From an uncultured Alphaproteobacteria bacterium (lineage in GTDB: Bacteria; Pseudomonadota; Alphaproteobacteria; Rhodobacterales; Rhodobacteraceae): a DNA stretch of 64,000 nucleotides. Below, piece after piece: positions 1-64,000 of the stretch. A program made the translations under genes and the position numbers. The notes under the pieces were generated by a model. It saw nothing but the letters and a program-made list of their open reading frames with translations, ran no database searches and was not told where the DNA came from. The stretch's first letter is position 1. Each line of letters begins with the position of its first letter. Location: NCBI GenBank assembly GCA_913051655.1, contig CAJXHI010000013.1, positions 1 through 64,000 on the forward strand. The letters run 5' to 3'.

Positions 1-135
1 GATCGTTTCAAAGGTGATCAGCATAATTCGTCTAAACATCCTTACCCAGATACCTGTGAAGTTAAAAAAGCTATCATTGTTGGATCGAACAACTCTGCCC
101 ATAAAATTGCCAATCGTATTGGCAAAGTTTGGTGA
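1..135 (+). pseudogene. Fragment of flavin-containing monooxygenase (decayed, runs off left edge)
   Basis: Frame 1 reads DRFKGDQHNSSKHPYPDTCEVKKAIIVGSNNSAHKIANRIGKVW*, resembling the FMO second nucleotide-binding motif region (HSS.HP...GKKA.IIGSNNSAHDI); stop soon after and no continuation. Confidence 0.5.
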
Positions 136-344
136 TTGGGATCAGAGATTACCAAAAGATGCTGGTCCATGAGAATAAGAGCAGTGCAATATGCGGAAGT
201 CCACCCAACATAAAGCGTTTTGATACATGGTAGAAACCTCCATAAATCGCGATATTTTTCCCAATCCTCCGTTCTGCAGATCAAAGCGCTGATGTAAAAC
301 CTTCCAACAACCGTTCACGCCCTGCAAAAGCCATATCATCTTGG

Positions 345-1181
345 CTAGGCGAAAATTGGCCCACGTCTGGTAGCGGGCCGCATTTTCCAAAACTCAGAAA
401 TCGCTTGTGCGGTTTCCTGCGGATGAGTGATAGGAAGCATATGACCGGCACCATCTATCATACTGCGCGTGCTATCGGAAAGACGCCTGTCAAGCGCAGC
501 ATTCATCTGCGCTACGCTGAAATGGCTTTCGGCACCTTCCATCAAGAGAACCGGTACGGATATGACGTCCAACTTTCCCGGTTCGGCAAACCCGTATTCG
601 TCACGGTAAACCTTTGAATCTGCGGCATATATCATTGGGATTTTCTCAATCATTTGGGCACGTACAAGTTCTGGGATGTCCAACCAATCCCGGCCATCCC
701 CCCAAAGTAGGGAAAACTCACGTGCAGCTGTTTCATGGTCACCTGCCATATAGGCATCAAAATAGGCTTGATGATCCGCATCATATGTATGCTTGAAGGC
801 AGGGTCGTCTGCAAAGGCGAGGTTCATCATCACCGGTTCAATCAACACCAGAGAACGTAACATTTCTGGAACCTCCAGCGCCAATCGTAACGCCACGCTG
901 CCTCCAAAAGAATGCCCAATTAGATGCATCGGGCGGTCAAGAAATGTTTTGCCGATAGAGCAGCTCAGATCCTGAAAATCCCGCTCTCCGGTAAAGGCCC
1001 CAGATTTCCCATGACCCGGCAAATCAAAGGCTATGGATTGGTGGCCTTGCGGCAGGCACTGGGTGAGGCCACGCCACGCACCCAAGGTTCCCATCGTACA
1101 GTGAAAGAGCAAGACATCGCTCTCTCCTTCCCCAAAAGTTGTCCAATGAGTTTGAAAATCAGCCCGCTCTTCGATTGGCAC
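345..1181 (-). CDS. Alpha/beta fold hydrolase
   Basis: GHSFGGSVAL nucleophile elbow, C-terminal GAGHMLPITHP His motif. Confidence 0.88.
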   Translation of the reverse strand: MPIEERADFQTHWTTFGEGESDVLLFHCTMGTLGAWRGLTQCLPQGHQSIAFDLPGHGKSGAFTGERDFQDLSCSIGKTFLDRPMHLIGHSFGGSVALRLALEVPEMLRSLVLIEPVMMNLAFADDPAFKHTYDADHQAYFDAYMAGDHETAAREFSLLWGDGRDWLDIPELVRAQMIEKIPMIYAADSKVYRDEYGFAEPGKLDVISVPVLLMEGAESHFSVAQMNAALDRRLSDSTRSMIDGAGHMLPITHPQETAQAISEFWKMRPATRRGPIFA

Positions 1182-1780
1182 TATAGCTCTCCTGCGAGGA
1201 AAGCGTCAAGATCAGTCAGGCGATCCTGCCCCCAGAATTTTTCGGAACCATCTACAACATAAAACGGCGCGCCAAACACATCATTATTCACGGCATCTTC
1301 TAAGTTTTTTGCATAAATTTCTGCTCCTGCCAGCAAACCGCTATCGGCCAACGTGGGGTCAAAACCTGCCGAAATCAAACAGTTTTTAATCACGCTATCC
1401 TCGGCGATATCTTTATCCTCTGCCCAACAAGAAGCCAACAAGGTGCGCACCAACGCACCTAAATCGCCCACCCCATCTCTTTGCGCAGCGATGACCGCAT
1501 AAGAAGACGGGGCCGCATTGGTTGGAAAGTGCTTGGGCTTTATATTAAGCGTGATCTTGATCTTTTTTGCCTGCCGACGAAGATCTTGCAATCTGTAGGC
1601 TTGGCGTGACGGATGACGTTCTACTGGTGGTACTCCGCCAGTACGCGCAAATAACGAAATCACATCAACTGGCTTATAGGTGATGGTTGCACCATATTTT
1701 GCTGAAATTGTTTCCAATCTATTGCTAGCTAGGTAAGAAAATGGCGAAATGGTGGAGAAATAATAATCAATATGGGACAT
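1181..1780 (-). CDS. 2-hydroxychromene-2-carboxylate isomerase / DsbA-family protein
   Basis: MSHIDYYFSTISPFSYLAS N-terminus and FGAPFYVVDGSEKFWGQDRL C-terminal motif of the family. Confidence 0.9.
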   Translation of the reverse strand: MSHIDYYFSTISPFSYLASNRLETISAKYGATITYKPVDVISLFARTGGVPPVERHPSRQAYRLQDLRRQAKKIKITLNIKPKHFPTNAAPSSYAVIAAQRDGVGDLGALVRTLLASCWAEDKDIAEDSVIKNCLISAGFDPTLADSGLLAGAEIYAKNLEDAVNNDVFGAPFYVVDGSEKFWGQDRLTDLDAFLAGEL

Positions 1781-1886
1781 AAAGGTGCTCCGGAAGATAG
1801 GGTCGCTTTATTAAAACCCTAATGCCATGTTAAGCGGAGTCAATGTCACGAATCTCTTTCATTCTAATCTGGAGACAAAATACTAA

Positions 1887-2897
1887 ATGCCCAGCGTTCA
1901 AGAACCCAAGCTCATCGCCGGAAATGCAAACCCAATCCTTGCACAGGCTATTTCACGTCGAATGTCGCTGCATCGCGGATTACATGTTGGACTTGTGGAC
2001 GCACGGGTTGAACGATTTAATGACCAAGAGATTTTCGTAGAAGTTTTTGAAAATGTGCGTGGCGAGGATATGTTTATCATCCAGCCAACATCTAATCCGG
2101 CAAATGATAATTTGATGGAACTGCTGATTATGTCAGATGCATTGCGTCGTTCGTCAGCAAGCCGAATCACAGCTGTTATTCCATATTTCGGATATGCAAG
2201 ACAAGATAGACGCTCAAAGGCGCGCACCCCTATAAGCGCAAAACTTGTAGCCAATATGATTGTAGAAGCCGGCATCGAACGGGTTCTAACAATGGATTTG
2301 CACGCCACACAAATCCAAGGATTCTTTGATATTCCAGTGGATAACCTTTATGCCTCTCCTATTTTTGAAATGGATATTAAACATCACTTCAAAGATGGCG
2401 TGAATGACATAATGGTTGTTTCCCCAGATGTGGGAGGAGTCGGGCGCGCGCGTGAATTGGCAAAGCGTGTTTCTGCGCCATTGTCCATCGTGGACAAACG
2501 TCGTGAAAAAGCTGGCGAAGTGGCAGAAATGACAGTCATTGGTAGCGTTGCAGACAAGAAATGCATTATCGTAGACGATATCGTCGATACTGCTGGAACG
2601 CTTTGTAAAGCAGCAGAGGTGCTGATGGAAAATGGTGCCTCAGAAGTTCATGCTTATATCACTCATGGCGTTTTGTCTGGTCCAGCAGTAGAACGGATTG
2701 GAAAATCTGTAATGAAATCATTAGTTGTCACAGACTCGATTCAAGCAAATGAAAATGTCAGCGCTGCTAAAAACATCCGTATCGTGCCAACCGCCCCAAT
2801 GTTTGCTCAAGCAATATTGAATATATGGAACGGAACTTCTGTCTCTTCTCTTTTTGATGTGAAAACTTTGGGTCCCATTTACGATGGACATTACTAG
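1887..2897 (+). CDS. prs: Ribose-phosphate pyrophosphokinase
   Basis: [54 protein letters not shown] motifs. Confidence 0.97.
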
Positions 2898-3288
2898 AAC
2901 TTGTGTAAATTTAAACAATTTATATTTTCCTTCGCTTAACCAAATGCTTGCCAAGTCACTCTGAGCCGAGCAATGCACGTATCACTCGACTTGCGAAAAC
3001 CAATAATAAAATCGGTGTTATCCATATCTTTGTCAAAATCCCAAATTCCGATACTGGTATCAACAGAAGAAGGTTAGGCAAAGCCCTCGGTGGCTTAATG
3101 TCGTAGGGGATTGGGCGCTCTCCAGAACCTGACCAAATTTTGCCGCCATTATGTAAATTGGTGAACAGGTTGAAATTTTCCTCCTAGATATCGACCAAAT
3201 TTAAATTTTTTTCCTTCGCTCACCAAATTTGATTTTTTCCATCTTAAAAAAAATTCCTCTGGTTTTCTAACAAATGACCAAATGAAGT

Positions 3289-3316
3289 AAAAAAGTCCCC
3301 GTGAGGGGACTTTTTT
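3289..3316 (-). terminator. Strong intrinsic terminator (bidirectional) downstream of amtB
   Basis: AAAAAAGTCCCC-GTGA-GGGGACTTTTTT, perfect 12-bp stem with T-run. Confidence 0.88.
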
Positions 3317-3333
3317 TGCTCCAACCTTTACCA

Positions 3334-4665
3334 TTAGGCACTTTTGGAAAAATCTGGGTAAGCGTCCATGCCAAGCTCTGAAACGTCCAAACCGTTAATT
3401 TCGTCTTCCTCTGACACTCTGATGCCAATGGTTGCCTTGAGGATAGCCCACATTATGCCAGATGTGATGACAACGAATATAGCAACGACCATGATAGAAT
3501 AGATCTGTGTCCCCAAAGAAGAAGCGGGGTTTGTGAGCACAACTGCCAGCGTGCCCCAGATACCTGCGAAGAGATGCACAGGAATGGCACCCACAACGTC
3601 ATCAATTTTGAACTTGTCCAGCAAAGGTATGCCATAAACAACAATCGCGCCACCGATACCACCAATAATCAGGGCCCAGCCAAGCGTCGGTGTCAGCGGC
3701 TCTGCCGTGATGGACACCAAACCTGCCAAAGCACCATTGAGCACCATGGTCAGATCGACTTTTCCATAGCCTACCTGTGTAAGGAGCATCGCAACAATTG
3801 CGCCAGCTGCGGCTGCCATGTTAGTGTTCACAAAGATACGGGAGACATCTGCGATATCGCCGATAGATCCCATCGCCAACTGCGAGCCGCCGTTAAAGCC
3901 AAACCAACCCAACCAAAGGATGAACGTACCCAAAGTGGCAAGCGCAAGATTTGAGCCTTGGATCGGGTTCACTTTTCCGTCAGCAGCATATTTGCCGATG
4001 CGAGGACCAAGGATAATCGCACCCATCAACGCCGCCCAACCACCAACAGAATGAACAACGGTAGAACCTGCAAAGTCATGAAAGCCAGCTGCATCCAAAA
4101 ACCCCTCACCCCACTTCCAGCTGGCCTGAATCGGATAGATGAGACCTGTCAAAACTACGGTGAAAATCAAAAATGGCCATAGTTTAATTCGTTCCGCTAA
4201 CGCGCCAGAGACGATCGAAGCTGTCGCTGCACAGAACATTAATTGGAAAAAATAATCAGATCCTGTCGACGCATATACGTAGTTATCAACGCCATCTGCA
4301 CTAACTCCCACCTCTTCCATGGTAGCAACATTCCATATCCCGGAAAGTACTTTATCGATAGCCCAAGTTTCACCAGGATACATAAGATTGTAGCCGACAA
4401 CATAATAGGTAAGACAGGCAAGGCTAAAGAGCCCCATGTTTTTGGTGAGCTGCATCGTCACATTCTTCGAGCGCACGAGACCAGCTTCGAGCATAGCAAA
4501 ACCGCTCGCCATGAAAAAAACTAAAAAACCACCGATAAGGAACAACAACGTGTTCATTATCCACACCATATCAGTGGGCACTACAGCAGACGCTTCCTCT
4601 GCAAATCCGGCAAACGGCACTAATAGCATTGCGGCCGTCAAAGTAAGAGTTTTTGCGCACTTCAT
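3334..4665 (-). CDS. amtB: Ammonium transporter
   Basis: AmtB family motifs (DFAGSTVVHSVGGWAALMGAIILGPR), signal peptide, adjacent to PII. Confidence 0.97.
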   Translation of the reverse strand: MKCAKTLTLTAAMLLVPFAGFAEEASAVVPTDMVWIMNTLLFLIGGFLVFFMASGFAMLEAGLVRSKNVTMQLTKNMGLFSLACLTYYVVGYNLMYPGETWAIDKVLSGIWNVATMEEVGVSADGVDNYVYASTGSDYFFQLMFCAATASIVSGALAERIKLWPFLIFTVVLTGLIYPIQASWKWGEGFLDAAGFHDFAGSTVVHSVGGWAALMGAIILGPRIGKYAADGKVNPIQGSNLALATLGTFILWLGWFGFNGGSQLAMGSIGDIADVSRIFVNTNMAAAAGAIVAMLLTQVGYGKVDLTMVLNGALAGLVSITAEPLTPTLGWALIIGGIGGAIVVYGIPLLDKFKIDDVVGAIPVHLFAGIWGTLAVVLTNPASSLGTQIYSIMVVAIFVVITSGIMWAILKATIGIRVSEEDEINGLDVSELGMDAYPDFSKSA

Positions 4666-4690
4666 AACGTATTTCCTTTATAACTAAATT

Positions 4691-5029
4691 TTAAACAGCA
4701 TCTGGACCCGTTTCACCGGTGCGCACTCGTATCGCTTGCTCCACATCCAGAACAAAAACCTTGCCATCGCCAATTTTTCCACTTCGAGCGGTTTTTGTGA
4801 TCGTATCTACGATTTGATCGACAGAATTGTCATCTGCGATGATTTCAATCTTGGCCTTTGGAACAAAGTTCACCGAATATTCGGCGCCGCGATAGATTTC
4901 TGTATGTCCGGACTGGGCGCCAAACCCTTTGATTTCCGTCACCATCATGCCGCGCACACCAATCTGAGTCAGTGCCTCACGCACTTCGTCCAGCTTAAAG
5001 GGCTTAATGGTCGCAATGATCAATTTCAC
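4691..5029 (-). CDS. glnK: P-II family nitrogen regulator
   Basis: MKLIIATIKPFKLDEVREAL, T-loop RGAEYSVNFVPK with Tyr51, IGDGKVFVLDVEQAIRVRTGE. Confidence 0.96.
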   Translation of the reverse strand: MKLIIATIKPFKLDEVREALTQIGVRGMMVTEIKGFGAQSGHTEIYRGAEYSVNFVPKAKIEIIADDNSVDQIVDTITKTARSGKIGDGKVFVLDVEQAIRVRTGETGPDAV

Positions 5030-5286
5030 GTTTGCTTCCTTTCTTTATTACAACAACCTTTTTCGCGTGTAGTGAGAAAGAAAGCGCCAAAATTGTGCGG
5101 ATCATACCTTTCGAGCACAAGAAATAAGAAAAAAAATCATATAATTGTATAATTTTTGCACATTTTATAAATTTTGATTAATTTTTATGCATTTTTTGAA
5201 TGGAAATCGCATTAAAATGCAGACTAAACAAACCAATGAAAACAGGATATTCTTATGGCCAAACAAAAGTCTCACAGAAGATCATT

Positions 5287-7440
5287 ATGGCAGGCAAGCA
5301 AAAAACATACCCAAAACTGGTGGCCGACGACAGGTATGGTGCGGGAAAATCAAAACGTCGTGGATCCTTGCAAAATAAGCGCACGGTAGAGGCGTCAAAG
5401 TCCAAAGCGCGCAAAACTTCGGGCAATATATTCAAAAAAGCAATGTCTTGGGTAATCAAAGGTCTTCTCGGGCTTTTTTGGTCGGTATTCTGGCGCGCTA
5501 GTTTTGTGATATTTTTATTTCTCGTAACAGCAATCGGCTATTTTGCGGTAAATCTGCCGGATGTTGGCAAACTTCTTGATGCGCGCGCACGCGGATCTGT
5601 GACCTTAATGGATCGTAACGGAGATGTTTTTGCATGGCGCGGGGAACAATTTGGCGGTGCCGCGGATGCGAAGAGCGTGTCACAAGCCCTTAAAAACGCA
5701 ATTATTGCGACTGAAGATAAACGGTTTTACAGCCATTTCGGCATTAGCCCGCGCGGTATTGCAAGCGCAATTCGTATTAATCTCAGCGAAGGACGCAGTG
5801 CGCTTTCTGGACATGGTGGATCAACGATAACACAGCAAACAGCAAAACTTTTGTGTCTGGGTGTTCCATTTGACAAAACGCTTTGGGACAGTGAAACAGC
5901 TTATGAAGCATATTGCCGGAAAGGATCGCTTTGGCGCAAAGTAAAAGAAGCTGCTTATGCAATTGCGCTTGAAACACGCTATTCAAAAGATGAAATTCTG
6001 ACAATTTACATCAATCGAACCTTTTTAGGCGCTGGCTCAAGGGGTTTTCAAGCGGCGGCGAAGCGCTATTTTGGAAAATCCGCGGCGGACGTGAATGTTG
6101 CGGAATCTGCAATGCTCGCAGGGCTTTTAGTGGCACCAACACGGTATGCACCCACAAATAATCTTGATCGTTCGCGTGACAGAGCACGGCTTATTATTTC
6201 TCTGATGGAAGAACAGAATTACATTTCCAAATCAGAGGCTGATTTTGCACGAAACAATCCGGCCAAACTTTCCGCTGCAGCTCAGGCGCGTGCAGGGGGG
6301 TATTTCGCCGATTGGGTGATGCAATCAGGCCCTTCCTTTTTCACCGACAACACGACCGAAGATGTAATTATTAAAACGACGCTTGATCAATCCATTCAAC
6401 ACGCTGCAGAACAGGCGTTAAAAACCACATTTAACACACAAGTCAGAAAGGGATCAAAAGCACAAGCCGCCATCGTTGTAATGTCGGCTAATGGAGCAGT
6501 GCGAGCAATGGTCGGTGGAAGAAAAACCAAAGTTGATAGTGCATTTAATCGTGCAACGCAGGCGTTGCGTCAGACCGGATCTGTCTTCAAGCCTTTCGTC
6601 TATGCCACTGCGCTGGACCTTGGCTATGGACCAAATGATATTGTGGATGATAGCCCACTGACGCTTTCTATTCCAGGGTCCGGTCAATGGAGTCCTAAGA
6701 ATTATACAGGTAAATATCTTGGTCCAGTAACCCTAAGCGAAGCATTTAGCCAATCTCTAAATATTCCTGCTGTAAGACTTTCCGAAGCCGTGGGACGCGA
6801 GAATGTCCGCACAGTCGCTGCCAGCTTTGGGTTAAGCACAGATTTGGCGCAGGGCCCCGCGATAGCCCTTGGCGCGTCTGAAGCAACATTGATCGAAATG
6901 ACTGGAGCTTATGCAGGTATATTAAACGGAGGCTCCTCGGTAACACCGTACGGGCTTTTGGACTTACGTCTTTTGGGCGAAGATACGGAAATAATGGGGA
7001 AAAGCGGTGGGATTGGAGAACGCGTCATTAAGGAAGATGCCGCTAGGCAATTAATGTACATAATGTCAAAGACTGTCAGCGAAGGGACTGGAAAACGTGC
7101 GGCGATCAAGGGCTGGCAGATCGGCGCAAAGACCGGTACGACGCAGGCAGCAAGAGATGCATGGTTCATCGGGTTTACATCTGACTATGTTGTCGGTGTC
7201 TGGATGGGATATGATGACAACACACCGCTAAATGGAGTGACAGGCGGCGGTTTACCTGCATATATCTGGCGCGAGACTATGCTAGGCATTTATGGCTTAA
7301 AATCACCGGCACCGCTTCCGATAAGTGCATATAACATATCACCTGCAGGCGTATACAAGCTGCGTCAAAACCAGAGCGCGGCAACTAATCCGATCAAAAA
7401 CCTACTTCACGGTATTTTGAGAAAGCCGCAGTCCAATTAG
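5287..7440 (+). CDS. Penicillin-binding protein 1A family transglycosylase/transpeptidase
   Basis: ATEDKRFYSHFGISPRGI, GGSTITQQTAK, RQTGSVFKPFVYATAL, KTGTTQAARDAWFIGFTSDYV; start chosen at MAGKQKT rather than the longer ORF start. Confidence 0.95.
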   Translation: MAGKQKTYPKLVADDRYGAGKSKRRGSLQNKRTVEASKSKARKTSGNIFKKAMSWVIKGLLGLFWSVFWRASFVIFLFLVTAIGYFAVNLPDVGKLLDARARGSVTLMDRNGDVFAWRGEQFGGAADAKSVSQALKNAIIATEDKRFYSHFGISPRGIASAIRINLSEGRSALSGHGGSTITQQTAKLLCLGVPFDKTLWDSETAYEAYCRKGSLWRKVKEAAYAIALETRYSKDEILTIYINRTFLGAGSRGFQAAAKRYFGKSAADVNVAESAMLAGLLVAPTRYAPTNNLDRSRDRARLIISLMEEQNYISKSEADFARNNPAKLSAAAQARAGGYFADWVMQSGPSFFTDNTTEDVIIKTTLDQSIQHAAEQALKTTFNTQVRKGSKAQAAIVVMSANGAVRAMVGGRKTKVDSAFNRATQALRQTGSVFKPFVYATALDLGYGPNDIVDDSPLTLSIPGSGQWSPKNYTGKYLGPVTLSEAFSQSLNIPAVRLSEAVGRENVRTVAASFGLSTDLAQGPAIALGASEATLIEMTGAYAGILNGGSSVTPYGLLDLRLLGEDTEIMGKSGGIGERVIKEDAARQLMYIMSKTVSEGTGKRAAIKGWQIGAKTGTTQAARDAWFIGFTSDYVVGVWMGYDDNTPLNGVTGGGLPAYIWRETMLGIYGLKSPAPLPISAYNISPAGVYKLRQNQSAATNPIKNLLHGILRKPQSN

Positions 7441-7512
7441 ATGATATATTCGAAAAATGAAGAGGCTTTTTTCCATCTCAAAATTCTTGTTATCAAAACG
7501 CTTGAAAACAAC

Positions 7513-8106
7513 CTATGCTGATCTTTCAAGATCCCGTATCAGCGCATCCATACTACCCTTGTTTCGGTCCAAAATTGCACCAATCTCACTCCGTTCTGTT
7601 AGCAGCAGATTCAGCCCCTCTACATACACATTAAAAAACAGAGGGTTCCCAGAACGATCTGAAACCAGAAAAATTACTTCGAAGTCTCCCTGATTTTTGA
7701 GCACAGCGTTAGTTTTGACCTCAAAGAACTTTCTCACCTTTCGAGACGATTTTACTTCAATCTTTCCACCAATAAATTCCCGAAACCGCGAACCATATTT
7801 CTTTGCAATATAAGATTTGAAAACTTTGGTAAAACGCTTCATCTCTGAGGGGGACGCTTTTTTTCCATCGCGACCAAGAGCATAACGCGCCATAGTATTC
7901 ACGTCAGAATACGCGCTGAAGATTTTTTCAAAATCGCGGATCGTTGCTGCATCGCTCTTTTTAGATTCAATGACTTTGTTGATCTCGGCAACTACATTCA
8001 TGACCAGTTGTTCTGCGTGGCCTGCAGTCATCGCAAACCCGGCCTGCCCCAATGCAAAATATGCACCAGTGGCTACCACAAATACTCGCCGATTAAACTT
8101 AGTCAT
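7513..8106 (-). CDS. mlaC: MlaC/ttg2D-like phospholipid-binding periplasmic protein
   Basis: MlaC-like pattern (IRDFEKIFSAYSDVNTMARYALGR..., F..VY.EG), directly downstream of mlaA; start inferred at MTKFNRR. Confidence 0.85.
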   Translation of the reverse strand: MTKFNRRVFVVATGAYFALGQAGFAMTAGHAEQLVMNVVAEINKVIESKKSDAATIRDFEKIFSAYSDVNTMARYALGRDGKKASPSEMKRFTKVFKSYIAKKYGSRFREFIGGKIEVKSSRKVRKFFEVKTNAVLKNQGDFEVIFLVSDRSGNPLFFNVYVEGLNLLLTERSEIGAILDRNKGSMDALIRDLERSA

Positions 8107-8812
8107 CGTCAAAAAGTTCTTCATATGGGTCAAAATAATCATCATCCTGCGTTCCGTCCAGTTCAAAACGGCGCGCCTGTAAATAAATCAGCTTCATCTG
8201 CTCATAACTGTCCGCACTGTCGTAGAGGATCGAATCAAGAGAGGTGGAATAATTTCCACGTTTTCCCAAAACATCGGCAGCACGAATGCCGTAGGAATAA
8301 AGCTTTGCCTGCTCGCTCATCAAGGGCCCGAGTGGGTCAAGCGAAAGATCACCTACAACGCCTAAAGCATCCCGGCTTGTTGACGGACCAAATGCAGGAA
8401 GCACCACAAACGGTCCTTCTGGAACACGCCAAACATGAAGCGTTTGACCAAAGTCACCCGTTTCACCATTAATCCCAAATTGCTCCGAAGGCTTTGCAAG
8501 GCCACCTAGGCCAAATGTAGAATTTACTATGAATTTCAGTGAATTTCTAACTGCGCTTTCCAAGTCCCCCTGAAGAATATTGTTTGCAACATCTCCGGGC
8601 GTAGAAAGATTATCAGACAAATTTGCAACAACATTCTGAATATCCGGGTCTACGACAGAAACATAGGTCAAAGCCGCGGGTCTTATGATATTTCGATCCA
8701 ATGCCAAATTGAAGCGATGTACTGTCCGATTTGCCGTCTCAAAAGGATCGTTGCCGCCTTGACCAAGCGGCATACTGCATCCAGCTACTCCCAGATAGAC
8801 CGCCGAGATCAT
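8099..8812 (-). CDS. mlaA: MlaA/VacJ family lipoprotein
   Basis: DPFETANRTVHRFNLALDRNIIRPAALTY, LGLGGLAKP...DFGQTLHVWRVPEGPFVVLPAFGPSTSRDALG. Confidence 0.94.
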   Translation of the reverse strand: MISAVYLGVAGCSMPLGQGGNDPFETANRTVHRFNLALDRNIIRPAALTYVSVVDPDIQNVVANLSDNLSTPGDVANNILQGDLESAVRNSLKFIVNSTFGLGGLAKPSEQFGINGETGDFGQTLHVWRVPEGPFVVLPAFGPSTSRDALGVVGDLSLDPLGPLMSEQAKLYSYGIRAADVLGKRGNYSTSLDSILYDSADSYEQMKLIYLQARRFELDGTQDDDYFDPYEELFDDD

Positions 8813-9200
8813 GCATTTTATATTCCAGAAATGAGCGATCCTGAGCCCCCTAAAGCCTGGCAGCTAACTGTATAGTTTACACCCGCAACTACTTCTCTGT
8901 CTAAGAATTTTAAAGCATCTTTACCACCCCAAAAAATTTAAACTTGTATGGAATGTGGTAAAATCATCGTATCATTAATGTGTTAAACTGGGCTTAAAGG
9001 GATTTGTTTTTGAAGGAACACAAAGGAGGAATGCACCTCAAAATTCACGCTGGCGCGATGAGGTGGGACACATTCGTCGTAAAACCAGACGCGTGTGCTG
9101 GCTTAACTGGTTGTCCTGTTTCTGGTTAACTAACCGTACTCAAATTATCGGGCCAGACTTTATAAATTTACGCGGATGCCATTAGGAAGACGCGCAACAC

Positions 9201-9386
9201 ATGTCATACTACACAGCTGAAATCCATTAAGAGATTGCAAAAGGAGTAAAATCCCGAAACTTGTCTTCGATCTACTATCCTCATGATGATCTAAGAGTTC
9301 TTAGCAAAACAACGGTCCGTGAGCCTCTCGGGTATCCAGTCGCAACTCCGACAGATTATTTTAACAAAGTCATGCGTGAAGTCTGA
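9201..9386 (+). pseudogene. Small ORF interrupted by one in-frame TAA
   Basis: MSYYTAEIH*EIAKGVKSRNLSSIYYPHDDLRVLSKTTVREPLGYPVATPTDYFNKVMREV* read by eye in one frame. Confidence 0.4.
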
Positions 9387-9452
9387 TTATCCACTTTCGA
9401 TGTGCCTTTTTTCCAGTTAGGTTTGGCAAATGGAAACAAAGGAGATTCATTG

Positions 9453-9917
9453 ATGAGTGCGCATTTTGAAACAAAGCTCAAAGCGCTTGGCATCACGCTG
9501 CCAGAGGCACCCGCTCCAGCCGCAAATTATGTGCCATTCGTTCAGGTGGGGAACATTTTATACGTGTCCGGCCAGATTTCTGCAGATAAAGATGGGTTGA
9601 TAAAAGGCAAAATCGGAGACGGTATGACCACCGAAGACGGGGCTGCAGCAGCCAGAGCCTGTGCAATCAACCTGCTTGCACAGGTCAAAGCCGCTTGCGG
9701 AGGCGACCTCGATCAGCTTGTGCGTGTTATAAAGTTGACCGGGTTTGTAAATTCCAGCGCCGATTTCACAGATCAGCCCAAGGTCGTCAATGGCGCCTCT
9801 GACCTGCTTGCAGAAGCGCTCGGCGATGCCGGCAAACACTCCCGTTCTGCGGTTTCTGCCGCCTCTCTTCCGTTAGGGGTTGCCGTAGAAGTCGAGGGCA
9901 TTTTCCAAGTTTACTGA
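9453..9917 (+). CDS. RidA family protein
   Basis: YVPFVQVGNILYVSGQIS, VVNGASDLLAEALGDAGKHSRSAVSAASLPLGVAVEVEGIFQV. Confidence 0.93.
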   Translation: MSAHFETKLKALGITLPEAPAPAANYVPFVQVGNILYVSGQISADKDGLIKGKIGDGMTTEDGAAAARACAINLLAQVKAACGGDLDQLVRVIKLTGFVNSSADFTDQPKVVNGASDLLAEALGDAGKHSRSAVSAASLPLGVAVEVEGIFQVY

Positions 9918-9941
9918 TCTATGATGCACATGGTGCGATGA

Positions 9942-11129
9942 ATGCTTGAACAGCCGCTCTCTGTAGAGGTAGTAACATCACTGAGCGAAATCAGCCCAGC
10001 CGTTTGGGACAGCCTTGCCTGTCCCGAAGCAGCAGATGGTGCTCCGCCGTTTGACCCCTTTACAACCTACCGCTTTCTCAAGGCGCTTGAAGATAGCGGT
10101 TCTGTTGGCTACGGAACGGGTTGGGACCCCTGCTACATGCTGGCCTATTCCGGCAAAGAGACTATCGGCGCTGCGCCGATGTACCTTAAATCCAACTCGC
10201 AGGGTGAGTATATTTTTGACCACAATTGGGCCCATGCGTACGAGCGCGCAGGCGGACGGTATTATCCGAAACTCCAAATTGCCGTACCCTTCACACCCGC
10301 AACTGGGCGGCGGTTTCTTACAAAGCAAGGCCATCACGACAAAGCCTTTAAAACACTTATTCAAGGTGCTATCGAGTTTGGATTACAAAACAAAATTTCA
10401 TCCCTTCACATCACCTTCTGTACTAAAGAGGAAAAAAAAGCGGCTAAAAATATGCCCCTACTTGGGCGAGTGACACAGCAATTTCATTGGCAAAATGATA
10501 ATTATCCCAACTTTGATAGCTTTCTATCCAATCTATCGTCACGCAAACGCAAAAACATACGTAAAGAACGCAGCACTGCAAATGATTTTGGTGGTACAAT
10601 TTCTGTCTTGACAGGCGCAGACATCAGACCGGAACATTGGGACGCATTTTGGGTTTTTTATCAAGACACTGGTGCGCGCAAATGGGGACAGCCCTATCTA
10701 AGCCGTGCCTTTTTTGAAATAGCACAAGATGTGTTGAGAGATGACATCGCTCTCGTTTTAGCTGAGCGAAACGGGCGCTTTATCGCGGGGGCATTGAATT
10801 TCATTGGAAAAGAAGCGCTCTATGGTCGCTATTGGGGCTGCGTTGAACAGCATCCCTGTTTGCATTTCGAACTCTGTTATTATCGTGCAATTGATTTTGC
10901 AATATCGCGCGGCCTCAAAACAGTTGAGGCAGGTGCACAAGGAGAACATAAATTGGCCCGAGGATATTTGCCACGTCATACCTATTCACTCCATTGGCTT
11001 GCAGATGAAGGTTTTCATAGTGCGGTAGCGACCTATCTCAGAGAGGAAACCAAAGCCATCAACCAAGACATCGACATCTTGACTAGCTATGGTCCGTTTC
11101 GCAAAGCAAATGTGGAGGAAAAAGAATGA
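9942..11129 (+). CDS. GNAT-fold N-acetyltransferase (COG3146/DUF482 type)
   Basis: YFPKLQ-type [63 protein letters not shown]. Confidence 0.92.
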
Positions 11130-11422
11130 GCCAACCGTTAAGCGAGCATGAACGTCGACATGAACTAAGTACCCTTACTACTACTGGCTGGTCAATTGTT
11201 GAAGGGCGTGACGCAATCTCTAAAAGCTATAAATTCAGCTCGTTCATCGAGGCGTTTTCATGGATGAGTGCCGCGGCGCTTTGGGCTGAGAAGATGAACC
11301 ACCACCCCGAATGGTTCAATGTTTATAATCGTGTAGAAGTCACGCTCAGCACCCATGATGTAGGCGGCCTTAGTGCTCTTGACATAAGGCTCGCCCAAAA
11401 ATTGGACGAACTTGCAACCTGA
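11126..11422 (+). CDS. phhB: 4a-hydroxytetrahydrobiopterin (pterin-4a-carbinolamine) dehydratase
   Basis: [30 protein letters not shown] motif. Confidence 0.94.
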
Positions 11423-11425
11423 CTC

Positions 11426-11911
11426 TTAAATCCGCTCCAAAAGATGATTTGCACCAGATGAAAGAACTTTTGCACGAGCTTCTTCCAGAAGGAACTCGGC
11501 AACTATCCCGTCCTTGCTGAAAAGTGCGTAGCGTTGAGAGCGGTTAAAATAGCCAATAGATGGAACAGAAAAATCCATACCCAATGCAATTGTAAATTCG
11601 GCGCTGGCGTCGGCAATCATAGTCAATCCTGCATCGAATGCACCAGAGTGTTTTCCCCATTCACGTACAACAAAAGTATCGTTTACAACAAGGATGGCTA
11701 TATCATCAACACTCTTAGCAAATAGCTCTTTTTTATACTTGATTATGTTAGGTAAATGCGAGGAGGAGCAAGTAGAAGTAAACGCACCGGGCATTGCAAA
11801 TATGGCGACATTTTTTGATGCTAGGTAATCAGCCATGTGAAGCGTCTCTTGGCCATCTGCGGTGACCCGCATTACATCTGCATCCGGTAATTTTTGTCCA
11901 ACACTTATCAT
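11426..11911 (-). CDS. Peroxiredoxin (Prx5-like)
   Basis: PGAFTSTCSSSHLPNIIK peroxidatic Cys motif; NDTFVVREWGKH. Confidence 0.92.
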   Translation of the reverse strand: MISVGQKLPDADVMRVTADGQETLHMADYLASKNVAIFAMPGAFTSTCSSSHLPNIIKYKKELFAKSVDDIAILVVNDTFVVREWGKHSGAFDAGLTMIADASAEFTIALGMDFSVPSIGYFNRSQRYALFSKDGIVAEFLLEEARAKVLSSGANHLLERI

Positions 11912-11995
11912 TTTTTTGGAAACCCCATATTTATAAATCGATAAATTGTCATTATAGAGTCAAATTAACTGGCGACCAGTGCAATTGGATGTAAC

Positions 11996-13207
11996 ATGAA
12001 AAAAGTTGTAATCGTTGGTGGAGGACAAGCGGCAGCGTCTCTCGCAGCAAAACTCAGGAGCGAAGGATTCGAAGGATCTATCGCTATGATCTGTAAAGAA
12101 GAACATCCTCCCTATCAACGGCCACCACTTTCAAAGAAGTATCTTTTGGGTGAAATGTCACTCGATCGCCTGTATCTGCGCCCCCTCAGTTTTTACGACG
12201 ACCAAAACATCACGTTGCATTTGGGAAAGGCCGTACATCGCATAGATCCGAAAAAGAAACAGATTATGTTCGGTGAAGATATACTTGGATATGATGATCT
12301 GGTACTCGCTTTGGGTTCAGAGCCACGCCAACTGCCGGTGCAGATTGGAGGACAACTTCGAAACGTATTTACGGTACGAGACCTTGCCGATGCAGACTCC
12401 TTGGCGCCCAAATTCAACGAAAGCAAACATGTTTTAATTATTGGCGGTGGCTATATCGGGTTAGAAGCTGCAGCGGTTGCTGCACAACGTGGACTAAACG
12501 TCACACTTGTCGAAATGGCAGATAGAATCCTCAAAAGGGTTGCTGCACCGCAAACGTCGGATTATTTCCGCGCTCTTCATATATCCCGAGGGGTTGCAAT
12601 CAAAGAAGGGATAAACCTTGAGAAGCTTACCGGAAATGGTGGCGTTGCAAACGTTGCTAAGTTTTCAGATGGTACGGCACTTCAGATTGATTTCGTAATC
12701 GTCGGGGTTGGTATTTTTCCTGTCACCGATATCGCTGCAGAAGCTGGATTATCGATTTCAGATGGTATTACAGTGAATGCTTTGGGACAAACATCGGATC
12801 CGTCTATTTGGGCGGTGGGGGATTGTTGTTCTTTTCCTTACAAGGACGGCGAACTGCGCTTGGAAAGCGTACCCCATGCAATAGATCAAGCTGAATTGGT
12901 GGCACAAAATATTATGGGTGCAAAAGTAGATTATGTTCCCAAACCATGGTTTTGGTCTGATCAATATGAGGTCAAGCTTCAAATCACGGGGCTGAATACT
13001 GGCTTTGATGAGGTTATTACACGAAAAACAAGCGATGCGTCCGTGTCCTTTTGGTATTATAAATCGAACCACTTGATCGCAGTTGATGCTATGAACGATC
13101 CACGCGCTTATATGGTTGCAAAACGTTTGATTGAGTCTGGAAAAACTGCTGATGTATCACTTGTTGCAGACCCTGAAGCAGATCTTAAAGGGCTTTTGAA
13201 AGTGTGA
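11996..13207 (+). CDS. FAD-dependent ferredoxin/rubredoxin-type reductase
   Basis: VVIVGGGQAAASLAAKLRSEGFEG, PYQRPPLSKKYL, IIGGGYIGLEAAAVA, IWAVGDCCSFP. Confidence 0.94.
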   Translation: MKKVVIVGGGQAAASLAAKLRSEGFEGSIAMICKEEHPPYQRPPLSKKYLLGEMSLDRLYLRPLSFYDDQNITLHLGKAVHRIDPKKKQIMFGEDILGYDDLVLALGSEPRQLPVQIGGQLRNVFTVRDLADADSLAPKFNESKHVLIIGGGYIGLEAAAVAAQRGLNVTLVEMADRILKRVAAPQTSDYFRALHISRGVAIKEGINLEKLTGNGGVANVAKFSDGTALQIDFVIVGVGIFPVTDIAAEAGLSISDGITVNALGQTSDPSIWAVGDCCSFPYKDGELRLESVPHAIDQAELVAQNIMGAKVDYVPKPWFWSDQYEVKLQITGLNTGFDEVITRKTSDASVSFWYYKSNHLIAVDAMNDPRAYMVAKRLIESGKTADVSLVADPEADLKGLLKV

Positions 13208-13803
13208 GAATTATTACGGGTAAATACAAGGGCCGCAAGCTTACGGCAATTGGCAAAGTAGAGGCAGAATTATACCTCCGCCCCACAAGTGCGCAAGTGC
13301 GCGAGTCCTTGTTTAATATTTTGATAAACGGAAGTCTTGGCGATGTGGTCTCAAGCGCACGTGTACTGGATCTTTTTGCGGGGACAGGTGCCTTGGGAAT
13401 AGAAGCCGTATCGCGTGGGGCAGACTGTGCATGTCTAATTGATGCAGGCCAATTTGCCAGCAAGCTCATCCAAAAAAACATAAATATTTTAGGTAAACCT
13501 AATAATATTTGCTTCGATCGATTAGATGCATGCGCATTGCCCCGTAATTCAGGGCTTCCCTATGGATTGGTCTTTCTGGATCCTCCCTATGGAAAGAATT
13601 TAGCACCAAAAGCATTGACATCTGCACTAAATCAAGGGTGGATTGCCGCCAACGGAATTTTGATATGCGAAGAAAACTGCAAGGTTCCTGTGCCTTTGGG
13701 ATTTGAGTTTATCCAGACCCGCAAATATGGGGAAACCGTTATAACTGTAATGCGTGCAGAGCATCATCCAGATCGTGAAATGCCACAATACTTTTGCTTA
13801 TGA
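13204..13803 (+). CDS. rsmD: 16S rRNA (guanine(966)-N(2))-methyltransferase RsmD
   Basis: GTG start; RIITGKYKGRKL, LRPTSAQVRESLFNIL, VLDLFAGTGALGIEAVSRGA, LVFLDPPYGK. Confidence 0.95.
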   Translation: MRIITGKYKGRKLTAIGKVEAELYLRPTSAQVRESLFNILINGSLGDVVSSARVLDLFAGTGALGIEAVSRGADCACLIDAGQFASKLIQKNINILGKPNNICFDRLDACALPRNSGLPYGLVFLDPPYGKNLAPKALTSALNQGWIAANGILICEENCKVPVPLGFEFIQTRKYGETVITVMRAEHHPDREMPQYFCL

Positions 13804-14137
13804 TTTAAGAAAGATCCTAAAGGGTCATTTTGTTTTCCAAGACACTCGCATAACGCAAACTTTAAAATCAACTTCAAGTTAAAATCTGAAAAACCCTGTG
13901 CATAATCTGACAGCATTCAGGTCATCTTTCGCCACATACTACTAACAACGTGCCCAAGAGATTTCTACAGCATAATTTAGGAATTTGATATTTATCGTCA
14001 TATGAGGCTGAGACAACTGGCTAAATGTGAATTTCGTGAAGGTTTCTGTCGCAGATAATATGAAAAATGTTGGTTAGATGATACACCGTACATTAAATAA
14101 TTTTCATTATTCCGCATTTATAACACTATCGTTAGGT

Positions 14138-14971
14138 TTAATAGGTGGGATGGAACCGATTGGCTTTTGAGAGTGTAAAAATCTCACATCCCTTTGAGGT
14201 CACACCAATAGAATGTTCAAACTGCGCTGAAAGAGATTTGTCGCGCGTCACGGCTGTCCAATCGTCTGCCAGAACTTTTGTTTCGGGCCGTCCTATATTC
14301 ACCATCGGTTCAATTGTAAAAAACATTCCTTCCTCAAGAACGGGGCCCGTACCCGCACGCCCATAATGAAGCACATTCGGTGGCGCATGAAACACACGTC
14401 CCAAACCGTGTCCGCAGAAATCACGCACCACAGACATTCTTTCAGACTCGGCATAAGACTGTATCGCATGACCTATATCGCCAAATGTATTTCCGGGTTT
14501 GACCACCTCAATCGCCCGCATCAGCGATTCATATGTAACATCCATTAAGCGTTCTGCCTTGCGTGACGGCTTACCGGCCACATACATCCGTGATGTGTCT
14601 CCATACCAACCGTCCACAATTACTGTCACATCTATGTTCAATATATCACCGTCTTTGAGCCGTTTTTCACTTGGGATACCATGACACACCACATGATTGA
14701 TACTAATGCAGCTAGCGTGTTGATACCCTTTGTACCCGATAGTGGCTGATACTGCGCCAGCAGCTTCGATCTGTTCCTTAATGAAATTGTCCAAAGCGGC
14801 TGTGGTTTGGCCAGGATAGACATGTTCTCCAATCTCATCAAGAATTTGAGACGCTAAACCGCCGGATTTATACATTCCCACAAAATCACTGGGATCAAAC
14901 AAGTTTATCCCATCTCTGTTGCGTCGCGTTTTGTCAGGTTTGTTGAACATCAAATGCCTATGCCGTTTCAA
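14138..14971 (-). CDS. map: Methionine aminopeptidase type I
   Basis: CISINHVVCHGIPSEKRLKDGDILNIDVTVI, GHGLGRVFHAPPNVLHYG, GMFFTIEPMVN. Confidence 0.96.
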   Translation of the reverse strand: MKRHRHLMFNKPDKTRRNRDGINLFDPSDFVGMYKSGGLASQILDEIGEHVYPGQTTAALDNFIKEQIEAAGAVSATIGYKGYQHASCISINHVVCHGIPSEKRLKDGDILNIDVTVIVDGWYGDTSRMYVAGKPSRKAERLMDVTYESLMRAIEVVKPGNTFGDIGHAIQSYAESERMSVVRDFCGHGLGRVFHAPPNVLHYGRAGTGPVLEEGMFFTIEPMVNIGRPETKVLADDWTAVTRDKSLSAQFEHSIGVTSKGCEIFTLSKANRFHPTY

Positions 14972-15001
14972 GTTATCAGTCGTGCGGTCAACCGCATCAG
15001 G

Positions 15002-15706
15002 CTATAGCCCAAATGGAACAGGCTTGTCGATCTCAATTTCATCCTCGGAAAGGTGGCAAGCCATACAAAGGATTTCAACACCTCGCGCTACTGCCTCCTC
15101 AAGCCCCTCTGCGTATGCAGGATCAATATCACGGGCAATTTCGCAGATATGACAGTCACTGCGCTGAATAAGAAACAAAAGAACACCACGATGCCCCATT
15201 TGGACAACGCGAGCCAATTCTTGGAGATGCTTCAGACCCCGCGCGGTCACGCTATCAGGAAATTCCGCTACTCCCTGCTTACGCATTAACGTGACGCTTT
15301 TTACCTCCAAATAAAGGTCCTTTTGTCCGGTCTCTGTCAGCAAAAAATCCACACGACTTTTTGTGCCATATTTCACTTCTGCGCGAAGCGTTTTATAGGG
15401 TTTAAACAAAGCGATCTTGCGCGCGTCAAGAGCTTCTTTGACGATTTTATTCGCAGCCCCTGTATCAATGCCGGTCAAATGGCCGTTCTGATGATCAACA
15501 AGACGCCAAGCATATTTTAATTTTTTACGAGGATCAGAATTTGGTTCGACAAACATCCTTGTGCCCGGCTCACTTAGGCCCATCATTGAGCCAGGATTGG
15601 GGCAGTGGGCTGTCACTTCTTGTCCATCTTCGAGCGAAATATCAGTAAGAAATCTCTTGTAGCGACGCAAGAGCCGCGCGGGGACAAGTGGGGTTTGAAA
15701 GCGCAT
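15002..15706 (-). CDS. sfsA: DNA/RNA nuclease SfsA
   Basis: ARLLRRYKRFLTDI, AHCPNPGSMMGL, LEVKSVTL, FPDSVTARGLKHL. Confidence 0.95.
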   Translation of the reverse strand: MRFQTPLVPARLLRRYKRFLTDISLEDGQEVTAHCPNPGSMMGLSEPGTRMFVEPNSDPRKKLKYAWRLVDHQNGHLTGIDTGAANKIVKEALDARKIALFKPYKTLRAEVKYGTKSRVDFLLTETGQKDLYLEVKSVTLMRKQGVAEFPDSVTARGLKHLQELARVVQMGHRGVLLFLIQRSDCHICEIARDIDPAYAEGLEEAVARGVEILCMACHLSEDEIEIDKPVPFGL

Positions 15707-15750
15707 AAGAACCCTTTATATTTAAGGCAGAATTTTGGAAAGGACTAAGT

Positions 15751-16473
15751 ATGACAAACCCCACCGCCGCAATCCTTGTGATCGGAGACGAGATTTTGTC
15801 AGGGCGTACGCGGGATGCAAATATGCATCATCTGGCCAACGTGCTTACTGAAATTGGGATTGATCTCAAAGAGGCGCGATTAGTCAGCGATAACGAAAGC
15901 GCGATTATTGACGCAGTCCACTTTTTGTCAAAAAGCTATGATCATGTCTTTACGTCAGGCGGGATCGGGCCGACGCATGATGACATCACAGCAGATGCCA
16001 TTGCCAAGGCCTTTGATAGATCTATTGAGATGCGCGACGATGCGCTCAAAATTTTACAGTCGCATTATGATGGACAGGGCGTAGAACTAAATGAGGCGCG
16101 TCTCCGTATGGCACGTATCCCTGCCGGAGCAGAATTGATTGACAATCCTGTGTCGGCCGCACCAGGGTTTCGCATTGGTAATGTCCATGTAATGGCAGGT
16201 GTACCAGCTATTTTTCAGGCAATGGTGCAAAGCGTGGTTCCTTCCTTAACCGGAGGGTTGCCGATCCAAAGCGAAACAGTCCGCATCACCCGCGGCGAAG
16301 GAGATATTGCTGCAGATCTTGGCGCGCTAGCGCAAACCTATCCTGATGTGTCCATGGGATCTTACCCGTTTCAAAGAGATGGCGTATATGGCACGAACGT
16401 GGTATTACGTTCTTCTGATAAAGAACGATTGGCTGCTGCAAAAGTGGAACTCATTAAATGTGTGAAAAAATGA
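15751..16473 (+). CDS. Competence/damage-inducible protein A-like molybdopterin-binding domain protein
   Basis: AAILVIGDEILSGRTRDAN, VFTSGGIGPTHDDITADAIAKAF. Confidence 0.93.
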   Translation: MTNPTAAILVIGDEILSGRTRDANMHHLANVLTEIGIDLKEARLVSDNESAIIDAVHFLSKSYDHVFTSGGIGPTHDDITADAIAKAFDRSIEMRDDALKILQSHYDGQGVELNEARLRMARIPAGAELIDNPVSAAPGFRIGNVHVMAGVPAIFQAMVQSVVPSLTGGLPIQSETVRITRGEGDIAADLGALAQTYPDVSMGSYPFQRDGVYGTNVVLRSSDKERLAAAKVELIKCVKK

Positions 16474-17198
16474 TGCCTGAAGTGTCTGATCTATATGAGG
16501 TAGTTGATCATACTTGGCCTGCAAACCGCAAAATATCCCGCGTCCATTGGACTTTAAGCCAGGAACCCGATGGGGAAAAGCGAGTGACTGCGGCAACCTC
16601 GCGGGTCAAAAAAGATATCCCAGATATCTGTGTCGCGGAAAAAGGCATGTTTGAGCTTGATCAAAATCCGCTGTTTATGATCCGCGAAGGTGACAATAAA
16701 CTGGATCAAATCTTGGATGAAGGCGCTTATAAGGTGATCGATGCAGTAAATATTTATTGCATATCCTGCGAAGAACTATCCCATCCTGCTCCTCCAATGC
16801 TCAGCGCGTTTGATATCTGGGAACCCCTTGAGATACAAAAAGATATCTGGGCGCAGCATGGCACTGATAGAAATCGCTTTGCAATCATGGAACGCGCAGA
16901 ATGCATCAAAACCAGCCTTTTAATGCGGTGTGAAAGTCATCCTGCAGGAGCCGCATATATTGGTATATATAACGGTATTGCGATGGTCCATGCGCTGGAA
17001 ATACTACCCTCACAACGCCGCAAAGGCGTTGGAGCAATCGCCTTGCGTCAAGCTGCAATTTGGGCGATTGCCCAGAATGCGCCCTTCATAAGTGGCATAT
17101 GTACAAAGGAAAATAAGGCGGCAAATGCGCTTTATGCTTCACTCAAGATGCGTCTTATGGGAGGATATAACTACCGGATCAAAGAGGAGACCATATGA
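16458..17198 (+). CDS. GNAT family N-acetyltransferase
   Basis: C-terminal LEILPSQRRKGVGAIALRQAAIWA acetyl-CoA binding motif; overlaps upstream gene. Confidence 0.8.
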   Translation: MCEKMMPEVSDLYEVVDHTWPANRKISRVHWTLSQEPDGEKRVTAATSRVKKDIPDICVAEKGMFELDQNPLFMIREGDNKLDQILDEGAYKVIDAVNIYCISCEELSHPAPPMLSAFDIWEPLEIQKDIWAQHGTDRNRFAIMERAECIKTSLLMRCESHPAGAAYIGIYNGIAMVHALEILPSQRRKGVGAIALRQAAIWAIAQNAPFISGICTKENKAANALYASLKMRLMGGYNYRIKEETI

Positions 17199-17767
17199 GC
17201 GACACATCCCGAATAATGGCCCTTGATTTGCCAATGCTCAACCCAATACCCGAAGAGGTTCAAAAGTATTTTAATATCTGTAATGAAAAACTTGGCATGG
17301 TGCCAAATGTGTTGCAGGCCTATGCCTTCGACGCAGCAAAACTAAATGCATTTTCAACCCTTTACAATGATCTCATGTTGGCCGCCAGCGGGTTAAGCAA
17401 ACTTGAAAGGGAAATGATCGCAGTTACAGTATCTTCCATCAACAAATGCTTTTACTGCCTTGTCGCCCATGGCGCTGCGGTGCGTCAGCTTTCGGGTGAT
17501 CCAAAGCTCGGGGAAATGATAGCCGTGAATTATAGGGTCGCCCCTTTGGATGCACGACAAAAAGCAATGCTTGCTTTTGCAGAAAAGATCACCAAAGAAA
17601 GTTTTGCGATCGAAGAGAGAGACCGTGATGCACTTCGCTCAGTGGGATTCAACGATCGTGATATTTGGGACATTGCGAATGTTGCAGGCTTTTTCAACAT
17701 GAGCAACCGGGTGGCTAGCGCTGTGGATATGCGTCCTAACGATGATTATCACGCGCAATATCGTTAA
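17195..17767 (+). CDS. Peroxidase-related enzyme / AhpD-type carboxymuconolactone decarboxylase domain
   Basis: LSKLEREMIAVTVSSINKCFYCLVAHGAAVR CxxC...H motif. Confidence 0.92.
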   Translation: MSDTSRIMALDLPMLNPIPEEVQKYFNICNEKLGMVPNVLQAYAFDAAKLNAFSTLYNDLMLAASGLSKLEREMIAVTVSSINKCFYCLVAHGAAVRQLSGDPKLGEMIAVNYRVAPLDARQKAMLAFAEKITKESFAIEERDRDALRSVGFNDRDIWDIANVAGFFNMSNRVASAVDMRPNDDYHAQYR

Positions 17768-18698
17768 GGCTGCGGCCTTCGGACTGATTTTTCCGGTTCT
17801 TGCCAATGCTGAGGCCTCGCAGAAAATGGCGTTTATGGTCCCTGACTATATGCGCCTGACCTTTGAAGACACTTCTGTATATAAGCAAACCGATATACCC
17901 ACAGCTACTTTTCATAAAGGGCAAGTACCAAGCAAAAAAGTGATCGGGCCTCTGCGAAGGCGGGGTTGGATTTCAAAAGACGATACAACAACCATAGACC
18001 AGTTTGCTGACTTGTTGCTCAGCCAACTGGACCCAAACACATATGAAACATTACTTGATTGTCATGACGCGGTCTGCGGAGGCTTTAATTTTCGTTTTCA
18101 AATCGATGTTCTTGCTGCACCTCATGTCTATATCAACTTGGGCAATTTCAGATACATATCACTGAAGTTGGGTGCACATTACAAAACTATTTTAATCAGC
18201 AAATTAGCCGATACACTTTGGCTTCAAATTGTCGAAACCGCTGAAGCGGAAAAACTATCCGGTGCTGAATTGTTCCCAACGCGCCTATTATCAGGCGCTC
18301 CACACATATCAGTATCAGGAACGGTACCCAAGAATTTAGTCATGCATGGCCACGCCATATTGTCCGATCTTGAATACGGTTCTGGGTCATCAAACTTAGG
18401 AGAGGGACCTTTTAGTTCTGTTAGAGAGTTGGCAGAATATCTGTTAGAAAATCCTGATGCCTCCGTCATTCTTGTTGGCCACACGGATACTGTAGGTAAG
18501 TTGGAAGCAAATATAAAACTATCAAAGGACCGCGCCCAAGCTGTCGCAGAACGACTGATCAGAAAATATGGTATTGAGTCCGGCCAGCTATCTTCAGATG
18601 GTGTGGGATACCTGAGTCCCATCACATCTAATAACACAGAGATAGGGCGCGATATGAACCGTCGCGTCGAAGTCATACTGGATAAAGTCCCAAAATAG
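17742..18698 (+). CDS. OmpA family protein
   Basis: Signal peptide; C-terminal ILVGHTDTVGKLEANIKLSKDRAQAVAERLIRKYGI...NRRVEVIL. Confidence 0.92.
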   Translation: MIITRNIVKAAAFGLIFPVLANAEASQKMAFMVPDYMRLTFEDTSVYKQTDIPTATFHKGQVPSKKVIGPLRRRGWISKDDTTTIDQFADLLLSQLDPNTYETLLDCHDAVCGGFNFRFQIDVLAAPHVYINLGNFRYISLKLGAHYKTILISKLADTLWLQIVETAEAEKLSGAELFPTRLLSGAPHISVSGTVPKNLVMHGHAILSDLEYGSGSSNLGEGPFSSVRELAEYLLENPDASVILVGHTDTVGKLEANIKLSKDRAQAVAERLIRKYGIESGQLSSDGVGYLSPITSNNTEIGRDMNRRVEVILDKVPK

Positions 18699-18892
18699 TG
18701 GCGGCACAGCCAGATTAGACACACCAATTTGATCTAAGTTTTCGCTTGTTTTTCCAAAAAACCGTTGGTTTTCAAAATTGTGAAACGTCTCAGCCCGTTT
18801 CCTTTTAACATACGCCCATTCGTTTGTTCACACTTTAAAGTCGATACCCATAGAACGTTTATATTTTCTTCAAATAAATCTCTTTTGTAATA

Positions 18893-19492
18893 TTAAGTCA
18901 AAGGTCGCGCGCGAGGTCGTATTACAGTATCATAACCAGCTTCGCTCGGAACCATATCAACTTGCTTGTGATGAATGCTCTGTAACAAGCTACGGAGCCG
19001 TTTTTGCGCTGCTTCTTCTCCAATTGTCTCATACTGAGGTATATATAGCGTCAATACGCTCGTGTATCGATTGTCATTCACAATCAGTTGCCATCCGTCT
19101 TGTTGCATACCTATTATTTGCTCGTCAGAGCCATGTTTGACCGATCCAAAATGTTCGTAGCGACGAAAATTTTGCTGACCGACCGCAGCGAAATTTCGGT
19201 TTTCGTGAAATCCCGCTTTAGGATCATTTGACAAAACTGTCACAGTTACCAGTCCAGCCTGCACATCCCCTTTAGCATCCAAACATGGAAGGATCAAAAC
19301 AAAACCAGCACTCTCCGTTTCCGCCACAAGTTTCTCGTCAAGGCAATAGTCCTTCGGTGGCGTGATTGTTACGCCAGATTTGAAATTAACGCTGCGCAGT
19401 TGATCGCTTTTTTGGTAGTTTGGCGTGACCATGCATGCGCTCAAGCACATAAGAGTGCACGCCAAAATTCCAATCTTAATTTTCCAAAGCAT
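18893..19492 (-). CDS. Hypothetical lipoprotein
   Basis: Hydrophobic leader with lipobox LSAC (ILACTLMCLSACMVTP); start inferred within longer ORF. Confidence 0.7.
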   Translation of the reverse strand: MLWKIKIGILACTLMCLSACMVTPNYQKSDQLRSVNFKSGVTITPPKDYCLDEKLVAETESAGFVLILPCLDAKGDVQAGLVTVTVLSNDPKAGFHENRNFAAVGQQNFRRYEHFGSVKHGSDEQIIGMQQDGWQLIVNDNRYTSVLTLYIPQYETIGEEAAQKRLRSLLQSIHHKQVDMVPSEAGYDTVIRPRARPLT

Positions 19493-19505
19493 ATCGAATC
19501 TCAAA

Positions 19506-21233
19506 TTAGAGGTCCATGTATTGATGCTTTTCTGCCTGCCCACCAGGGTGAGTCACAGCACCCTTGTAGGTTTCTCCGACCTGCTGCGCGTATTTCCATA
19601 AAGCACCGGATGCATAAATTGTATCACGCGCACCTGCCCATTGTTTTTTTCGCTCTGCAAGCTCTTCATCCGTCAGATCCACGTGGATAGATCCTTCAAT
19701 AGCATTAAGTGTAATAATATCACCGTCTTTCAACAAAGCGATGGGCCCTCCATGAGCCGCTTCTGGGCCGACATGGCCCACACAAAACCCTCGTGTTGCA
19801 CCCGAAAAACGTCCATCTGTGATAAGTGCTACCTTCTTTCCCATGCCCTGGCCTGAAAGCGCGGCTGTGGTGGCTAGCATTTCTCGCATACCTGGACCAC
19901 CGGATGGGCCTTCGTTACGGATGACAAAGACATCGCCTTCTTTATATGCGCGGGTTTGAACCGCCTCAAATGCATCCTGCTCACACTCAAATACGCGAGC
20001 AGGCCCAGTAAAAACCTGATGTTGACTAGGCATACCGGCAACCTTCACAATCGCTCCTTCAGGGGCAAGGTTGCCTTTCAGGCCAACAACGCCGCCTGTT
20101 TTTGTAAGCGGTGCATCAATGGGATAAATTACCCGTCCGTCCGCTTCGCGCGAAATCAAATCAAGCTCTTCTCCCATCGCGCGTCCTGACGCAGTCATAC
20201 AATCTTCGTGAAGGAGGCCCACTTTGCGCAATTCTTTCATCACAACGGGCACTCCACCAACCTCATAAAGATCCTTGGCGACATATTGACCACCCGGTTT
20301 CAGATCGACAAAATAAGGTGTGTCACGGAAAATATCGCAGACATCATCCAGATAGAAATCCAAACCTGCTTCATGCGCAATTGCAGGCAAGTGTAACCCC
20401 GCATTTGTAGACCCTCCAGTGCAAGCCACAACGCGCGCAGAATTTTCAAGGGATTTGAGCGTTACAACATCGCGCGCTTTGATATTTTTTTCCAAGAGTG
20501 TCATTACGGCACGACCCGAAGCCTCTGCATACTGATCACGGCTTTCATAAGGGGCAGGCGCGCCCGCAGAATTCATCAGCGCCAAACCAATGGCTTCCGA
20601 GACACAAGCCATAGTATTGGCCGTAAACTGACCGCCACAGGCGCCAGCAGAGGGACATGCGACCGCTTCGAGTTTTTCCAAGTCACAAGTTGATAGATTG
20701 CCGGCCTGATGCTGTCCCACAGCTTCGAATACGTCCTGAACTGTAACATCTTTGCCATCCAGGCGGCCCGGTAAAATTGATCCACCGTAGAGAAAGACTG
20801 AAGGGACATTCAAACGCACCATCGCCATCATCATGCCAGGCAAAGATTTGTCACATCCCGCAAGGCCGACAAGCGCATCATAACAATGACCGCGCATCGT
20901 CAATTCGACCGTATCAGCAATTGCCTCGCGACTTGCCAAAGAACTGCGCATACCTTCGTGTCCCATTGCAATACCATCTGTGACTGTGATTGTTGTAAAC
21001 TCACGTGGTGTACCAAGCGCCTGTTTGACCCCCATTTTAACCGATTGTGCCTGACGATTGAGCGCAATGTTACAAGGGGCGGCTTCGTTCCAACAAGTGG
21101 CTACACCAATTAACGGTTGATGAATTTCTTCTTCAGTCATTCCCATCGCATAGTAGTAGGATCGATGAGGCGCGCGCGCTGGTCCTTCAGTGACATGACG
21201 GCTTGGCAACTTGGATTTGTCGAATTTGCTCAC
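19506..21233 (-). CDS. ilvD: Dihydroxy-acid dehydratase
   Basis: [74 protein letters not shown]. Confidence 0.97.
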
Positions 21234-21337
21234 GGGTTTACCCTTTCATTGGATCACGATACGTCTTACAAAACTGAACCTATTGAAACAAGCGGCTTTC
21301 ATACCTATTTCTCCGCCGATTCCAAAGGTTAATTCAA

Positions 21338-22243
21338 ATGTGCAATTTACAGGTCAGTTTCTTTCAACATGCCTTAGAGAGAAATCAGATCTGGCGTGTT
21401 TTTATGGGTCTTTTCATAATTGCGGTTACATATTTCGCAGTCAGTTATATAATCACCTACGCGTTGGCTCGGAATGAAATTGATCTTTATCAAGTCATGA
21501 TGTCCAGATCACCCAGCGGACTCGCTTTGATTTTGTTGACCTTCTTTCCCATTTGGATCGGGGTGGCGCTTGTTAATTGGGTTTTACACAAACGGGGCCT
21601 AAGCGCTCTATATGGTCCAAGCCATAAACTGAATTGGACCCATTTTTTAAAAGCGGGCAGCTTTGTCGTGGCTGTGTTTCTTATCGTCGAAGCTATCACA
21701 CAACTTTATCTCTTGAGCAGGGGACAAGATATTTACAGCCCTAATATGATTGATGATTTGTCTTGCTGGTTCGCTTGGATGTTGCCTATGCTGGGTCTGC
21801 TGATAATCCAGAGCGGGGCGGAGGAAATCCTCTTTCGCGGCTATCTTTTGCAAACAATCAGCGCAAGAGGCGGTAATTTCATTTGGGCAGCGATTCTCCC
21901 TTCTGTGTTGTTTGGAGCCTTGCATTTTGATTACGAAAGTTTTGGAAACAACGCTTTTGCCTATGTGATATCAACAGCTATTTTTGGAATGATATTATGT
22001 GCTGTCACCTTGCGACTTGGTAATCTTGGCGCTGCTTTCGGATTGCATTTTTTCAATAATCTCATTGCCATATTTATCTATGGATTGAACGATGAGCTTG
22101 GTGCGATGGCGTTGATCCACATCGACATTGATCCCAAATCCCCGCTGTTAGGGTCTGGAATGATCCTACAATCAATTATTTCCATTGTTGTTTTTGGTCT
22201 TTGGCATAAGCATTATATGAGGGTAAACTCTACCGCTTCGTAA
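21338..22243 (+). CDS. CPBP family intramembrane metalloprotease
   Basis: Multi-TM; GAEEILFRGYLLQ (EExxxR), LFGALHFD, LHFFNN motifs. Confidence 0.92.
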   Translation: MCNLQVSFFQHALERNQIWRVFMGLFIIAVTYFAVSYIITYALARNEIDLYQVMMSRSPSGLALILLTFFPIWIGVALVNWVLHKRGLSALYGPSHKLNWTHFLKAGSFVVAVFLIVEAITQLYLLSRGQDIYSPNMIDDLSCWFAWMLPMLGLLIIQSGAEEILFRGYLLQTISARGGNFIWAAILPSVLFGALHFDYESFGNNAFAYVISTAIFGMILCAVTLRLGNLGAAFGLHFFNNLIAIFIYGLNDELGAMALIHIDIDPKSPLLGSGMILQSIISIVVFGLWHKHYMRVNSTAS

Positions 22244-22309
22244 GAGAATTAGGGACTGTTTAAAGCATCCTGAATTTTTATCACTGTCAGAAATAAATAG
22301 GATTTGCTC

Positions 22310-23240
22310 ATGGCGTCCGGCAAGCAGTTTCTTTCTTCAGACGAAATCCGCCCTCTTGCGAAACGATCCGACCCGTGGGGATGTTTTTTGATTGCGCATT
22401 CTTCGGGCTTTACTATCACACCTTTGATTATCTTTGTAAACTGGACGTGACTGTTCACAGCAGAATTGGCAGTAATCATTATTGGATCACTTCAGCTCGG
22501 TTTAGCCATTTTGATGCATGAAGCAGCGCACAACGCCCTTTTCAAATCAACAAAACCGAATGCCACTCGGGGGGCTTGACTCTGCGGGAACCCTATTCTT
22601 TCAGCCCTGAACACCTATTGTAAATATCATTTGAAACATCATCGCTATTCGCAAACGCACGAAGACCCGGACCCACGCATGTCGCGTCATTTTCCGGCGA
22701 CATGAGCCTCTATGATGCGCAAACTGATCCGAGATATAACTGGGCATGCAGGCATCAAACGGCGTGTGCAGCAATTCATGTTGGCATTGAAACTGGCCAG
22801 AGACTTTGATTGTGCGCCAGCGAAGCAAAGGTGGCGCAAGCCTTTTCCGGCACCAAATTGAAACACGCTGTTTTGGCAAAAGTCGTGATTTTTGTACTGA
22901 TTGGGATCTTCGCGCATGATGGTGGTTTGTTTTTGGGCATTGCCTTTGCTTACATGGCATCAATTGATGCTTCGCTTTCGAAAAAATTGCCGAACATTTT
23001 GCAGTTGGATTTTCTAAAAACCCACTGAAAAATGTGTGTGCCACAAAAGTGGGGCCGGTAATGCGGCTACTTCTTCCACCATATTGGGTGGACTATCATC
23101 TGAAGCATCACCTTGTGATGCATGTTCCCTGACAAAATCTTCCCAAACTGCATAAGTTAATGCTCCAAAACAGTACGGGCCTGACCCTCGAGTTGCGCAA
23201 AATTGCTAGGACGTGATGTTTAAAGCTTCCACCGAAGTAG
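22310..23240 (+). pseudogene. Fatty acid desaturase family pseudogene
   Basis: MASGKQFLSSDEIRPLAKRSDPW..FVNWT*; HEAAHNALFKSTKPN...*LCGNPILSALNTYCKYHLKHHRYSQTHEDPD; late WVDYHLKHHLVMHVP: three His boxes retained but several in-frame stops and frameshifts. Confidence 0.85.
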
Positions 23241-23379
23241 CCTAACATTCTCTCTGAAAACCTGACCTCGAATAGATCCAAAAACTGCGCTTTATCGGCC
23301 TACACTCGCGTAAGAAAGATTGCAATTTCGCATCAGCCATCTTATCTCTGAACCCGAGCAAGAGGGTAGATCTTTATAA

Positions 23380-24324
23380 ATGAATTGGATTAATAATTAC
23401 GTCCGTCCAAGGATAAATTCCATTTTCTCGCGCCGCGAGGTGCCCGAAAATCTTTGGTCAAAATGTGATAAGTGCGGTACGATGTTGTTTCATCGTGAGT
23501 TAAGCGATAACCTCAACGTCTGCACCCAATGCGGGCATCATATGAACATCACGCCTCGTGAGAGATTTAAAAACCTATTTGATGGGGGTGTATTTGTTGA
23601 GATCAAAGTGCCAAATCCAGTTGCAGATCCTCTTCAATTCCGCGACTCAAAGAAATATCCCGACCGCTTAAAATCTGCGCAGAAATCAACGGGCGAAGGC
23701 GAGGCGATGTTGGTTGCCGAGGGAGAGATTGGCCGCACACAGATTATTGCCGCTGCACAGGATTTTTCTTTCATGGGTGGCTCTATGGGCATGTATGTTG
23801 GCAATGCAATTATTGCCGCCGCGGAACGTGCAGTAGAAATGAAACGTCCATTACTTTTGTTTTCTGCCGCAGGTGGCGCACGCATGCAGGAAGGCATCCT
23901 GAGCCTAATGCAAATGCCACGCACCACAGTTGCAGTGCAAATGCTCAAAGAAGCCAAGCTGCCTTATATCGTAGTTTTAACCCACCCAACAACGGGGGGG
24001 GTCACTGCGTCCTATGCGATGTTGGGAGATGTGCATATCGCGGAACCGAATGCGCTTATCTGTTTTGCCGGCCCGCGCGTCATTGAACAAACTATTCGCG
24101 AAAAACTTCCCGAAGGTTTTCAAAGAGCGGAATATTTGTTAGATCATGGCATGCTGGACATGGTCGTGTCCCGTCTCAAGATGCGCGAGGAATTAATTAA
24201 AGTTGTGCGTCTTTTGCTAGGACTAAACCCAGCAGTAATAGCGGACTTGCCCAGCCCAATTGAGGCCGTCGAAGATGGTGCACCGCTTGCCCGACCAACT
24301 AAAATGGAAGCACATCCAAAATGA
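23380..24324 (+). CDS. accD: Acetyl-CoA carboxylase carboxyltransferase subunit beta
   Basis: C4 zinc ribbon ([27 protein letters not shown]), [18 protein letters not shown]. Confidence 0.97.
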
Positions 24325-25616
24325 GCGCGCTTCAGTCTGATATTATCCTAGAAAGGATGATGGCACTGCACCCCAAGGTTATGGATCTGACATTGGGTCG
24401 GGTTTGGCGCCTGCTGGAACGCCTTGGTTCTCCAGAAAAAGTACTGCCGCCTGTCATACACATTGCGGGCACGAATGGAAAAGGTAGTACGCTTTCCATG
24501 CTCCGCGCAGGCATTGAAGAGTCAGGGCTTTCAGCGCATGCCTACACCTCCCCTCACCTCGAACGGTTCCACGAACGTATCCGCCTTGCAGGCACTTTGA
24601 TTAGAGAAAACAGCTTATCATCTGTCTTAGACGAATGTTATAACGCCAACCGTCCAGACCAGATCACATATTTTGAAATCACGACTTGCGCTGCGATTTT
24701 AGCCATGGCACGTGTGCCTGCAGATTATACACTCCTTGAGGTTGGGCTCGGCGGCAGGCTTGACGCAACCAATGTGATTGATAAACCTAAACTCTGCGTG
24801 ATCACTCCGATCTCCGTAGACCACGAAGCACTACTAGGCAATACGCTCGCTAAAATTGCTTTTGAAAAGGCAGGTATAATCAAAAAGGGCGTGCCAGTGG
24901 TTGTGGGGCCACAGCAGCAAGAGGCGATGGATGTTATCGAAGAGGTAGCCGAGAAGTGTAATGCACCTCTCATTGCTTATGGTCAACAGTGGCACGCATC
25001 CTGCGAAAAACATCGATTGTTATTTCAAGATGAAACAGGGCTTTGTGATCTTCCACTGCCGGTATTGCCTGGTGCACATCAAATTGCAAACGCAGGCATG
25101 GCTATTGCGGCCCTTCGACATCTCAACTTTAGGCAGGATACGCTAGAAGCCGCTATGACACAGGCATACTGGCCCGCCCGTATGCAGCGCCTATCATCGG
25201 GAAATTTGGTTGATCTTGCTGGAGCAGCAGAACTTTGGCTCGACGGTGGGCATAATCCTGCTGCAGGCGAAGCATTGGCAAGACATCTTGCAACACTTGC
25301 CCCTAAGCCAAACTACATGCTTTGCGGAATGCTTAATACAAAAGATATCGCTGGCTATCTCACACCTTTTGTTCCTCATGTAACAGAGCTGGTGGGTGTG
25401 TCCATTCCAAATGAAATCAACACACTCTCGGCAGAGCAAACGGTTGATTATTCACGCGGCGTAGGAATCACAGCACAAACTGCACAAACAGTGCGCGAAG
25501 CCATTGAAATCATAGTTCAGAAAGATCCCTTGGCGCGTATTCTCCTATGTGGATCGCTTTATCTCGCAGGTGAAGTTCTTCGGCAAAATAAAAGCAATAA
25601 GGGCGATAATTATTAA
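24321..25616 (+). CDS. folC: Folylpolyglutamate synthase / dihydrofolate synthase
   Basis: [55 protein letters not shown]. Confidence 0.96.
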
Positions 25617-25828
25617 TTCCCGAGATTTTTGGATGTACTCGTTAGTACTAGTTTTGACTAAAAATAGACTAACACGATAGATTTAAAGGGCTGATTAATA
25701 AACAGTTTACTTGTTGTTATAACCACCCACCCCTAGGTCTAAATTTCGTCATAAGGCAATAATTGAAACACTATTTAAGCGAGTTGAGCCTGATATGAGC
25801 CGTACTGATCACCATTAAGTTATTAGGT

Positions 25829-26255
25829 ATTACAAGCACTTTTCGGACCTTTCAAGCAGGTCGGAAAAAACAGTGACTTCGTCAAGATATTTAAAGAAGC
25901 TGAGACGTCGCATCAAGTTCCAGAAAAAGAAATCAGCACATCTATAGCATTGATGATTGCGGCAGATATTGAAAGCGCGCCCTCCCCTACCTTTCAGAAA
26001 AGTGGATCCCGCGAATTATTGCTTACAACCAAAACAATTTCTTTAAATGCTCTGCAAAATAGTCCAACCCTTCACGTTAGTACGTCGCAATTAACAATCG
26101 GATTCAATCTAGCAGTTGCAGGGTTGCTTGACCTAATTTTCGCTGTCTTAGAACAAAAAAAGACAAAGGTGCAAATTGATTTGCTTCTAGAGCAGCCCGA
26201 AGCCGGCAGCGCAATTACTGCTTCCTTGCAATGGAGCACAGCTGAAGGAAAGTAG
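25829..26255 (+). other. Orphan ORF of unknown function, possibly 5'-truncated
   Basis: ORF-track 25950..26255; same frame stays open upstream to TAG near 25828 (VLQALFGPFKQVGKNSDFVKIFKEAETSHQVPEKEIS...) but lacks an obvious start codon there. Confidence 0.35.
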
Positions 26256-26512
26256 ACATCAAAGTGCTACTGGCAACTCTGACGAATAATCAGAGATCAC
26301 TTCTTTGATAGAGAAACGAACCCATAAAGTCCTTACGAAAATCTCGTATTATTTCTTTGCTTCTTCGGCATTCGAAGATATTTTTCAGGCAAATCAGGGC
26401 AAAATGCAAAATCCAGGCTCTGTTTCACGTAGTCTTCAGATTTATATCCGGGTGCTCTAGGATAGCCGCCATAACCTTCATATCTTTTAGGGATTCGGGA
26501 AACTTGGCATGC

Positions 26513-27568
26513 TCAATTCACCCAATCAGCTGATTGCATTTCCCTCAGTCGACTTGCTGTACGTTCAAATTCGAACAAGCCCTCCCCATCAAGGTATAAC
26601 ATTTCAGGCGAGGCTTCTGCGGAGCAGATAAGCCGCGTCTTCGCCTCGTATAGCGCATCGATCAATGTCACAAAACGTTTTGCCTCATTGAAATTATGCC
26701 GCCCCAATTGGGGAATTTCATCAATCACAAGGACTCTTAACGCCTCTGCGAGCGTAAGGTAATCCGCAGGGCCCAAGGGAGTGCCACAAAGATCATAAAA
26801 ACTGAACCGCCCCACACCATTGTGATAACGTGGTATCAGCAAAGCACGCCCTTTGACCTGTAGCGAATGATTGGCATCATGTCCCCCAGTCAGACTCTGC
26901 CATAGAGCGTCCACGCCCTGAGAGGCTGCAGTATTCAGTGGATTAAAGTAGACCTGCTCGCCGGACATTCTATTCTGGCGGAAATCTGTATCGCTTTGCA
27001 TATCATGCACAGTCAGATTCTCTTTCAAATAGGCGATAAAGGGCAGAAAAAGCTGACGATTAAGCCCTTCTTTATAAAGATCATCTGGCGGCCTGTTGGA
27101 TGTGGTGACACAGACAACACCTTCCTCGCGCAGTAAGGTGAAGAGCCGCCCGACAATCATTGCATCCGCGATATCTTTGATTTGCATCTCATCTAACGCC
27201 AAAAGACGCAGCCCTTTGGACAAATTGCGTGCCACAAGATTTAAAGCGTCCTTTTCGCTGGTAGCACGCGCCGTATGCAGATCATTTTGCACCTCTTGCA
27301 TAAAGGCATGGAAGTGTATGCGCCGTGTGGGAACATCAGTATTGGCGGCAAAGAGGTCCATCAAAAAGGATTTTCCCGATCCCACTCCGCCCCAGATATA
27401 AAGCCCTTTTGGGGGCGATGGCGCTTTCCGAAACAGTGATTTTTTAATTGGCTTTTCAAGCGCGGCTTTCAAGTGATCCAAATGTGGCAAGACTTCTACC
27501 TGAGCATTATTTCGCAAAATTTCGCCAGACGCCACCAAGTCATTGTAAATTTCTAAAATTTTGATCAT
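26513..27568 (-). CDS. zapE: Cell division protein ZapE (AFG1-like ATPase)
   Basis: KGLYIWGGVGSGKSFLMDLF, RRIHFHAFMQEVQ, LLALDEMQIKDIADAMIVGRLF. Confidence 0.95.
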   Translation of the reverse strand: MIKILEIYNDLVASGEILRNNAQVEVLPHLDHLKAALEKPIKKSLFRKAPSPPKGLYIWGGVGSGKSFLMDLFAANTDVPTRRIHFHAFMQEVQNDLHTARATSEKDALNLVARNLSKGLRLLALDEMQIKDIADAMIVGRLFTLLREEGVVCVTTSNRPPDDLYKEGLNRQLFLPFIAYLKENLTVHDMQSDTDFRQNRMSGEQVYFNPLNTAASQGVDALWQSLTGGHDANHSLQVKGRALLIPRYHNGVGRFSFYDLCGTPLGPADYLTLAEALRVLVIDEIPQLGRHNFNEAKRFVTLIDALYEAKTRLICSAEASPEMLYLDGEGLFEFERTASRLREMQSADWVN

Positions 27569-27675
27569 ACCCGCGATTACAGCCGAACGCAGGGAAAAGA
27601 AAGTCCTCGTCTTTCGTCAATTACCAACATTGGGCTCAATAAATCAGTCCACCTAATGCATGAGAAGATCGCGCA

Positions 27676-28917
27676 ATGGCCACATCGAGCAAATTGTTTA
27701 CACCTATTTTGATCGTTGGCTGCGTTATTATTCTGGTAAGCTTTGCAATCAGGACCTCCTTTGGACTTTTCCAAATTCCCATTTCAGTGGAATTTGATTG
27801 GCCCAGAGCAGAATTTTCTATGGCCTTGGCGATACAAAACCTTGCTTGGGGCATTGGACAGCCGATTTTCGGAGCCATCGCAGAAAAGCTAGGGGATAGA
27901 CTTGCCATTGTTACAGGGGCTGTAACATATGCAATTGGCCTGCTACTTTCCGCGGGCGCCGTCACACCAATTGAACACCAAATTTACGAAGTTTTTATTG
28001 GCTTTGGCGTTGCTGGCACAGGATTTGGTGTGGTGCTTGCAATGGTTGGGCGCGCAAGCAGCGATGAAAACCGCAGTATGTCGCTGGCCATAGCAGCAGT
28101 TGCCGGAAGCGTCGGACAGGTTGTTGGCCCGCTATTGGCTGCTTGGCTTTTGTCTATGATGGCCTGGCAGGCCGTTTTCGTTATTTATGCTGCAATGATC
28201 CTTGCAGTCTTACTACTTTTGCCCTTCATGCGCGCGCCACAGCCCATTACAAAGACTACTCTAGAAGACTCACTCCACCAAAAATTAATGAATGCATGCC
28301 GCGATCCAAGTTTTGGTATGTTGTTTTTGGGCTTTTTCAGCTGTGGGTATTTTCTAGCCTTTATGACCAGCCATTTTCCAGCCTTTGTCACAGAGGCATG
28401 TGGCTCTATTCCGGTTGGTGGATTATTAGACGGTTTAGGAATCTCCTCAACTTCTACATTGGGGGCAGCAGCCATTGCTGTCGTAGGACTTTTTAATATT
28501 ATCGGCACACTTGCTGCGGGATACCTTGGAAATCGCTACCCAAAAAAATATCTCCTTGCAACGATTTATCTAGCACGTACCGTGATGGCGATTGCCTTTA
28601 TTATTTTACCCATGACGCCCCTGAGTGTTCTGATTTTTTCTGCGGGCCTTGGCGTTGTCTGGTTGGCCTCAGTTCCTCTCACCAGCGGGTTGATCGGATA
28701 TGTCTATGGGTTGCGTTACATGGGTACGCTTTTTGGGATTGTTTTCTTTTCCCATCAGCTAGGTGGCTTTGTAGGGGTGTGGCTGGGCGGGCGACTATAT
28801 GATGTTTATGGAAATTACGAATTGGTATGGTGGCTGGGCATCGCCGTAAGTGCGTTCAGCGCTCTTGTTCATTTGCCCATTCGGGAACGTCCCTTACGCG
28901 ATGCTCAAACAGCCTGA
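27676..28917 (+). CDS. MFS transporter
   Basis: 12-TM pattern, IRTSFGLFQIPISVEFDWPRAEFSMALAIQNLAWGIGQPIFG. Confidence 0.92.
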   Translation: MATSSKLFTPILIVGCVIILVSFAIRTSFGLFQIPISVEFDWPRAEFSMALAIQNLAWGIGQPIFGAIAEKLGDRLAIVTGAVTYAIGLLLSAGAVTPIEHQIYEVFIGFGVAGTGFGVVLAMVGRASSDENRSMSLAIAAVAGSVGQVVGPLLAAWLLSMMAWQAVFVIYAAMILAVLLLLPFMRAPQPITKTTLEDSLHQKLMNACRDPSFGMLFLGFFSCGYFLAFMTSHFPAFVTEACGSIPVGGLLDGLGISSTSTLGAAAIAVVGLFNIIGTLAAGYLGNRYPKKYLLATIYLARTVMAIAFIILPMTPLSVLIFSAGLGVVWLASVPLTSGLIGYVYGLRYMGTLFGIVFFSHQLGGFVGVWLGGRLYDVYGNYELVWWLGIAVSAFSALVHLPIRERPLRDAQTA

Positions 28918-29834
28918 TCAATTGCGTCCATGACCGCAAAGACATGAGTGTAGGTTAATCCATGATCGGCACCGTCAATCACAACATGCCTGGCTTCTTT
29001 GTTCCAGCCCGCCATAACGTTTTTACAGGAAATGGGAATCACAATGTCATCCTGCCCCCATATCGCAAGAACATCCGTTTTCGCCTCTTCTAAGGTTCGG
29101 TGGTCGCGCTCGGTAGAAGCAGACAGCGCACCGCGCATAGAAGACAAAACAGAGGGTAGAAAACCCCGATAATTCAGCTCTCTTTGCTGACGTTCCACTA
29201 CGTATTCGACATAAGAATGTCTGGCACGATCTTTCTCAGTCCTTTTGCGGTGCTGGGCCGCATATGTGGACATAAACACCCAAGGCCCGATTAATGGCAC
29301 ATAGCGCACCAATAAGTCAGACCATCCTAAGTTTGCACTAATGCCCGCTGGCGCCAAGAGGATGAGGCGATTCAACCGTTCTGGATGATCCGCACCATAG
29401 GCAGTGGCGATCCAGCCACCCATGGAGTATCCGATAAGATCAAAATTCCCGTCTTCGCCCAAAGCATCTAGCAACTCTTCAAGATGGTGCACAAAAAACG
29501 CGCGGTTCTGCAACACTGCTGGCCGGTCAGAATAGCCCCGCCCATAGTGATCGTATACCAATACACGATATCCGTTTTTAACATACGCTTCAGCAATGGC
29601 TTCAAAAATAAACGACGGCGTAGTAAGACCATGAACGCACACCACAAGCGGTCCTGTCTCTAGTCCAAATCGGCGGTAATGTGTCACTCCATTACGCAAC
29701 ATAACAAATCTACCTGGCGCATCCCCGCGTGCCTTGTCGTTCATCTTTAGTCTTGTATAATCAGCCAAAAACGGTAAAATCATAAAAAATATAGCAATTA
29801 AGAGCAGCAACCAGATCATGGCGTCCCATTCCAC
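28905..29834 (-). CDS. Alpha/beta fold hydrolase with N-terminal TM segment
   Basis: VCVHGLTTPSFIFEAIAEA, DHYGRGYSDRP, LIGYSMGGWIATAYG. Confidence 0.92.
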   Translation of the reverse strand: MEWDAMIWLLLLIAIFFMILPFLADYTRLKMNDKARGDAPGRFVMLRNGVTHYRRFGLETGPLVVCVHGLTTPSFIFEAIAEAYVKNGYRVLVYDHYGRGYSDRPAVLQNRAFFVHHLEELLDALGEDGNFDLIGYSMGGWIATAYGADHPERLNRLILLAPAGISANLGWSDLLVRYVPLIGPWVFMSTYAAQHRKRTEKDRARHSYVEYVVERQQRELNYRGFLPSVLSSMRGALSASTERDHRTLEEAKTDVLAIWGQDDIVIPISCKNVMAGWNKEARHVVIDGADHGLTYTHVFAVMDAIDQAV

Positions 29835-30733
29835 CTGTTTAAAATGAATTTCGACACCATCAGATCAAGATGTGCACCACCTCCATTTTTGAACAATGTA
29901 ATCTCATCGTTCTCACGACGCTGAAACGCTCCCATGTCATAATAATCGGCAATAATATCCGCGCGTGAAATAATACCTTTCTCCAGGGGCGATTTGATCT
30001 CTCCGATATGATCCAGAGTGGTATCATAGCTATCCACAAAGATGCTTGCGCGAGCGATAGCGGCATCATCCACTTCACGCATGTCCGAACGGTAGGCTCC
30101 GATCAAATCGACATGCTGACCTGAGCGCAGCCATGCACCTTTGATAAGCGGTTCCGTCGACATGGTGGCAGAGGTAATAATGTCGGCGCGCTCAACTGCG
30201 TCTTGAAGGCTCTCTGCCACCTCCATGTAAGGATCATTTAGCGCCATCGCTTCTGCGGTTTCACGCGTCCGGTTCCAAATCTTGAACTTTGCGTCAGGGA
30301 AATAAGCGCCATAGGCCTCTCTGAGGGATCTACCAACAGTGCCCGCCCCTACGATAAGTATTGTTTTGCTATCACTTCGTGCAAGTAGGCTTGCAGCCAA
30401 AAGACTATCACCTGCGGTTTTCCATTTGGTCACCAGATGAAAATTAATCAGCGCTTGTAGCGTACCATCTTCATCTGAAAAAAGACTGACCGCACCGTTG
30501 ATCATAGGTTTACCCTTATGCGAGTTTTGCGGAAAAACAGTCGCTGATTTCACCGCAATTCCAAGCCCATCTATAAAAGCGGCGCGCGACAAAAGCGTAT
30601 CGGGATCACGATAGAGGAACGTGTCTCCAATTTCAGCTTTGGGACGTTCATGGCCCGATCTAATCGCATCGATCAGCCCATGCCAATCGAGGAGCGCTTC
30701 ACCCTCTTTGAATGGAATTTGGGGAACAGTCAT
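29816..30733 (-). CDS. Ornithine cyclodeaminase family protein
   Basis: FINFHLVTKWKTAGDSLLAASLLA, ILIVGAGTVGRSLREAY, DLIGAYRSDMREVDD. Confidence 0.92.
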   Translation of the reverse strand: MTVPQIPFKEGEALLDWHGLIDAIRSGHERPKAEIGDTFLYRDPDTLLSRAAFIDGLGIAVKSATVFPQNSHKGKPMINGAVSLFSDEDGTLQALINFHLVTKWKTAGDSLLAASLLARSDSKTILIVGAGTVGRSLREAYGAYFPDAKFKIWNRTRETAEAMALNDPYMEVAESLQDAVERADIITSATMSTEPLIKGAWLRSGQHVDLIGAYRSDMREVDDAAIARASIFVDSYDTTLDHIGEIKSPLEKGIISRADIIADYYDMGAFQRRENDEITLFKNGGGAHLDLMVSKFILNRWNGTP

Positions 30734-30743
30734 AACGGTCCTT

Positions 30744-31709
30744 TTATCGTCTAAGTTTCGGTCGGTTTCCGGTCAAATTTGGACGCAGCTGAATGTCACG
30801 AAACACCATATATAATCCAGAGGCAATAATCAGGATCATTCCAAGCCAACTGGCTGCGTCAGGAAGTTCATTAAAAATGAGATACCCCCATATAATTGCC
30901 ATAATCATGGCAACATATTCAAAGGGTGCGACAAAAGCAGCTTCGCTACGCCTGTAAGCATAGGATATCAAGAAACCACCGCCTGTGCTTGTGACGCCAA
31001 GCAAGACCAATATCCATATATGTCCTAGTTCCGGAACCTGCCATGCGCGCAGTAAAAATGTCAGCGAAGCATTGCTTCCATCATCAAAACGCCCATCTCC
31101 AACGCCGATACCAATGCTGAGTGACACAACTATGAATGTGATCTGAATGTAAAAAGTCATCGTTGCAGCACTTTCCGTTCCGCCTATGCGCCGCGTTAAA
31201 ATGTGCAAAAGCGCATAACCGACAGCCGCCATGATGGGGAGTAAATACACGATCTGAAATGAAGAGGTACCCGGACGCACAATTATCAGCACGCCAATCA
31301 AACCAATTATCGTTGCAGACCATCGCCTAGGTCCCACGGTTTCGCGCAGGAAAACAATAGAAAAAATAGTAATTAATAAGGGGCTTACGAAAAAAATAGC
31401 AACCGCATCAGCCAAAGGCATAGATGCCAATCCGATGAAAAAACACGTATTGGCGAAAACGACACAACTGCCACGTAGAAGATGCATTTCCAAGCGGTAG
31501 GTTTTTAACGTTTTCAACCCACCAGTAAATGGCAAAATGAAAATAAAAAAAGTGATCATTCCTATGACAGAACGCGCCAAGACCACTTCATGTAGAGGAT
31601 AGGCATCGCTAAGAAACTTGATAAATACGTCATTGAGCGAAAAGAATAACATAGCAGCCATCGCGCTAACTGCTCCTGCCGCGTTTGAATTGGCGTCGCT
31701 CGCCTCCAT
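30744..31709 (-). CDS. DMT/EamA family transporter
   Basis: 10-TM; two EamA repeats (PLADAVAIFFVSPLLITIFSIVFLRETVGPRRW). Confidence 0.93.
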   Translation of the reverse strand: MEASDANSNAAGAVSAMAAMLFFSLNDVFIKFLSDAYPLHEVVLARSVIGMITFFIFILPFTGGLKTLKTYRLEMHLLRGSCVVFANTCFFIGLASMPLADAVAIFFVSPLLITIFSIVFLRETVGPRRWSATIIGLIGVLIIVRPGTSSFQIVYLLPIMAAVGYALLHILTRRIGGTESAATMTFYIQITFIVVSLSIGIGVGDGRFDDGSNASLTFLLRAWQVPELGHIWILVLLGVTSTGGGFLISYAYRRSEAAFVAPFEYVAMIMAIIWGYLIFNELPDAASWLGMILIIASGLYMVFRDIQLRPNLTGNRPKLRR

Positions 31710-31726
31710 TATATCACCGAAACTTT

Positions 31727-32179
31727 TTAGCCTGCCTTCAATTTTCGAAGGGTGTTTTCCATTGCGTTCAAGAAACGCGACCGATCTGCCTTTGTAAAGC
31801 CTTTTCCGCCACCCTGTCGAAAAGGGTCAGCCGCACGCAAATCGGTCATGAGATCGCGTGTGGCCAAGATATTTCCAATATTGGCTGCATTTAAAACTTC
31901 GCCGTTGTGTTTTAGAACCAATGCTTCCTTTTTAATGCACCTCGAAGCCAAGGGGATATCGGCCGTTATGACAACATCCCCAACACCCGCACGCTCTGCA
32001 ATCCACATGTCAGCAACATCTGGCCCATCCGACACGATAATCGTTTGAACAAGTGGGTTTTGGGACAAACGCAAACCGCCATTGCTAACGACATACATCT
32101 GGACTTTGTGTCGCGTTGCGACCAGTTCAACCTCTGCTTTGACTGGGCAGGCATCCGCATCAACAAAAATAGAAGTCAT
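31727..32179 (-). CDS. YaiI/YqxD (DUF188) family protein
   Basis: IFVDADACPVKAEVELVATRH, VVITADIPLASRCI. Confidence 0.94.
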   Translation of the reverse strand: MTSIFVDADACPVKAEVELVATRHKVQMYVVSNGGLRLSQNPLVQTIIVSDGPDVADMWIAERAGVGDVVITADIPLASRCIKKEALVLKHNGEVLNAANIGNILATRDLMTDLRAADPFRQGGGKGFTKADRSRFLNAMENTLRKLKAG

Positions 32180-32331
32180 GAAAATAGGGTCCGAAGCATT
32201 TTCGAGCGCGGTCGCATTTTACATTCTTTCTCTATGTGGCGCCTTGTTCAAAATCGTCCGAAAAAGTTGAGACGTTCGTAGAATGGAATAAAGCTGATAT
32301 AGTCAAAAGCATTACGCTAAGCTCTCTTTTT

Positions 32332-33174
32332 TTATACGCCGTACAAGGCTTCGGCGTGGAAAGACACATGATCTTCCATAAATGTACTGACAAAGAAATA
32401 GGAATGATCATATCCAGGCTGAAGGCGCAGGGTGCTTTGCTGACGGCGCTTAGCAGCAGCTTCAGCCAAAGTTTCAGGGCGCAAGAGGTCTATGAATTGA
32501 TCATTTGCCCCCGTATCCACCAGAACAGGACCGTCAAATCCAACCTCTGTCATCATAAAAGACGAATCATGTTTTTTCCATTTTTCTTCATTTTCACCAA
32601 GATAGGAGATCAATTGTTTTCGACCCCAATCGGCTCCTGTGGGATTACAGATCGGGGCAAAGGCAGATACAGAGCGATACCGCTCCTTAAGACCCATAGC
32701 CAAAGTCAAAGCGCCATGTCCCCCCATGGAATGGCCTGTTATGGATTGACGTTCCTGATTAAGCGCAAAGTTTTCAAAAACTAATGACGGCAATTCTTCG
32801 ACAACATAGTCCCACATCTGAAAATGCGGCGCCCAAGGCGATTTTGTTGCATTGACATAAAACCCTGCCCCTTTACCGAGGTCATATGCGTCATCGTCTG
32901 CTACATCGTCCCCGCGGGGAGAAGTATCTGGAAAAATTAAAGCGATACCCTGCTCGGCGGCCCAAGCTTGTGCACCAGCTTTAACCATAGCATTCTCATG
33001 CGTACAGGTTAGCCCAGAAAGATACCAAAGAACCGGCACTGGTCCCTCTTTTGCTTCGGCTGGTAAAAAGAGGCCAAATGTCATGTCACATTTGCAGACC
33101 TCAGATCCATGGGTGTAAACACCCTGCACACCGTCAAAGCATTTATTTTCAAATACTACATCCATTTCGATCAT
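32332..33174 (-). CDS. fghA: S-formylglutathione hydrolase
   Basis: VLWYLSGLTCTHENAMVKAGAQ, PDTSPRGDDVADD, ITGHSMGGHGALTLAM. Confidence 0.95.
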   Translation of the reverse strand: MIEMDVVFENKCFDGVQGVYTHGSEVCKCDMTFGLFLPAEAKEGPVPVLWYLSGLTCTHENAMVKAGAQAWAAEQGIALIFPDTSPRGDDVADDDAYDLGKGAGFYVNATKSPWAPHFQMWDYVVEELPSLVFENFALNQERQSITGHSMGGHGALTLAMGLKERYRSVSAFAPICNPTGADWGRKQLISYLGENEEKWKKHDSSFMMTEVGFDGPVLVDTGANDQFIDLLRPETLAEAAAKRRQQSTLRLQPGYDHSYFFVSTFMEDHVSFHAEALYGV

Positions 33175-33263
33175 CCTTGTTTATTATTTTTTACTTCGCT
33201 TTAAAACCAAACACGTGCCCCTATGTGCTATGCGAATTCCTTGTGCGAAACTGCGTTTGCATT

Positions 33264-34202
33264 TTAAAATGCAATCTTTGTTGTTACAAGACTTAGCACA
33301 ATCGAGACACTTAAAACACTGGTCGCGGTCGATACCAGAATAGAGGCTGACACTCGCTGCGGTGCAACGCGATAATGTTGTGCCAGAATATAAATGTTCC
33401 CAGCCACCGGCAAAGCAGAGGTAACAATCATCACTGCTGCTGGATAGGGCGGTAAATCAAAAATCAGCAGTGCCGAGACTGCAACAGAGGCAGGATGTAA
33501 AACTAGTTTCCCAAAAGACAACCAAAATGCTGTCCCAACCCGTTCCGTGGTCTTTTCCGCAAGCGAAGCCCCAATCGCAAACAAAGCACAGGGTGTCGCT
33601 GCCGCCCCCAAAAGCGATACAAATTCAAAAAGGGTGGGCGGCATAGGGACATCCAATGCAGACCAGCTTAGGCCTGCGACAATGGCCACGATCATAGGGT
33701 TCTTTGCCAACCCCAACAGCAGTATTCCCAACACAGAAAACCGCATGCGCCCTTCGCGCGCACTGACGATTACCAAAACAATCAAAGACCCAAAGACAAG
33801 CAAATCGACCACCAAAGCTACCATAACATAGCCAACCGCCTCTGGCCCCATCAAAACAGCAAGCATAGGAATACCAAGGAAGCCAACATTTCCGACGGCC
33901 CAACATTGAGCCTCTATGGCGGCTTCCTCAACGGGAATTTTACGCAGTATCGCAAAGGTAAAACCAAAGGCGTAGGTAAGCGCTGTGGCCAAAAGATAGG
34001 CCGAAACAAAATCAGCACTCAGCACATCACCAAGATCCAAACTAGACGAAAATCGAAACAGCATTGCGGAAAGCGCGAAGTAAAAGACAAATTTGGTGAG
34101 ATAGACCGTAGCCTCAATGGAAAAAAATCCGCGCTTACCCGCAAAATAGCCAAGACCGATAACGGCAAAAAACGGCAGTGTTTCAAGAAAAATCTCAACC
34201 AT
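33264..34202 (-). CDS. AEC family transporter (auxin efflux carrier-like)
   Basis: Multi-TM; LPFFAVIGLGYFAGKRGFFS, WAVGNVGFLGIPML. Confidence 0.92.
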   Translation of the reverse strand: MVEIFLETLPFFAVIGLGYFAGKRGFFSIEATVYLTKFVFYFALSAMLFRFSSSLDLGDVLSADFVSAYLLATALTYAFGFTFAILRKIPVEEAAIEAQCWAVGNVGFLGIPMLAVLMGPEAVGYVMVALVVDLLVFGSLIVLVIVSAREGRMRFSVLGILLLGLAKNPMIVAIVAGLSWSALDVPMPPTLFEFVSLLGAAATPCALFAIGASLAEKTTERVGTAFWLSFGKLVLHPASVAVSALLIFDLPPYPAAVMIVTSALPVAGNIYILAQHYRVAPQRVSASILVSTATSVLSVSIVLSLVTTKIAF

Positions 34203-34280
34203 TAAAGTTGGCTTACCAGTAATGCGTGCAAGGTCAATATATTATCGCGCGTCTATCTAAGAACAGTCTACATTGACCGG

Positions 34281-35009
34281 CTACTTCGCGTCTATTTCTG
34301 CCTTATGCGCAGAGGCAAGGGCCGCCATCGAATGGAACATATAGTCGTATTTGGGCATCTTGCCTGGATTCATCGTGGCACCAAAACCGTCTTTGTCATG
34401 GCGTCTATAAATCCAACAATTAGACAGACCATGCTTATTTGCGGGTGCATGATCGTGGAACATGCTTTCCGCAGTGTGAAGGATGTCTGACTTTTCAATA
34501 CCCTGCCGTTCTATCATTTCCAGCATATATTCGAAATTGCGGTCACTTGGTTTGTAACTGCCAATATCTTCAGCTGTATAGACACCGTCAAAGCAAATCC
34601 CGAGGCGCGCATTTGAACCTTGAAAACTAAGACTGTCCGTATTGGTGAGGACCACAACTTTATAGTGCTGTTTAAGATACGTCAGCGCCACATGACTATC
34701 ACCAAATGCAGGCCATCGGGGCACTGACCGGCCATAGGCTTGACACTCTTCATATGTAACCTCGCTTCCCCATTCTTCGCCAAGGCGACGGTATACAACA
34801 GCCAGAAGATCAGAATACTTTTTATTAGGCGTCCAACGTTGTGAGGTAGATTCGTGATAGGCATGGGCCTCTAGAATATCATTTCGGGTTAAGTTGGGGC
34901 TGACACGATCTGTCAGCGGTTTTAATGCCGCGACAATTCCGCTTTCCCAATCAATTAGCGTTCCATACACATCAAATGCCAAAACTTTGTAGTCGCTAAG
35001 TTTTTTCAT
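34281..35009 (-). CDS. Haloacid dehalogenase type II / HAD hydrolase
   Basis: LAFDVYGTLIDWESGIV, VVVLTNTD, SYKPSDRNFEYML. Confidence 0.92.
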   Translation of the reverse strand: MKKLSDYKVLAFDVYGTLIDWESGIVAALKPLTDRVSPNLTRNDILEAHAYHESTSQRWTPNKKYSDLLAVVYRRLGEEWGSEVTYEECQAYGRSVPRWPAFGDSHVALTYLKQHYKVVVLTNTDSLSFQGSNARLGICFDGVYTAEDIGSYKPSDRNFEYMLEMIERQGIEKSDILHTAESMFHDHAPANKHGLSNCWIYRRHDKDGFGATMNPGKMPKYDYMFHSMAALASAHKAEIDAK

Positions 35010-35331
35010 TGGATATACAGCCTAACTTATTTATCCCCATTTGGTGGACCGCGAGCGTGTACTTGCGACCAGCTCCAGCTATGGGAAATGCGTCCAGAGG
35101 TCAATTCAATATGCTTTTATCGCAGACTCCACTTCATCGACAGAGCATGCTTCAGGAATCTGATCCTGTTCCTTTTCTGCTTTATGCGTCTTTGGGATAT
35201 ACCATTTGCGATGCAGGTCTAATCCGCCTCAAAATTTGCAAATAGAAAAAGACATTTAAAGAATGTAAAATCTTAAAATTTTGATAATGGTACTGAGCCT
35301 TTGATACCATTTTTTGAGACTGGTAATGCCC

Positions 35332-35692
35332 CTATTTAAGCGATTTGATATAGACGATTACGTTTTCCATTTGCGATTGTTTTTTTAACCCTGCAAAAGA
35401 CATTTTGGTGCCGGGAAGGTACTTTTTAGGATTACCCAAAAACCGGTAAGCGTCTCATCATCCCATATGAAATCCGAACCCGCCATTGGTTTGGAATATT
35501 TAAACCCATCCACTTTTCCAGCAACATTGCTGTAGGCGCCATAAAGCGTGGTTCTAACTTTCTTTTTCCAACGTCAAGAGCATGACAAGATTTACATTTT
35601 CCTAAAGTCTTTTTGCCTTTTTCCGGATCATCATGCACAAATGCAGCCATAGCGTAAATCTTCAGTACAAAAGGAAGGTTAAGTGATTTCAT
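35332..35692 (-). pseudogene. Soluble class I cytochrome c pseudogene (two frameshifts)
   Basis: MKSLNLPFVLKIYAMAAFVHDDPEKGKKTLGKCKSCHALDVGK / [38 protein letters not shown] / [35 protein letters not shown] lie in three different frames. Confidence 0.88.
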
Positions 35693-35857
35693 CTTTTGTT
35701 CCCGCCAACACTGGTAAAAACTTATCGGCACCTAAGGGATATCTGCAAATAAAATTAACACTGTCGTGGCAGGTATAGTCCATATGCACATGAATGACTG
35801 GAACATTTGTCGTGTGTTATATGCTTTTGGGCGGTTGACTCTATTTTCCAAATTTGA

Positions 35858-35872
35858 GAACAAAAAGTGAAC
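35858..35872 (+). promoter_or_regulatory. LexA (SOS) box GAAC-N7-GAAC upstream of imuB
   Basis: GAAC AAAAAGT GAAC, ending 15 nt before the imuB ATG; matches the alphaproteobacterial direct-repeat LexA operator (GTTCN7GTTC / GAACN7GAAC). Confidence 0.8.
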
Positions 35873-35887
35873 AAATAATAAGAACAG

Positions 35888-37543
35888 ATGTCAAAACGCC
35901 GTATATTATCACTCTGGTTTCCCCGTCTTGGTGCTGAACGTCTTTTGCGCCGACAGGGGCAATTGTGCGATCAGGTGTTTGCCGTGGTCGAAGATCTTGG
36001 TCAAATACAGGTGCTGTCTTCGCTTTCTGAACGGGCCAGTCAGGAAGGATTGCAAAAAGGTCAGCCGTGGCGCGATGCACAGGCCATGTGCCCACAGCTT
36101 TTGACGCGTTTACGCAACAAACAGGCCGAAGAGTTATTCCTAAAGGGGCTTGCACGCTGGGCGGGGAAATTTAGCCCTTGGATTTCTATAGAGCCGACAG
36201 CGAGTTTGATGTTGGATATCACAGGCTGTGCACATCTTTTTGGCGGCGAGGTGGGCATGGTCGAACAGATTCGTGAAGACGCGAGTAACCTTGGCTTGAG
36301 CCTGAGTACAGGTGTAGCAGATACTCCCGGAGCTGCTTGGGGATTAGCCCGTTATGGCGGACAGGGGCCACAGGCACAGCGCACTGGGGACGCAATTGAC
36401 CAAGAGGCACGTGCCACACGCTCACGCGCGGCCAAACGACGCTATTGGGAACGCGGTGGTGCGGCTCCTAAGGCGATCAACTCTGCCATGCTCTCAAGCT
36501 ATCTCGCCCCTCCGGGCCAAACCTACAGTGCGATCAAATCGCTTCCGGTTGCCGCACTGCGCCTTGAAGACACGGTGATTGAAAGTTTAAATCGCCTTGG
36601 TCTGCGACGCATCGGTGATCTGAGCGGTCAACCCCGTGCCGCAGTGGCGCGCCGTTTTGGCAAAGGGTTGGTTGAACAATTGGACAAAGCTTTAGGCAGC
36701 ATACCCGAACCCATTTCCCCGCTGCGTCAAAATCCACATTTTGGTGTACGAATGAGCTTACCTGACCCGATCGGATTACAAGAAGATATGATCCTTGCGC
36801 TTGACCGGCTTCTGCCACGTTTATGCGCCCATCTGCGTGATCAAGGGCGTGGATTGCGCAAAGTCCAACTTCAGTGTTTTCATACAGATTACACCGTCTC
36901 TCATATCGACGCAGCGCTAGCCCGTCCCAGCGATGATAAAGAACGCATTCGCCCACTCTTAATCATGAAACTTGATGAAATTGATGCAGGATTTGGGATT
37001 GATGTGATCCGCATTGAAGCAACACAGACCGAGGCGCTGCATGCGACAGTCCCCGCAAGTCAGATGGCATTACAAAATACGTTGAAAAATGCCCCTCCGC
37101 CAACGGCAGCACTGGATGATTTGATCAGCCGGATTGGCGGGCGGATCGGGCTAGAAAACATCACCCGCTATCACCCCGCAGACAGCCATATTCCGGAAAA
37201 AGAATATCAAAATCTTGCCGCTGCTTGGTCTGATCCCGCACCAGAATGGCCCGAGCTTCCCCAAAGTCGACCCATATTGCTCTGGCCACCTGAGCCTGTG
37301 AATGCACCTAAAGAACGTACCATGCCAAGGGAATTTAAATGGCGCGGACGCACACTTCAGACTCGACGCGCAGATGGACCAGAACGCATCGCGCCAGAAT
37401 GGTGGCTCGATGATCCAAACTGGCGCAGCGGCGTGCGCGATTACTGGAGGGTCACCTGCGAACAGGGTGATCTTTTGTGGCTTTTCTACGCCCATGGCGC
37501 AGGTCTACCCAAAGGGTGGTTTTGTCAGGGAAGCTTTACCTAA
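35888..37543 (+). CDS. imuB: Y-family DNA polymerase-like ImuB
   Basis: RILSLWFPRLGAERLLR, EPTASLMLDITGCAHLFGGE, STGVADTPGAAWGLARYG, C-terminal GPERIAPEWWLDDPNWRSGVRDYWRVTCEQGDLLWLFY. Confidence 0.94.
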   Translation: MSKRRILSLWFPRLGAERLLRRQGQLCDQVFAVVEDLGQIQVLSSLSERASQEGLQKGQPWRDAQAMCPQLLTRLRNKQAEELFLKGLARWAGKFSPWISIEPTASLMLDITGCAHLFGGEVGMVEQIREDASNLGLSLSTGVADTPGAAWGLARYGGQGPQAQRTGDAIDQEARATRSRAAKRRYWERGGAAPKAINSAMLSSYLAPPGQTYSAIKSLPVAALRLEDTVIESLNRLGLRRIGDLSGQPRAAVARRFGKGLVEQLDKALGSIPEPISPLRQNPHFGVRMSLPDPIGLQEDMILALDRLLPRLCAHLRDQGRGLRKVQLQCFHTDYTVSHIDAALARPSDDKERIRPLLIMKLDEIDAGFGIDVIRIEATQTEALHATVPASQMALQNTLKNAPPPTAALDDLISRIGGRIGLENITRYHPADSHIPEKEYQNLAAAWSDPAPEWPELPQSRPILLWPPEPVNAPKERTMPREFKWRGRTLQTRRADGPERIAPEWWLDDPNWRSGVRDYWRVTCEQGDLLWLFYAHGAGLPKGWFCQGSFT

Positions 37544-37632
37544 ACAACAGATAACACACTATAAGCTGCGTTGCCAAAATAAGACTATTCCGATTAGACT
37601 GCCCAAGATATAAGTTCAAGGCAGCATGCACT

Positions 37633-37937
37633 TTAGAACACCAACGCGCCTAACATTTCATGCACAAAGCTTTGCGCATCTTGTGCCTCAGTCTTAGCCC
37701 CTTTGAATGTAACCTGTCTGGATTTACCTAGCCGTAGCTCTTTGTCAATTATGCACTTTTTTGAAAGTTGTTCCGCAAGATTGGCACCACTTTGAAAAGG
37801 TTTTTCCAAGAAAGACAAAATTTTTCTAATAACCAAGGGGTTGTTCGAAACAAGACGATTTCTTTTTGATGAACCGAATAACTTCCATAGGCCGGATGGG
37901 TCGTCTTATCTGTGTCGCCACATCCCACAACGACCAT
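37633..37937 (-). pseudogene. Frameshifted small lipoprotein downstream of lspA (DUF3035-like?)
   Basis: MVVVGCGDTDKTTHPAYGS... in one frame, then NNPLVIRKILSFLEKPFQSGANLAEQL... in another; position after lspA and P.....L.FL..P..SGANLA.Q pattern recall DUF3035. Confidence 0.4.
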
Positions 37938-38022
37938 AAAAATCGAAAAACACAGTTATAAAAATATCGAATTTCTAATCCCTTACCCAGTACAAGCAAC
38001 GATAATTAATTAGGTCAGAGCA

Positions 38023-38496
38023 TCATGTGCTGTTTTTGGGTGTAACAAAAATTGCCAATGCAAAAGCACCGATGAAGATCTCAACATCAGCAAAATTGAA
38101 CGCAAAGGGATTATTGATCCCGCAACAGGACATATTTAGAAAATCTGCCACTGCCCCGTAAATCAACCGATCAAAGGCATTACCAAGCGCACCACCAACC
38201 AAAAGCCCCGCACCAATAAGGCCAGTTTTTGTTGTTACCCCATGTTTTACCCAGATGAACACCGCCAGCGACGCCAATATAGCAAAGGCCGTCAGAACCC
38301 ATTTTTGTAGCCCACTTTCATTTGCAAAAAGACCAAAGTTAATGCCGTAATTCCAAGCCATAGAAAAGTTCAAAAAAGGGGGGATCACCTCAATAAACAA
38401 TATGTTTTTCAAGTCCAGGTAAAAGACCACAAAAATCTTGGTAACTTGATCAAACAAAAACGCGGCCAACGCAGTAATATATAGGGGACGCTGCAT
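38023..38496 (-). CDS. lspA: Signal peptidase II
   Basis: DQVTKIFVVFYLDL, NYGINFGLFAN, GGALGNAFDRLIYGAVADFL, FNFADVEIFIGAF. Confidence 0.94.
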   Translation of the reverse strand: MQRPLYITALAAFLFDQVTKIFVVFYLDLKNILFIEVIPPFLNFSMAWNYGINFGLFANESGLQKWVLTAFAILASLAVFIWVKHGVTTKTGLIGAGLLVGGALGNAFDRLIYGAVADFLNMSCCGINNPFAFNFADVEIFIGAFALAIFVTPKNST

Positions 38497-38498
38497 GC

Positions 38499-40088
38499 TC
38501 AGTGCCTAAAGTGACGCATGCTCGTAAACACCATCGCAATGCCCGCCGCATCCGCAGCAGAAATCACTTCATCATCGCGCATGGATCCACCAGGCTGAAT
38601 GATCGCTAGTGCACCGGCTTCGACCACGCTCATCAAACCATCCGCAAATGGGAAAAAAGCGTCAGAGGCCACGACTGACCCCTCAGTCAAAGGCGCTATT
38701 AAACCCAACGTTTCTGCCATACCCTGCGCTTTGCGGGCAGCAATCCAGCTGCTATCGACTCGGCTCATTTGTCCTGCACCGATGCCGACCGTCGCCTCGT
38801 CTTTAACATACACGATCGCATTTGATTTCACATGTTTTGCCACATTCCATGCAAACAAAAGATCTTCCATTTCACGGGCATCCGGCGTCCGTTTCGTCAC
38901 GACCTTTAGAGCGGCTTTATCAAGCGCCATTGAATCTCTATCTTGAACAAGGAAACCACCTGAAACATGTCGAATTCTGGCCAAATGCGCTGATGGATCT
39001 GCCATTGCGCCAGTGGTCAAAAGGCGTAAGTTCGGCTTTTTTGCAAAAAGCGCGCTCGCTTCGGGGGTTGCTGAGGGCGCAATAACCACTTCTGTAAAAA
39101 TCTCAGTGATTTGTGCTGCGGTCTGTGCATCCACTTCCGTATTTAGAGCTACAATACCACCATAAGCGCTTTTCCTATCACAATCGAAGGCAGCTTTGTA
39201 GGCGCTTCGAGCACTATCACCCCGCGCAACACCACAAGGATTAGCATGTTTCATAATTGCGCAAACAGGCCCTTTTGCGGGGTCAAATTCACTTGCAAGT
39301 TCAAAGGCGGCATCTGTATCGTTAATGTTGTTATATGACAGTTCTTTTCCTTGATGAAGAGTGGCTGTTGCAACGCCCGCACGATCTGTCCCATCTCTAT
39401 AAAACGCTGCCGATTGATGCGGGTTTTCGCCATAGCGCAGTGTGTGTAACAAAGTCCCTGCGAAGGATTTTCTTCGCGGTGTCATATCTTTTATTTCGGA
39501 AGTAAACCAATCCGATACAGCAACGTCATAAGCTGCCGTCCGGCTAAAGGCCCGCGCAGCCATTTTTTGGCGAAATGCAAAACAGGTCTGCCCGTTGTTA
39601 TCTCCTAGCTCCTGAAGAAGTGCGCCATAGTCTTCGACATCGACAATCGTTGTGAGAAAGCGGTGATTTTTTGCGGCAGCACGGATCATAGCAGGTCCAC
39701 CTATATCGATTTTTTCAATGCATGCCGCCGAACCTGCGCCTCGCGCTACAGTATCTTCAAACGGATAAAGGTTCACAACTAATAGATCGATCCCAACAAT
39801 CCCATGTATTTCCATAGCTTGAATATGTTCGTCGTTATCGCGAAGCGCCAAAAGTCCTCCGTGAACATTTGGATGGAGCGTTTTAACGCGACCGTCCATA
39901 ATCTCCGGAAATCGAGTAAGAGAGGACACACTGCGTACCTCCAGGCCAGCGTCACGCAAAGCCTTTGCACTTCCGCCTGTTGAAACAAGTTCCACCCCCA
40001 CTCTGATCAAAGATGTCGCCAGTTCAATCAAACCCGTTTTATCGGATACGGAAAGCAATGCCCGGCGTACCGGAAACATGTCAGCCAT
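38499..40088 (-). CDS. purH: Bifunctional AICAR formyltransferase / IMP cyclohydrolase
   Basis: [60 protein letters not shown]. Confidence 0.97.
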
Positions 40089-40108
40089 AATGTTCAGCCC
40101 ATTCGTAT

Positions 40109-41854
40109 TTAAATTATACCAGCGATCGCATCCAAATTCTCGTCCGAAACAACATCCGTCACAACCATTTTTTTCAGCGACCAGCTTATGCGCGTTGCAT
40201 ACTCTATTGCGCGGTGAGATAAAACTATCTGATGCGTTTTTCTCGGTTTTAGCCGTGTTGAGTCGAAATATGTACTCATATGAATGCTAAGTTCTGCCTG
40301 AGAAGTATGTCGAAAGACCCACATCTCACCACTTAAAGGGCTCATGGAAACGGCTAATCCCCCCATATCAACGGTCGGTGTTATGTCTGGATGGAGGTGA
40401 AAACGAATATTGTATGCGAGGCCATGCAAATTGTTTTTCTCAAAAACGGCATCAAATTGCTTTTTGTCGTGCGGTGCGACAGCGATCAGTAGATCTTCGC
40501 CTTCTAGGGTTGTCCCATCAAAAGACAGTCGAATATTGCGAACGTGAGTCAGGCCTGTCGCAGACACAAAACCATCATGTCCTGCCTCGATCTGGTGTGC
40601 CCTTTTGCTTTCGGAAAACTCAAATGGTACGTGACTTGGCCCGTCAATCAGGCTTTCAGTCTTACTTATCGCATGGGCCATCGGCCTTCCAAGCCGCGCG
40701 ATAGAGGTGCCTTCAATTGTCAGCGTTGAATGAGCTGGCCCCATGCGCCCCTCGCGCGTCCAATCTGCCCCAAAACGTGAACCTGAACCGGTGTTCACCA
40801 CAATCGGACTGCGGCCGGAAGTTAATTCCAGTGCTAAGGTCGAGGCATGCGCATTCAGCGATTCCCGCCCACTCGGAGGCGGCGAAACATCCATTACAAC
40901 GGTCGTTCTGCCTTCAGACAATCTCCCGAATCCCATGGCGAGGCGGTTGGCAGACAATCGTTTATTTCCCGATTTTGCCAATGCTTCATCAAGTCGCCCT
41001 TCCACGCCCTTGCCCCCACCATGAAACCGCGCAAGCGACCCATCTCCATGGCGCAAATGTCGTAGCGTGGGCGCGATCCGATCCAAAGCATCCACATGCG
41101 CCTGAGAAGGGATCCAATCAGCCTCTCGCAACGCCTCTACCACCCAAGTCAAAAGCGTGAAGACTTCCAAAAGTTCTTCCGGATTGCGGGTTGGTATCGC
41201 GCCATTTTCATCAATTTGCATACGGCACTCTCGGGCAAGGGCACTTGTCGCAGGACGAATATATTCCTCCATCCCTTGAAGGGTTAGGCCTGCGTAAATT
41301 AACCCGGCCAAAGCCTCAAAACGCGGTAAGCCCAGTGGGGCTGCCTCCCAACGGCGCGACAAAAAAACAGTTTGACGTCCCAAAGATTGAAAGAATGGTT
41401 CGGATTGGGCCGGTTCAAGACCGCGCAAGATCATAAAACCGTGATGTATCCAGCGCATGAGCCGCCGGCCTGTGATACCGGCAACCCATCCGGGACCTTG
41501 ACCACGACCATAGCGTTCAATCCAGCTTTGAACCCATGCCTGTACGATGAGGCGGGCCTCTCTATCCCCAACGGCGGCAAGATCATCGATCCAGCCAAAT
41601 CCGTGAGCCTCATGTACAAATCCGATATCTGGCGCGCGAATATCCCATAAATTTGTTGCAGGTGCTTCGATCAGATGACCGGCAAACATAATATTACCTG
41701 CTTTTAACTGAATTCCTCTTTGAAATCGCCCAATAGAGCGCGGCTCTGGTTGCCGCAAAAATCCTGTCGCAGGCTTGGAAAAACCAAGCATCTTTGCGTG
41801 AAAGCGGTTCTTCAGATTGCCGCAGGAAGAAGTCAGGTTATACACCCTCGTCAT
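40109..41854 (-). CDS. Heparinase II/III family protein
   Basis: [56 protein letters not shown]; start inferred at MTRVYN. Confidence 0.9.
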
Positions 41855-41943
41855 GAATGATTCCTTATGCATTACAGTGCAATCTAAGCGGTATTATTCA
41901 TGTACTTAACGGGTGCCAGTGGCAATATCAACTTATACTGCGT

Positions 41944-43221
41944 TCAGCCTTTTTTGTGCAAGAGCGTGATAAAAAAACCATCCATCCCGCCCTGTTCTGC
42001 AAGGTAATCAGGGCGCAAGCGTAGGCCGAGGTCGTCCACAACCCATGTGGGATCAACATTTGGGTGTTGAAAGGTTCCAGGATCAATTTCGATTTGTACG
42101 TTTTCTGTGATTAGGGCTTCCACTTGTGCCTCACCCTCATCTGGTAGAAGCGAACAGGTGCAATAAACAAGCCGACCATTTGGCGCCAAGAGTCCTAGCG
42201 CGTGACGCAACATTTTGCGCTGCAATTCAATCAGGTTTAAAAATTCACTTCCATCTTTCGCGTATGGAAGATCAGGATGGCGTCGCATTGTGCCCGTAGC
42301 AGAACATGGCGCATCCAACACGATGACATCGAATTGTCCTTCTTGTAGTGCGAAGAGATCCATCACTTTGATATCTGCGTTTAATCCGGTTCTTTCCAGA
42401 TTTTGCGTAAGCCGCTTCAAACGCCGTTCAGATACGTCAATTGCAGTTACAGTAGCACCCAGAGCAGCAAGCTGCAGCGTTTTACCACCCGGCGCTGCAC
42501 ATAGGTCGAGAGCGGTCCTACCACGGGTATCCCCAAGCAGACGCACCGGCAGCGCTGCGGCAGCATCTTGCACCCACCACTCCCCACGATCGAACCCATA
42601 TAGTTTGCTTATTTGTCCTGGTGCATTGAGCCGTACAGATTGGCCGAGAACAACCTCACCACTCAAAAGAGACGCAATCTCTTCAGCTCTGTTCGGGTCT
42701 TTGGGCGTCAGGTCAACCGGCGGAATGTTGGACTGGACACGTTCAATTGCGCTTATGACCTCACCCCCATAAACCTCTTTCAATGGCCTACGAAGCCATA
42801 TCGGGATGCGCGCCGCGCGCAGCTTGGCCCATTGCTCAGGACCTGATTTTGCAACTTTGCGCAAAACCGCATTCACCAACCCTTTAAACATCGCATGTTT
42901 TCTGTCCATCGCCGCAATCGTAACGGCGTCGTTGACAACCCCATGGGCATCGCCTCCAGTGGACAATTCAAAGGTTGCAAGACGCAAGATGTTCAAAATT
43001 CTGATGGGTGGCTTTTTCTGCAGATATGTATTTAAAATGCGATCCGCCCGCTCTATGGTCCGCAGACATTCCGTAGCAAGGCGTTGTGCGCGGGCACGTT
43101 CTGCGGAGGAAAGGGCGAGAAACTTTGGCCCAAAGGTAAGATCAGACAAGAGCTTTGCATTCTCCATTACATCCGTTATCAGTGCTACTGCAGTTGTTCG
43201 CGCTTTGTCAGGTTTTGCCAT
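41944..43221 (-). CDS. rsmB: 16S rRNA m5C967 methyltransferase RsmB/NOL1 family
   Basis: NusB-like N-terminus; VQDAAAALPVRLL, LDLCAAPGGKTLQLA, VLDAPCSATGTMRRHPDL, YCTCSLLPDEGEAQ. Confidence 0.95.
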   Translation of the reverse strand: MAKPDKARTTAVALITDVMENAKLLSDLTFGPKFLALSSAERARAQRLATECLRTIERADRILNTYLQKKPPIRILNILRLATFELSTGGDAHGVVNDAVTIAAMDRKHAMFKGLVNAVLRKVAKSGPEQWAKLRAARIPIWLRRPLKEVYGGEVISAIERVQSNIPPVDLTPKDPNRAEEIASLLSGEVVLGQSVRLNAPGQISKLYGFDRGEWWVQDAAAALPVRLLGDTRGRTALDLCAAPGGKTLQLAALGATVTAIDVSERRLKRLTQNLERTGLNADIKVMDLFALQEGQFDVIVLDAPCSATGTMRRHPDLPYAKDGSEFLNLIELQRKMLRHALGLLAPNGRLVYCTCSLLPDEGEAQVEALITENVQIEIDPGTFQHPNVDPTWVVDDLGLRLRPDYLAEQGGMDGFFITLLHKKG

Positions 43222-43288
43222 ATGGCCTCACTTGTTTTTCATTGTGGCGCGCCAATCTGTCAGAATAGCTACGCTAAAGGATCGTATA

Positions 43289-43462
43289 ATGTCGGAAAAA
43301 AAACAACTTCCCCCCGAAGCCGTGCGCGCCTTGGCCGAAGCCGAGGAACGGCGCAAAAAAGCGAAAATAGAAGTGTTAACCAAAGAGCTTGGGGGACGTG
43401 ACGGGCCAGAGCCTGTGCGATACGGCGATTGGGAACGCAAAGGCATTGCCATCGATTTCTGA
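43289..43462 (+). CDS. DUF1674 domain-containing protein (succinate dehydrogenase assembly factor 4-like)
   Basis: MSEKKQLPPEAVRALAEAEERRKKAKIEVLTKELGGRDGPEPVRYGDWERKGIAIDF; terminal GPEPVRYGDWE.KGI..DF signature. Confidence 0.92.
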   Translation: MSEKKQLPPEAVRALAEAEERRKKAKIEVLTKELGGRDGPEPVRYGDWERKGIAIDF

Positions 43463-43465
43463 TAT

Positions 43466-44383
43466 TCAAACAAATCGTTCACCTTTTTCAATAGGAAATC
43501 CTCTTAGGCAATCCTCGATACATTGCACCGAACGGCCTACTCTTTGAATTTGAGTAATTTTTATACTGCCGTGACCGCAGGCAATTTCAAGCCCATCGCC
43601 GACGATTTCTCCTGCAACCCCTATCGTGCCTTCGTGACGGGAAACTGCACTGCAAATAAATTTAATACGCTCCTCATTTAAATCGCTCCATGCGCCTGGG
43701 AATGGGGATAGACCTCTTATCTTACGATCGATCACTTTAGCCGGTTCAGACCAATCAATCCGCGCTTCAGCCTTGTCGATCTTTGCGGCATAACAGATAC
43801 CCGTATTAGGTTGGGTAGTGGCCGATAAAATATCGATATGCGCCAAAGCCTCAGCAATCAGATCTGCTCCTAGACGAGACAAAACGTCATGAAGCGTGCC
43901 TGTGGTGTCATTAAGGCCAATCTGAAGCGCTCGTTGCGATAAAACCGGCCCCGTATCCAATCCTGCTTCCATTTGCATGATGGATATACCTGTTTGCTTA
44001 TCGCCCGCGATAATCGCCCTATGAATTGGCGCTGCGCCACGCCATCGCGGCAAAAGAGAGGCGTGGATGTTCAAACATCCATATTGTGGCATGTCCAAAA
44101 CCGTTTGTGGCAGCAAAAGCCCGTAGGCCGCCACTACAACCGCTTCAGCTTGCAAATCCTCAAAATTTTGCTGCACCTCATCTGTTTTGAGACTTTGAGG
44201 ATGACGGACTTCAAGCCCGGCAGAGACAGCAGACGCATGCACGGGAGAGGGGCGATCCTTTTTACCGCGGCCTGAGGGGCGTGGCGGTTGCGTGTATACT
44301 GCAGCAATCTCGTGCCCATCATTGATAAGCCGATCCAAGGCGGGCACGGAAAATTCTGGCGTCCCCATAAAAATGAGTCTCAT
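43466..44383 (-). CDS. fmt: Methionyl-tRNA formyltransferase
   Basis: [52 protein letters not shown]; start chosen at MRLIF. Confidence 0.96.
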
Positions 44384-44874
44384 TTTGCCTTCCTGGCTCT
44401 TTTCAACAGCATCCTCCCGCACAGTTGGAAAAGATTGTCAAAATACCTCTTCCGATTCAGATAATCAACTTGATGTTGTACCGAGTTTGTCCGACCAATA
44501 GTGAAATCCAGTGTGTCGGTCATACCCTGTTTGTTTATAAAGCTTGCAGATAAAGATTTAAGCCAGCTGAGTTTTGTGAAAATACCAGGCAGGTTCGGAC
44601 TTGCCTCTTTACCTTCATAAAGTGCATTGGCATTTTGCAGGATTTCAAGATTAGACAAATAAATAAAAAGTCCGCTTGTTTGTGAGCCATCAACTACCTC
44701 GAGCCATAAAATTGCACCGATTTGAGGTACCTCCAAACCAATGCATGGCATTGCCTCCATTGCGTTGGCCATATCTTGCCAAATTACGCGAAGCGCATCT
44801 CTGATTGCGTCAACCGATACTGCGGCTGTGCCCAGACATGGCGCTGACGATGGATAGCATAGGCAGACTTCCAC
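44380..44874 (-). CDS. Peptide deformylase-like paralogue with lost catalytic motifs
   Basis: [19 protein letters not shown] (vs GIGLAAPQIG), [12 protein letters not shown] (vs EGCLSIP), [16 protein letters not shown] (vs QHEIDHLNGKLFIDYI). Confidence 0.88.
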
Positions 44875-44876
44875 AG

Positions 44877-45404
44877 TTAAAAGTCTTTCTTGCGGGCAAG
44901 TTCACGCTTAAATTTTTGCATTTTACGCGTAATCATTTGACGCTTGATCACACCGATATAATCAATAAACAGTTTCCCATTTAGATGATCAATCTCATGT
45001 TGTACGCAGGTTGCCCAAAGCCCGTCAAACCCCTGTTTCTGGCAGGTTCCATTCATATCTACCCAAGCAACTTCAACCTCTCCTGGACGGGTGACCTCGG
45101 CAAAATGTTCAGGAATAGACAAACAGCCCTCTTCATAGACACTCGTCTCTTCGGAATGCGCAGTGATTTCTGGATTGAACATGATGATTGGATTTGGTTG
45201 TGCCTCGTCGCGCTTTTCACAATCCATAACGACGACGCGGCTGAACATACCAATCTGAGGCGCGGCCAACCCAATACCGGGGGCTGCGTACATGGTTTCC
45301 AACATGTCAACGGCAGTTTGGCGCAAATCATCCGTGATGTCGCTGATGGGCGCACAAAGCTTTTTTAACCTTAGATCTGGATGATATACGATTGACCGTT
45401 TCAT
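44877..45404 (-). CDS. def: Peptide deformylase
   Basis: GIGLAAPQIGM, EEGCLSIPEHFAEV, CVQHEIDHLNGKLFIDYI. Confidence 0.97.
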   Translation of the reverse strand: MKRSIVYHPDLRLKKLCAPISDITDDLRQTAVDMLETMYAAPGIGLAAPQIGMFSRVVVMDCEKRDEAQPNPIIMFNPEITAHSEETSVYEEGCLSIPEHFAEVTRPGEVEVAWVDMNGTCQKQGFDGLWATCVQHEIDHLNGKLFIDYIGVIKRQMITRKMQKFKRELARKKDF

Positions 45405-45499
45405 GGTTCTGATCTAGGGCAAACTTTCTAAGGTTGCAACGCCCTTGCGCCTGTCCTCAAAAATACTAAGGTGCTTGCGACTTTGAGGGATGAGCAGCT

Positions 45500-46672
45500 A
45501 TGAATTTTGATAAACCAATCAACCGCCGCGGAACAAACTGCGCTAAATGGGATAAAATGGAAGCGCTATATGGTGTTTGCAACGAAACGGGTATCGCAAT
45601 GTGGGTGGCTGACATGGATTTTCATCCGCCTGCCTGCATAAGGGAAGCATTGCAAGCCTATACCGATCATGGTGTGTACGGATATTACGGAAACGACAAA
45701 GCCTATCGCGATGCGATTTGCTGGTGGCAGGAAAACAGACATGGTTGGACGATTGATCCCAGTTGGATTTTCAGCACGCACGGATTGGTGAACGGAACCG
45801 CTATGTGCATCGACGCATTCACTAGTCCTGGTGATGGTGTGGTCATGTTTACGCCTATTTATCATGCATTTTTCCGCGTTTTGAATGCAAGTCGTCGCTC
45901 AATTATCCAATGCCCTCTCCAAAATGAAAACAATAGGTTTGAATTGGATTTTGACCTTTACGACAGTTTGATGACAGGGAAAGAAAAAGCCCTTGTTTTC
46001 TGCTCTCCACACAATCCCAGCGGTCGAGTATGGACGCGCGAAGAATTACGCGGAGTGGCTGATTTCGCAGAGCGTCATAATCTTATTTTGATTAGCGATG
46101 AAATTCATCAAGATATCGTATATCCGGGTCAAAAACACATTCCCTTTGCGATTGCAGACGATAGCATCAGCGACCGCTTAGTGATAATGAACGCCCCAAC
46201 TAAAACGTTCAACATTGCCGGAACGCATACCGGACATGTCATTATTCCCAATCCAGAATTACGCGCACGCTTTGAAAACCGCATGTTTGCGCTTGGGATT
46301 AGTCCAAACAGTTTTGGTATCATCATGACCCAAGCAGGCTACAGTACTGAGGGCGCAGAGTGGGTAGACGCGATGGTAGGCTATGTTGCTGAGAACCGAC
46401 GCCTTTTTGAAGGTGCTATCGACGCCTTGCCGGGCATCACTTCTTTTCCACTCGAGGCAACTTACCTGAGCTGGGTTGACTTTTCGGGGACAGGCATGAG
46501 CCACAATGAAATTTGTGACCGCGTTCATAAACAGGCAGGACTTGCTACGAACCATGGCGGGACATTTGGTCTCGGTGGCGATGGGCATATGCGCTTCAAT
46601 CTAGCAACACAGCGCTACAATATAACCAGCGCGATCGACCGATTGAACGCAGCATTTAACGATTTGCAGTAG
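45500..46672 (+). CDS. MalY/PatB family PLP-dependent aminotransferase (cystathionine beta-lyase-like)
   Basis: MWVADMDFHPP, FCSPHNPSGRVWTREEL, ISDEIHQDIVYPG, NAPTKTFNIAG. Confidence 0.95.
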   Translation: MNFDKPINRRGTNCAKWDKMEALYGVCNETGIAMWVADMDFHPPACIREALQAYTDHGVYGYYGNDKAYRDAICWWQENRHGWTIDPSWIFSTHGLVNGTAMCIDAFTSPGDGVVMFTPIYHAFFRVLNASRRSIIQCPLQNENNRFELDFDLYDSLMTGKEKALVFCSPHNPSGRVWTREELRGVADFAERHNLILISDEIHQDIVYPGQKHIPFAIADDSISDRLVIMNAPTKTFNIAGTHTGHVIIPNPELRARFENRMFALGISPNSFGIIMTQAGYSTEGAEWVDAMVGYVAENRRLFEGAIDALPGITSFPLEATYLSWVDFSGTGMSHNEICDRVHKQAGLATNHGGTFGLGGDGHMRFNLATQRYNITSAIDRLNAAFNDLQ

Positions 46673-46673
46673 C

Positions 46674-47018
46674 TTAATTCAACAAAGCAATCGGTGTATC
46701 CGGACGAAGTGCGAAATCAAGTGCCGCTTTGTCGCTTGTAGGAGTACTGCGTTTGAATTCGAATTTGACTTCGCCGTCTTGTCCGTCAGAGGCAATGATT
46801 AGGCACCGGGACACATGATTTGCCCCTTCAAATAAATCAACCAAGCCACGCATATTCGGGGCTGCTCCAGCCTGCAAGGAAAAGCCTGTATCCCAGAGTT
46901 TTAACACAGGATACATTGTCCCATCAAACCTTACGCGATGTCGCGCTTTTTTACGTTTGTGCTGTGCGCGTGCCTCATTCAGGCCCTGTTGTACTTCTTT
47001 GGATAGAAATGTCGTCAT
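46674..47018 (-). CDS. Conserved-looking hypothetical protein
   Basis: MTTFLSKEVQQGLNEARAQHKRKKARHRVRFDGTMYPVLKLWDTGFSLQAG...; start inferred within longer ORF. Confidence 0.72.
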   Translation of the reverse strand: MTTFLSKEVQQGLNEARAQHKRKKARHRVRFDGTMYPVLKLWDTGFSLQAGAAPNMRGLVDLFEGANHVSRCLIIASDGQDGEVKFEFKRSTPTSDKAALDFALRPDTPIALLN

Positions 47019-48119
47019 TGCATCGCTCCTAGGGTCGTAAGCGCGCAGCGTCACCCTTAAACTTCAAGTGAATTTTGGAGGTTCTTTTTCTATCTTTTCG
47101 GATTATGCGCAGACAAGGTGCGCATGATAAGTTGTTAAACAGATCTACTGCATAAACCCTGTATGACTAAGAGCTTAAAACTACCCAATGTAGATATTCC
47201 CACAAAATTTTCAGAAGACTATTACGGCAGGGCAGAATGATGAGGGATGTGTAAATACGCAACAGCCAATGAATTCCCAATTCAAATTAAACGATTTAAT
47301 CCCAAAGTATATGTCGGCTTGGAACGGACCGATTATTCTTTTTACGAATCATACCACGCAAACGTGGAAGTTTCTTGCGCCAAATGTTCTGCCATAGCTG
47401 CGATATCTTCGGGGCGTGCCGAACTTTCTATCTACCCAAAAGCATGGAGTAATGCTGGAAAAATGATCCACCCACAAAAAAGTATGTGTTGTTACCAAAA
47501 ACATACTCGGCCTGCGAAGTTTGTACGTTGCAAAATAAGTTATTGCAAACGCGTTGCCCTGTTTAAAAATTAAATCTAGCACGATAATTCAATATGATTG
47601 ATCCATAAAGCACTTAAAGGCAGAACATTGCGTCTATACAAAGTCCACATCAGGCCCAAGCCGGTGCAATGCAAGCTGCCGTAAAAGTCCGAGCTTTTTG
47701 ATACTGTCTACAGTCAGTACTTTTATGTCCAAACTTTTAAACTTTAATAAGAAGATGACAGTAACTAAAAACGGTAAAACTTACAAAAAACAATTAACGC
47801 GCGCGAGATGAATTTATAATTTTTAAATGACTTGCATAATTTGAAAAAATATACTCCATAGCCTTCGCATAACTAGACAAAACTGAGGCACTTTTTTGCG
47901 GAATTTTTTCAAGCTGGTCATACTAATGGGTATGATCTTTGGAAAATCCTGTGGATCGTTTGCAGATAGGTATTTGATGAACCGAACACCTGATTTTCTG
48001 AGAAGAAGTCGCGTTAGGCGATCCTTTCTTCGACACATCACCAAACAACAGAAATCTACAGACGGTCTGATGGATAATTTTTGTCTGAGTGATCCCCAAA
48101 GCACAGTAATGCTGCAAAG

Positions 48120-49037
48120 GTGCGGTGTATGATGGGACTTTTGGCAATTGGTATGATACTGGATGCACTATTCGGCGAACCTAATTGGCTATGGTCACGC
48201 ATATCTCATCCGGTGGTCCTGATTGGAAGATTAATAACATTGGGAGACCAGTATCTAAACAGTCCGCCTGCGCAGAAAGCTAAGGGGCTCGCATTTTTAA
48301 TTACACTCCTATCGATGGCTTGCTTACTCGGGATAGCACTCAACCAATTAGGGCCCATCGTCGAAACGCTGCTCATAGCGATTTTTATTGCACAGAAATC
48401 TTTAGGGGATCATGTTGAGGCAGTAGCAGTAGGACTAAGACAATCTCTCGTTGAGGGGAAAACAGCAGTGTCGCTAATTGTTGGTCGCGACACCAAAGAA
48501 ATGGATGAAGCACAAGTCGCACGTGCCGCAATCGAATCCGCGGCTGAAAGTTTCTCTGATGGCGTGATTGCACCAATTTTTTGGTATATGCTTGCGGGAC
48601 TGCCCGGGCTCATCATGTACAAGGCGATCAACACTGCAGACAGTATGATTGGCTACAAAACAGAAAACCATATCAATTTTGGATGGGCGGCTGCGCGCTG
48701 TGACGACCTTTTAAATTTTATCCCGGCGCGCCTTAGCGCAGTACTTCTCTGTTGTAGTACGGGTAATCTTTTCCTGCAGGAGTGGCGCGACATCGTAAGC
48801 GACACCAAACTGCACCGTTCGCTAAACGCCGGCTGGCCCGAAGCTGCGATGGCTAGAGCGCTTCAAATTGCGTTGGCCGGTCCGCGCAGTTACAATGGAA
48901 CTCTACAAGAATTTGCTTGGGTGAATAAAAGAGGAAATAAACACGCAAATGCCAATGATATTGAGCGTGCAGTGCGTATGCTTTGGTCAGCGTGGGCATT
49001 AGGGTTGCTGATCGTCGTAGCCCTTTCTGTGATCTGA
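48120..49037 (+). CDS. cobD: Adenosylcobinamide-phosphate synthase
   Basis: ILDALFGEPNWLWSRISHPVVLIGRLI, ARAAIESAAESFSDGVIAPIFWYMLAGLPG, NTADSMIGYKTENHINFGWAAARCDDLLNFIPARL. Confidence 0.95.
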   Translation: MRCMMGLLAIGMILDALFGEPNWLWSRISHPVVLIGRLITLGDQYLNSPPAQKAKGLAFLITLLSMACLLGIALNQLGPIVETLLIAIFIAQKSLGDHVEAVAVGLRQSLVEGKTAVSLIVGRDTKEMDEAQVARAAIESAAESFSDGVIAPIFWYMLAGLPGLIMYKAINTADSMIGYKTENHINFGWAAARCDDLLNFIPARLSAVLLCCSTGNLFLQEWRDIVSDTKLHRSLNAGWPEAAMARALQIALAGPRSYNGTLQEFAWVNKRGNKHANANDIERAVRMLWSAWALGLLIVVALSVI

Positions 49038-49083
49038 TAAGATATACGGACAAAATCATCAAAGACTTCTGAAATTTAGAAGT

Positions 49084-50271
49084 ATGGAGACAAATGTGAA
49101 GAATATATTGCTATCCAGTTTGATGCTGGCCCTTTCTATGACTTCCGCCAACGGAGAAACCTGCGGTGGTAAGTTTGACGATTTTGTTAGAGGTCTGAAG
49201 CGTGAGGCGCTTCAAAAAGGACACTCTAGGTTCGAAGTAGATCAGTTTTTTGCTTCTGCTAGACAAGAACCCAAAACGATTAAAGCAGATCGGGCACAGG
49301 GCGTGTTCCAACTACCATTTGTTGAGTTTTCAGGGCGTTTGATCAGCAAGCACCGCATGCAACACGGGACCAAGAACCTCAAAAAGTTTAAATCCGTATT
49401 TAATGACGTCGAGCGCCGTTTTGGTGTACCTCGTGGGATATTGACGGCATTCTGGGCGTTTGAGACCGACTTTGGAGCCGTGCAAGGAAACTTTAATACG
49501 TTTAATTCTTTAGTCACTTTGGCTCATGATTGTCGTAGACCGGATCTCTTTCGTCCGCAGATTTTTGCTGCATTGGAATTGTTCGAAAGAGGAGATTTCG
49601 ATCCTCTCACCACCGAAGGCGCTTGGGCAGGCGAAATTGGAATGGTACAAATGTTGCCTGAAGACATTTTGATGAATGGTATAGATGGAGATGGGGATGG
49701 AAAAATTTCTTTGAAAACATCGCCACCCGATGCCTTACTTTCAGGCGCCAATATGTTGCGTTCCTTGGGGTGGCGCGCGAAAGAACCTTGGATACAAGAG
49801 GTCACGTTGCCAGCAAACTTTGATTGGGCGCTCACCGGTATTGGCACAGAAAAAACCGGAACAGAATGGCAAAAACTTGGAGTCCAAAGCCGTGAGGCTC
49901 CGCTTCATGGTCTTAATTTAGGTGCCTCTGTTATCCTGCCTCAGGGGCGGTTTGGACCCGCCTTTATGGTCTTTCCAAATTTCCATGTGCTGCTTAAGTG
50001 GAATAAAAGTTTTGTCTATGTGATGACAGCCGCATATTTCGCAACGCTACTTGAAGGCGCCGATAGTTACAAAAACACCTCCGCAGAAAACGGTCTAAGT
50101 GCTTCAGAAATGAAAAAGCTTCAAACCAAATTAGCAGCACGCGGATACGACGTAGGTGCCATCGACGGCATTCTTGGTGCAAAAACTCGGGCTGCAGTGC
50201 AAAATATCCAGCAAAAGCTTGGCATGCCGGCGGATGCATGGCCCAACATTGTACTTTTAAACGCCCTTTGA
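49084..50271 (+). CDS. Lytic murein transglycosylase (MltB family) with peptidoglycan-binding domain
   Basis: GVPRGILTAFWAFETDFGAVQGNFNTFNSLVTLAHDCRRPDLFR, GEIGMVQMLPEDIL, C-terminal LAARGYDVGAIDGILGAKTRAAV. Confidence 0.94.
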   Translation: METNVKNILLSSLMLALSMTSANGETCGGKFDDFVRGLKREALQKGHSRFEVDQFFASARQEPKTIKADRAQGVFQLPFVEFSGRLISKHRMQHGTKNLKKFKSVFNDVERRFGVPRGILTAFWAFETDFGAVQGNFNTFNSLVTLAHDCRRPDLFRPQIFAALELFERGDFDPLTTEGAWAGEIGMVQMLPEDILMNGIDGDGDGKISLKTSPPDALLSGANMLRSLGWRAKEPWIQEVTLPANFDWALTGIGTEKTGTEWQKLGVQSREAPLHGLNLGASVILPQGRFGPAFMVFPNFHVLLKWNKSFVYVMTAAYFATLLEGADSYKNTSAENGLSASEMKKLQTKLAARGYDVGAIDGILGAKTRAAVQNIQQKLGMPADAWPNIVLLNAL

Positions 50272-50319
50272 AATTCCAGAACCATCAAATTCGCAACTCT
50301 GATTGAGAGGCATTGGTTT

Positions 50320-50607
50320 TCACCGCACCAAGAGTACTGCAGGTAAAATGTAATCACGCAGAGAAATAATGATGACGAACGCAACCAGTGGTGCGAGATC
50401 GAGAGGACGAGTGTCCGGAAGAACGCGCCGGATTGGTGCATAAATTGGTTCAAGTAGCCTATTAAGCCCCGTCCAAATTTGACCAACAATGGGCTGACGC
50501 AAATTCAATACCTGAAAATTTATTAACCAGCTCATTATAATATGCACGACCATAAAGAAAAATGCGATATCCAAAATTAGCCGTATAGGTCCATAAATCG
50601 CCATCAT
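50320..50607 (-). CDS. YggT family protein
   Basis: IMSWLINFQVLN, LNRLLEPIYAPIRRVLPDTRPLDLAPLVAF. Confidence 0.93.
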   Translation of the reverse strand: MMAIYGPIRLILDIAFFFMVVHIIMSWLINFQVLNLRQPIVGQIWTGLNRLLEPIYAPIRRVLPDTRPLDLAPLVAFVIIISLRDYILPAVLLVR

Positions 50608-50671
50608 GCGCTGTACTCTCCCTCGTCCGCGTTAGAAGTAAGCATTGGTTGAGAAAAGACAAGTGCTGATT

Positions 50672-51109
50672 TTAATCGTCTTTTCTATCGATAGACGTGG
50701 TTGAACGACCCCGGCCTGCCTTTATCGCAGCTCGGTGCTTTTTGGCGGCAACGCGACGGCGTTTGCTGGCCAAGGTGGGACGTGTGGCGATGCGCGCCTT
50801 TTGAGTAACGAGAGCTTTGAGGATCATTTCCTTAAGCCGCTCTCTAACAATTTCGCGGTTACGCGATTGATGGCGCGTCTCATCGCACTGCAAAATCAGC
50901 GCCCCATCTTTAGTCCATTTGCGCCCGGAAATCCGTTTCAGACGGGCTTTCACAGCATCACTCAAAGATGGAGATCGTGCCGCTTCAAAGCGCAATTCAA
51001 CAGCTGAACTGACTTTATTAACATTCTGCCCCCCCGGACCAGAAGCGCGCATGAACTGTTCTTTCAGTTCCCAATCCTGCAAAGTGATATGCTCTGAAAT
51101 ATGTAACAT
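50672..51109 (-). CDS. arfB: Alternative ribosome-rescue peptidyl-tRNA hydrolase ArfB (YaeJ)
   Basis: FMRASGPGGQNVNKVSSAVELRF GGQ motif and basic C-terminal tail KRRVAAKKHRAAIKAGRGR; start inferred at MLHISEHITLQDW. Confidence 0.95.
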   Translation of the reverse strand: MLHISEHITLQDWELKEQFMRASGPGGQNVNKVSSAVELRFEAARSPSLSDAVKARLKRISGRKWTKDGALILQCDETRHQSRNREIVRERLKEMILKALVTQKARIATRPTLASKRRRVAAKKHRAAIKAGRGRSTTSIDRKDD

Positions 51110-51134
51110 CAGCCTGTGATTACAAGTGAAACGG

Positions 51135-51163
51135 AAAGGGCCGCCAGATTGAGGCGGCCCTTT
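51135..51163 (-). terminator. 11-bp intrinsic-terminator-like hairpin between leader and arfB
   Basis: AAAGGGCCGCC-7nt-GGCGGCCCTTT perfect inverted repeat; on minus strand followed by TTTCCGTTT. Confidence 0.75.
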
Positions 51164-51229
51164 GAGATTTACGGAGGTGGGGCCGGTTAGGCTCTCACCA
51201 ATCATGTGGTACACTAACCAAGGATTGCC

Positions 51230-51286
51230 CTAGATTCGCGCCCCCACGACTGTTCCGACACCTCTCTCCAATACCTCTCTAGACAC
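51230..51286 (-). CDS. Candidate 18-aa leader peptide
   Basis: GTG TCT AGA GAG GTA TTG GAG AGA GGT GTC GGA ACA GTC GTG GGG GCG CGA ATC TAG (MSREVLERGVGTVVGARI), GGAGG 7 nt upstream of GTG. Confidence 0.5.
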   Translation of the reverse strand: MSREVLERGVGTVVGARI

Positions 51287-51303
51287 TGGATCACCTCCTT
51301 TCT
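51286..51303 (-). promoter_or_regulatory. Extended Shine-Dalgarno: 18-nt complement of the 16S rRNA 3' end
   Basis: Plus strand CTGGATCACCTCCTTTCT equals the conserved 16S 3' tail; minus strand AGAAAGGAGGTGATCCAG. Confidence 0.85.
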
Positions 51304-51356
51304 TTATGTTTCCTATAATTTATATGTTGGCATAGATTTGGGATTTGTCAAAATGT

Positions 51357-51998
51357 TTATGCACTCTGGTCGAAAATTCTGTGAACCAAAATTCGAAATG
51401 GGATCAAAGCGATCAAAGCAACAGAGAGCTTGACCATCCAATCCGCCAATGCGAGCGATACCCATAGCGGGGCATCAGAGCCAACTGTCAGCAGCGGTGC
51501 GATATCCCAAGCCCAAGAAATGTCTCCATTGGCCGCCTCTGAAAAAAAAGGAATGCTCGCAGAAAAGGCAATTGTAAAAAACAATGCTGTATCAAGAATA
51601 GATCCAACTACCGTTGAAGCCAGAGGTGCACGCCACCACACACCTGCACGCAGGCGATCAAAGACGAGTACATCCACCAGCTGTGCGATAAGAAATGCGA
51701 TGCCTGAACCAACAGCAATACGAAATGCTACCGCGGAATAGGTATAGCCGTCGCCTTCAAGGGTAATCTGACTTCCGATTAAGGAACAAACAACGCCCGT
51801 AACAAAGCCAAAATAAACTACGCGTCTTGCATCGGCTGCTCCGTAAACACGGTTCATTAGATCTGTCACTAAGAAGGCGAGAGGGTAGGTAAACGCCCCC
51901 CAAGTCAACAATCCATCAAGGATTAAAAATTGAACTAGGATATTGGAGGCGACAACAACAGTCGCCATCGCGGCGATACCGAGAAAAATTTTGTTCAT
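51357..51998 (-). CDS. Queuosine precursor transporter (YhhQ/VUT family)
   Basis: NILVQF, WGAFTYPLAFLVTDLMNRVYGAADARRVVYFGF, VFDRLR...WWRAPLASTVVGSILDTALFF; start inferred at MNKIFLG. Confidence 0.94.
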   Translation of the reverse strand: MNKIFLGIAAMATVVVASNILVQFLILDGLLTWGAFTYPLAFLVTDLMNRVYGAADARRVVYFGFVTGVVCSLIGSQITLEGDGYTYSAVAFRIAVGSGIAFLIAQLVDVLVFDRLRAGVWWRAPLASTVVGSILDTALFFTIAFSASIPFFSEAANGDISWAWDIAPLLTVGSDAPLWVSLALADWMVKLSVALIALIPFRILVHRIFDQSA

Positions 51999-52073
51999 AA
52001 TATGGTCCGTTTTAACAAGGTTGCGGAGACTCGGCCCGCGACCATCGCAGACAGGTTCGGACGTATGCACTCA

Positions 52074-52949
52074 TTACTTTGAGGTCAAGACCTTTGCGCA
52101 CTGGCGAGGAAGATCAGACATCACATATTCACGACGCGGTTTAGGTTTTGGTGCGTTTGGATTTGGAGGGGGAGGATTGAGAATGCGATCCACCCAGCCT
52201 TGGGCTTCGTTACATCCATCCCCAGCGGGAGGGGGTGCTTGATCTTTACATCCAGTCATCCCTAAGGGACATTTCAGGCGCACATGAAAATGATAATGAT
52301 GCCCCCACCAAGGGCGTACTTTGCGCAACCATGCGCGGTCGCCATTTTCATCCTTACACATCTGCACCTTTGCACCGGGAAACAGAAATATACGCGCAAC
52401 GCGGCGGTCACTTGCGGCCGCTTTGATCAGATCATGATGGGACCGGGTCCATTTATCATTCACAAAGGCACCGTTATTGCGGCGCAAGGAGGTAGAGGAA
52501 ATTTCTTCTCTTGTCTGGCGGGGCAGGGTCAAATCCTTTGCTATGCGTAACCATATATCAACATCCAACCCGATTTGGTGGCTGCGATGACCGCTCAGCA
52601 TCGGCCCGCCACGCGGTTGCGAAATATCGCCAATGTAAAGCCCGTTCCATCCGGGCAGTTTGGCCGCTTTTTTAGAAAGACCTTTGATATAGTCTATTAC
52701 CGCTGGATGGCCCCAATTGCGATTCCGGGAAAGCCGCATCGCTTGCCAGGTTTCGCCAGTTTGTGCTAGTTGCTCACCACCGGCAAGACAGCCTTTGGAA
52801 TAGCTGCCATGCGCATAGCTGGTTTGATTAGAAGCATCTCTCTTTTTGCCAAAAAGCTGACGAGCCTCTGGTTCCCCAAGACTGACAACCGGCATCAAAA
52901 GAAAAATCACACAACCAATGACACTTTTTTTTAGTCGGTAGATTCCCAT
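52074..52949 (-). CDS. mepA: Penicillin-insensitive murein endopeptidase
   Basis: LYIGDISQPRGGPMLSGHRSHQIGLDVDIWL, VRPWWGHHYHFHVRLKCP. Confidence 0.96.
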   Translation of the reverse strand: MGIYRLKKSVIGCVIFLLMPVVSLGEPEARQLFGKKRDASNQTSYAHGSYSKGCLAGGEQLAQTGETWQAMRLSRNRNWGHPAVIDYIKGLSKKAAKLPGWNGLYIGDISQPRGGPMLSGHRSHQIGLDVDIWLRIAKDLTLPRQTREEISSTSLRRNNGAFVNDKWTRSHHDLIKAAASDRRVARIFLFPGAKVQMCKDENGDRAWLRKVRPWWGHHYHFHVRLKCPLGMTGCKDQAPPPAGDGCNEAQGWVDRILNPPPPNPNAPKPKPRREYVMSDLPRQCAKVLTSK

Positions 52950-54307
52950 GTATCACTCTCTCCTACTGGGTTGACCCATAGTAACAAGATGATACCAACA
53001 ATAAAGAGCGCGACCAGAGGAGAGATGCCAATACGCGCGTCTCCGCTGATAGCGGTGACAATCCCGATCAGAGTTGGTGCGAGAAAAGCTGTCGCACGAC
53101 CAGAGAGCGCATAAAGCCCAAAGCCTTCGGTTGCGCGTTCCGTCGAAGTATGCCGCACCATCAAAGAGCGGCTGGCAGATTGAAGCGTGCCGCCCATACC
53201 GCCGATAAATACGCCGCAACCGTAAAAGACCAGATCTGGCAGATTTGATCCCTCTTCAACAGGAACACCAAAAACATGGGTGAGTGATGTGTTCACAATC
53301 ACAAAACATACAATTGTCAAAATCAATGTTGTTACAACGATCACAGGTTTGGGGCCAAAACGGCGATCACAATAGCCCCCAAGCCAGCTAAAGAGAGCGG
53401 CAGAGATCGCCGCGATAATACCAAATTGCCCTAATTTTATAACGCTCCAGTTTAAGACCAGAACCGCATACGTCCCGCCGAAAGTATAAAGGCCATTCAA
53501 AGCGTCACGATAAAACATTGACGAACAAAGATACGCAAAAAGACTTTTCCTCGCAGGCAATGATACGATGGAGGCCCAGAGATTGGAAATCCCTTGCGCA
53601 ATATTCATTTTTCGCCTGATTGTCCTATCCTCGTTCATCCACAAAAAGTAAGGAATCATAAAGATAGCGAACCATATGGCCACAAAAGGGCCGACGAAGC
53701 GCGTTCCTTCTTTTTGTACAGCATCTAGCCCAAAAAGAGGATCAAGGTTCAGGATCATGGTTTTGCCATTGTCCTGTTCGACGAACAAAAGAAGCATTAT
53801 TAAAAGGGACAATACCCCACCAACATATCCAAAACCAAAACCTGATCCAGAAATTTTTCCGATTTCCTGAGCCGATCCAAGGCTTGGCAATTGAGCGTTA
53901 GTGAAGATGTAGGTATATTCTGCCATGACGAAACAAATGCCAAATACGCTAAGCATAAGCCACATGTTTGAACCGTCCGGATACGTATACCAGAGCGCAA
54001 GCGCCGTTACAGAATAAATAGTAGAAAAACCCCAAATCCAGCGCAGCCGCGTGCCCGTAGTATCGGCAATCGCACCGATGATCGGTCCACCAAATCCGAT
54101 GATTAGCCCTGTAATGGCTAGACAATTTGACCAGACGATCTGAGCATTTGCATCCGCAAGTGTTTCATCTTGCCCCAATCCCATATAATATTGCGAAGCA
54201 ACGATGGCGAAATAGGGTCCGAAGATAAAAGTCATCAATAGGGTATGAAATGGTTGGGCGGCCCAGTCATAAAAGAACCAACCCCAGATTGCTTTGCGCT
54301 GCGACAT
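52931..54307 (-). CDS. MFS transporter, UMF1/Atg22-like
   Basis: WGWFFYDWAAQPFHTLLMTFIFGPYFA, start inferred at MSQRKAIWGW. Confidence 0.93.
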   Translation of the reverse strand: MSQRKAIWGWFFYDWAAQPFHTLLMTFIFGPYFAIVASQYYMGLGQDETLADANAQIVWSNCLAITGLIIGFGGPIIGAIADTTGTRLRWIWGFSTIYSVTALALWYTYPDGSNMWLMLSVFGICFVMAEYTYIFTNAQLPSLGSAQEIGKISGSGFGFGYVGGVLSLLIMLLLFVEQDNGKTMILNLDPLFGLDAVQKEGTRFVGPFVAIWFAIFMIPYFLWMNEDRTIRRKMNIAQGISNLWASIVSLPARKSLFAYLCSSMFYRDALNGLYTFGGTYAVLVLNWSVIKLGQFGIIAAISAALFSWLGGYCDRRFGPKPVIVVTTLILTIVCFVIVNTSLTHVFGVPVEEGSNLPDLVFYGCGVFIGGMGGTLQSASRSLMVRHTSTERATEGFGLYALSGRATAFLAPTLIGIVTAISGDARIGISPLVALFIVGIILLLWVNPVGESDTWESTD

Positions 54308-54418
54308 GTCCCATTCTCCCTTGGCTGCGAATACTAAAGCAGCCAAAGTCGCATAAGATCAAGGCGAAGTTTAAATTTCGCCTTTAAAATTTTGAATTTT
54401 TCAGCGCTTATTTCCCGG

Positions 54419-55897
54419 TCAGACCGCCATGCAAATATATTTCATTTCAAGGTAATCATCGATCCCATGATGGCTTCCTTCACGCCCTAGCCCAGATTGT
54501 TTCACACCACCAAATGGTGCCACCTCAGTCGAAATAATCCCTGTGTTTACACCTACAATGCCATACTCCAGTGCCTCAGCGACTTTGTAAACACGACTCA
54601 GGTCTTTGGCATAAAAATAGGACGCAAGACCAAAGATCGTATCATTAGCAAGTTCAATGACTTCGTTCTCATTTTCAAACTTAAACAAAGGCGCAAGCGG
54701 ACCAAAGGTTTCTTCGGTGGAAACCACCATACTTTTTGTAGCACCTGCTAAAATAGTCGGATTGATAAAGTTTCCTGCCCCTTGTAACGCCTCCCCGCCG
54801 AGCACAATAGTAGCTCCCTTTGAAGTCGCATCTGCAATATGTTCCTGCACCTTTAAGATCGCATTAGTGTTGATCAATGGGCCTAATTCTGTTCCATCAA
54901 TCAAACCATCACCCACCTTCATCTTACCAACTGCAGCTGCAAGCTTTTCAGCAAAGGCATCATAAACACCGGCTTGGACATAAATCCGGTTCGCGCAGAC
55001 GCAAGTTTGCCCGTTGTTGCGGAATTTGCACATAATCGCGCCTTCAACAGCCGCATCAAGGTCTGCATCATCAAATACGATGAAAGGTGCATTGCCGCCC
55101 AATTCCATGGAACATTTCATGACGCTGTCAGCAGCCTGCCTGAGCAACACACGCCCCACCTCAGTAGAGCCCGTGAAAGTCAGCTTGCGTACAATTGGGT
55201 TTTCACAGAATTCTTTGCCGATGTCGGAAGACCGAGAGGATGGAATGATCGACAGAACCCCTTTTGGAATCCCTGCACGATCAGCCAATTCGCCCATGAC
55301 GAGCGCCGAAAGTGGCGTTTCTGTAGCCGGACGCGCAACAAAAGCACAACCAGCTGCCAAAGCCGGACCTGCCTTGCGCGTTATCATTGCATTCGGAAAA
55401 TTCCACGGTGTGATTGAGGCGGCAACGCCGATCGGTTGTTTTAAAACCGTGATACGCTTGTCGCGCTGGTGGCCGGGGATGGTTTCGCCATAAACCCGTT
55501 TGGCCTCTTCAGCGAAAAATTCGATAAAAGAAGCGCCATAGCCAATTTCTCCTCGCGCTTCAGCAAGCGGCTTTCCCTGCTCCGCTGTCAGAATAATTGC
55601 CAGATCATCCGCATTTTCCATCATAAGATCAAACCAGCGGCGCAGTATTACACTGCGTTCTTTAGCAGTCATTGCAGCCCATTCTTTTTGAGCTAGTTCC
55701 GCCCTAACGAGCGCCTCTCCCGCTTGTGCCCTGCTAAAGTCGGCAACCTGCGCAATTACATCACCACGCGCTGGATTGTAGACGTCAAAAGTGGCGCCAC
55801 CTTCGCCATCCATCCATTCTCCTGCAAGATACCCTTTGGTAACAAACAGACTGGGATCTTTGAGCAGACTTGCCAGATTTGTCGTTTCGTCAAGCAT
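54419..55897 (-). CDS. gabD: NAD(P)-dependent succinate-semialdehyde dehydrogenase family
   Basis: TPWNFPNAMITRKAGPALAAGCAFVARPATETPLSAL, MELGGNAPFIVFDDADLDAAVEG, NNGQTCVCANRIYVQ, GREGSHHGIDDYLEMKYICM; start inferred at MLDETTN. Confidence 0.94.
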   Translation of the reverse strand: MLDETTNLASLLKDPSLFVTKGYLAGEWMDGEGGATFDVYNPARGDVIAQVADFSRAQAGEALVRAELAQKEWAAMTAKERSVILRRWFDLMMENADDLAIILTAEQGKPLAEARGEIGYGASFIEFFAEEAKRVYGETIPGHQRDKRITVLKQPIGVAASITPWNFPNAMITRKAGPALAAGCAFVARPATETPLSALVMGELADRAGIPKGVLSIIPSSRSSDIGKEFCENPIVRKLTFTGSTEVGRVLLRQAADSVMKCSMELGGNAPFIVFDDADLDAAVEGAIMCKFRNNGQTCVCANRIYVQAGVYDAFAEKLAAAVGKMKVGDGLIDGTELGPLINTNAILKVQEHIADATSKGATIVLGGEALQGAGNFINPTILAGATKSMVVSTEETFGPLAPLFKFENENEVIELANDTIFGLASYFYAKDLSRVYKVAEALEYGIVGVNTGIISTEVAPFGGVKQSGLGREGSHHGIDDYLEMKYICMAV

Positions 55898-55975
55898 ATT
55901 TAAACTCCCAAAAAAATTAGCTGGTTTACTCAAAACGTTTCTGCAAGTGTTTGTCCAGATCAAGAAAGGTAAAAC

Positions 55976-56770
55976 ATGCAAAGCTTGGACGATGCCTACT
56001 CCAACGCCCACTACATTCCGAACGCAGATCGTTTTGTTTTGCAGTGGGAAAATGCAGCTCAGATATTTCGTGACAAGCTGAATGGAGAGGCCCGAGCAGA
56101 TTGCGATATCCCCTACGGTCCAACGGAACGGCAAAAATTTGATTTCTTTTCACCGTTCTCACACTCCGACGATGTTTTTATCTTTATCCACGGTGGTTAC
56201 TGGTTGCGCTTTAATAAATCCAACTGGTCTCATCTTGCCAAGGGCGCGTTGCAAAAGGGGTGGCATGTGGCAATACCCTCGTATGAACTCTGTCCAGATG
56301 TGCGGATTAGCGACATCAGCCGACAAATTGCCAAAGCCGTGACCGAAATTGCAAAACGCACAACTGGAAAGATTGTTCTGGCTGGCCATTCCGCCGGCGG
56401 TCACTTGGTGGCGCGTATGGCGGTTGGGGATCTTTTACCGGCGGAGACTATGGGCAGGGTCACCCATGTGATGCCCATATCACCATTGGGTGATCTGCGC
56501 CCATTGTGCCAGACTGCCATGAATGACGCCTTTCAAATGACCCAAGATGATGCCATCGACGAAAGCCCAACGTTTATGGCACGGCCAGATTGTCCCGTCA
56601 CGGTATGGGTTGGCGCAGACGAAAGGCCTGTATTCATTGATCAGGCAAAATGGCTAGCAGACGCGTGGAAAGCCGATCTCGTCATTGAGGCTAAAAAACA
56701 CCATTTTGATGTTATAGAGGGGCTCGAGGATGCGAAAAACAATATGTTAACGCAGTTGTTATGTAAATGA
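55976..56770 (+). CDS. Alpha/beta hydrolase (kynurenine formamidase-like)
   Basis: FIHGGYWLRFNKSNWSHLAKG, LAGHSAGGHLVARM. Confidence 0.9.
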   Translation: MQSLDDAYSNAHYIPNADRFVLQWENAAQIFRDKLNGEARADCDIPYGPTERQKFDFFSPFSHSDDVFIFIHGGYWLRFNKSNWSHLAKGALQKGWHVAIPSYELCPDVRISDISRQIAKAVTEIAKRTTGKIVLAGHSAGGHLVARMAVGDLLPAETMGRVTHVMPISPLGDLRPLCQTAMNDAFQMTQDDAIDESPTFMARPDCPVTVWVGADERPVFIDQAKWLADAWKADLVIEAKKHHFDVIEGLEDAKNNMLTQLLCK

Positions 56771-57106
56771 GCTTGTGCGTGCTCGGGAGGCAAAGGTCAG
56801 AAAAAAATTTCGCGCTTAATTCCTTACCCATTTTTATCTGTCACACACATGCTTTGTTAAATTATGACTCGGTAAGCATTCTTTGGATGCTATTTTACCT
56901 CATCGCCTTGATACGTATATGCTACAAGCGAGCGCCCTATTAGCCTACCGAGGACATACTATATAAATAGTTACGCGTTGAGTCCGTGCGGCACGGGTTC
57001 GTTCCCCTTCCAGACAGAGACTAGATTTTATCGCTGGCTACACAGTTCACATCTACGGTCACGAATTGCACTGATATTACCATCAACAAAGCGGTCCCAT
57101 CCATTC

Positions 57107-57598
57107 TTAAGGGGCGCTTGCGGTGTGTGTTGCGTTAAGCGATTTTTCCATAAAAACCGATGCAGGATCATCGCGGTAATCACCAAATGGACCACGGCGA
57201 ATAAATCCAAATTTTGTGTAAAGCGTGACAGCTTCTTTCAGCATTTCGCCGGTCTCAAGGCGCATAAGGTCAAAGCCTAGCGAAATAGCCTCTCGTTCCA
57301 AGGCCGTCATAAGCGCTTTGGCGACACCTTTACCGCGATGGTGAGGATCAGAAAACATCGATTTCAACTCCCCATAGCCCTCTTTCAACGCCAAAGCTAC
57401 ACAGCCAACATAGGCCCCGTGAATCTGTGCAGCGAAAAAACGAACATCTTTTTTACAAAGAGCCTCAAGCGACAAATAATGATTTTCTTCTTCGCTATAT
57501 AGCGATTGCATCAGCGCATGGCTTTGCATCAACAAGGCCTTGATCTCCGGATGTCGTGGATCGGCGTAGTTAATTGCGATCATTAGAATTTCTTTCAA
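57107..57598 (-). CDS. GNAT family N-acetyltransferase
   Basis: ELKSMFSDPHHRGKGVAKALMTALEREA, LYTKFGFIRRGPFGDYRDDPASVFMEK. Confidence 0.93.
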   Translation of the reverse strand: MKEILMIAINYADPRHPEIKALLMQSHALMQSLYSEEENHYLSLEALCKKDVRFFAAQIHGAYVGCVALALKEGYGELKSMFSDPHHRGKGVAKALMTALEREAISLGFDLMRLETGEMLKEAVTLYTKFGFIRRGPFGDYRDDPASVFMEKSLNATHTASAP

Positions 57599-57785
57599 AA
57601 ATGCCTAAATTCAGTGTTATTGCCTTTCACCCACCTGTACAAGCTGACGAATCAAAAAGTCGATATATAGTAGGGCAGGCGGATGGTTGCCACGATATCA
57701 GGTAGGGTGGATTTGACTTAAGAGAACGCGACAGGCAAACTATCCATAGTAAGAATCACGGGCAGCATAAAAGGGCAGTATATCA

Positions 57786-60700
57786 GTGCGTTTTTCGAAA
57801 CTAAGGCTGACGGGCTTTAAAAGCTTTGTTGATCCTACAGAGTTATTGATCTCTGATGGATTGACCGGCGTTGTCGGTCCTAATGGCTGCGGAAAATCCA
57901 ATCTACTTGAAGCGCTACGCTGGGTTATGGGCGAAAACCGCCCAACCGCAATGCGAGGCGACGGTATGGAGGACGTCATTTTTGCCGGCGCCTCCACACG
58001 CTCGGCGCGTAACTTTGCCGAAGTCAACCTCCTTTTGGATAATTCGGACCGTTTGGCACCCGCAGGTTTTAACGACAGTGATACCGTGGAAATTGTGCGT
58101 AGAATAACGCGCGATGCCGGAAGCGCCTTTAAAGCATCTGGAAAAGATGTGCGGGCCAAAGACGTTCAGATGCTTTTTGCGGATGCATCAACGGGGGCGC
58201 ATTCACCCTCATTGGTGAGGCAGGGGCAAATTTCGGAACTTATTAATGCCAAACCGAAAAACCGTCGTCGCATTTTGGAGGAGGCTGCGGGTATTTCGGG
58301 GCTCTATCAGCGCCGCCATGAAGCAGAGCTGAAGCTCAACAGCACCGAAAGCAATCTGCTTCGTGTGGATGATGTGTTAGAACAACTTGCCCAGCAGTTA
58401 TCACAACTCGCTCGACAGGCCCGTCATGCCGCCAGATACCGTGCCATAGCAGAAGAACTCAGAGTGTCTGAAAGCATGCTTTTGTTCTTGCGATGGCGGG
58501 ACGCTGAGCAGGCTTGCCTCCGTGCCGACGAAGATCTGCGTGAGCGCACGTTGGCGACTTCTCGTGCGGAGGCCAGAGCGCGCGAAGCAGAAAAAGAACG
58601 CAGCGAAGCCGAAGAAAAATTGCCACCATTCCGCGAGGAGGAAGCAGTTGCTGGCTCCATTCTTCAACGACTTTTGGTAGAACGTGACACACTTGATCGA
58701 GAAAAAGATCGCGCGCGCGAACGTATCGAAACTCTGACCAACCGCCTTGAACAACTGGCGCTTGATATGGAACGCGAAAGAGGGTTGAAACGTGATGCCG
58801 TTGAAACCATTCGACAGTTGGAGACAGAAAAACAGACGCTGACAGAAGGACAACAGGGACACAGCACAAAGCTAAATACAGCCGAAGGAGATGCACGACA
58901 GGCGGCAGCTATTCTTCAGGCCCGCGAAAGCGATCTGTCCCAGAAAACTGAAGATGTTGCACGTCTGGCTGCACGCCATCAATCCGCGCACCGTTTACTA
59001 TCCGATTGTCAAACAAACCTAGAGAAAAACGAAAAAGGCGCAGAAACGGCGCGTGCTTCGCTTAATGATGCCGAAAACGTACGTGCCACTGCGCATCATC
59101 GGCTTGAAGAGATCCAAAGCCTTGAGCAAGATGCGATAAGCGCATCTGAAAAAAGCGAATTAAATCTCCGTAATGCCGAAGCCCAACGCGCAACGGCACA
59201 GGCCGTTGAGGCAGAGGCACGCGCGCGCCGATCAGAGGCTGAAGGCGAGGCAAGCGCGCTGCGTGCTGAGGTCAGCGCACTTAAAAAACTTGTGGACCGT
59301 GAAACATCCGAAGTCACGCAAGTCATTGATCAGCTTCAGGTGCAAAGCGGTTATGAAAAGGCAATCGGAGCAGCCTTATCGGATGATCTGAGAACAGCTG
59401 AGGTTAATCAGTCTGATACCGCTACAGGTTGGGTAAACCTGCCCCCCTATGATAATACTGCCTCCTTGCCCCGAGGTGCCCACTCCTTATCCGAGTATGT
59501 ATCAACGACGCCAGTGCTTATGCGCAGGATGTCCCAGATCGGTCTGGTCGACGCCACCACGGGCGCAACGCTTCAATCTGACCTTGCCCCCGGTCAAAGG
59601 CTTGTTAGCCAGCAAGGTGACCTATGGCGCTGGGACGGATATAAGGTTTTGTCCAGCGATGTGTCGTCCACTGCGGTAATGCGGTTGGAACAGATGAACA
59701 GGCTTTCCGATTTGAAAGAGACGCTTCAGACCGCTCAAAAAGGCGTCGATAGCGCTAGCGCTGCCCATGACAGTGCCTCTCAAGAGCTATCAGTCGCAAC
59801 AGAAATCGATCGACAGGCACGAGAGGCGAGACGCGAAGCGGACAAAGCGATGGCAGAAGCAAGCCGTGCATTAAGCCGCGCAGAGGCCGACAGAAACCTC
59901 GCCGAGAGTAGATTGGAGAGTTTGGAATTAGGGGTAAAACGCCACGAAGATGAAGCTTTGGAAGCCCGCACACAACTTAATTCAGCGACCGAAGCAGTGG
60001 AAAAGCTTGGCGATTTGGACAACGCACGACGCGAAAGTGAAGACATTAAAACAACTGTCGAAGCCTCTCGTATGACAATGATGACAAAACGCTCTTTGTG
60101 CGATGAATTGCGCCGCGAAGGTGAGGCACGCCTTAGGCGCCTGTCTGAGATTGATAAAGAGATGGATATATGGCGCCATCGTTTGCAAACAGCGGAACAG
60201 CGGAGCTTAGAGCTTTTGCAGCGCCAGACTGAAACAAACCAAGCCCTTAAAGAGGCCAATTTAAAACCTGTAGAAATTGCGCACAACAAAACAAAGATTG
60301 GCGCCTCCATTGAGACTGCGCAAGCGCGCCTAAAAGAGGCCGGTGATGCGCTGGCCCAGGGGGAAACAACCCTGCGCAAATGCGTTCAAAACGAACGAGA
60401 CGCGGAAAGAGCCGCCTCAGAGGAACGAGAGGAACGCGCCGTATCACAGGCCAAATCCGACGCTGCACAGGATCAACGGGCCAGAGCGTCCGCCAGAATA
60501 AAAGAAGAGCTTGGTCAAACTCCGCAACTTCTTTTAGCAAAGCTCAATCGTGATGCGAATAAAATGCCCCCAGCCGGGGATGTAGAGGTCGAAGTGGGAC
60601 GGCTGAAACGACAGAGAGATGCGCTTGGCGCTGTAAACTTGCGCGCTGAAGACGATGCAAGAGAGATCGAAACCGAATACAAATCTCTTGCCATCGAAAA

Positions 60701-61244
60701 AGCAGATCTGGAGGATGCCGTCAAAGCGTTGCGTAGTGGAATTTCCAACCTAAACCGAGAGGGCCGAGAAAGGCTTCTGACTGCATTTGAACAAGTAAAT
60801 AGCAACTTCAGCATGTTGTTCAAACATCTCTTTGGCGGTGGCGAAGCCGACCTCGTAATGGTCGAAAGCGATGATCCGCTGGAAGCTGGCCTTGAAATCA
60901 TGTGCCAACCACCCGGCAAAAAACTCAGCACAATGTCACTTCTATCCGGTGGGGAGCAGACCCTGACAGCTTTAGCCTTGATATTCGCCGTCTTTCTGGC
61001 AAATCCCGCCCCAATTTGTGTGCTTGACGAGGTCGACGCACCTTTGGATGATGCCAATGTTAACCGCTTCTGCGATATGCTCGACGAAATGTGCCGACGC
61101 ACCGACACGAGGTTTTTGATTATCACACACCATGCGGTTACGATGGCACGCATGGACAGACTGTTCGGTGTCACTATGCAAGAGCAGGGCGTGAGTCAAC
61201 TGGTCTCCGTTGATTTGAAACGCGCAGAATCCTTGGTTGCCTAA
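57786..61244 (+). CDS. smc: Chromosome segregation protein SMC
   Basis: LRLTGFKSFVDPTEL, GVVGPNGCGKSNLLEALRWVMGE, long coiled coil, LSGGEQTLTALALIFAVFLANPAPICVLDEVDAPLDDANV; GTG start. Confidence 0.97.
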   Translation: MRFSKLRLTGFKSFVDPTELLISDGLTGVVGPNGCGKSNLLEALRWVMGENRPTAMRGDGMEDVIFAGASTRSARNFAEVNLLLDNSDRLAPAGFNDSDTVEIVRRITRDAGSAFKASGKDVRAKDVQMLFADASTGAHSPSLVRQGQISELINAKPKNRRRILEEAAGISGLYQRRHEAELKLNSTESNLLRVDDVLEQLAQQLSQLARQARHAARYRAIAEELRVSESMLLFLRWRDAEQACLRADEDLRERTLATSRAEARAREAEKERSEAEEKLPPFREEEAVAGSILQRLLVERDTLDREKDRARERIETLTNRLEQLALDMERERGLKRDAVETIRQLETEKQTLTEGQQGHSTKLNTAEGDARQAAAILQARESDLSQKTEDVARLAARHQSAHRLLSDCQTNLEKNEKGAETARASLNDAENVRATAHHRLEEIQSLEQDAISASEKSELNLRNAEAQRATAQAVEAEARARRSEAEGEASALRAEVSALKKLVDRETSEVTQVIDQLQVQSGYEKAIGAALSDDLRTAEVNQSDTATGWVNLPPYDNTASLPRGAHSLSEYVSTTPVLMRRMSQIGLVDATTGATLQSDLAPGQRLVSQQGDLWRWDGYKVLSSDVSSTAVMRLEQMNRLSDLKETLQTAQKGVDSASAAHDSASQELSVATEIDRQAREARREADKAMAEASRALSRAEADRNLAESRLESLELGVKRHEDEALEARTQLNSATEAVEKLGDLDNARRESEDIKTTVEASRMTMMTKRSLCDELRREGEARLRRLSEIDKEMDIWRHRLQTAEQRSLELLQRQTETNQALKEANLKPVEIAHNKTKIGASIETAQARLKEAGDALAQGETTLRKCVQNERDAERAASEEREERAVSQAKSDAAQDQRARASARIKEELGQTPQLLLAKLNRDANKMPPAGDVEVEVGRLKRQRDALGAVNLRAEDDAREIETEYKSLAIEKADLEDAVKALRSGISNLNREGRERLLTAFEQVNSNFSMLFKHLFGGGEADLVMVESDDPLEAGLEIMCQPPGKKLSTMSLLSGGEQTLTALALIFAVFLANPAPICVLDEVDAPLDDANVNRFCDMLDEMCRRTDTRFLIITHHAVTMARMDRLFGVTMQEQGVSQLVSVDLKRAESLVA

Positions 61245-61277
61245 CTGGATTTCAACATAAATAGTGCTGCGCTTACT

Positions 61278-62138
61278 TTACAGTTGCATATGATCAGCAA
61301 TCGCAACGATGCGGTGCATCTCGCGCAAAACGGGCTTTTCAATTAACTTACCATCGATGACGACAAGACCGGTATCAGCCTTTTCAAATTCGGCTATGAT
61401 GCGGCGCGCGCGCGCAATCTGAAACTCGCTCGGCGTAAATACCTCATTTAGGGCGGTAATTTGTTTTGGGTGCACTGATCCTTTACCAGAAAATCCCAAA
61501 TCGCGAACTTTCTCGGCCTCAACGCGCATACCCTCTGGATCATCTAAATCAAGAAAAGGTACATCAAGAACATCCAAACCTGCGGCCGCAGAAGCATGCA
61601 CAACGCGGGACCTCGCATATAGAAGTGAACCAAAATTATTCTGACATCTTAGTTCAGCGGCCATGTCCACCCCGCCAAAAAACATTGCATCAATACGCGG
61701 CGAACATTTTGCGATCTCAAAAGCGGCCTCGAGGCCCTCATTGGTTTCGATGATCACGTGAAGCCTTGTGTCATGCCCAACTTCAGTCAATAACTGATCA
61801 AGGATAACAACTTCATCTGGTGTTCTGACCTTCGGCATCATGAGTGCCGGCGGTGGCGTTTTACTTGCAACAACAGCGTTCACATCTTCAATGCCAAAAC
61901 GTTCGCGCATGGAATTGATCCTGATAATCCGTTCCACCCCATCATCCACCTGTGGAGCTTCAAACAAAGCCAATGCTTTTCGACGCGCCTCTGCCTTATC
62001 CTTTGGAGCAATCCCATCTTCAAGTTCGACACAGACAACATCTGCACCACTTGCAAGCGCTTTGGAATACATGTCAGGGCGCAAACCTGGAGTGAAAATA
62101 AAACTGCGGCGAGGACGAATGCTTGATTTAACCGTCAT
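61278..62138 (-). CDS. HpcH/HpaI aldolase / CoA ester lyase (malyl-CoA thioesterase/citrate lyase beta-like)
   Basis: RRSFIFTPGLRPDMYSKALASGADVVCVELEDGIAPKDKAEAR, GKGSVHPKQITALNEVFTPS. Confidence 0.93.
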   Translation of the reverse strand: MTVKSSIRPRRSFIFTPGLRPDMYSKALASGADVVCVELEDGIAPKDKAEARRKALALFEAPQVDDGVERIIRINSMRERFGIEDVNAVVASKTPPPALMMPKVRTPDEVVILDQLLTEVGHDTRLHVIIETNEGLEAAFEIAKCSPRIDAMFFGGVDMAAELRCQNNFGSLLYARSRVVHASAAAGLDVLDVPFLDLDDPEGMRVEAEKVRDLGFSGKGSVHPKQITALNEVFTPSEFQIARARRIIAEFEKADTGLVVIDGKLIEKPVLREMHRIVAIADHMQL

Positions 62139-62149
62139 TACACAAATCC

Positions 62150-63337
62150 CTATTCTGGAAGTTTCGGAAGGTTACTATCCAAACCTTTGACCAAACGTTT
62201 TTCTTTATCAAAAAATGGAAGATCGACTATGGTGCCCTCATGGGTAGCGCCATCTGGCATCTGCATCGAAAGGGTTCGACCGATCCATTCCCCCGGTTCA
62301 TAAAACCGAACATATCCTACACCAAGCCCCAACGTTGGCGATGGAACGCCCGCCGTGATATAGCCAACCCGGATCCCATTATCTATGACGGCACTCTCTG
62401 ACAAAGGCGTGATTGTTTCACAAGTCAATCCTAATAAGCAGGATCTCGTATCTTTCCCCACCAGCGCATCTCGCCCAATAAAGTCAGGCTTATCCATATC
62501 AATAAACGGCGAGAGTCCTGCTTCAAACGGGGTCATATCCTGCGTAACATCGGTCAGATTTCCCAAGATGCCCCCTTCAATTCGCCGGATTGTCATCGCT
62601 CGAGTTGACGAAAACTCCATTCCATAGGGGGTGCCACAGTCCATTAAGTGATCCCAAAGAGCGATGTGATCGGTCTCTGCGGCGCTACAGTAAATCTCAT
62701 AGCCCAATTCGTTTGTGAAACCTGTCCGTGAGACATAGAATCTCTGACCACCGATATTGAAAAAGCCTGCGCGAAAGTATTGTAAATTTTCATCAACCGC
62801 ACCATCAGAAGCTTTTTTCATGATGTCCAAAGAAGCCGGTCCTTGGATTTGCAAAACCCGTACTTGAGGATCAGAAATGGTGACATCAAAGCCCGCTGAA
62901 TGCGCCATCAGCCAATTTTCGAATGGACCGTCAGCCTGAACATACCAAAAGCGATTTCTTGCAAAACGAAACATTACACCATCCATAAAAACGCCACCCT
63001 TTGGTGTGCAGGCAATGGCGTAATAACCACGTTCTTCGTTCATCGTAGAAACTTTGCGGGCCAGCACATGATCGAGAAACGCCTCAGCGTCAGGACCTGA
63101 AATTTCAACGGGCTTTTCAGGGGTATCAAAAATCAATGCTTTTTGGCGGAGGCACCAATATTTTTTGATATAATCCTCATTTAGAGAGATCGCAAAATAC
63201 CGACCAGCATATACACCGCGTACCATATCAGGATGCTGCGTGCGTTCGATGAAAGGGGATTCTTCGAACCTGCGGGCGCTAATCCCGACTGTATTTTCAA
63301 GATCTGATGCCTCCTGAAAATTTCCCATAATATTCAC
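62150..63337 (-). CDS. GcvT-family folate-binding aminomethyltransferase/demethylase
   Basis: SGPDAEAFLDHVLARKVSTMNEERGYYAIACTPKGGVFMDGVMFR, VSRTGFTNELGYEIYC, RRIEGGILGNLTDVTQDMTPFEAGL. Confidence 0.88.
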   Translation of the reverse strand: MNIMGNFQEASDLENTVGISARRFEESPFIERTQHPDMVRGVYAGRYFAISLNEDYIKKYWCLRQKALIFDTPEKPVEISGPDAEAFLDHVLARKVSTMNEERGYYAIACTPKGGVFMDGVMFRFARNRFWYVQADGPFENWLMAHSAGFDVTISDPQVRVLQIQGPASLDIMKKASDGAVDENLQYFRAGFFNIGGQRFYVSRTGFTNELGYEIYCSAAETDHIALWDHLMDCGTPYGMEFSSTRAMTIRRIEGGILGNLTDVTQDMTPFEAGLSPFIDMDKPDFIGRDALVGKDTRSCLLGLTCETITPLSESAVIDNGIRVGYITAGVPSPTLGLGVGYVRFYEPGEWIGRTLSMQMPDGATHEGTIVDLPFFDKEKRLVKGLDSNLPKLPE

Positions 63338-63695
63338 CTATTTGCTATGATTTCATTTAAGTTTTTGTCTTTTTATTTAAAATTACTGCATAAAACCGAA
63401 CGCTCTTCAAGCGCCAAAGGATAATCTGACTGAAACTGAAGCTTTGCGCTTAGACAAATTTAGACCGGATTGCGTAAAAACATACGCAGTCAATCAATCA
63501 AAGTTAAATGGGAATAGTCGATTTTAAAATAGGTGTATTTTAAAACAAGCAAAGCAAAGTCACAAAAAGCGCTTAAGCTCCTAATTTTCTGATCAAGATC
63601 TACAAAAGCATCCATTTTGCGAAGATCATAAATCTATGTTTTACAAAGAGTAGTTCGCTGCGAATAATATTTGAAACGTTGTCTGATCATTTCTG

Positions 63696-64000
63696 TTAAA
63701 TATCAAAAATAACCCCTGATGGCAGGGGTACCATAAGTATCATAGAAAATAAATAATATGCCACAATGGTAATTAAAACGGCCTGACCAACGGATGTAGA
63801 CGCACTTCTCAAGGTAAAACTAGTTCCGGTAAGAAATGTTTGCATACTTACGATAAAAATCAGACTACTACCTAAAAATCCAATTATTGGTATTAATATT
63901 ATAAATCCAAATATAAGTAAAAAACCTAAAAATACTCTATTTCTCTCGTTATGGTCCTCAAATAAGTCAATTTTATTTGGTTTAACAAAGCCTCTTAAAA
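63696..64000 (-). CDS. Tripartite tricarboxylate transporter TctB family protein (partial, runs off right edge)
   Basis: Open frame to edge, absent from ORF track: LRGFVKPNKIDLFEDHNERNRVFLGFLLIFGFIILIPIIGFLGSSLIFIVSMQTFLTGTSFTLRSASTSVGQAVLITIVAYYLFSMILMVPLPSGVIFDI*. Confidence 0.7.
   Translation of the reverse strand, partial: LRGFVKPNKIDLFEDHNERNRVFLGFLLIFGFIILIPIIGFLGSSLIFIVSMQTFLTGTSFTLRSASTSVGQAVLITIVAYYLFSMILMVPLPSGVIFDI
63712..63729 (-). terminator. Hairpin plus T-run overlapping the 3' end of the tctB-like gene
   Basis: ACCCCTG-4nt-CAGGGGT followed on minus strand by TATTTTTG; lies within the last codons. Confidence 0.55.

Follow-up and report, generated by a model that had tools for sequence, protein, structure and literature searches.

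The window analyzed here comprises 64,000 nucleotides of contig CAJXHI010000013.1 from an uncultured alphaproteobacterium of the Rhodobacteraceae. On its minus strand, a predicted RNA gene sits between a yhhQ-like and an arfB-like gene and carries at its 5' end an extended Shine-Dalgarno (SD) sequence that leads into a very short reading frame. The features of the locus are as follows:

50672..51109, minus strand: arfB-like gene with an RF-1 domain (Pfam PF00472), which begins 25 nt past the terminator hairpin (start codon 51109)
51135..51163, minus strand: terminator-like hairpin, AAAGGGCCGCC-UCAAUCU-GGCGGCCCUUU, then UUUCC (core hairpin -19.7 kcal/mol, z -5.1)
51135..51312, minus strand: predicted stand-alone RNA gene of ~175 nt, from the RF01867 match and the fold, with a 5' end that is an estimate based on where the RF01867 model begins and a 3' end set by the terminator
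51164..51167, minus strand: 3' arm of helix P1, UCUC, immediately before the terminator (permutation test, SD-open fold)
51173..51180, minus strand: internal anti-SD segment, CCACCUCC, which can base-pair to the SD when the fold is closed (folds, shuffle comparison)
51182..51186, minus strand: 3' arm of the proposed helix P2, CCGGC (alignment by eye, SD-open fold)
51230..51286, minus strand: mini-ORF of GTG, 17 sense codons and TAG (VSREVLERGVGTVVGARI), read from the sequence, its stop being kept in 68/68 relatives
51255..51259, minus strand: 5' arm of the proposed helix P2, GUCGG in codons 10-11, pairing with CCGGC at 51182-51186 (alignment by eye, SD-open fold)
51276..51279, minus strand: 5' arm of helix P1, GAGA in codons 3-4, pairing with 51164-51167 (permutation test, SD-open fold)
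51286..51303, minus strand: extended SD, complementary over 18 nt to the 16S 3' tail, with the class-wide core GAAAGGAGGUG-R-UC (pattern search, alignment, duplex energy)
51346..51351, minus strand: TTGACA, a candidate -35 box right after the yhhQ stop codon, with no -10 box called
51357..52070, minus strand: yhhQ-like transporter gene (Pfam PF02592), upstream

A search for sigma-70 sites returned none on the minus strand.

The preliminary description of this DNA had singled out an 18-nt perfect complement of the 16S rRNA tail at 51286-51303, and the match proved to be exact. The plus-strand sequence CTGGATCACCTCCTTTCT is unique in the window even when 3 mismatches are allowed (shuffle mean, 0.03), and the second-longest exact match to the 18-mer spans 10 nt. 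Read from 51303 to 51286, the minus strand gives AGAAAGGAGGTGATCCAG, which pairs with the 16S 3' end at 18/18 bases and is followed by TG and then by the GTG start; the spacing of 7 nt between GGAGG and GTG had also been given correctly. The predicted duplex with the free 16S tail reaches -26.2 kcal/mol versus -15.5 for the best of the window's 641 candidate start codons, both values being, like the fold energies below, nearest-neighbour estimates made without the ribosome. The genome's own assembly yielded no second copy of the 16-nt core of the 18-mer (<=1 mismatch) and no 16S 3' end, so the reference tail, GGCTGGATCACCTCCTTTCT, was verified in a genome of the same genus (G001) and in one of the same family (G008).

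Variation of the SD was read from genomes found by covariance model or DNA similarity, and among these element copies GAAAGGAGGUG is almost invariant. The position that follows is A or G, either of which pairs with the 16S U, a few Rhodobacteraceae (L017, L021) having C instead; UC comes next, with variation from there on. Our search patterns in part impose UGUC after the SD, and its conservation was excluded as evidence. At 43 non-redundant sites, position 12 of the block is A or G, position 15 is C in 38, G in 3 and T in 2, and position 16, which faces helix 45, drifts (G17 A17 T7 C2). The 16S tail 3' of helix 45 is single-stranded in the standard 16S secondary structure. Since the conserved GAAAGGAGGUG-R-UC complements almost all of this single-stranded tail, while the bases that face helix 45 drift, the comparison suggests that it is the 16S tail that constrains the block. 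The block can also pair with internal anti-SD segments, but as their sequence and position vary among families, these cannot account for a class-wide invariant.

Complementarity to 16S rRNA could also belong to an antisense RNA that acts in the maturation or quality control of the 16S 3' end, given that it stops at the mature 3' end and that the bases upstream of GAAAGG are variable. We regard this as very improbable, as such a function leaves the fixed start-codon spacing and the conserved stop unexplained and conservation ends where helix 45 begins.

Beyond the SD and frame of the preliminary description, the locus contains a structured RNA gene (fold z -3.9) with its own terminator-like hairpin and kinship to RF01867, the Rfam family of the Caulobacter sRNA CC2171. 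CC2171 presumably stems from Landt et al. 2008. In an E-value Rfam search, RF01867 matched 51137-51310 on the minus strand over the full model (E 3e-6, 36.1 bits), which is below the family's 75-bit gathering score; at gathering threshold, Rfam gave zero matches, CC2171 appearing only in E-value mode. By the Rfam cut-off, the RNA is outside RF01867; judged by homology, it is inside as a divergent branch, and it is predicted to be a stand-alone sRNA gene specific to Alphaproteobacteria.

The RF01867 model matches 61/290 class genomes at E<=0.001, 9 of them above the cut-off, and Caulobacter vibrioides, also above the cut-off, is the sole match among 14 control genomes. The pattern GAAAGGAGGTGRTCNNDTGTC is present in 52/290 class genomes. 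In the phylum sample, it was found in 48/86 alphaproteobacteria versus 0/213 other Pseudomonadota (both totals counted from the phylum-sample table), and the reversed-pattern control gave 0 matches in every genome listed. Strict patterns are absent from 38/86 alphaproteobacteria, and the RNA may not be universal in the class. All but one of the 48 pattern-positive genomes have a single copy; the two copies in G048 (C1:805112 and C1:2922049) differ in frame, MSHC versus MSHG type, and are possibly a recent duplication. Transcription has been seen in Mesorhizobium, where a relative annotated as RF01867 was detected by RNA-seq as a 215-nt transcript (PMC5596092). Text searches of the open literature found these sequences in no paper and just two pertinent mentions of the RF01867 family; within what was searchable, three points are new: the reading of the 5' block as a match to the 16S tail, the conservation of frame and stop, and the distribution across the class.

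The exact 20-nt SD-start pattern also occurs in records labelled Gammaproteobacteria, Gemmatimonadetes or Nitrospinota (L138, L112, L073, L035 and L098), the first three of which bear MSS frames of alphaproteobacterial type. Since the phylum-wide pattern search was empty outside Alphaproteobacteria, these records are likely mis-binned or misnamed MAG contigs. Two gammaproteobacterial records (L086 and L121; SAR92 cluster, Cellvibrionales) have the 20-nt pattern followed by unrelated-looking sequence.

RF01867 is classed as an sRNA, and Caulobacter has anti-SD sRNAs and a known sponge, CrfA (PMC12559287). The RNA could accordingly be an ordinary trans-acting sRNA, or else a sponge whose SD-like 5' end binds anti-SD sRNAs of the SisA-D or CcsR type. 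However, the conserved block runs past AGGAGG in both directions (GAAAG... and ...UGRUC), in agreement with the 16S tail, and a sponge has no need of conserved start and stop codons; we consider this explanation quite unlikely.

The frame of 18 codons from GTG to TAG was found on the minus strand as previously described, with GTG at 51286-51284 and TAG ending at 51230. Both the SD and the frame, whose conservation the preliminary description had made the touchstone of its proposal, are kept far beyond Rhodobacterales. In Rhodobacteraceae, the frame reads V/M-S-R-x-x-L-E-x-G-V-G-T-.... In 68 RNAs of this type, which were picked without reference to the stop, codon 19 is always a stop (TAG in 28, TGA in 22 and TAA in 18), with no instance of TGG and none of an earlier stop; in the other frames of these RNAs, stops are scattered. 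Other orders keep the start context unchanged and have mostly VSHC... frames of 20-27 codons or MSS... frames of 22-31 codons, with a 14-codon frame in Bradyrhizobium (VSxxKRCHLAGIAR); overall, frames elsewhere than at this locus are mostly 14-35 codons long. Three Azospirillum loci (L079, L110 and L122) have the same SD and an ATG-UC-UC start that open, instead of a mini-ORF, a frame of 57-59 aa whose product resembles a secreted protein (MSHGASPVVAALFGLAALLTAGIANA...). In Sinorhizobium meliloti, the 23-aa SEP1, which has the top translation efficiency among that species' novel sORFs (PMC10117765), could be the homologue.

A very strong SD could have no further role than to ensure that a small peptide is highly expressed, in which case the RNA would be a mini-mRNA and the micropeptide its functional product. 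The frame and stop kept with mixed stop codons agree with this, as do the conservation of LERGVGT in Rhodobacteraceae and of KRCHLAGIAR in Bradyrhizobium and the synonymous variation at codons 2 and 11 of the Rhodobacteraceae-type frame. Nevertheless, the peptides are wholly different from order to order, pairing accounts for parts of the coding sequence, and divergence in the 68 RNAs is nearly equal at codon positions 1/2/3 (0.302/0.320/0.302), so that, overall, selection on a peptide is not apparent; a functional micropeptide is an unlikely explanation. Base pairing could account for much of the conservation of the frame, but the absence of TGG argues against this. From these comparisons, selection seems to act on translation and not clearly on the product. 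Taken together, the locus very probably holds a conserved translated RNA gene.

Since RNAalifold, applied to 56 sequences aligned with MAFFT, recovered chiefly the terminator, we tested helices by permuting their partners. In these tests, which ignore phylogeny, the duplex between codons 2-6 and the terminator foot had a mean of -8.97 kcal/mol over 131 sequences, versus -7.96 +/- 0.14 kcal/mol with partners permuted within families and -6.15 +/- 0.18 kcal/mol with partners swapped across families. Within the Rhodobacteraceae set, covariation is strong in two more stretches (z near -12 and -9.5), the latter covering a hairpin at the stop codon (CUAAGG-CARY-CCUUGG). In every main family, the internal complement of the SD is stronger than in shuffled sequences (mean z ranging from about -1.3 to -1.6), an effect that is modest per sequence, with p<=0.05 in 20/48 Rhodobacteraceae-type and 24/51 VSHC-type sequences. 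The SD is buried in the lowest-energy fold (-73.6 kcal/mol) and exposed in an SD-open fold of -66.6 kcal/mol; by these estimates, pairing with 16S, at about -26 kcal/mol, would pay for its opening.

The preliminary description had placed arfB upstream of the element and taken its proximity as suggestive of a link to ribosome rescue. The gene in fact lies downstream and is co-oriented, and the adjacency itself recurs: arfB adjoins in 46/57 Rhodobacteraceae-type loci with enough sequence, its start usually ~180-260 nt from the SD, and yhhQ lies upstream in most. This arrangement, together with a gap of 25 nt between terminator and arfB that leaves scant space for a separate promoter, is what would be expected of a cis-acting leader (attenuator) in which ribosome loading on the mini-ORF controls terminator read-through into the ribosome-rescue gene. 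However, arfB is displaced or not found in 11/57 of these loci, and in the other orders sampled the RNA occurs with different neighbours and with no arfB found downstream; outside Rhodobacteraceae, no neighbour gene recurs beyond close relatives. A mutually exclusive antiterminator before arfB showed no covariation, its candidate pairing being weaker than that of permuted partners (-10.8 vs -11.5). Because arfB is not conserved beyond Rhodobacteraceae-type loci and the antiterminator test was negative, a general arfB leader is unlikely; a side effect on arfB that is specific to Rhodobacteraceae is possible.

Similar ORFs follow the RNA on the same strand in Bosea and Methylobacterium (L062:1146-3605; L044, L046, L103 and L108). 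The one in L062 is an RNase R-type gene with RNB, cold-shock and S1 domains and, like arfB, is linked to the rescue of stalled ribosomes.

The data fit an RNA that would engage ribosomes, as first proposed from the sequence. In the mechanism that we favor, the unpaired 5' end would base-pair with essentially all of the single-stranded 16S tail and in this way capture a 30S subunit, and the bound ribosome would initiate at GTG or ATG and read the short frame (18 codons here). Translation would open a fold with two states, in which the SD and start region would otherwise be sequestered by internal anti-SD segments, with codons 2-6 paired to the terminator foot. Selection would fall on the act of translation rather than on the peptide, and ribosome occupancy may toggle between forms of the RNA with different stability or trans activity, such that the RNA might report on, or buffer, free 30S subunits. 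In Rhodobacteraceae, read-through may additionally couple the RNA to arfB.

The gene, its conservation, its frame and stop, and part of its pairing covariation come from sequence comparison, while we infer 30S capture, switching and the downstream effect. We give the combined reading, a ribosome-capturing translated regulatory RNA, an even chance, and hold the ribosome-occupancy mechanism more tentatively, as a possibility somewhat short of that. Rather doubtful, in our estimation, is the broadest version, a class-wide sensor of ribosome availability in which one RNA gene per genome would compete with mRNAs for free 30S subunits through its complement of the whole 16S tail, with translation state and not peptide setting the regulatory output. 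If the combined reading is true, Alphaproteobacteria possess a dedicated RNA that meets the ribosome via the strongest SD of the cell and is selected for its translation, not for its encoded product. It would open a direct route to studying the sensing of free ribosomal subunits by cells, and an Rfam sRNA that lacks an explanation would become testable in Caulobacter and rhizobia.

RF01867 is among the closest known systems. The RNA shares with CC2171 the 5' block GAAAGGAGGUGAUCCAGUGUCU (22 consecutive nt identical to the consensus), a 3' hairpin and a long-range helix; the helix that joins the start of the reading frame to the base of the 3' hairpin was recovered in the permutation test on 131 sequences. 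It lacks the Caulobacter-type interior with its VSHC frame, since the Rhodobacteraceae branch differs in its middle and has a frame of 18 codons versus 25 in CC2171. As printed, the Rfam entry carries the label sRNA and says nothing of an ORF or of complementarity to 16S.

The Sinorhizobium dual-function attenuator sRNA rnTrpL/peTrpL (PMC10117765) is a small alphaproteobacterial transcript with a terminator and a translated frame of very few codons, as predicted for the RNA described here; however, rnTrpL is leaderless and the trp attenuator, whereas the present RNA combines a maximal SD with the lack of any downstream gene shared across the class. In Staphylococcus aureus, cryo-EM has captured SD pairing that extends toward the start codon (PMC13009471), indicating that extended SD-anti-SD helices can be accommodated, although the extension there is general among many mRNAs, whereas here a match of 14-18 nt is concentrated in one gene per genome. 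Finally, the alphaproteobacterial anti-SD sRNAs SisA-D and RSs0680a/CcsR (PMC12559287, PMC3927594) are also small RNAs that use SD/anti-SD pairing, but with the roles reversed: they carry anti-SD motifs and bind mRNAs, while the RNA at this locus carries the SD and could bind 16S rRNA.
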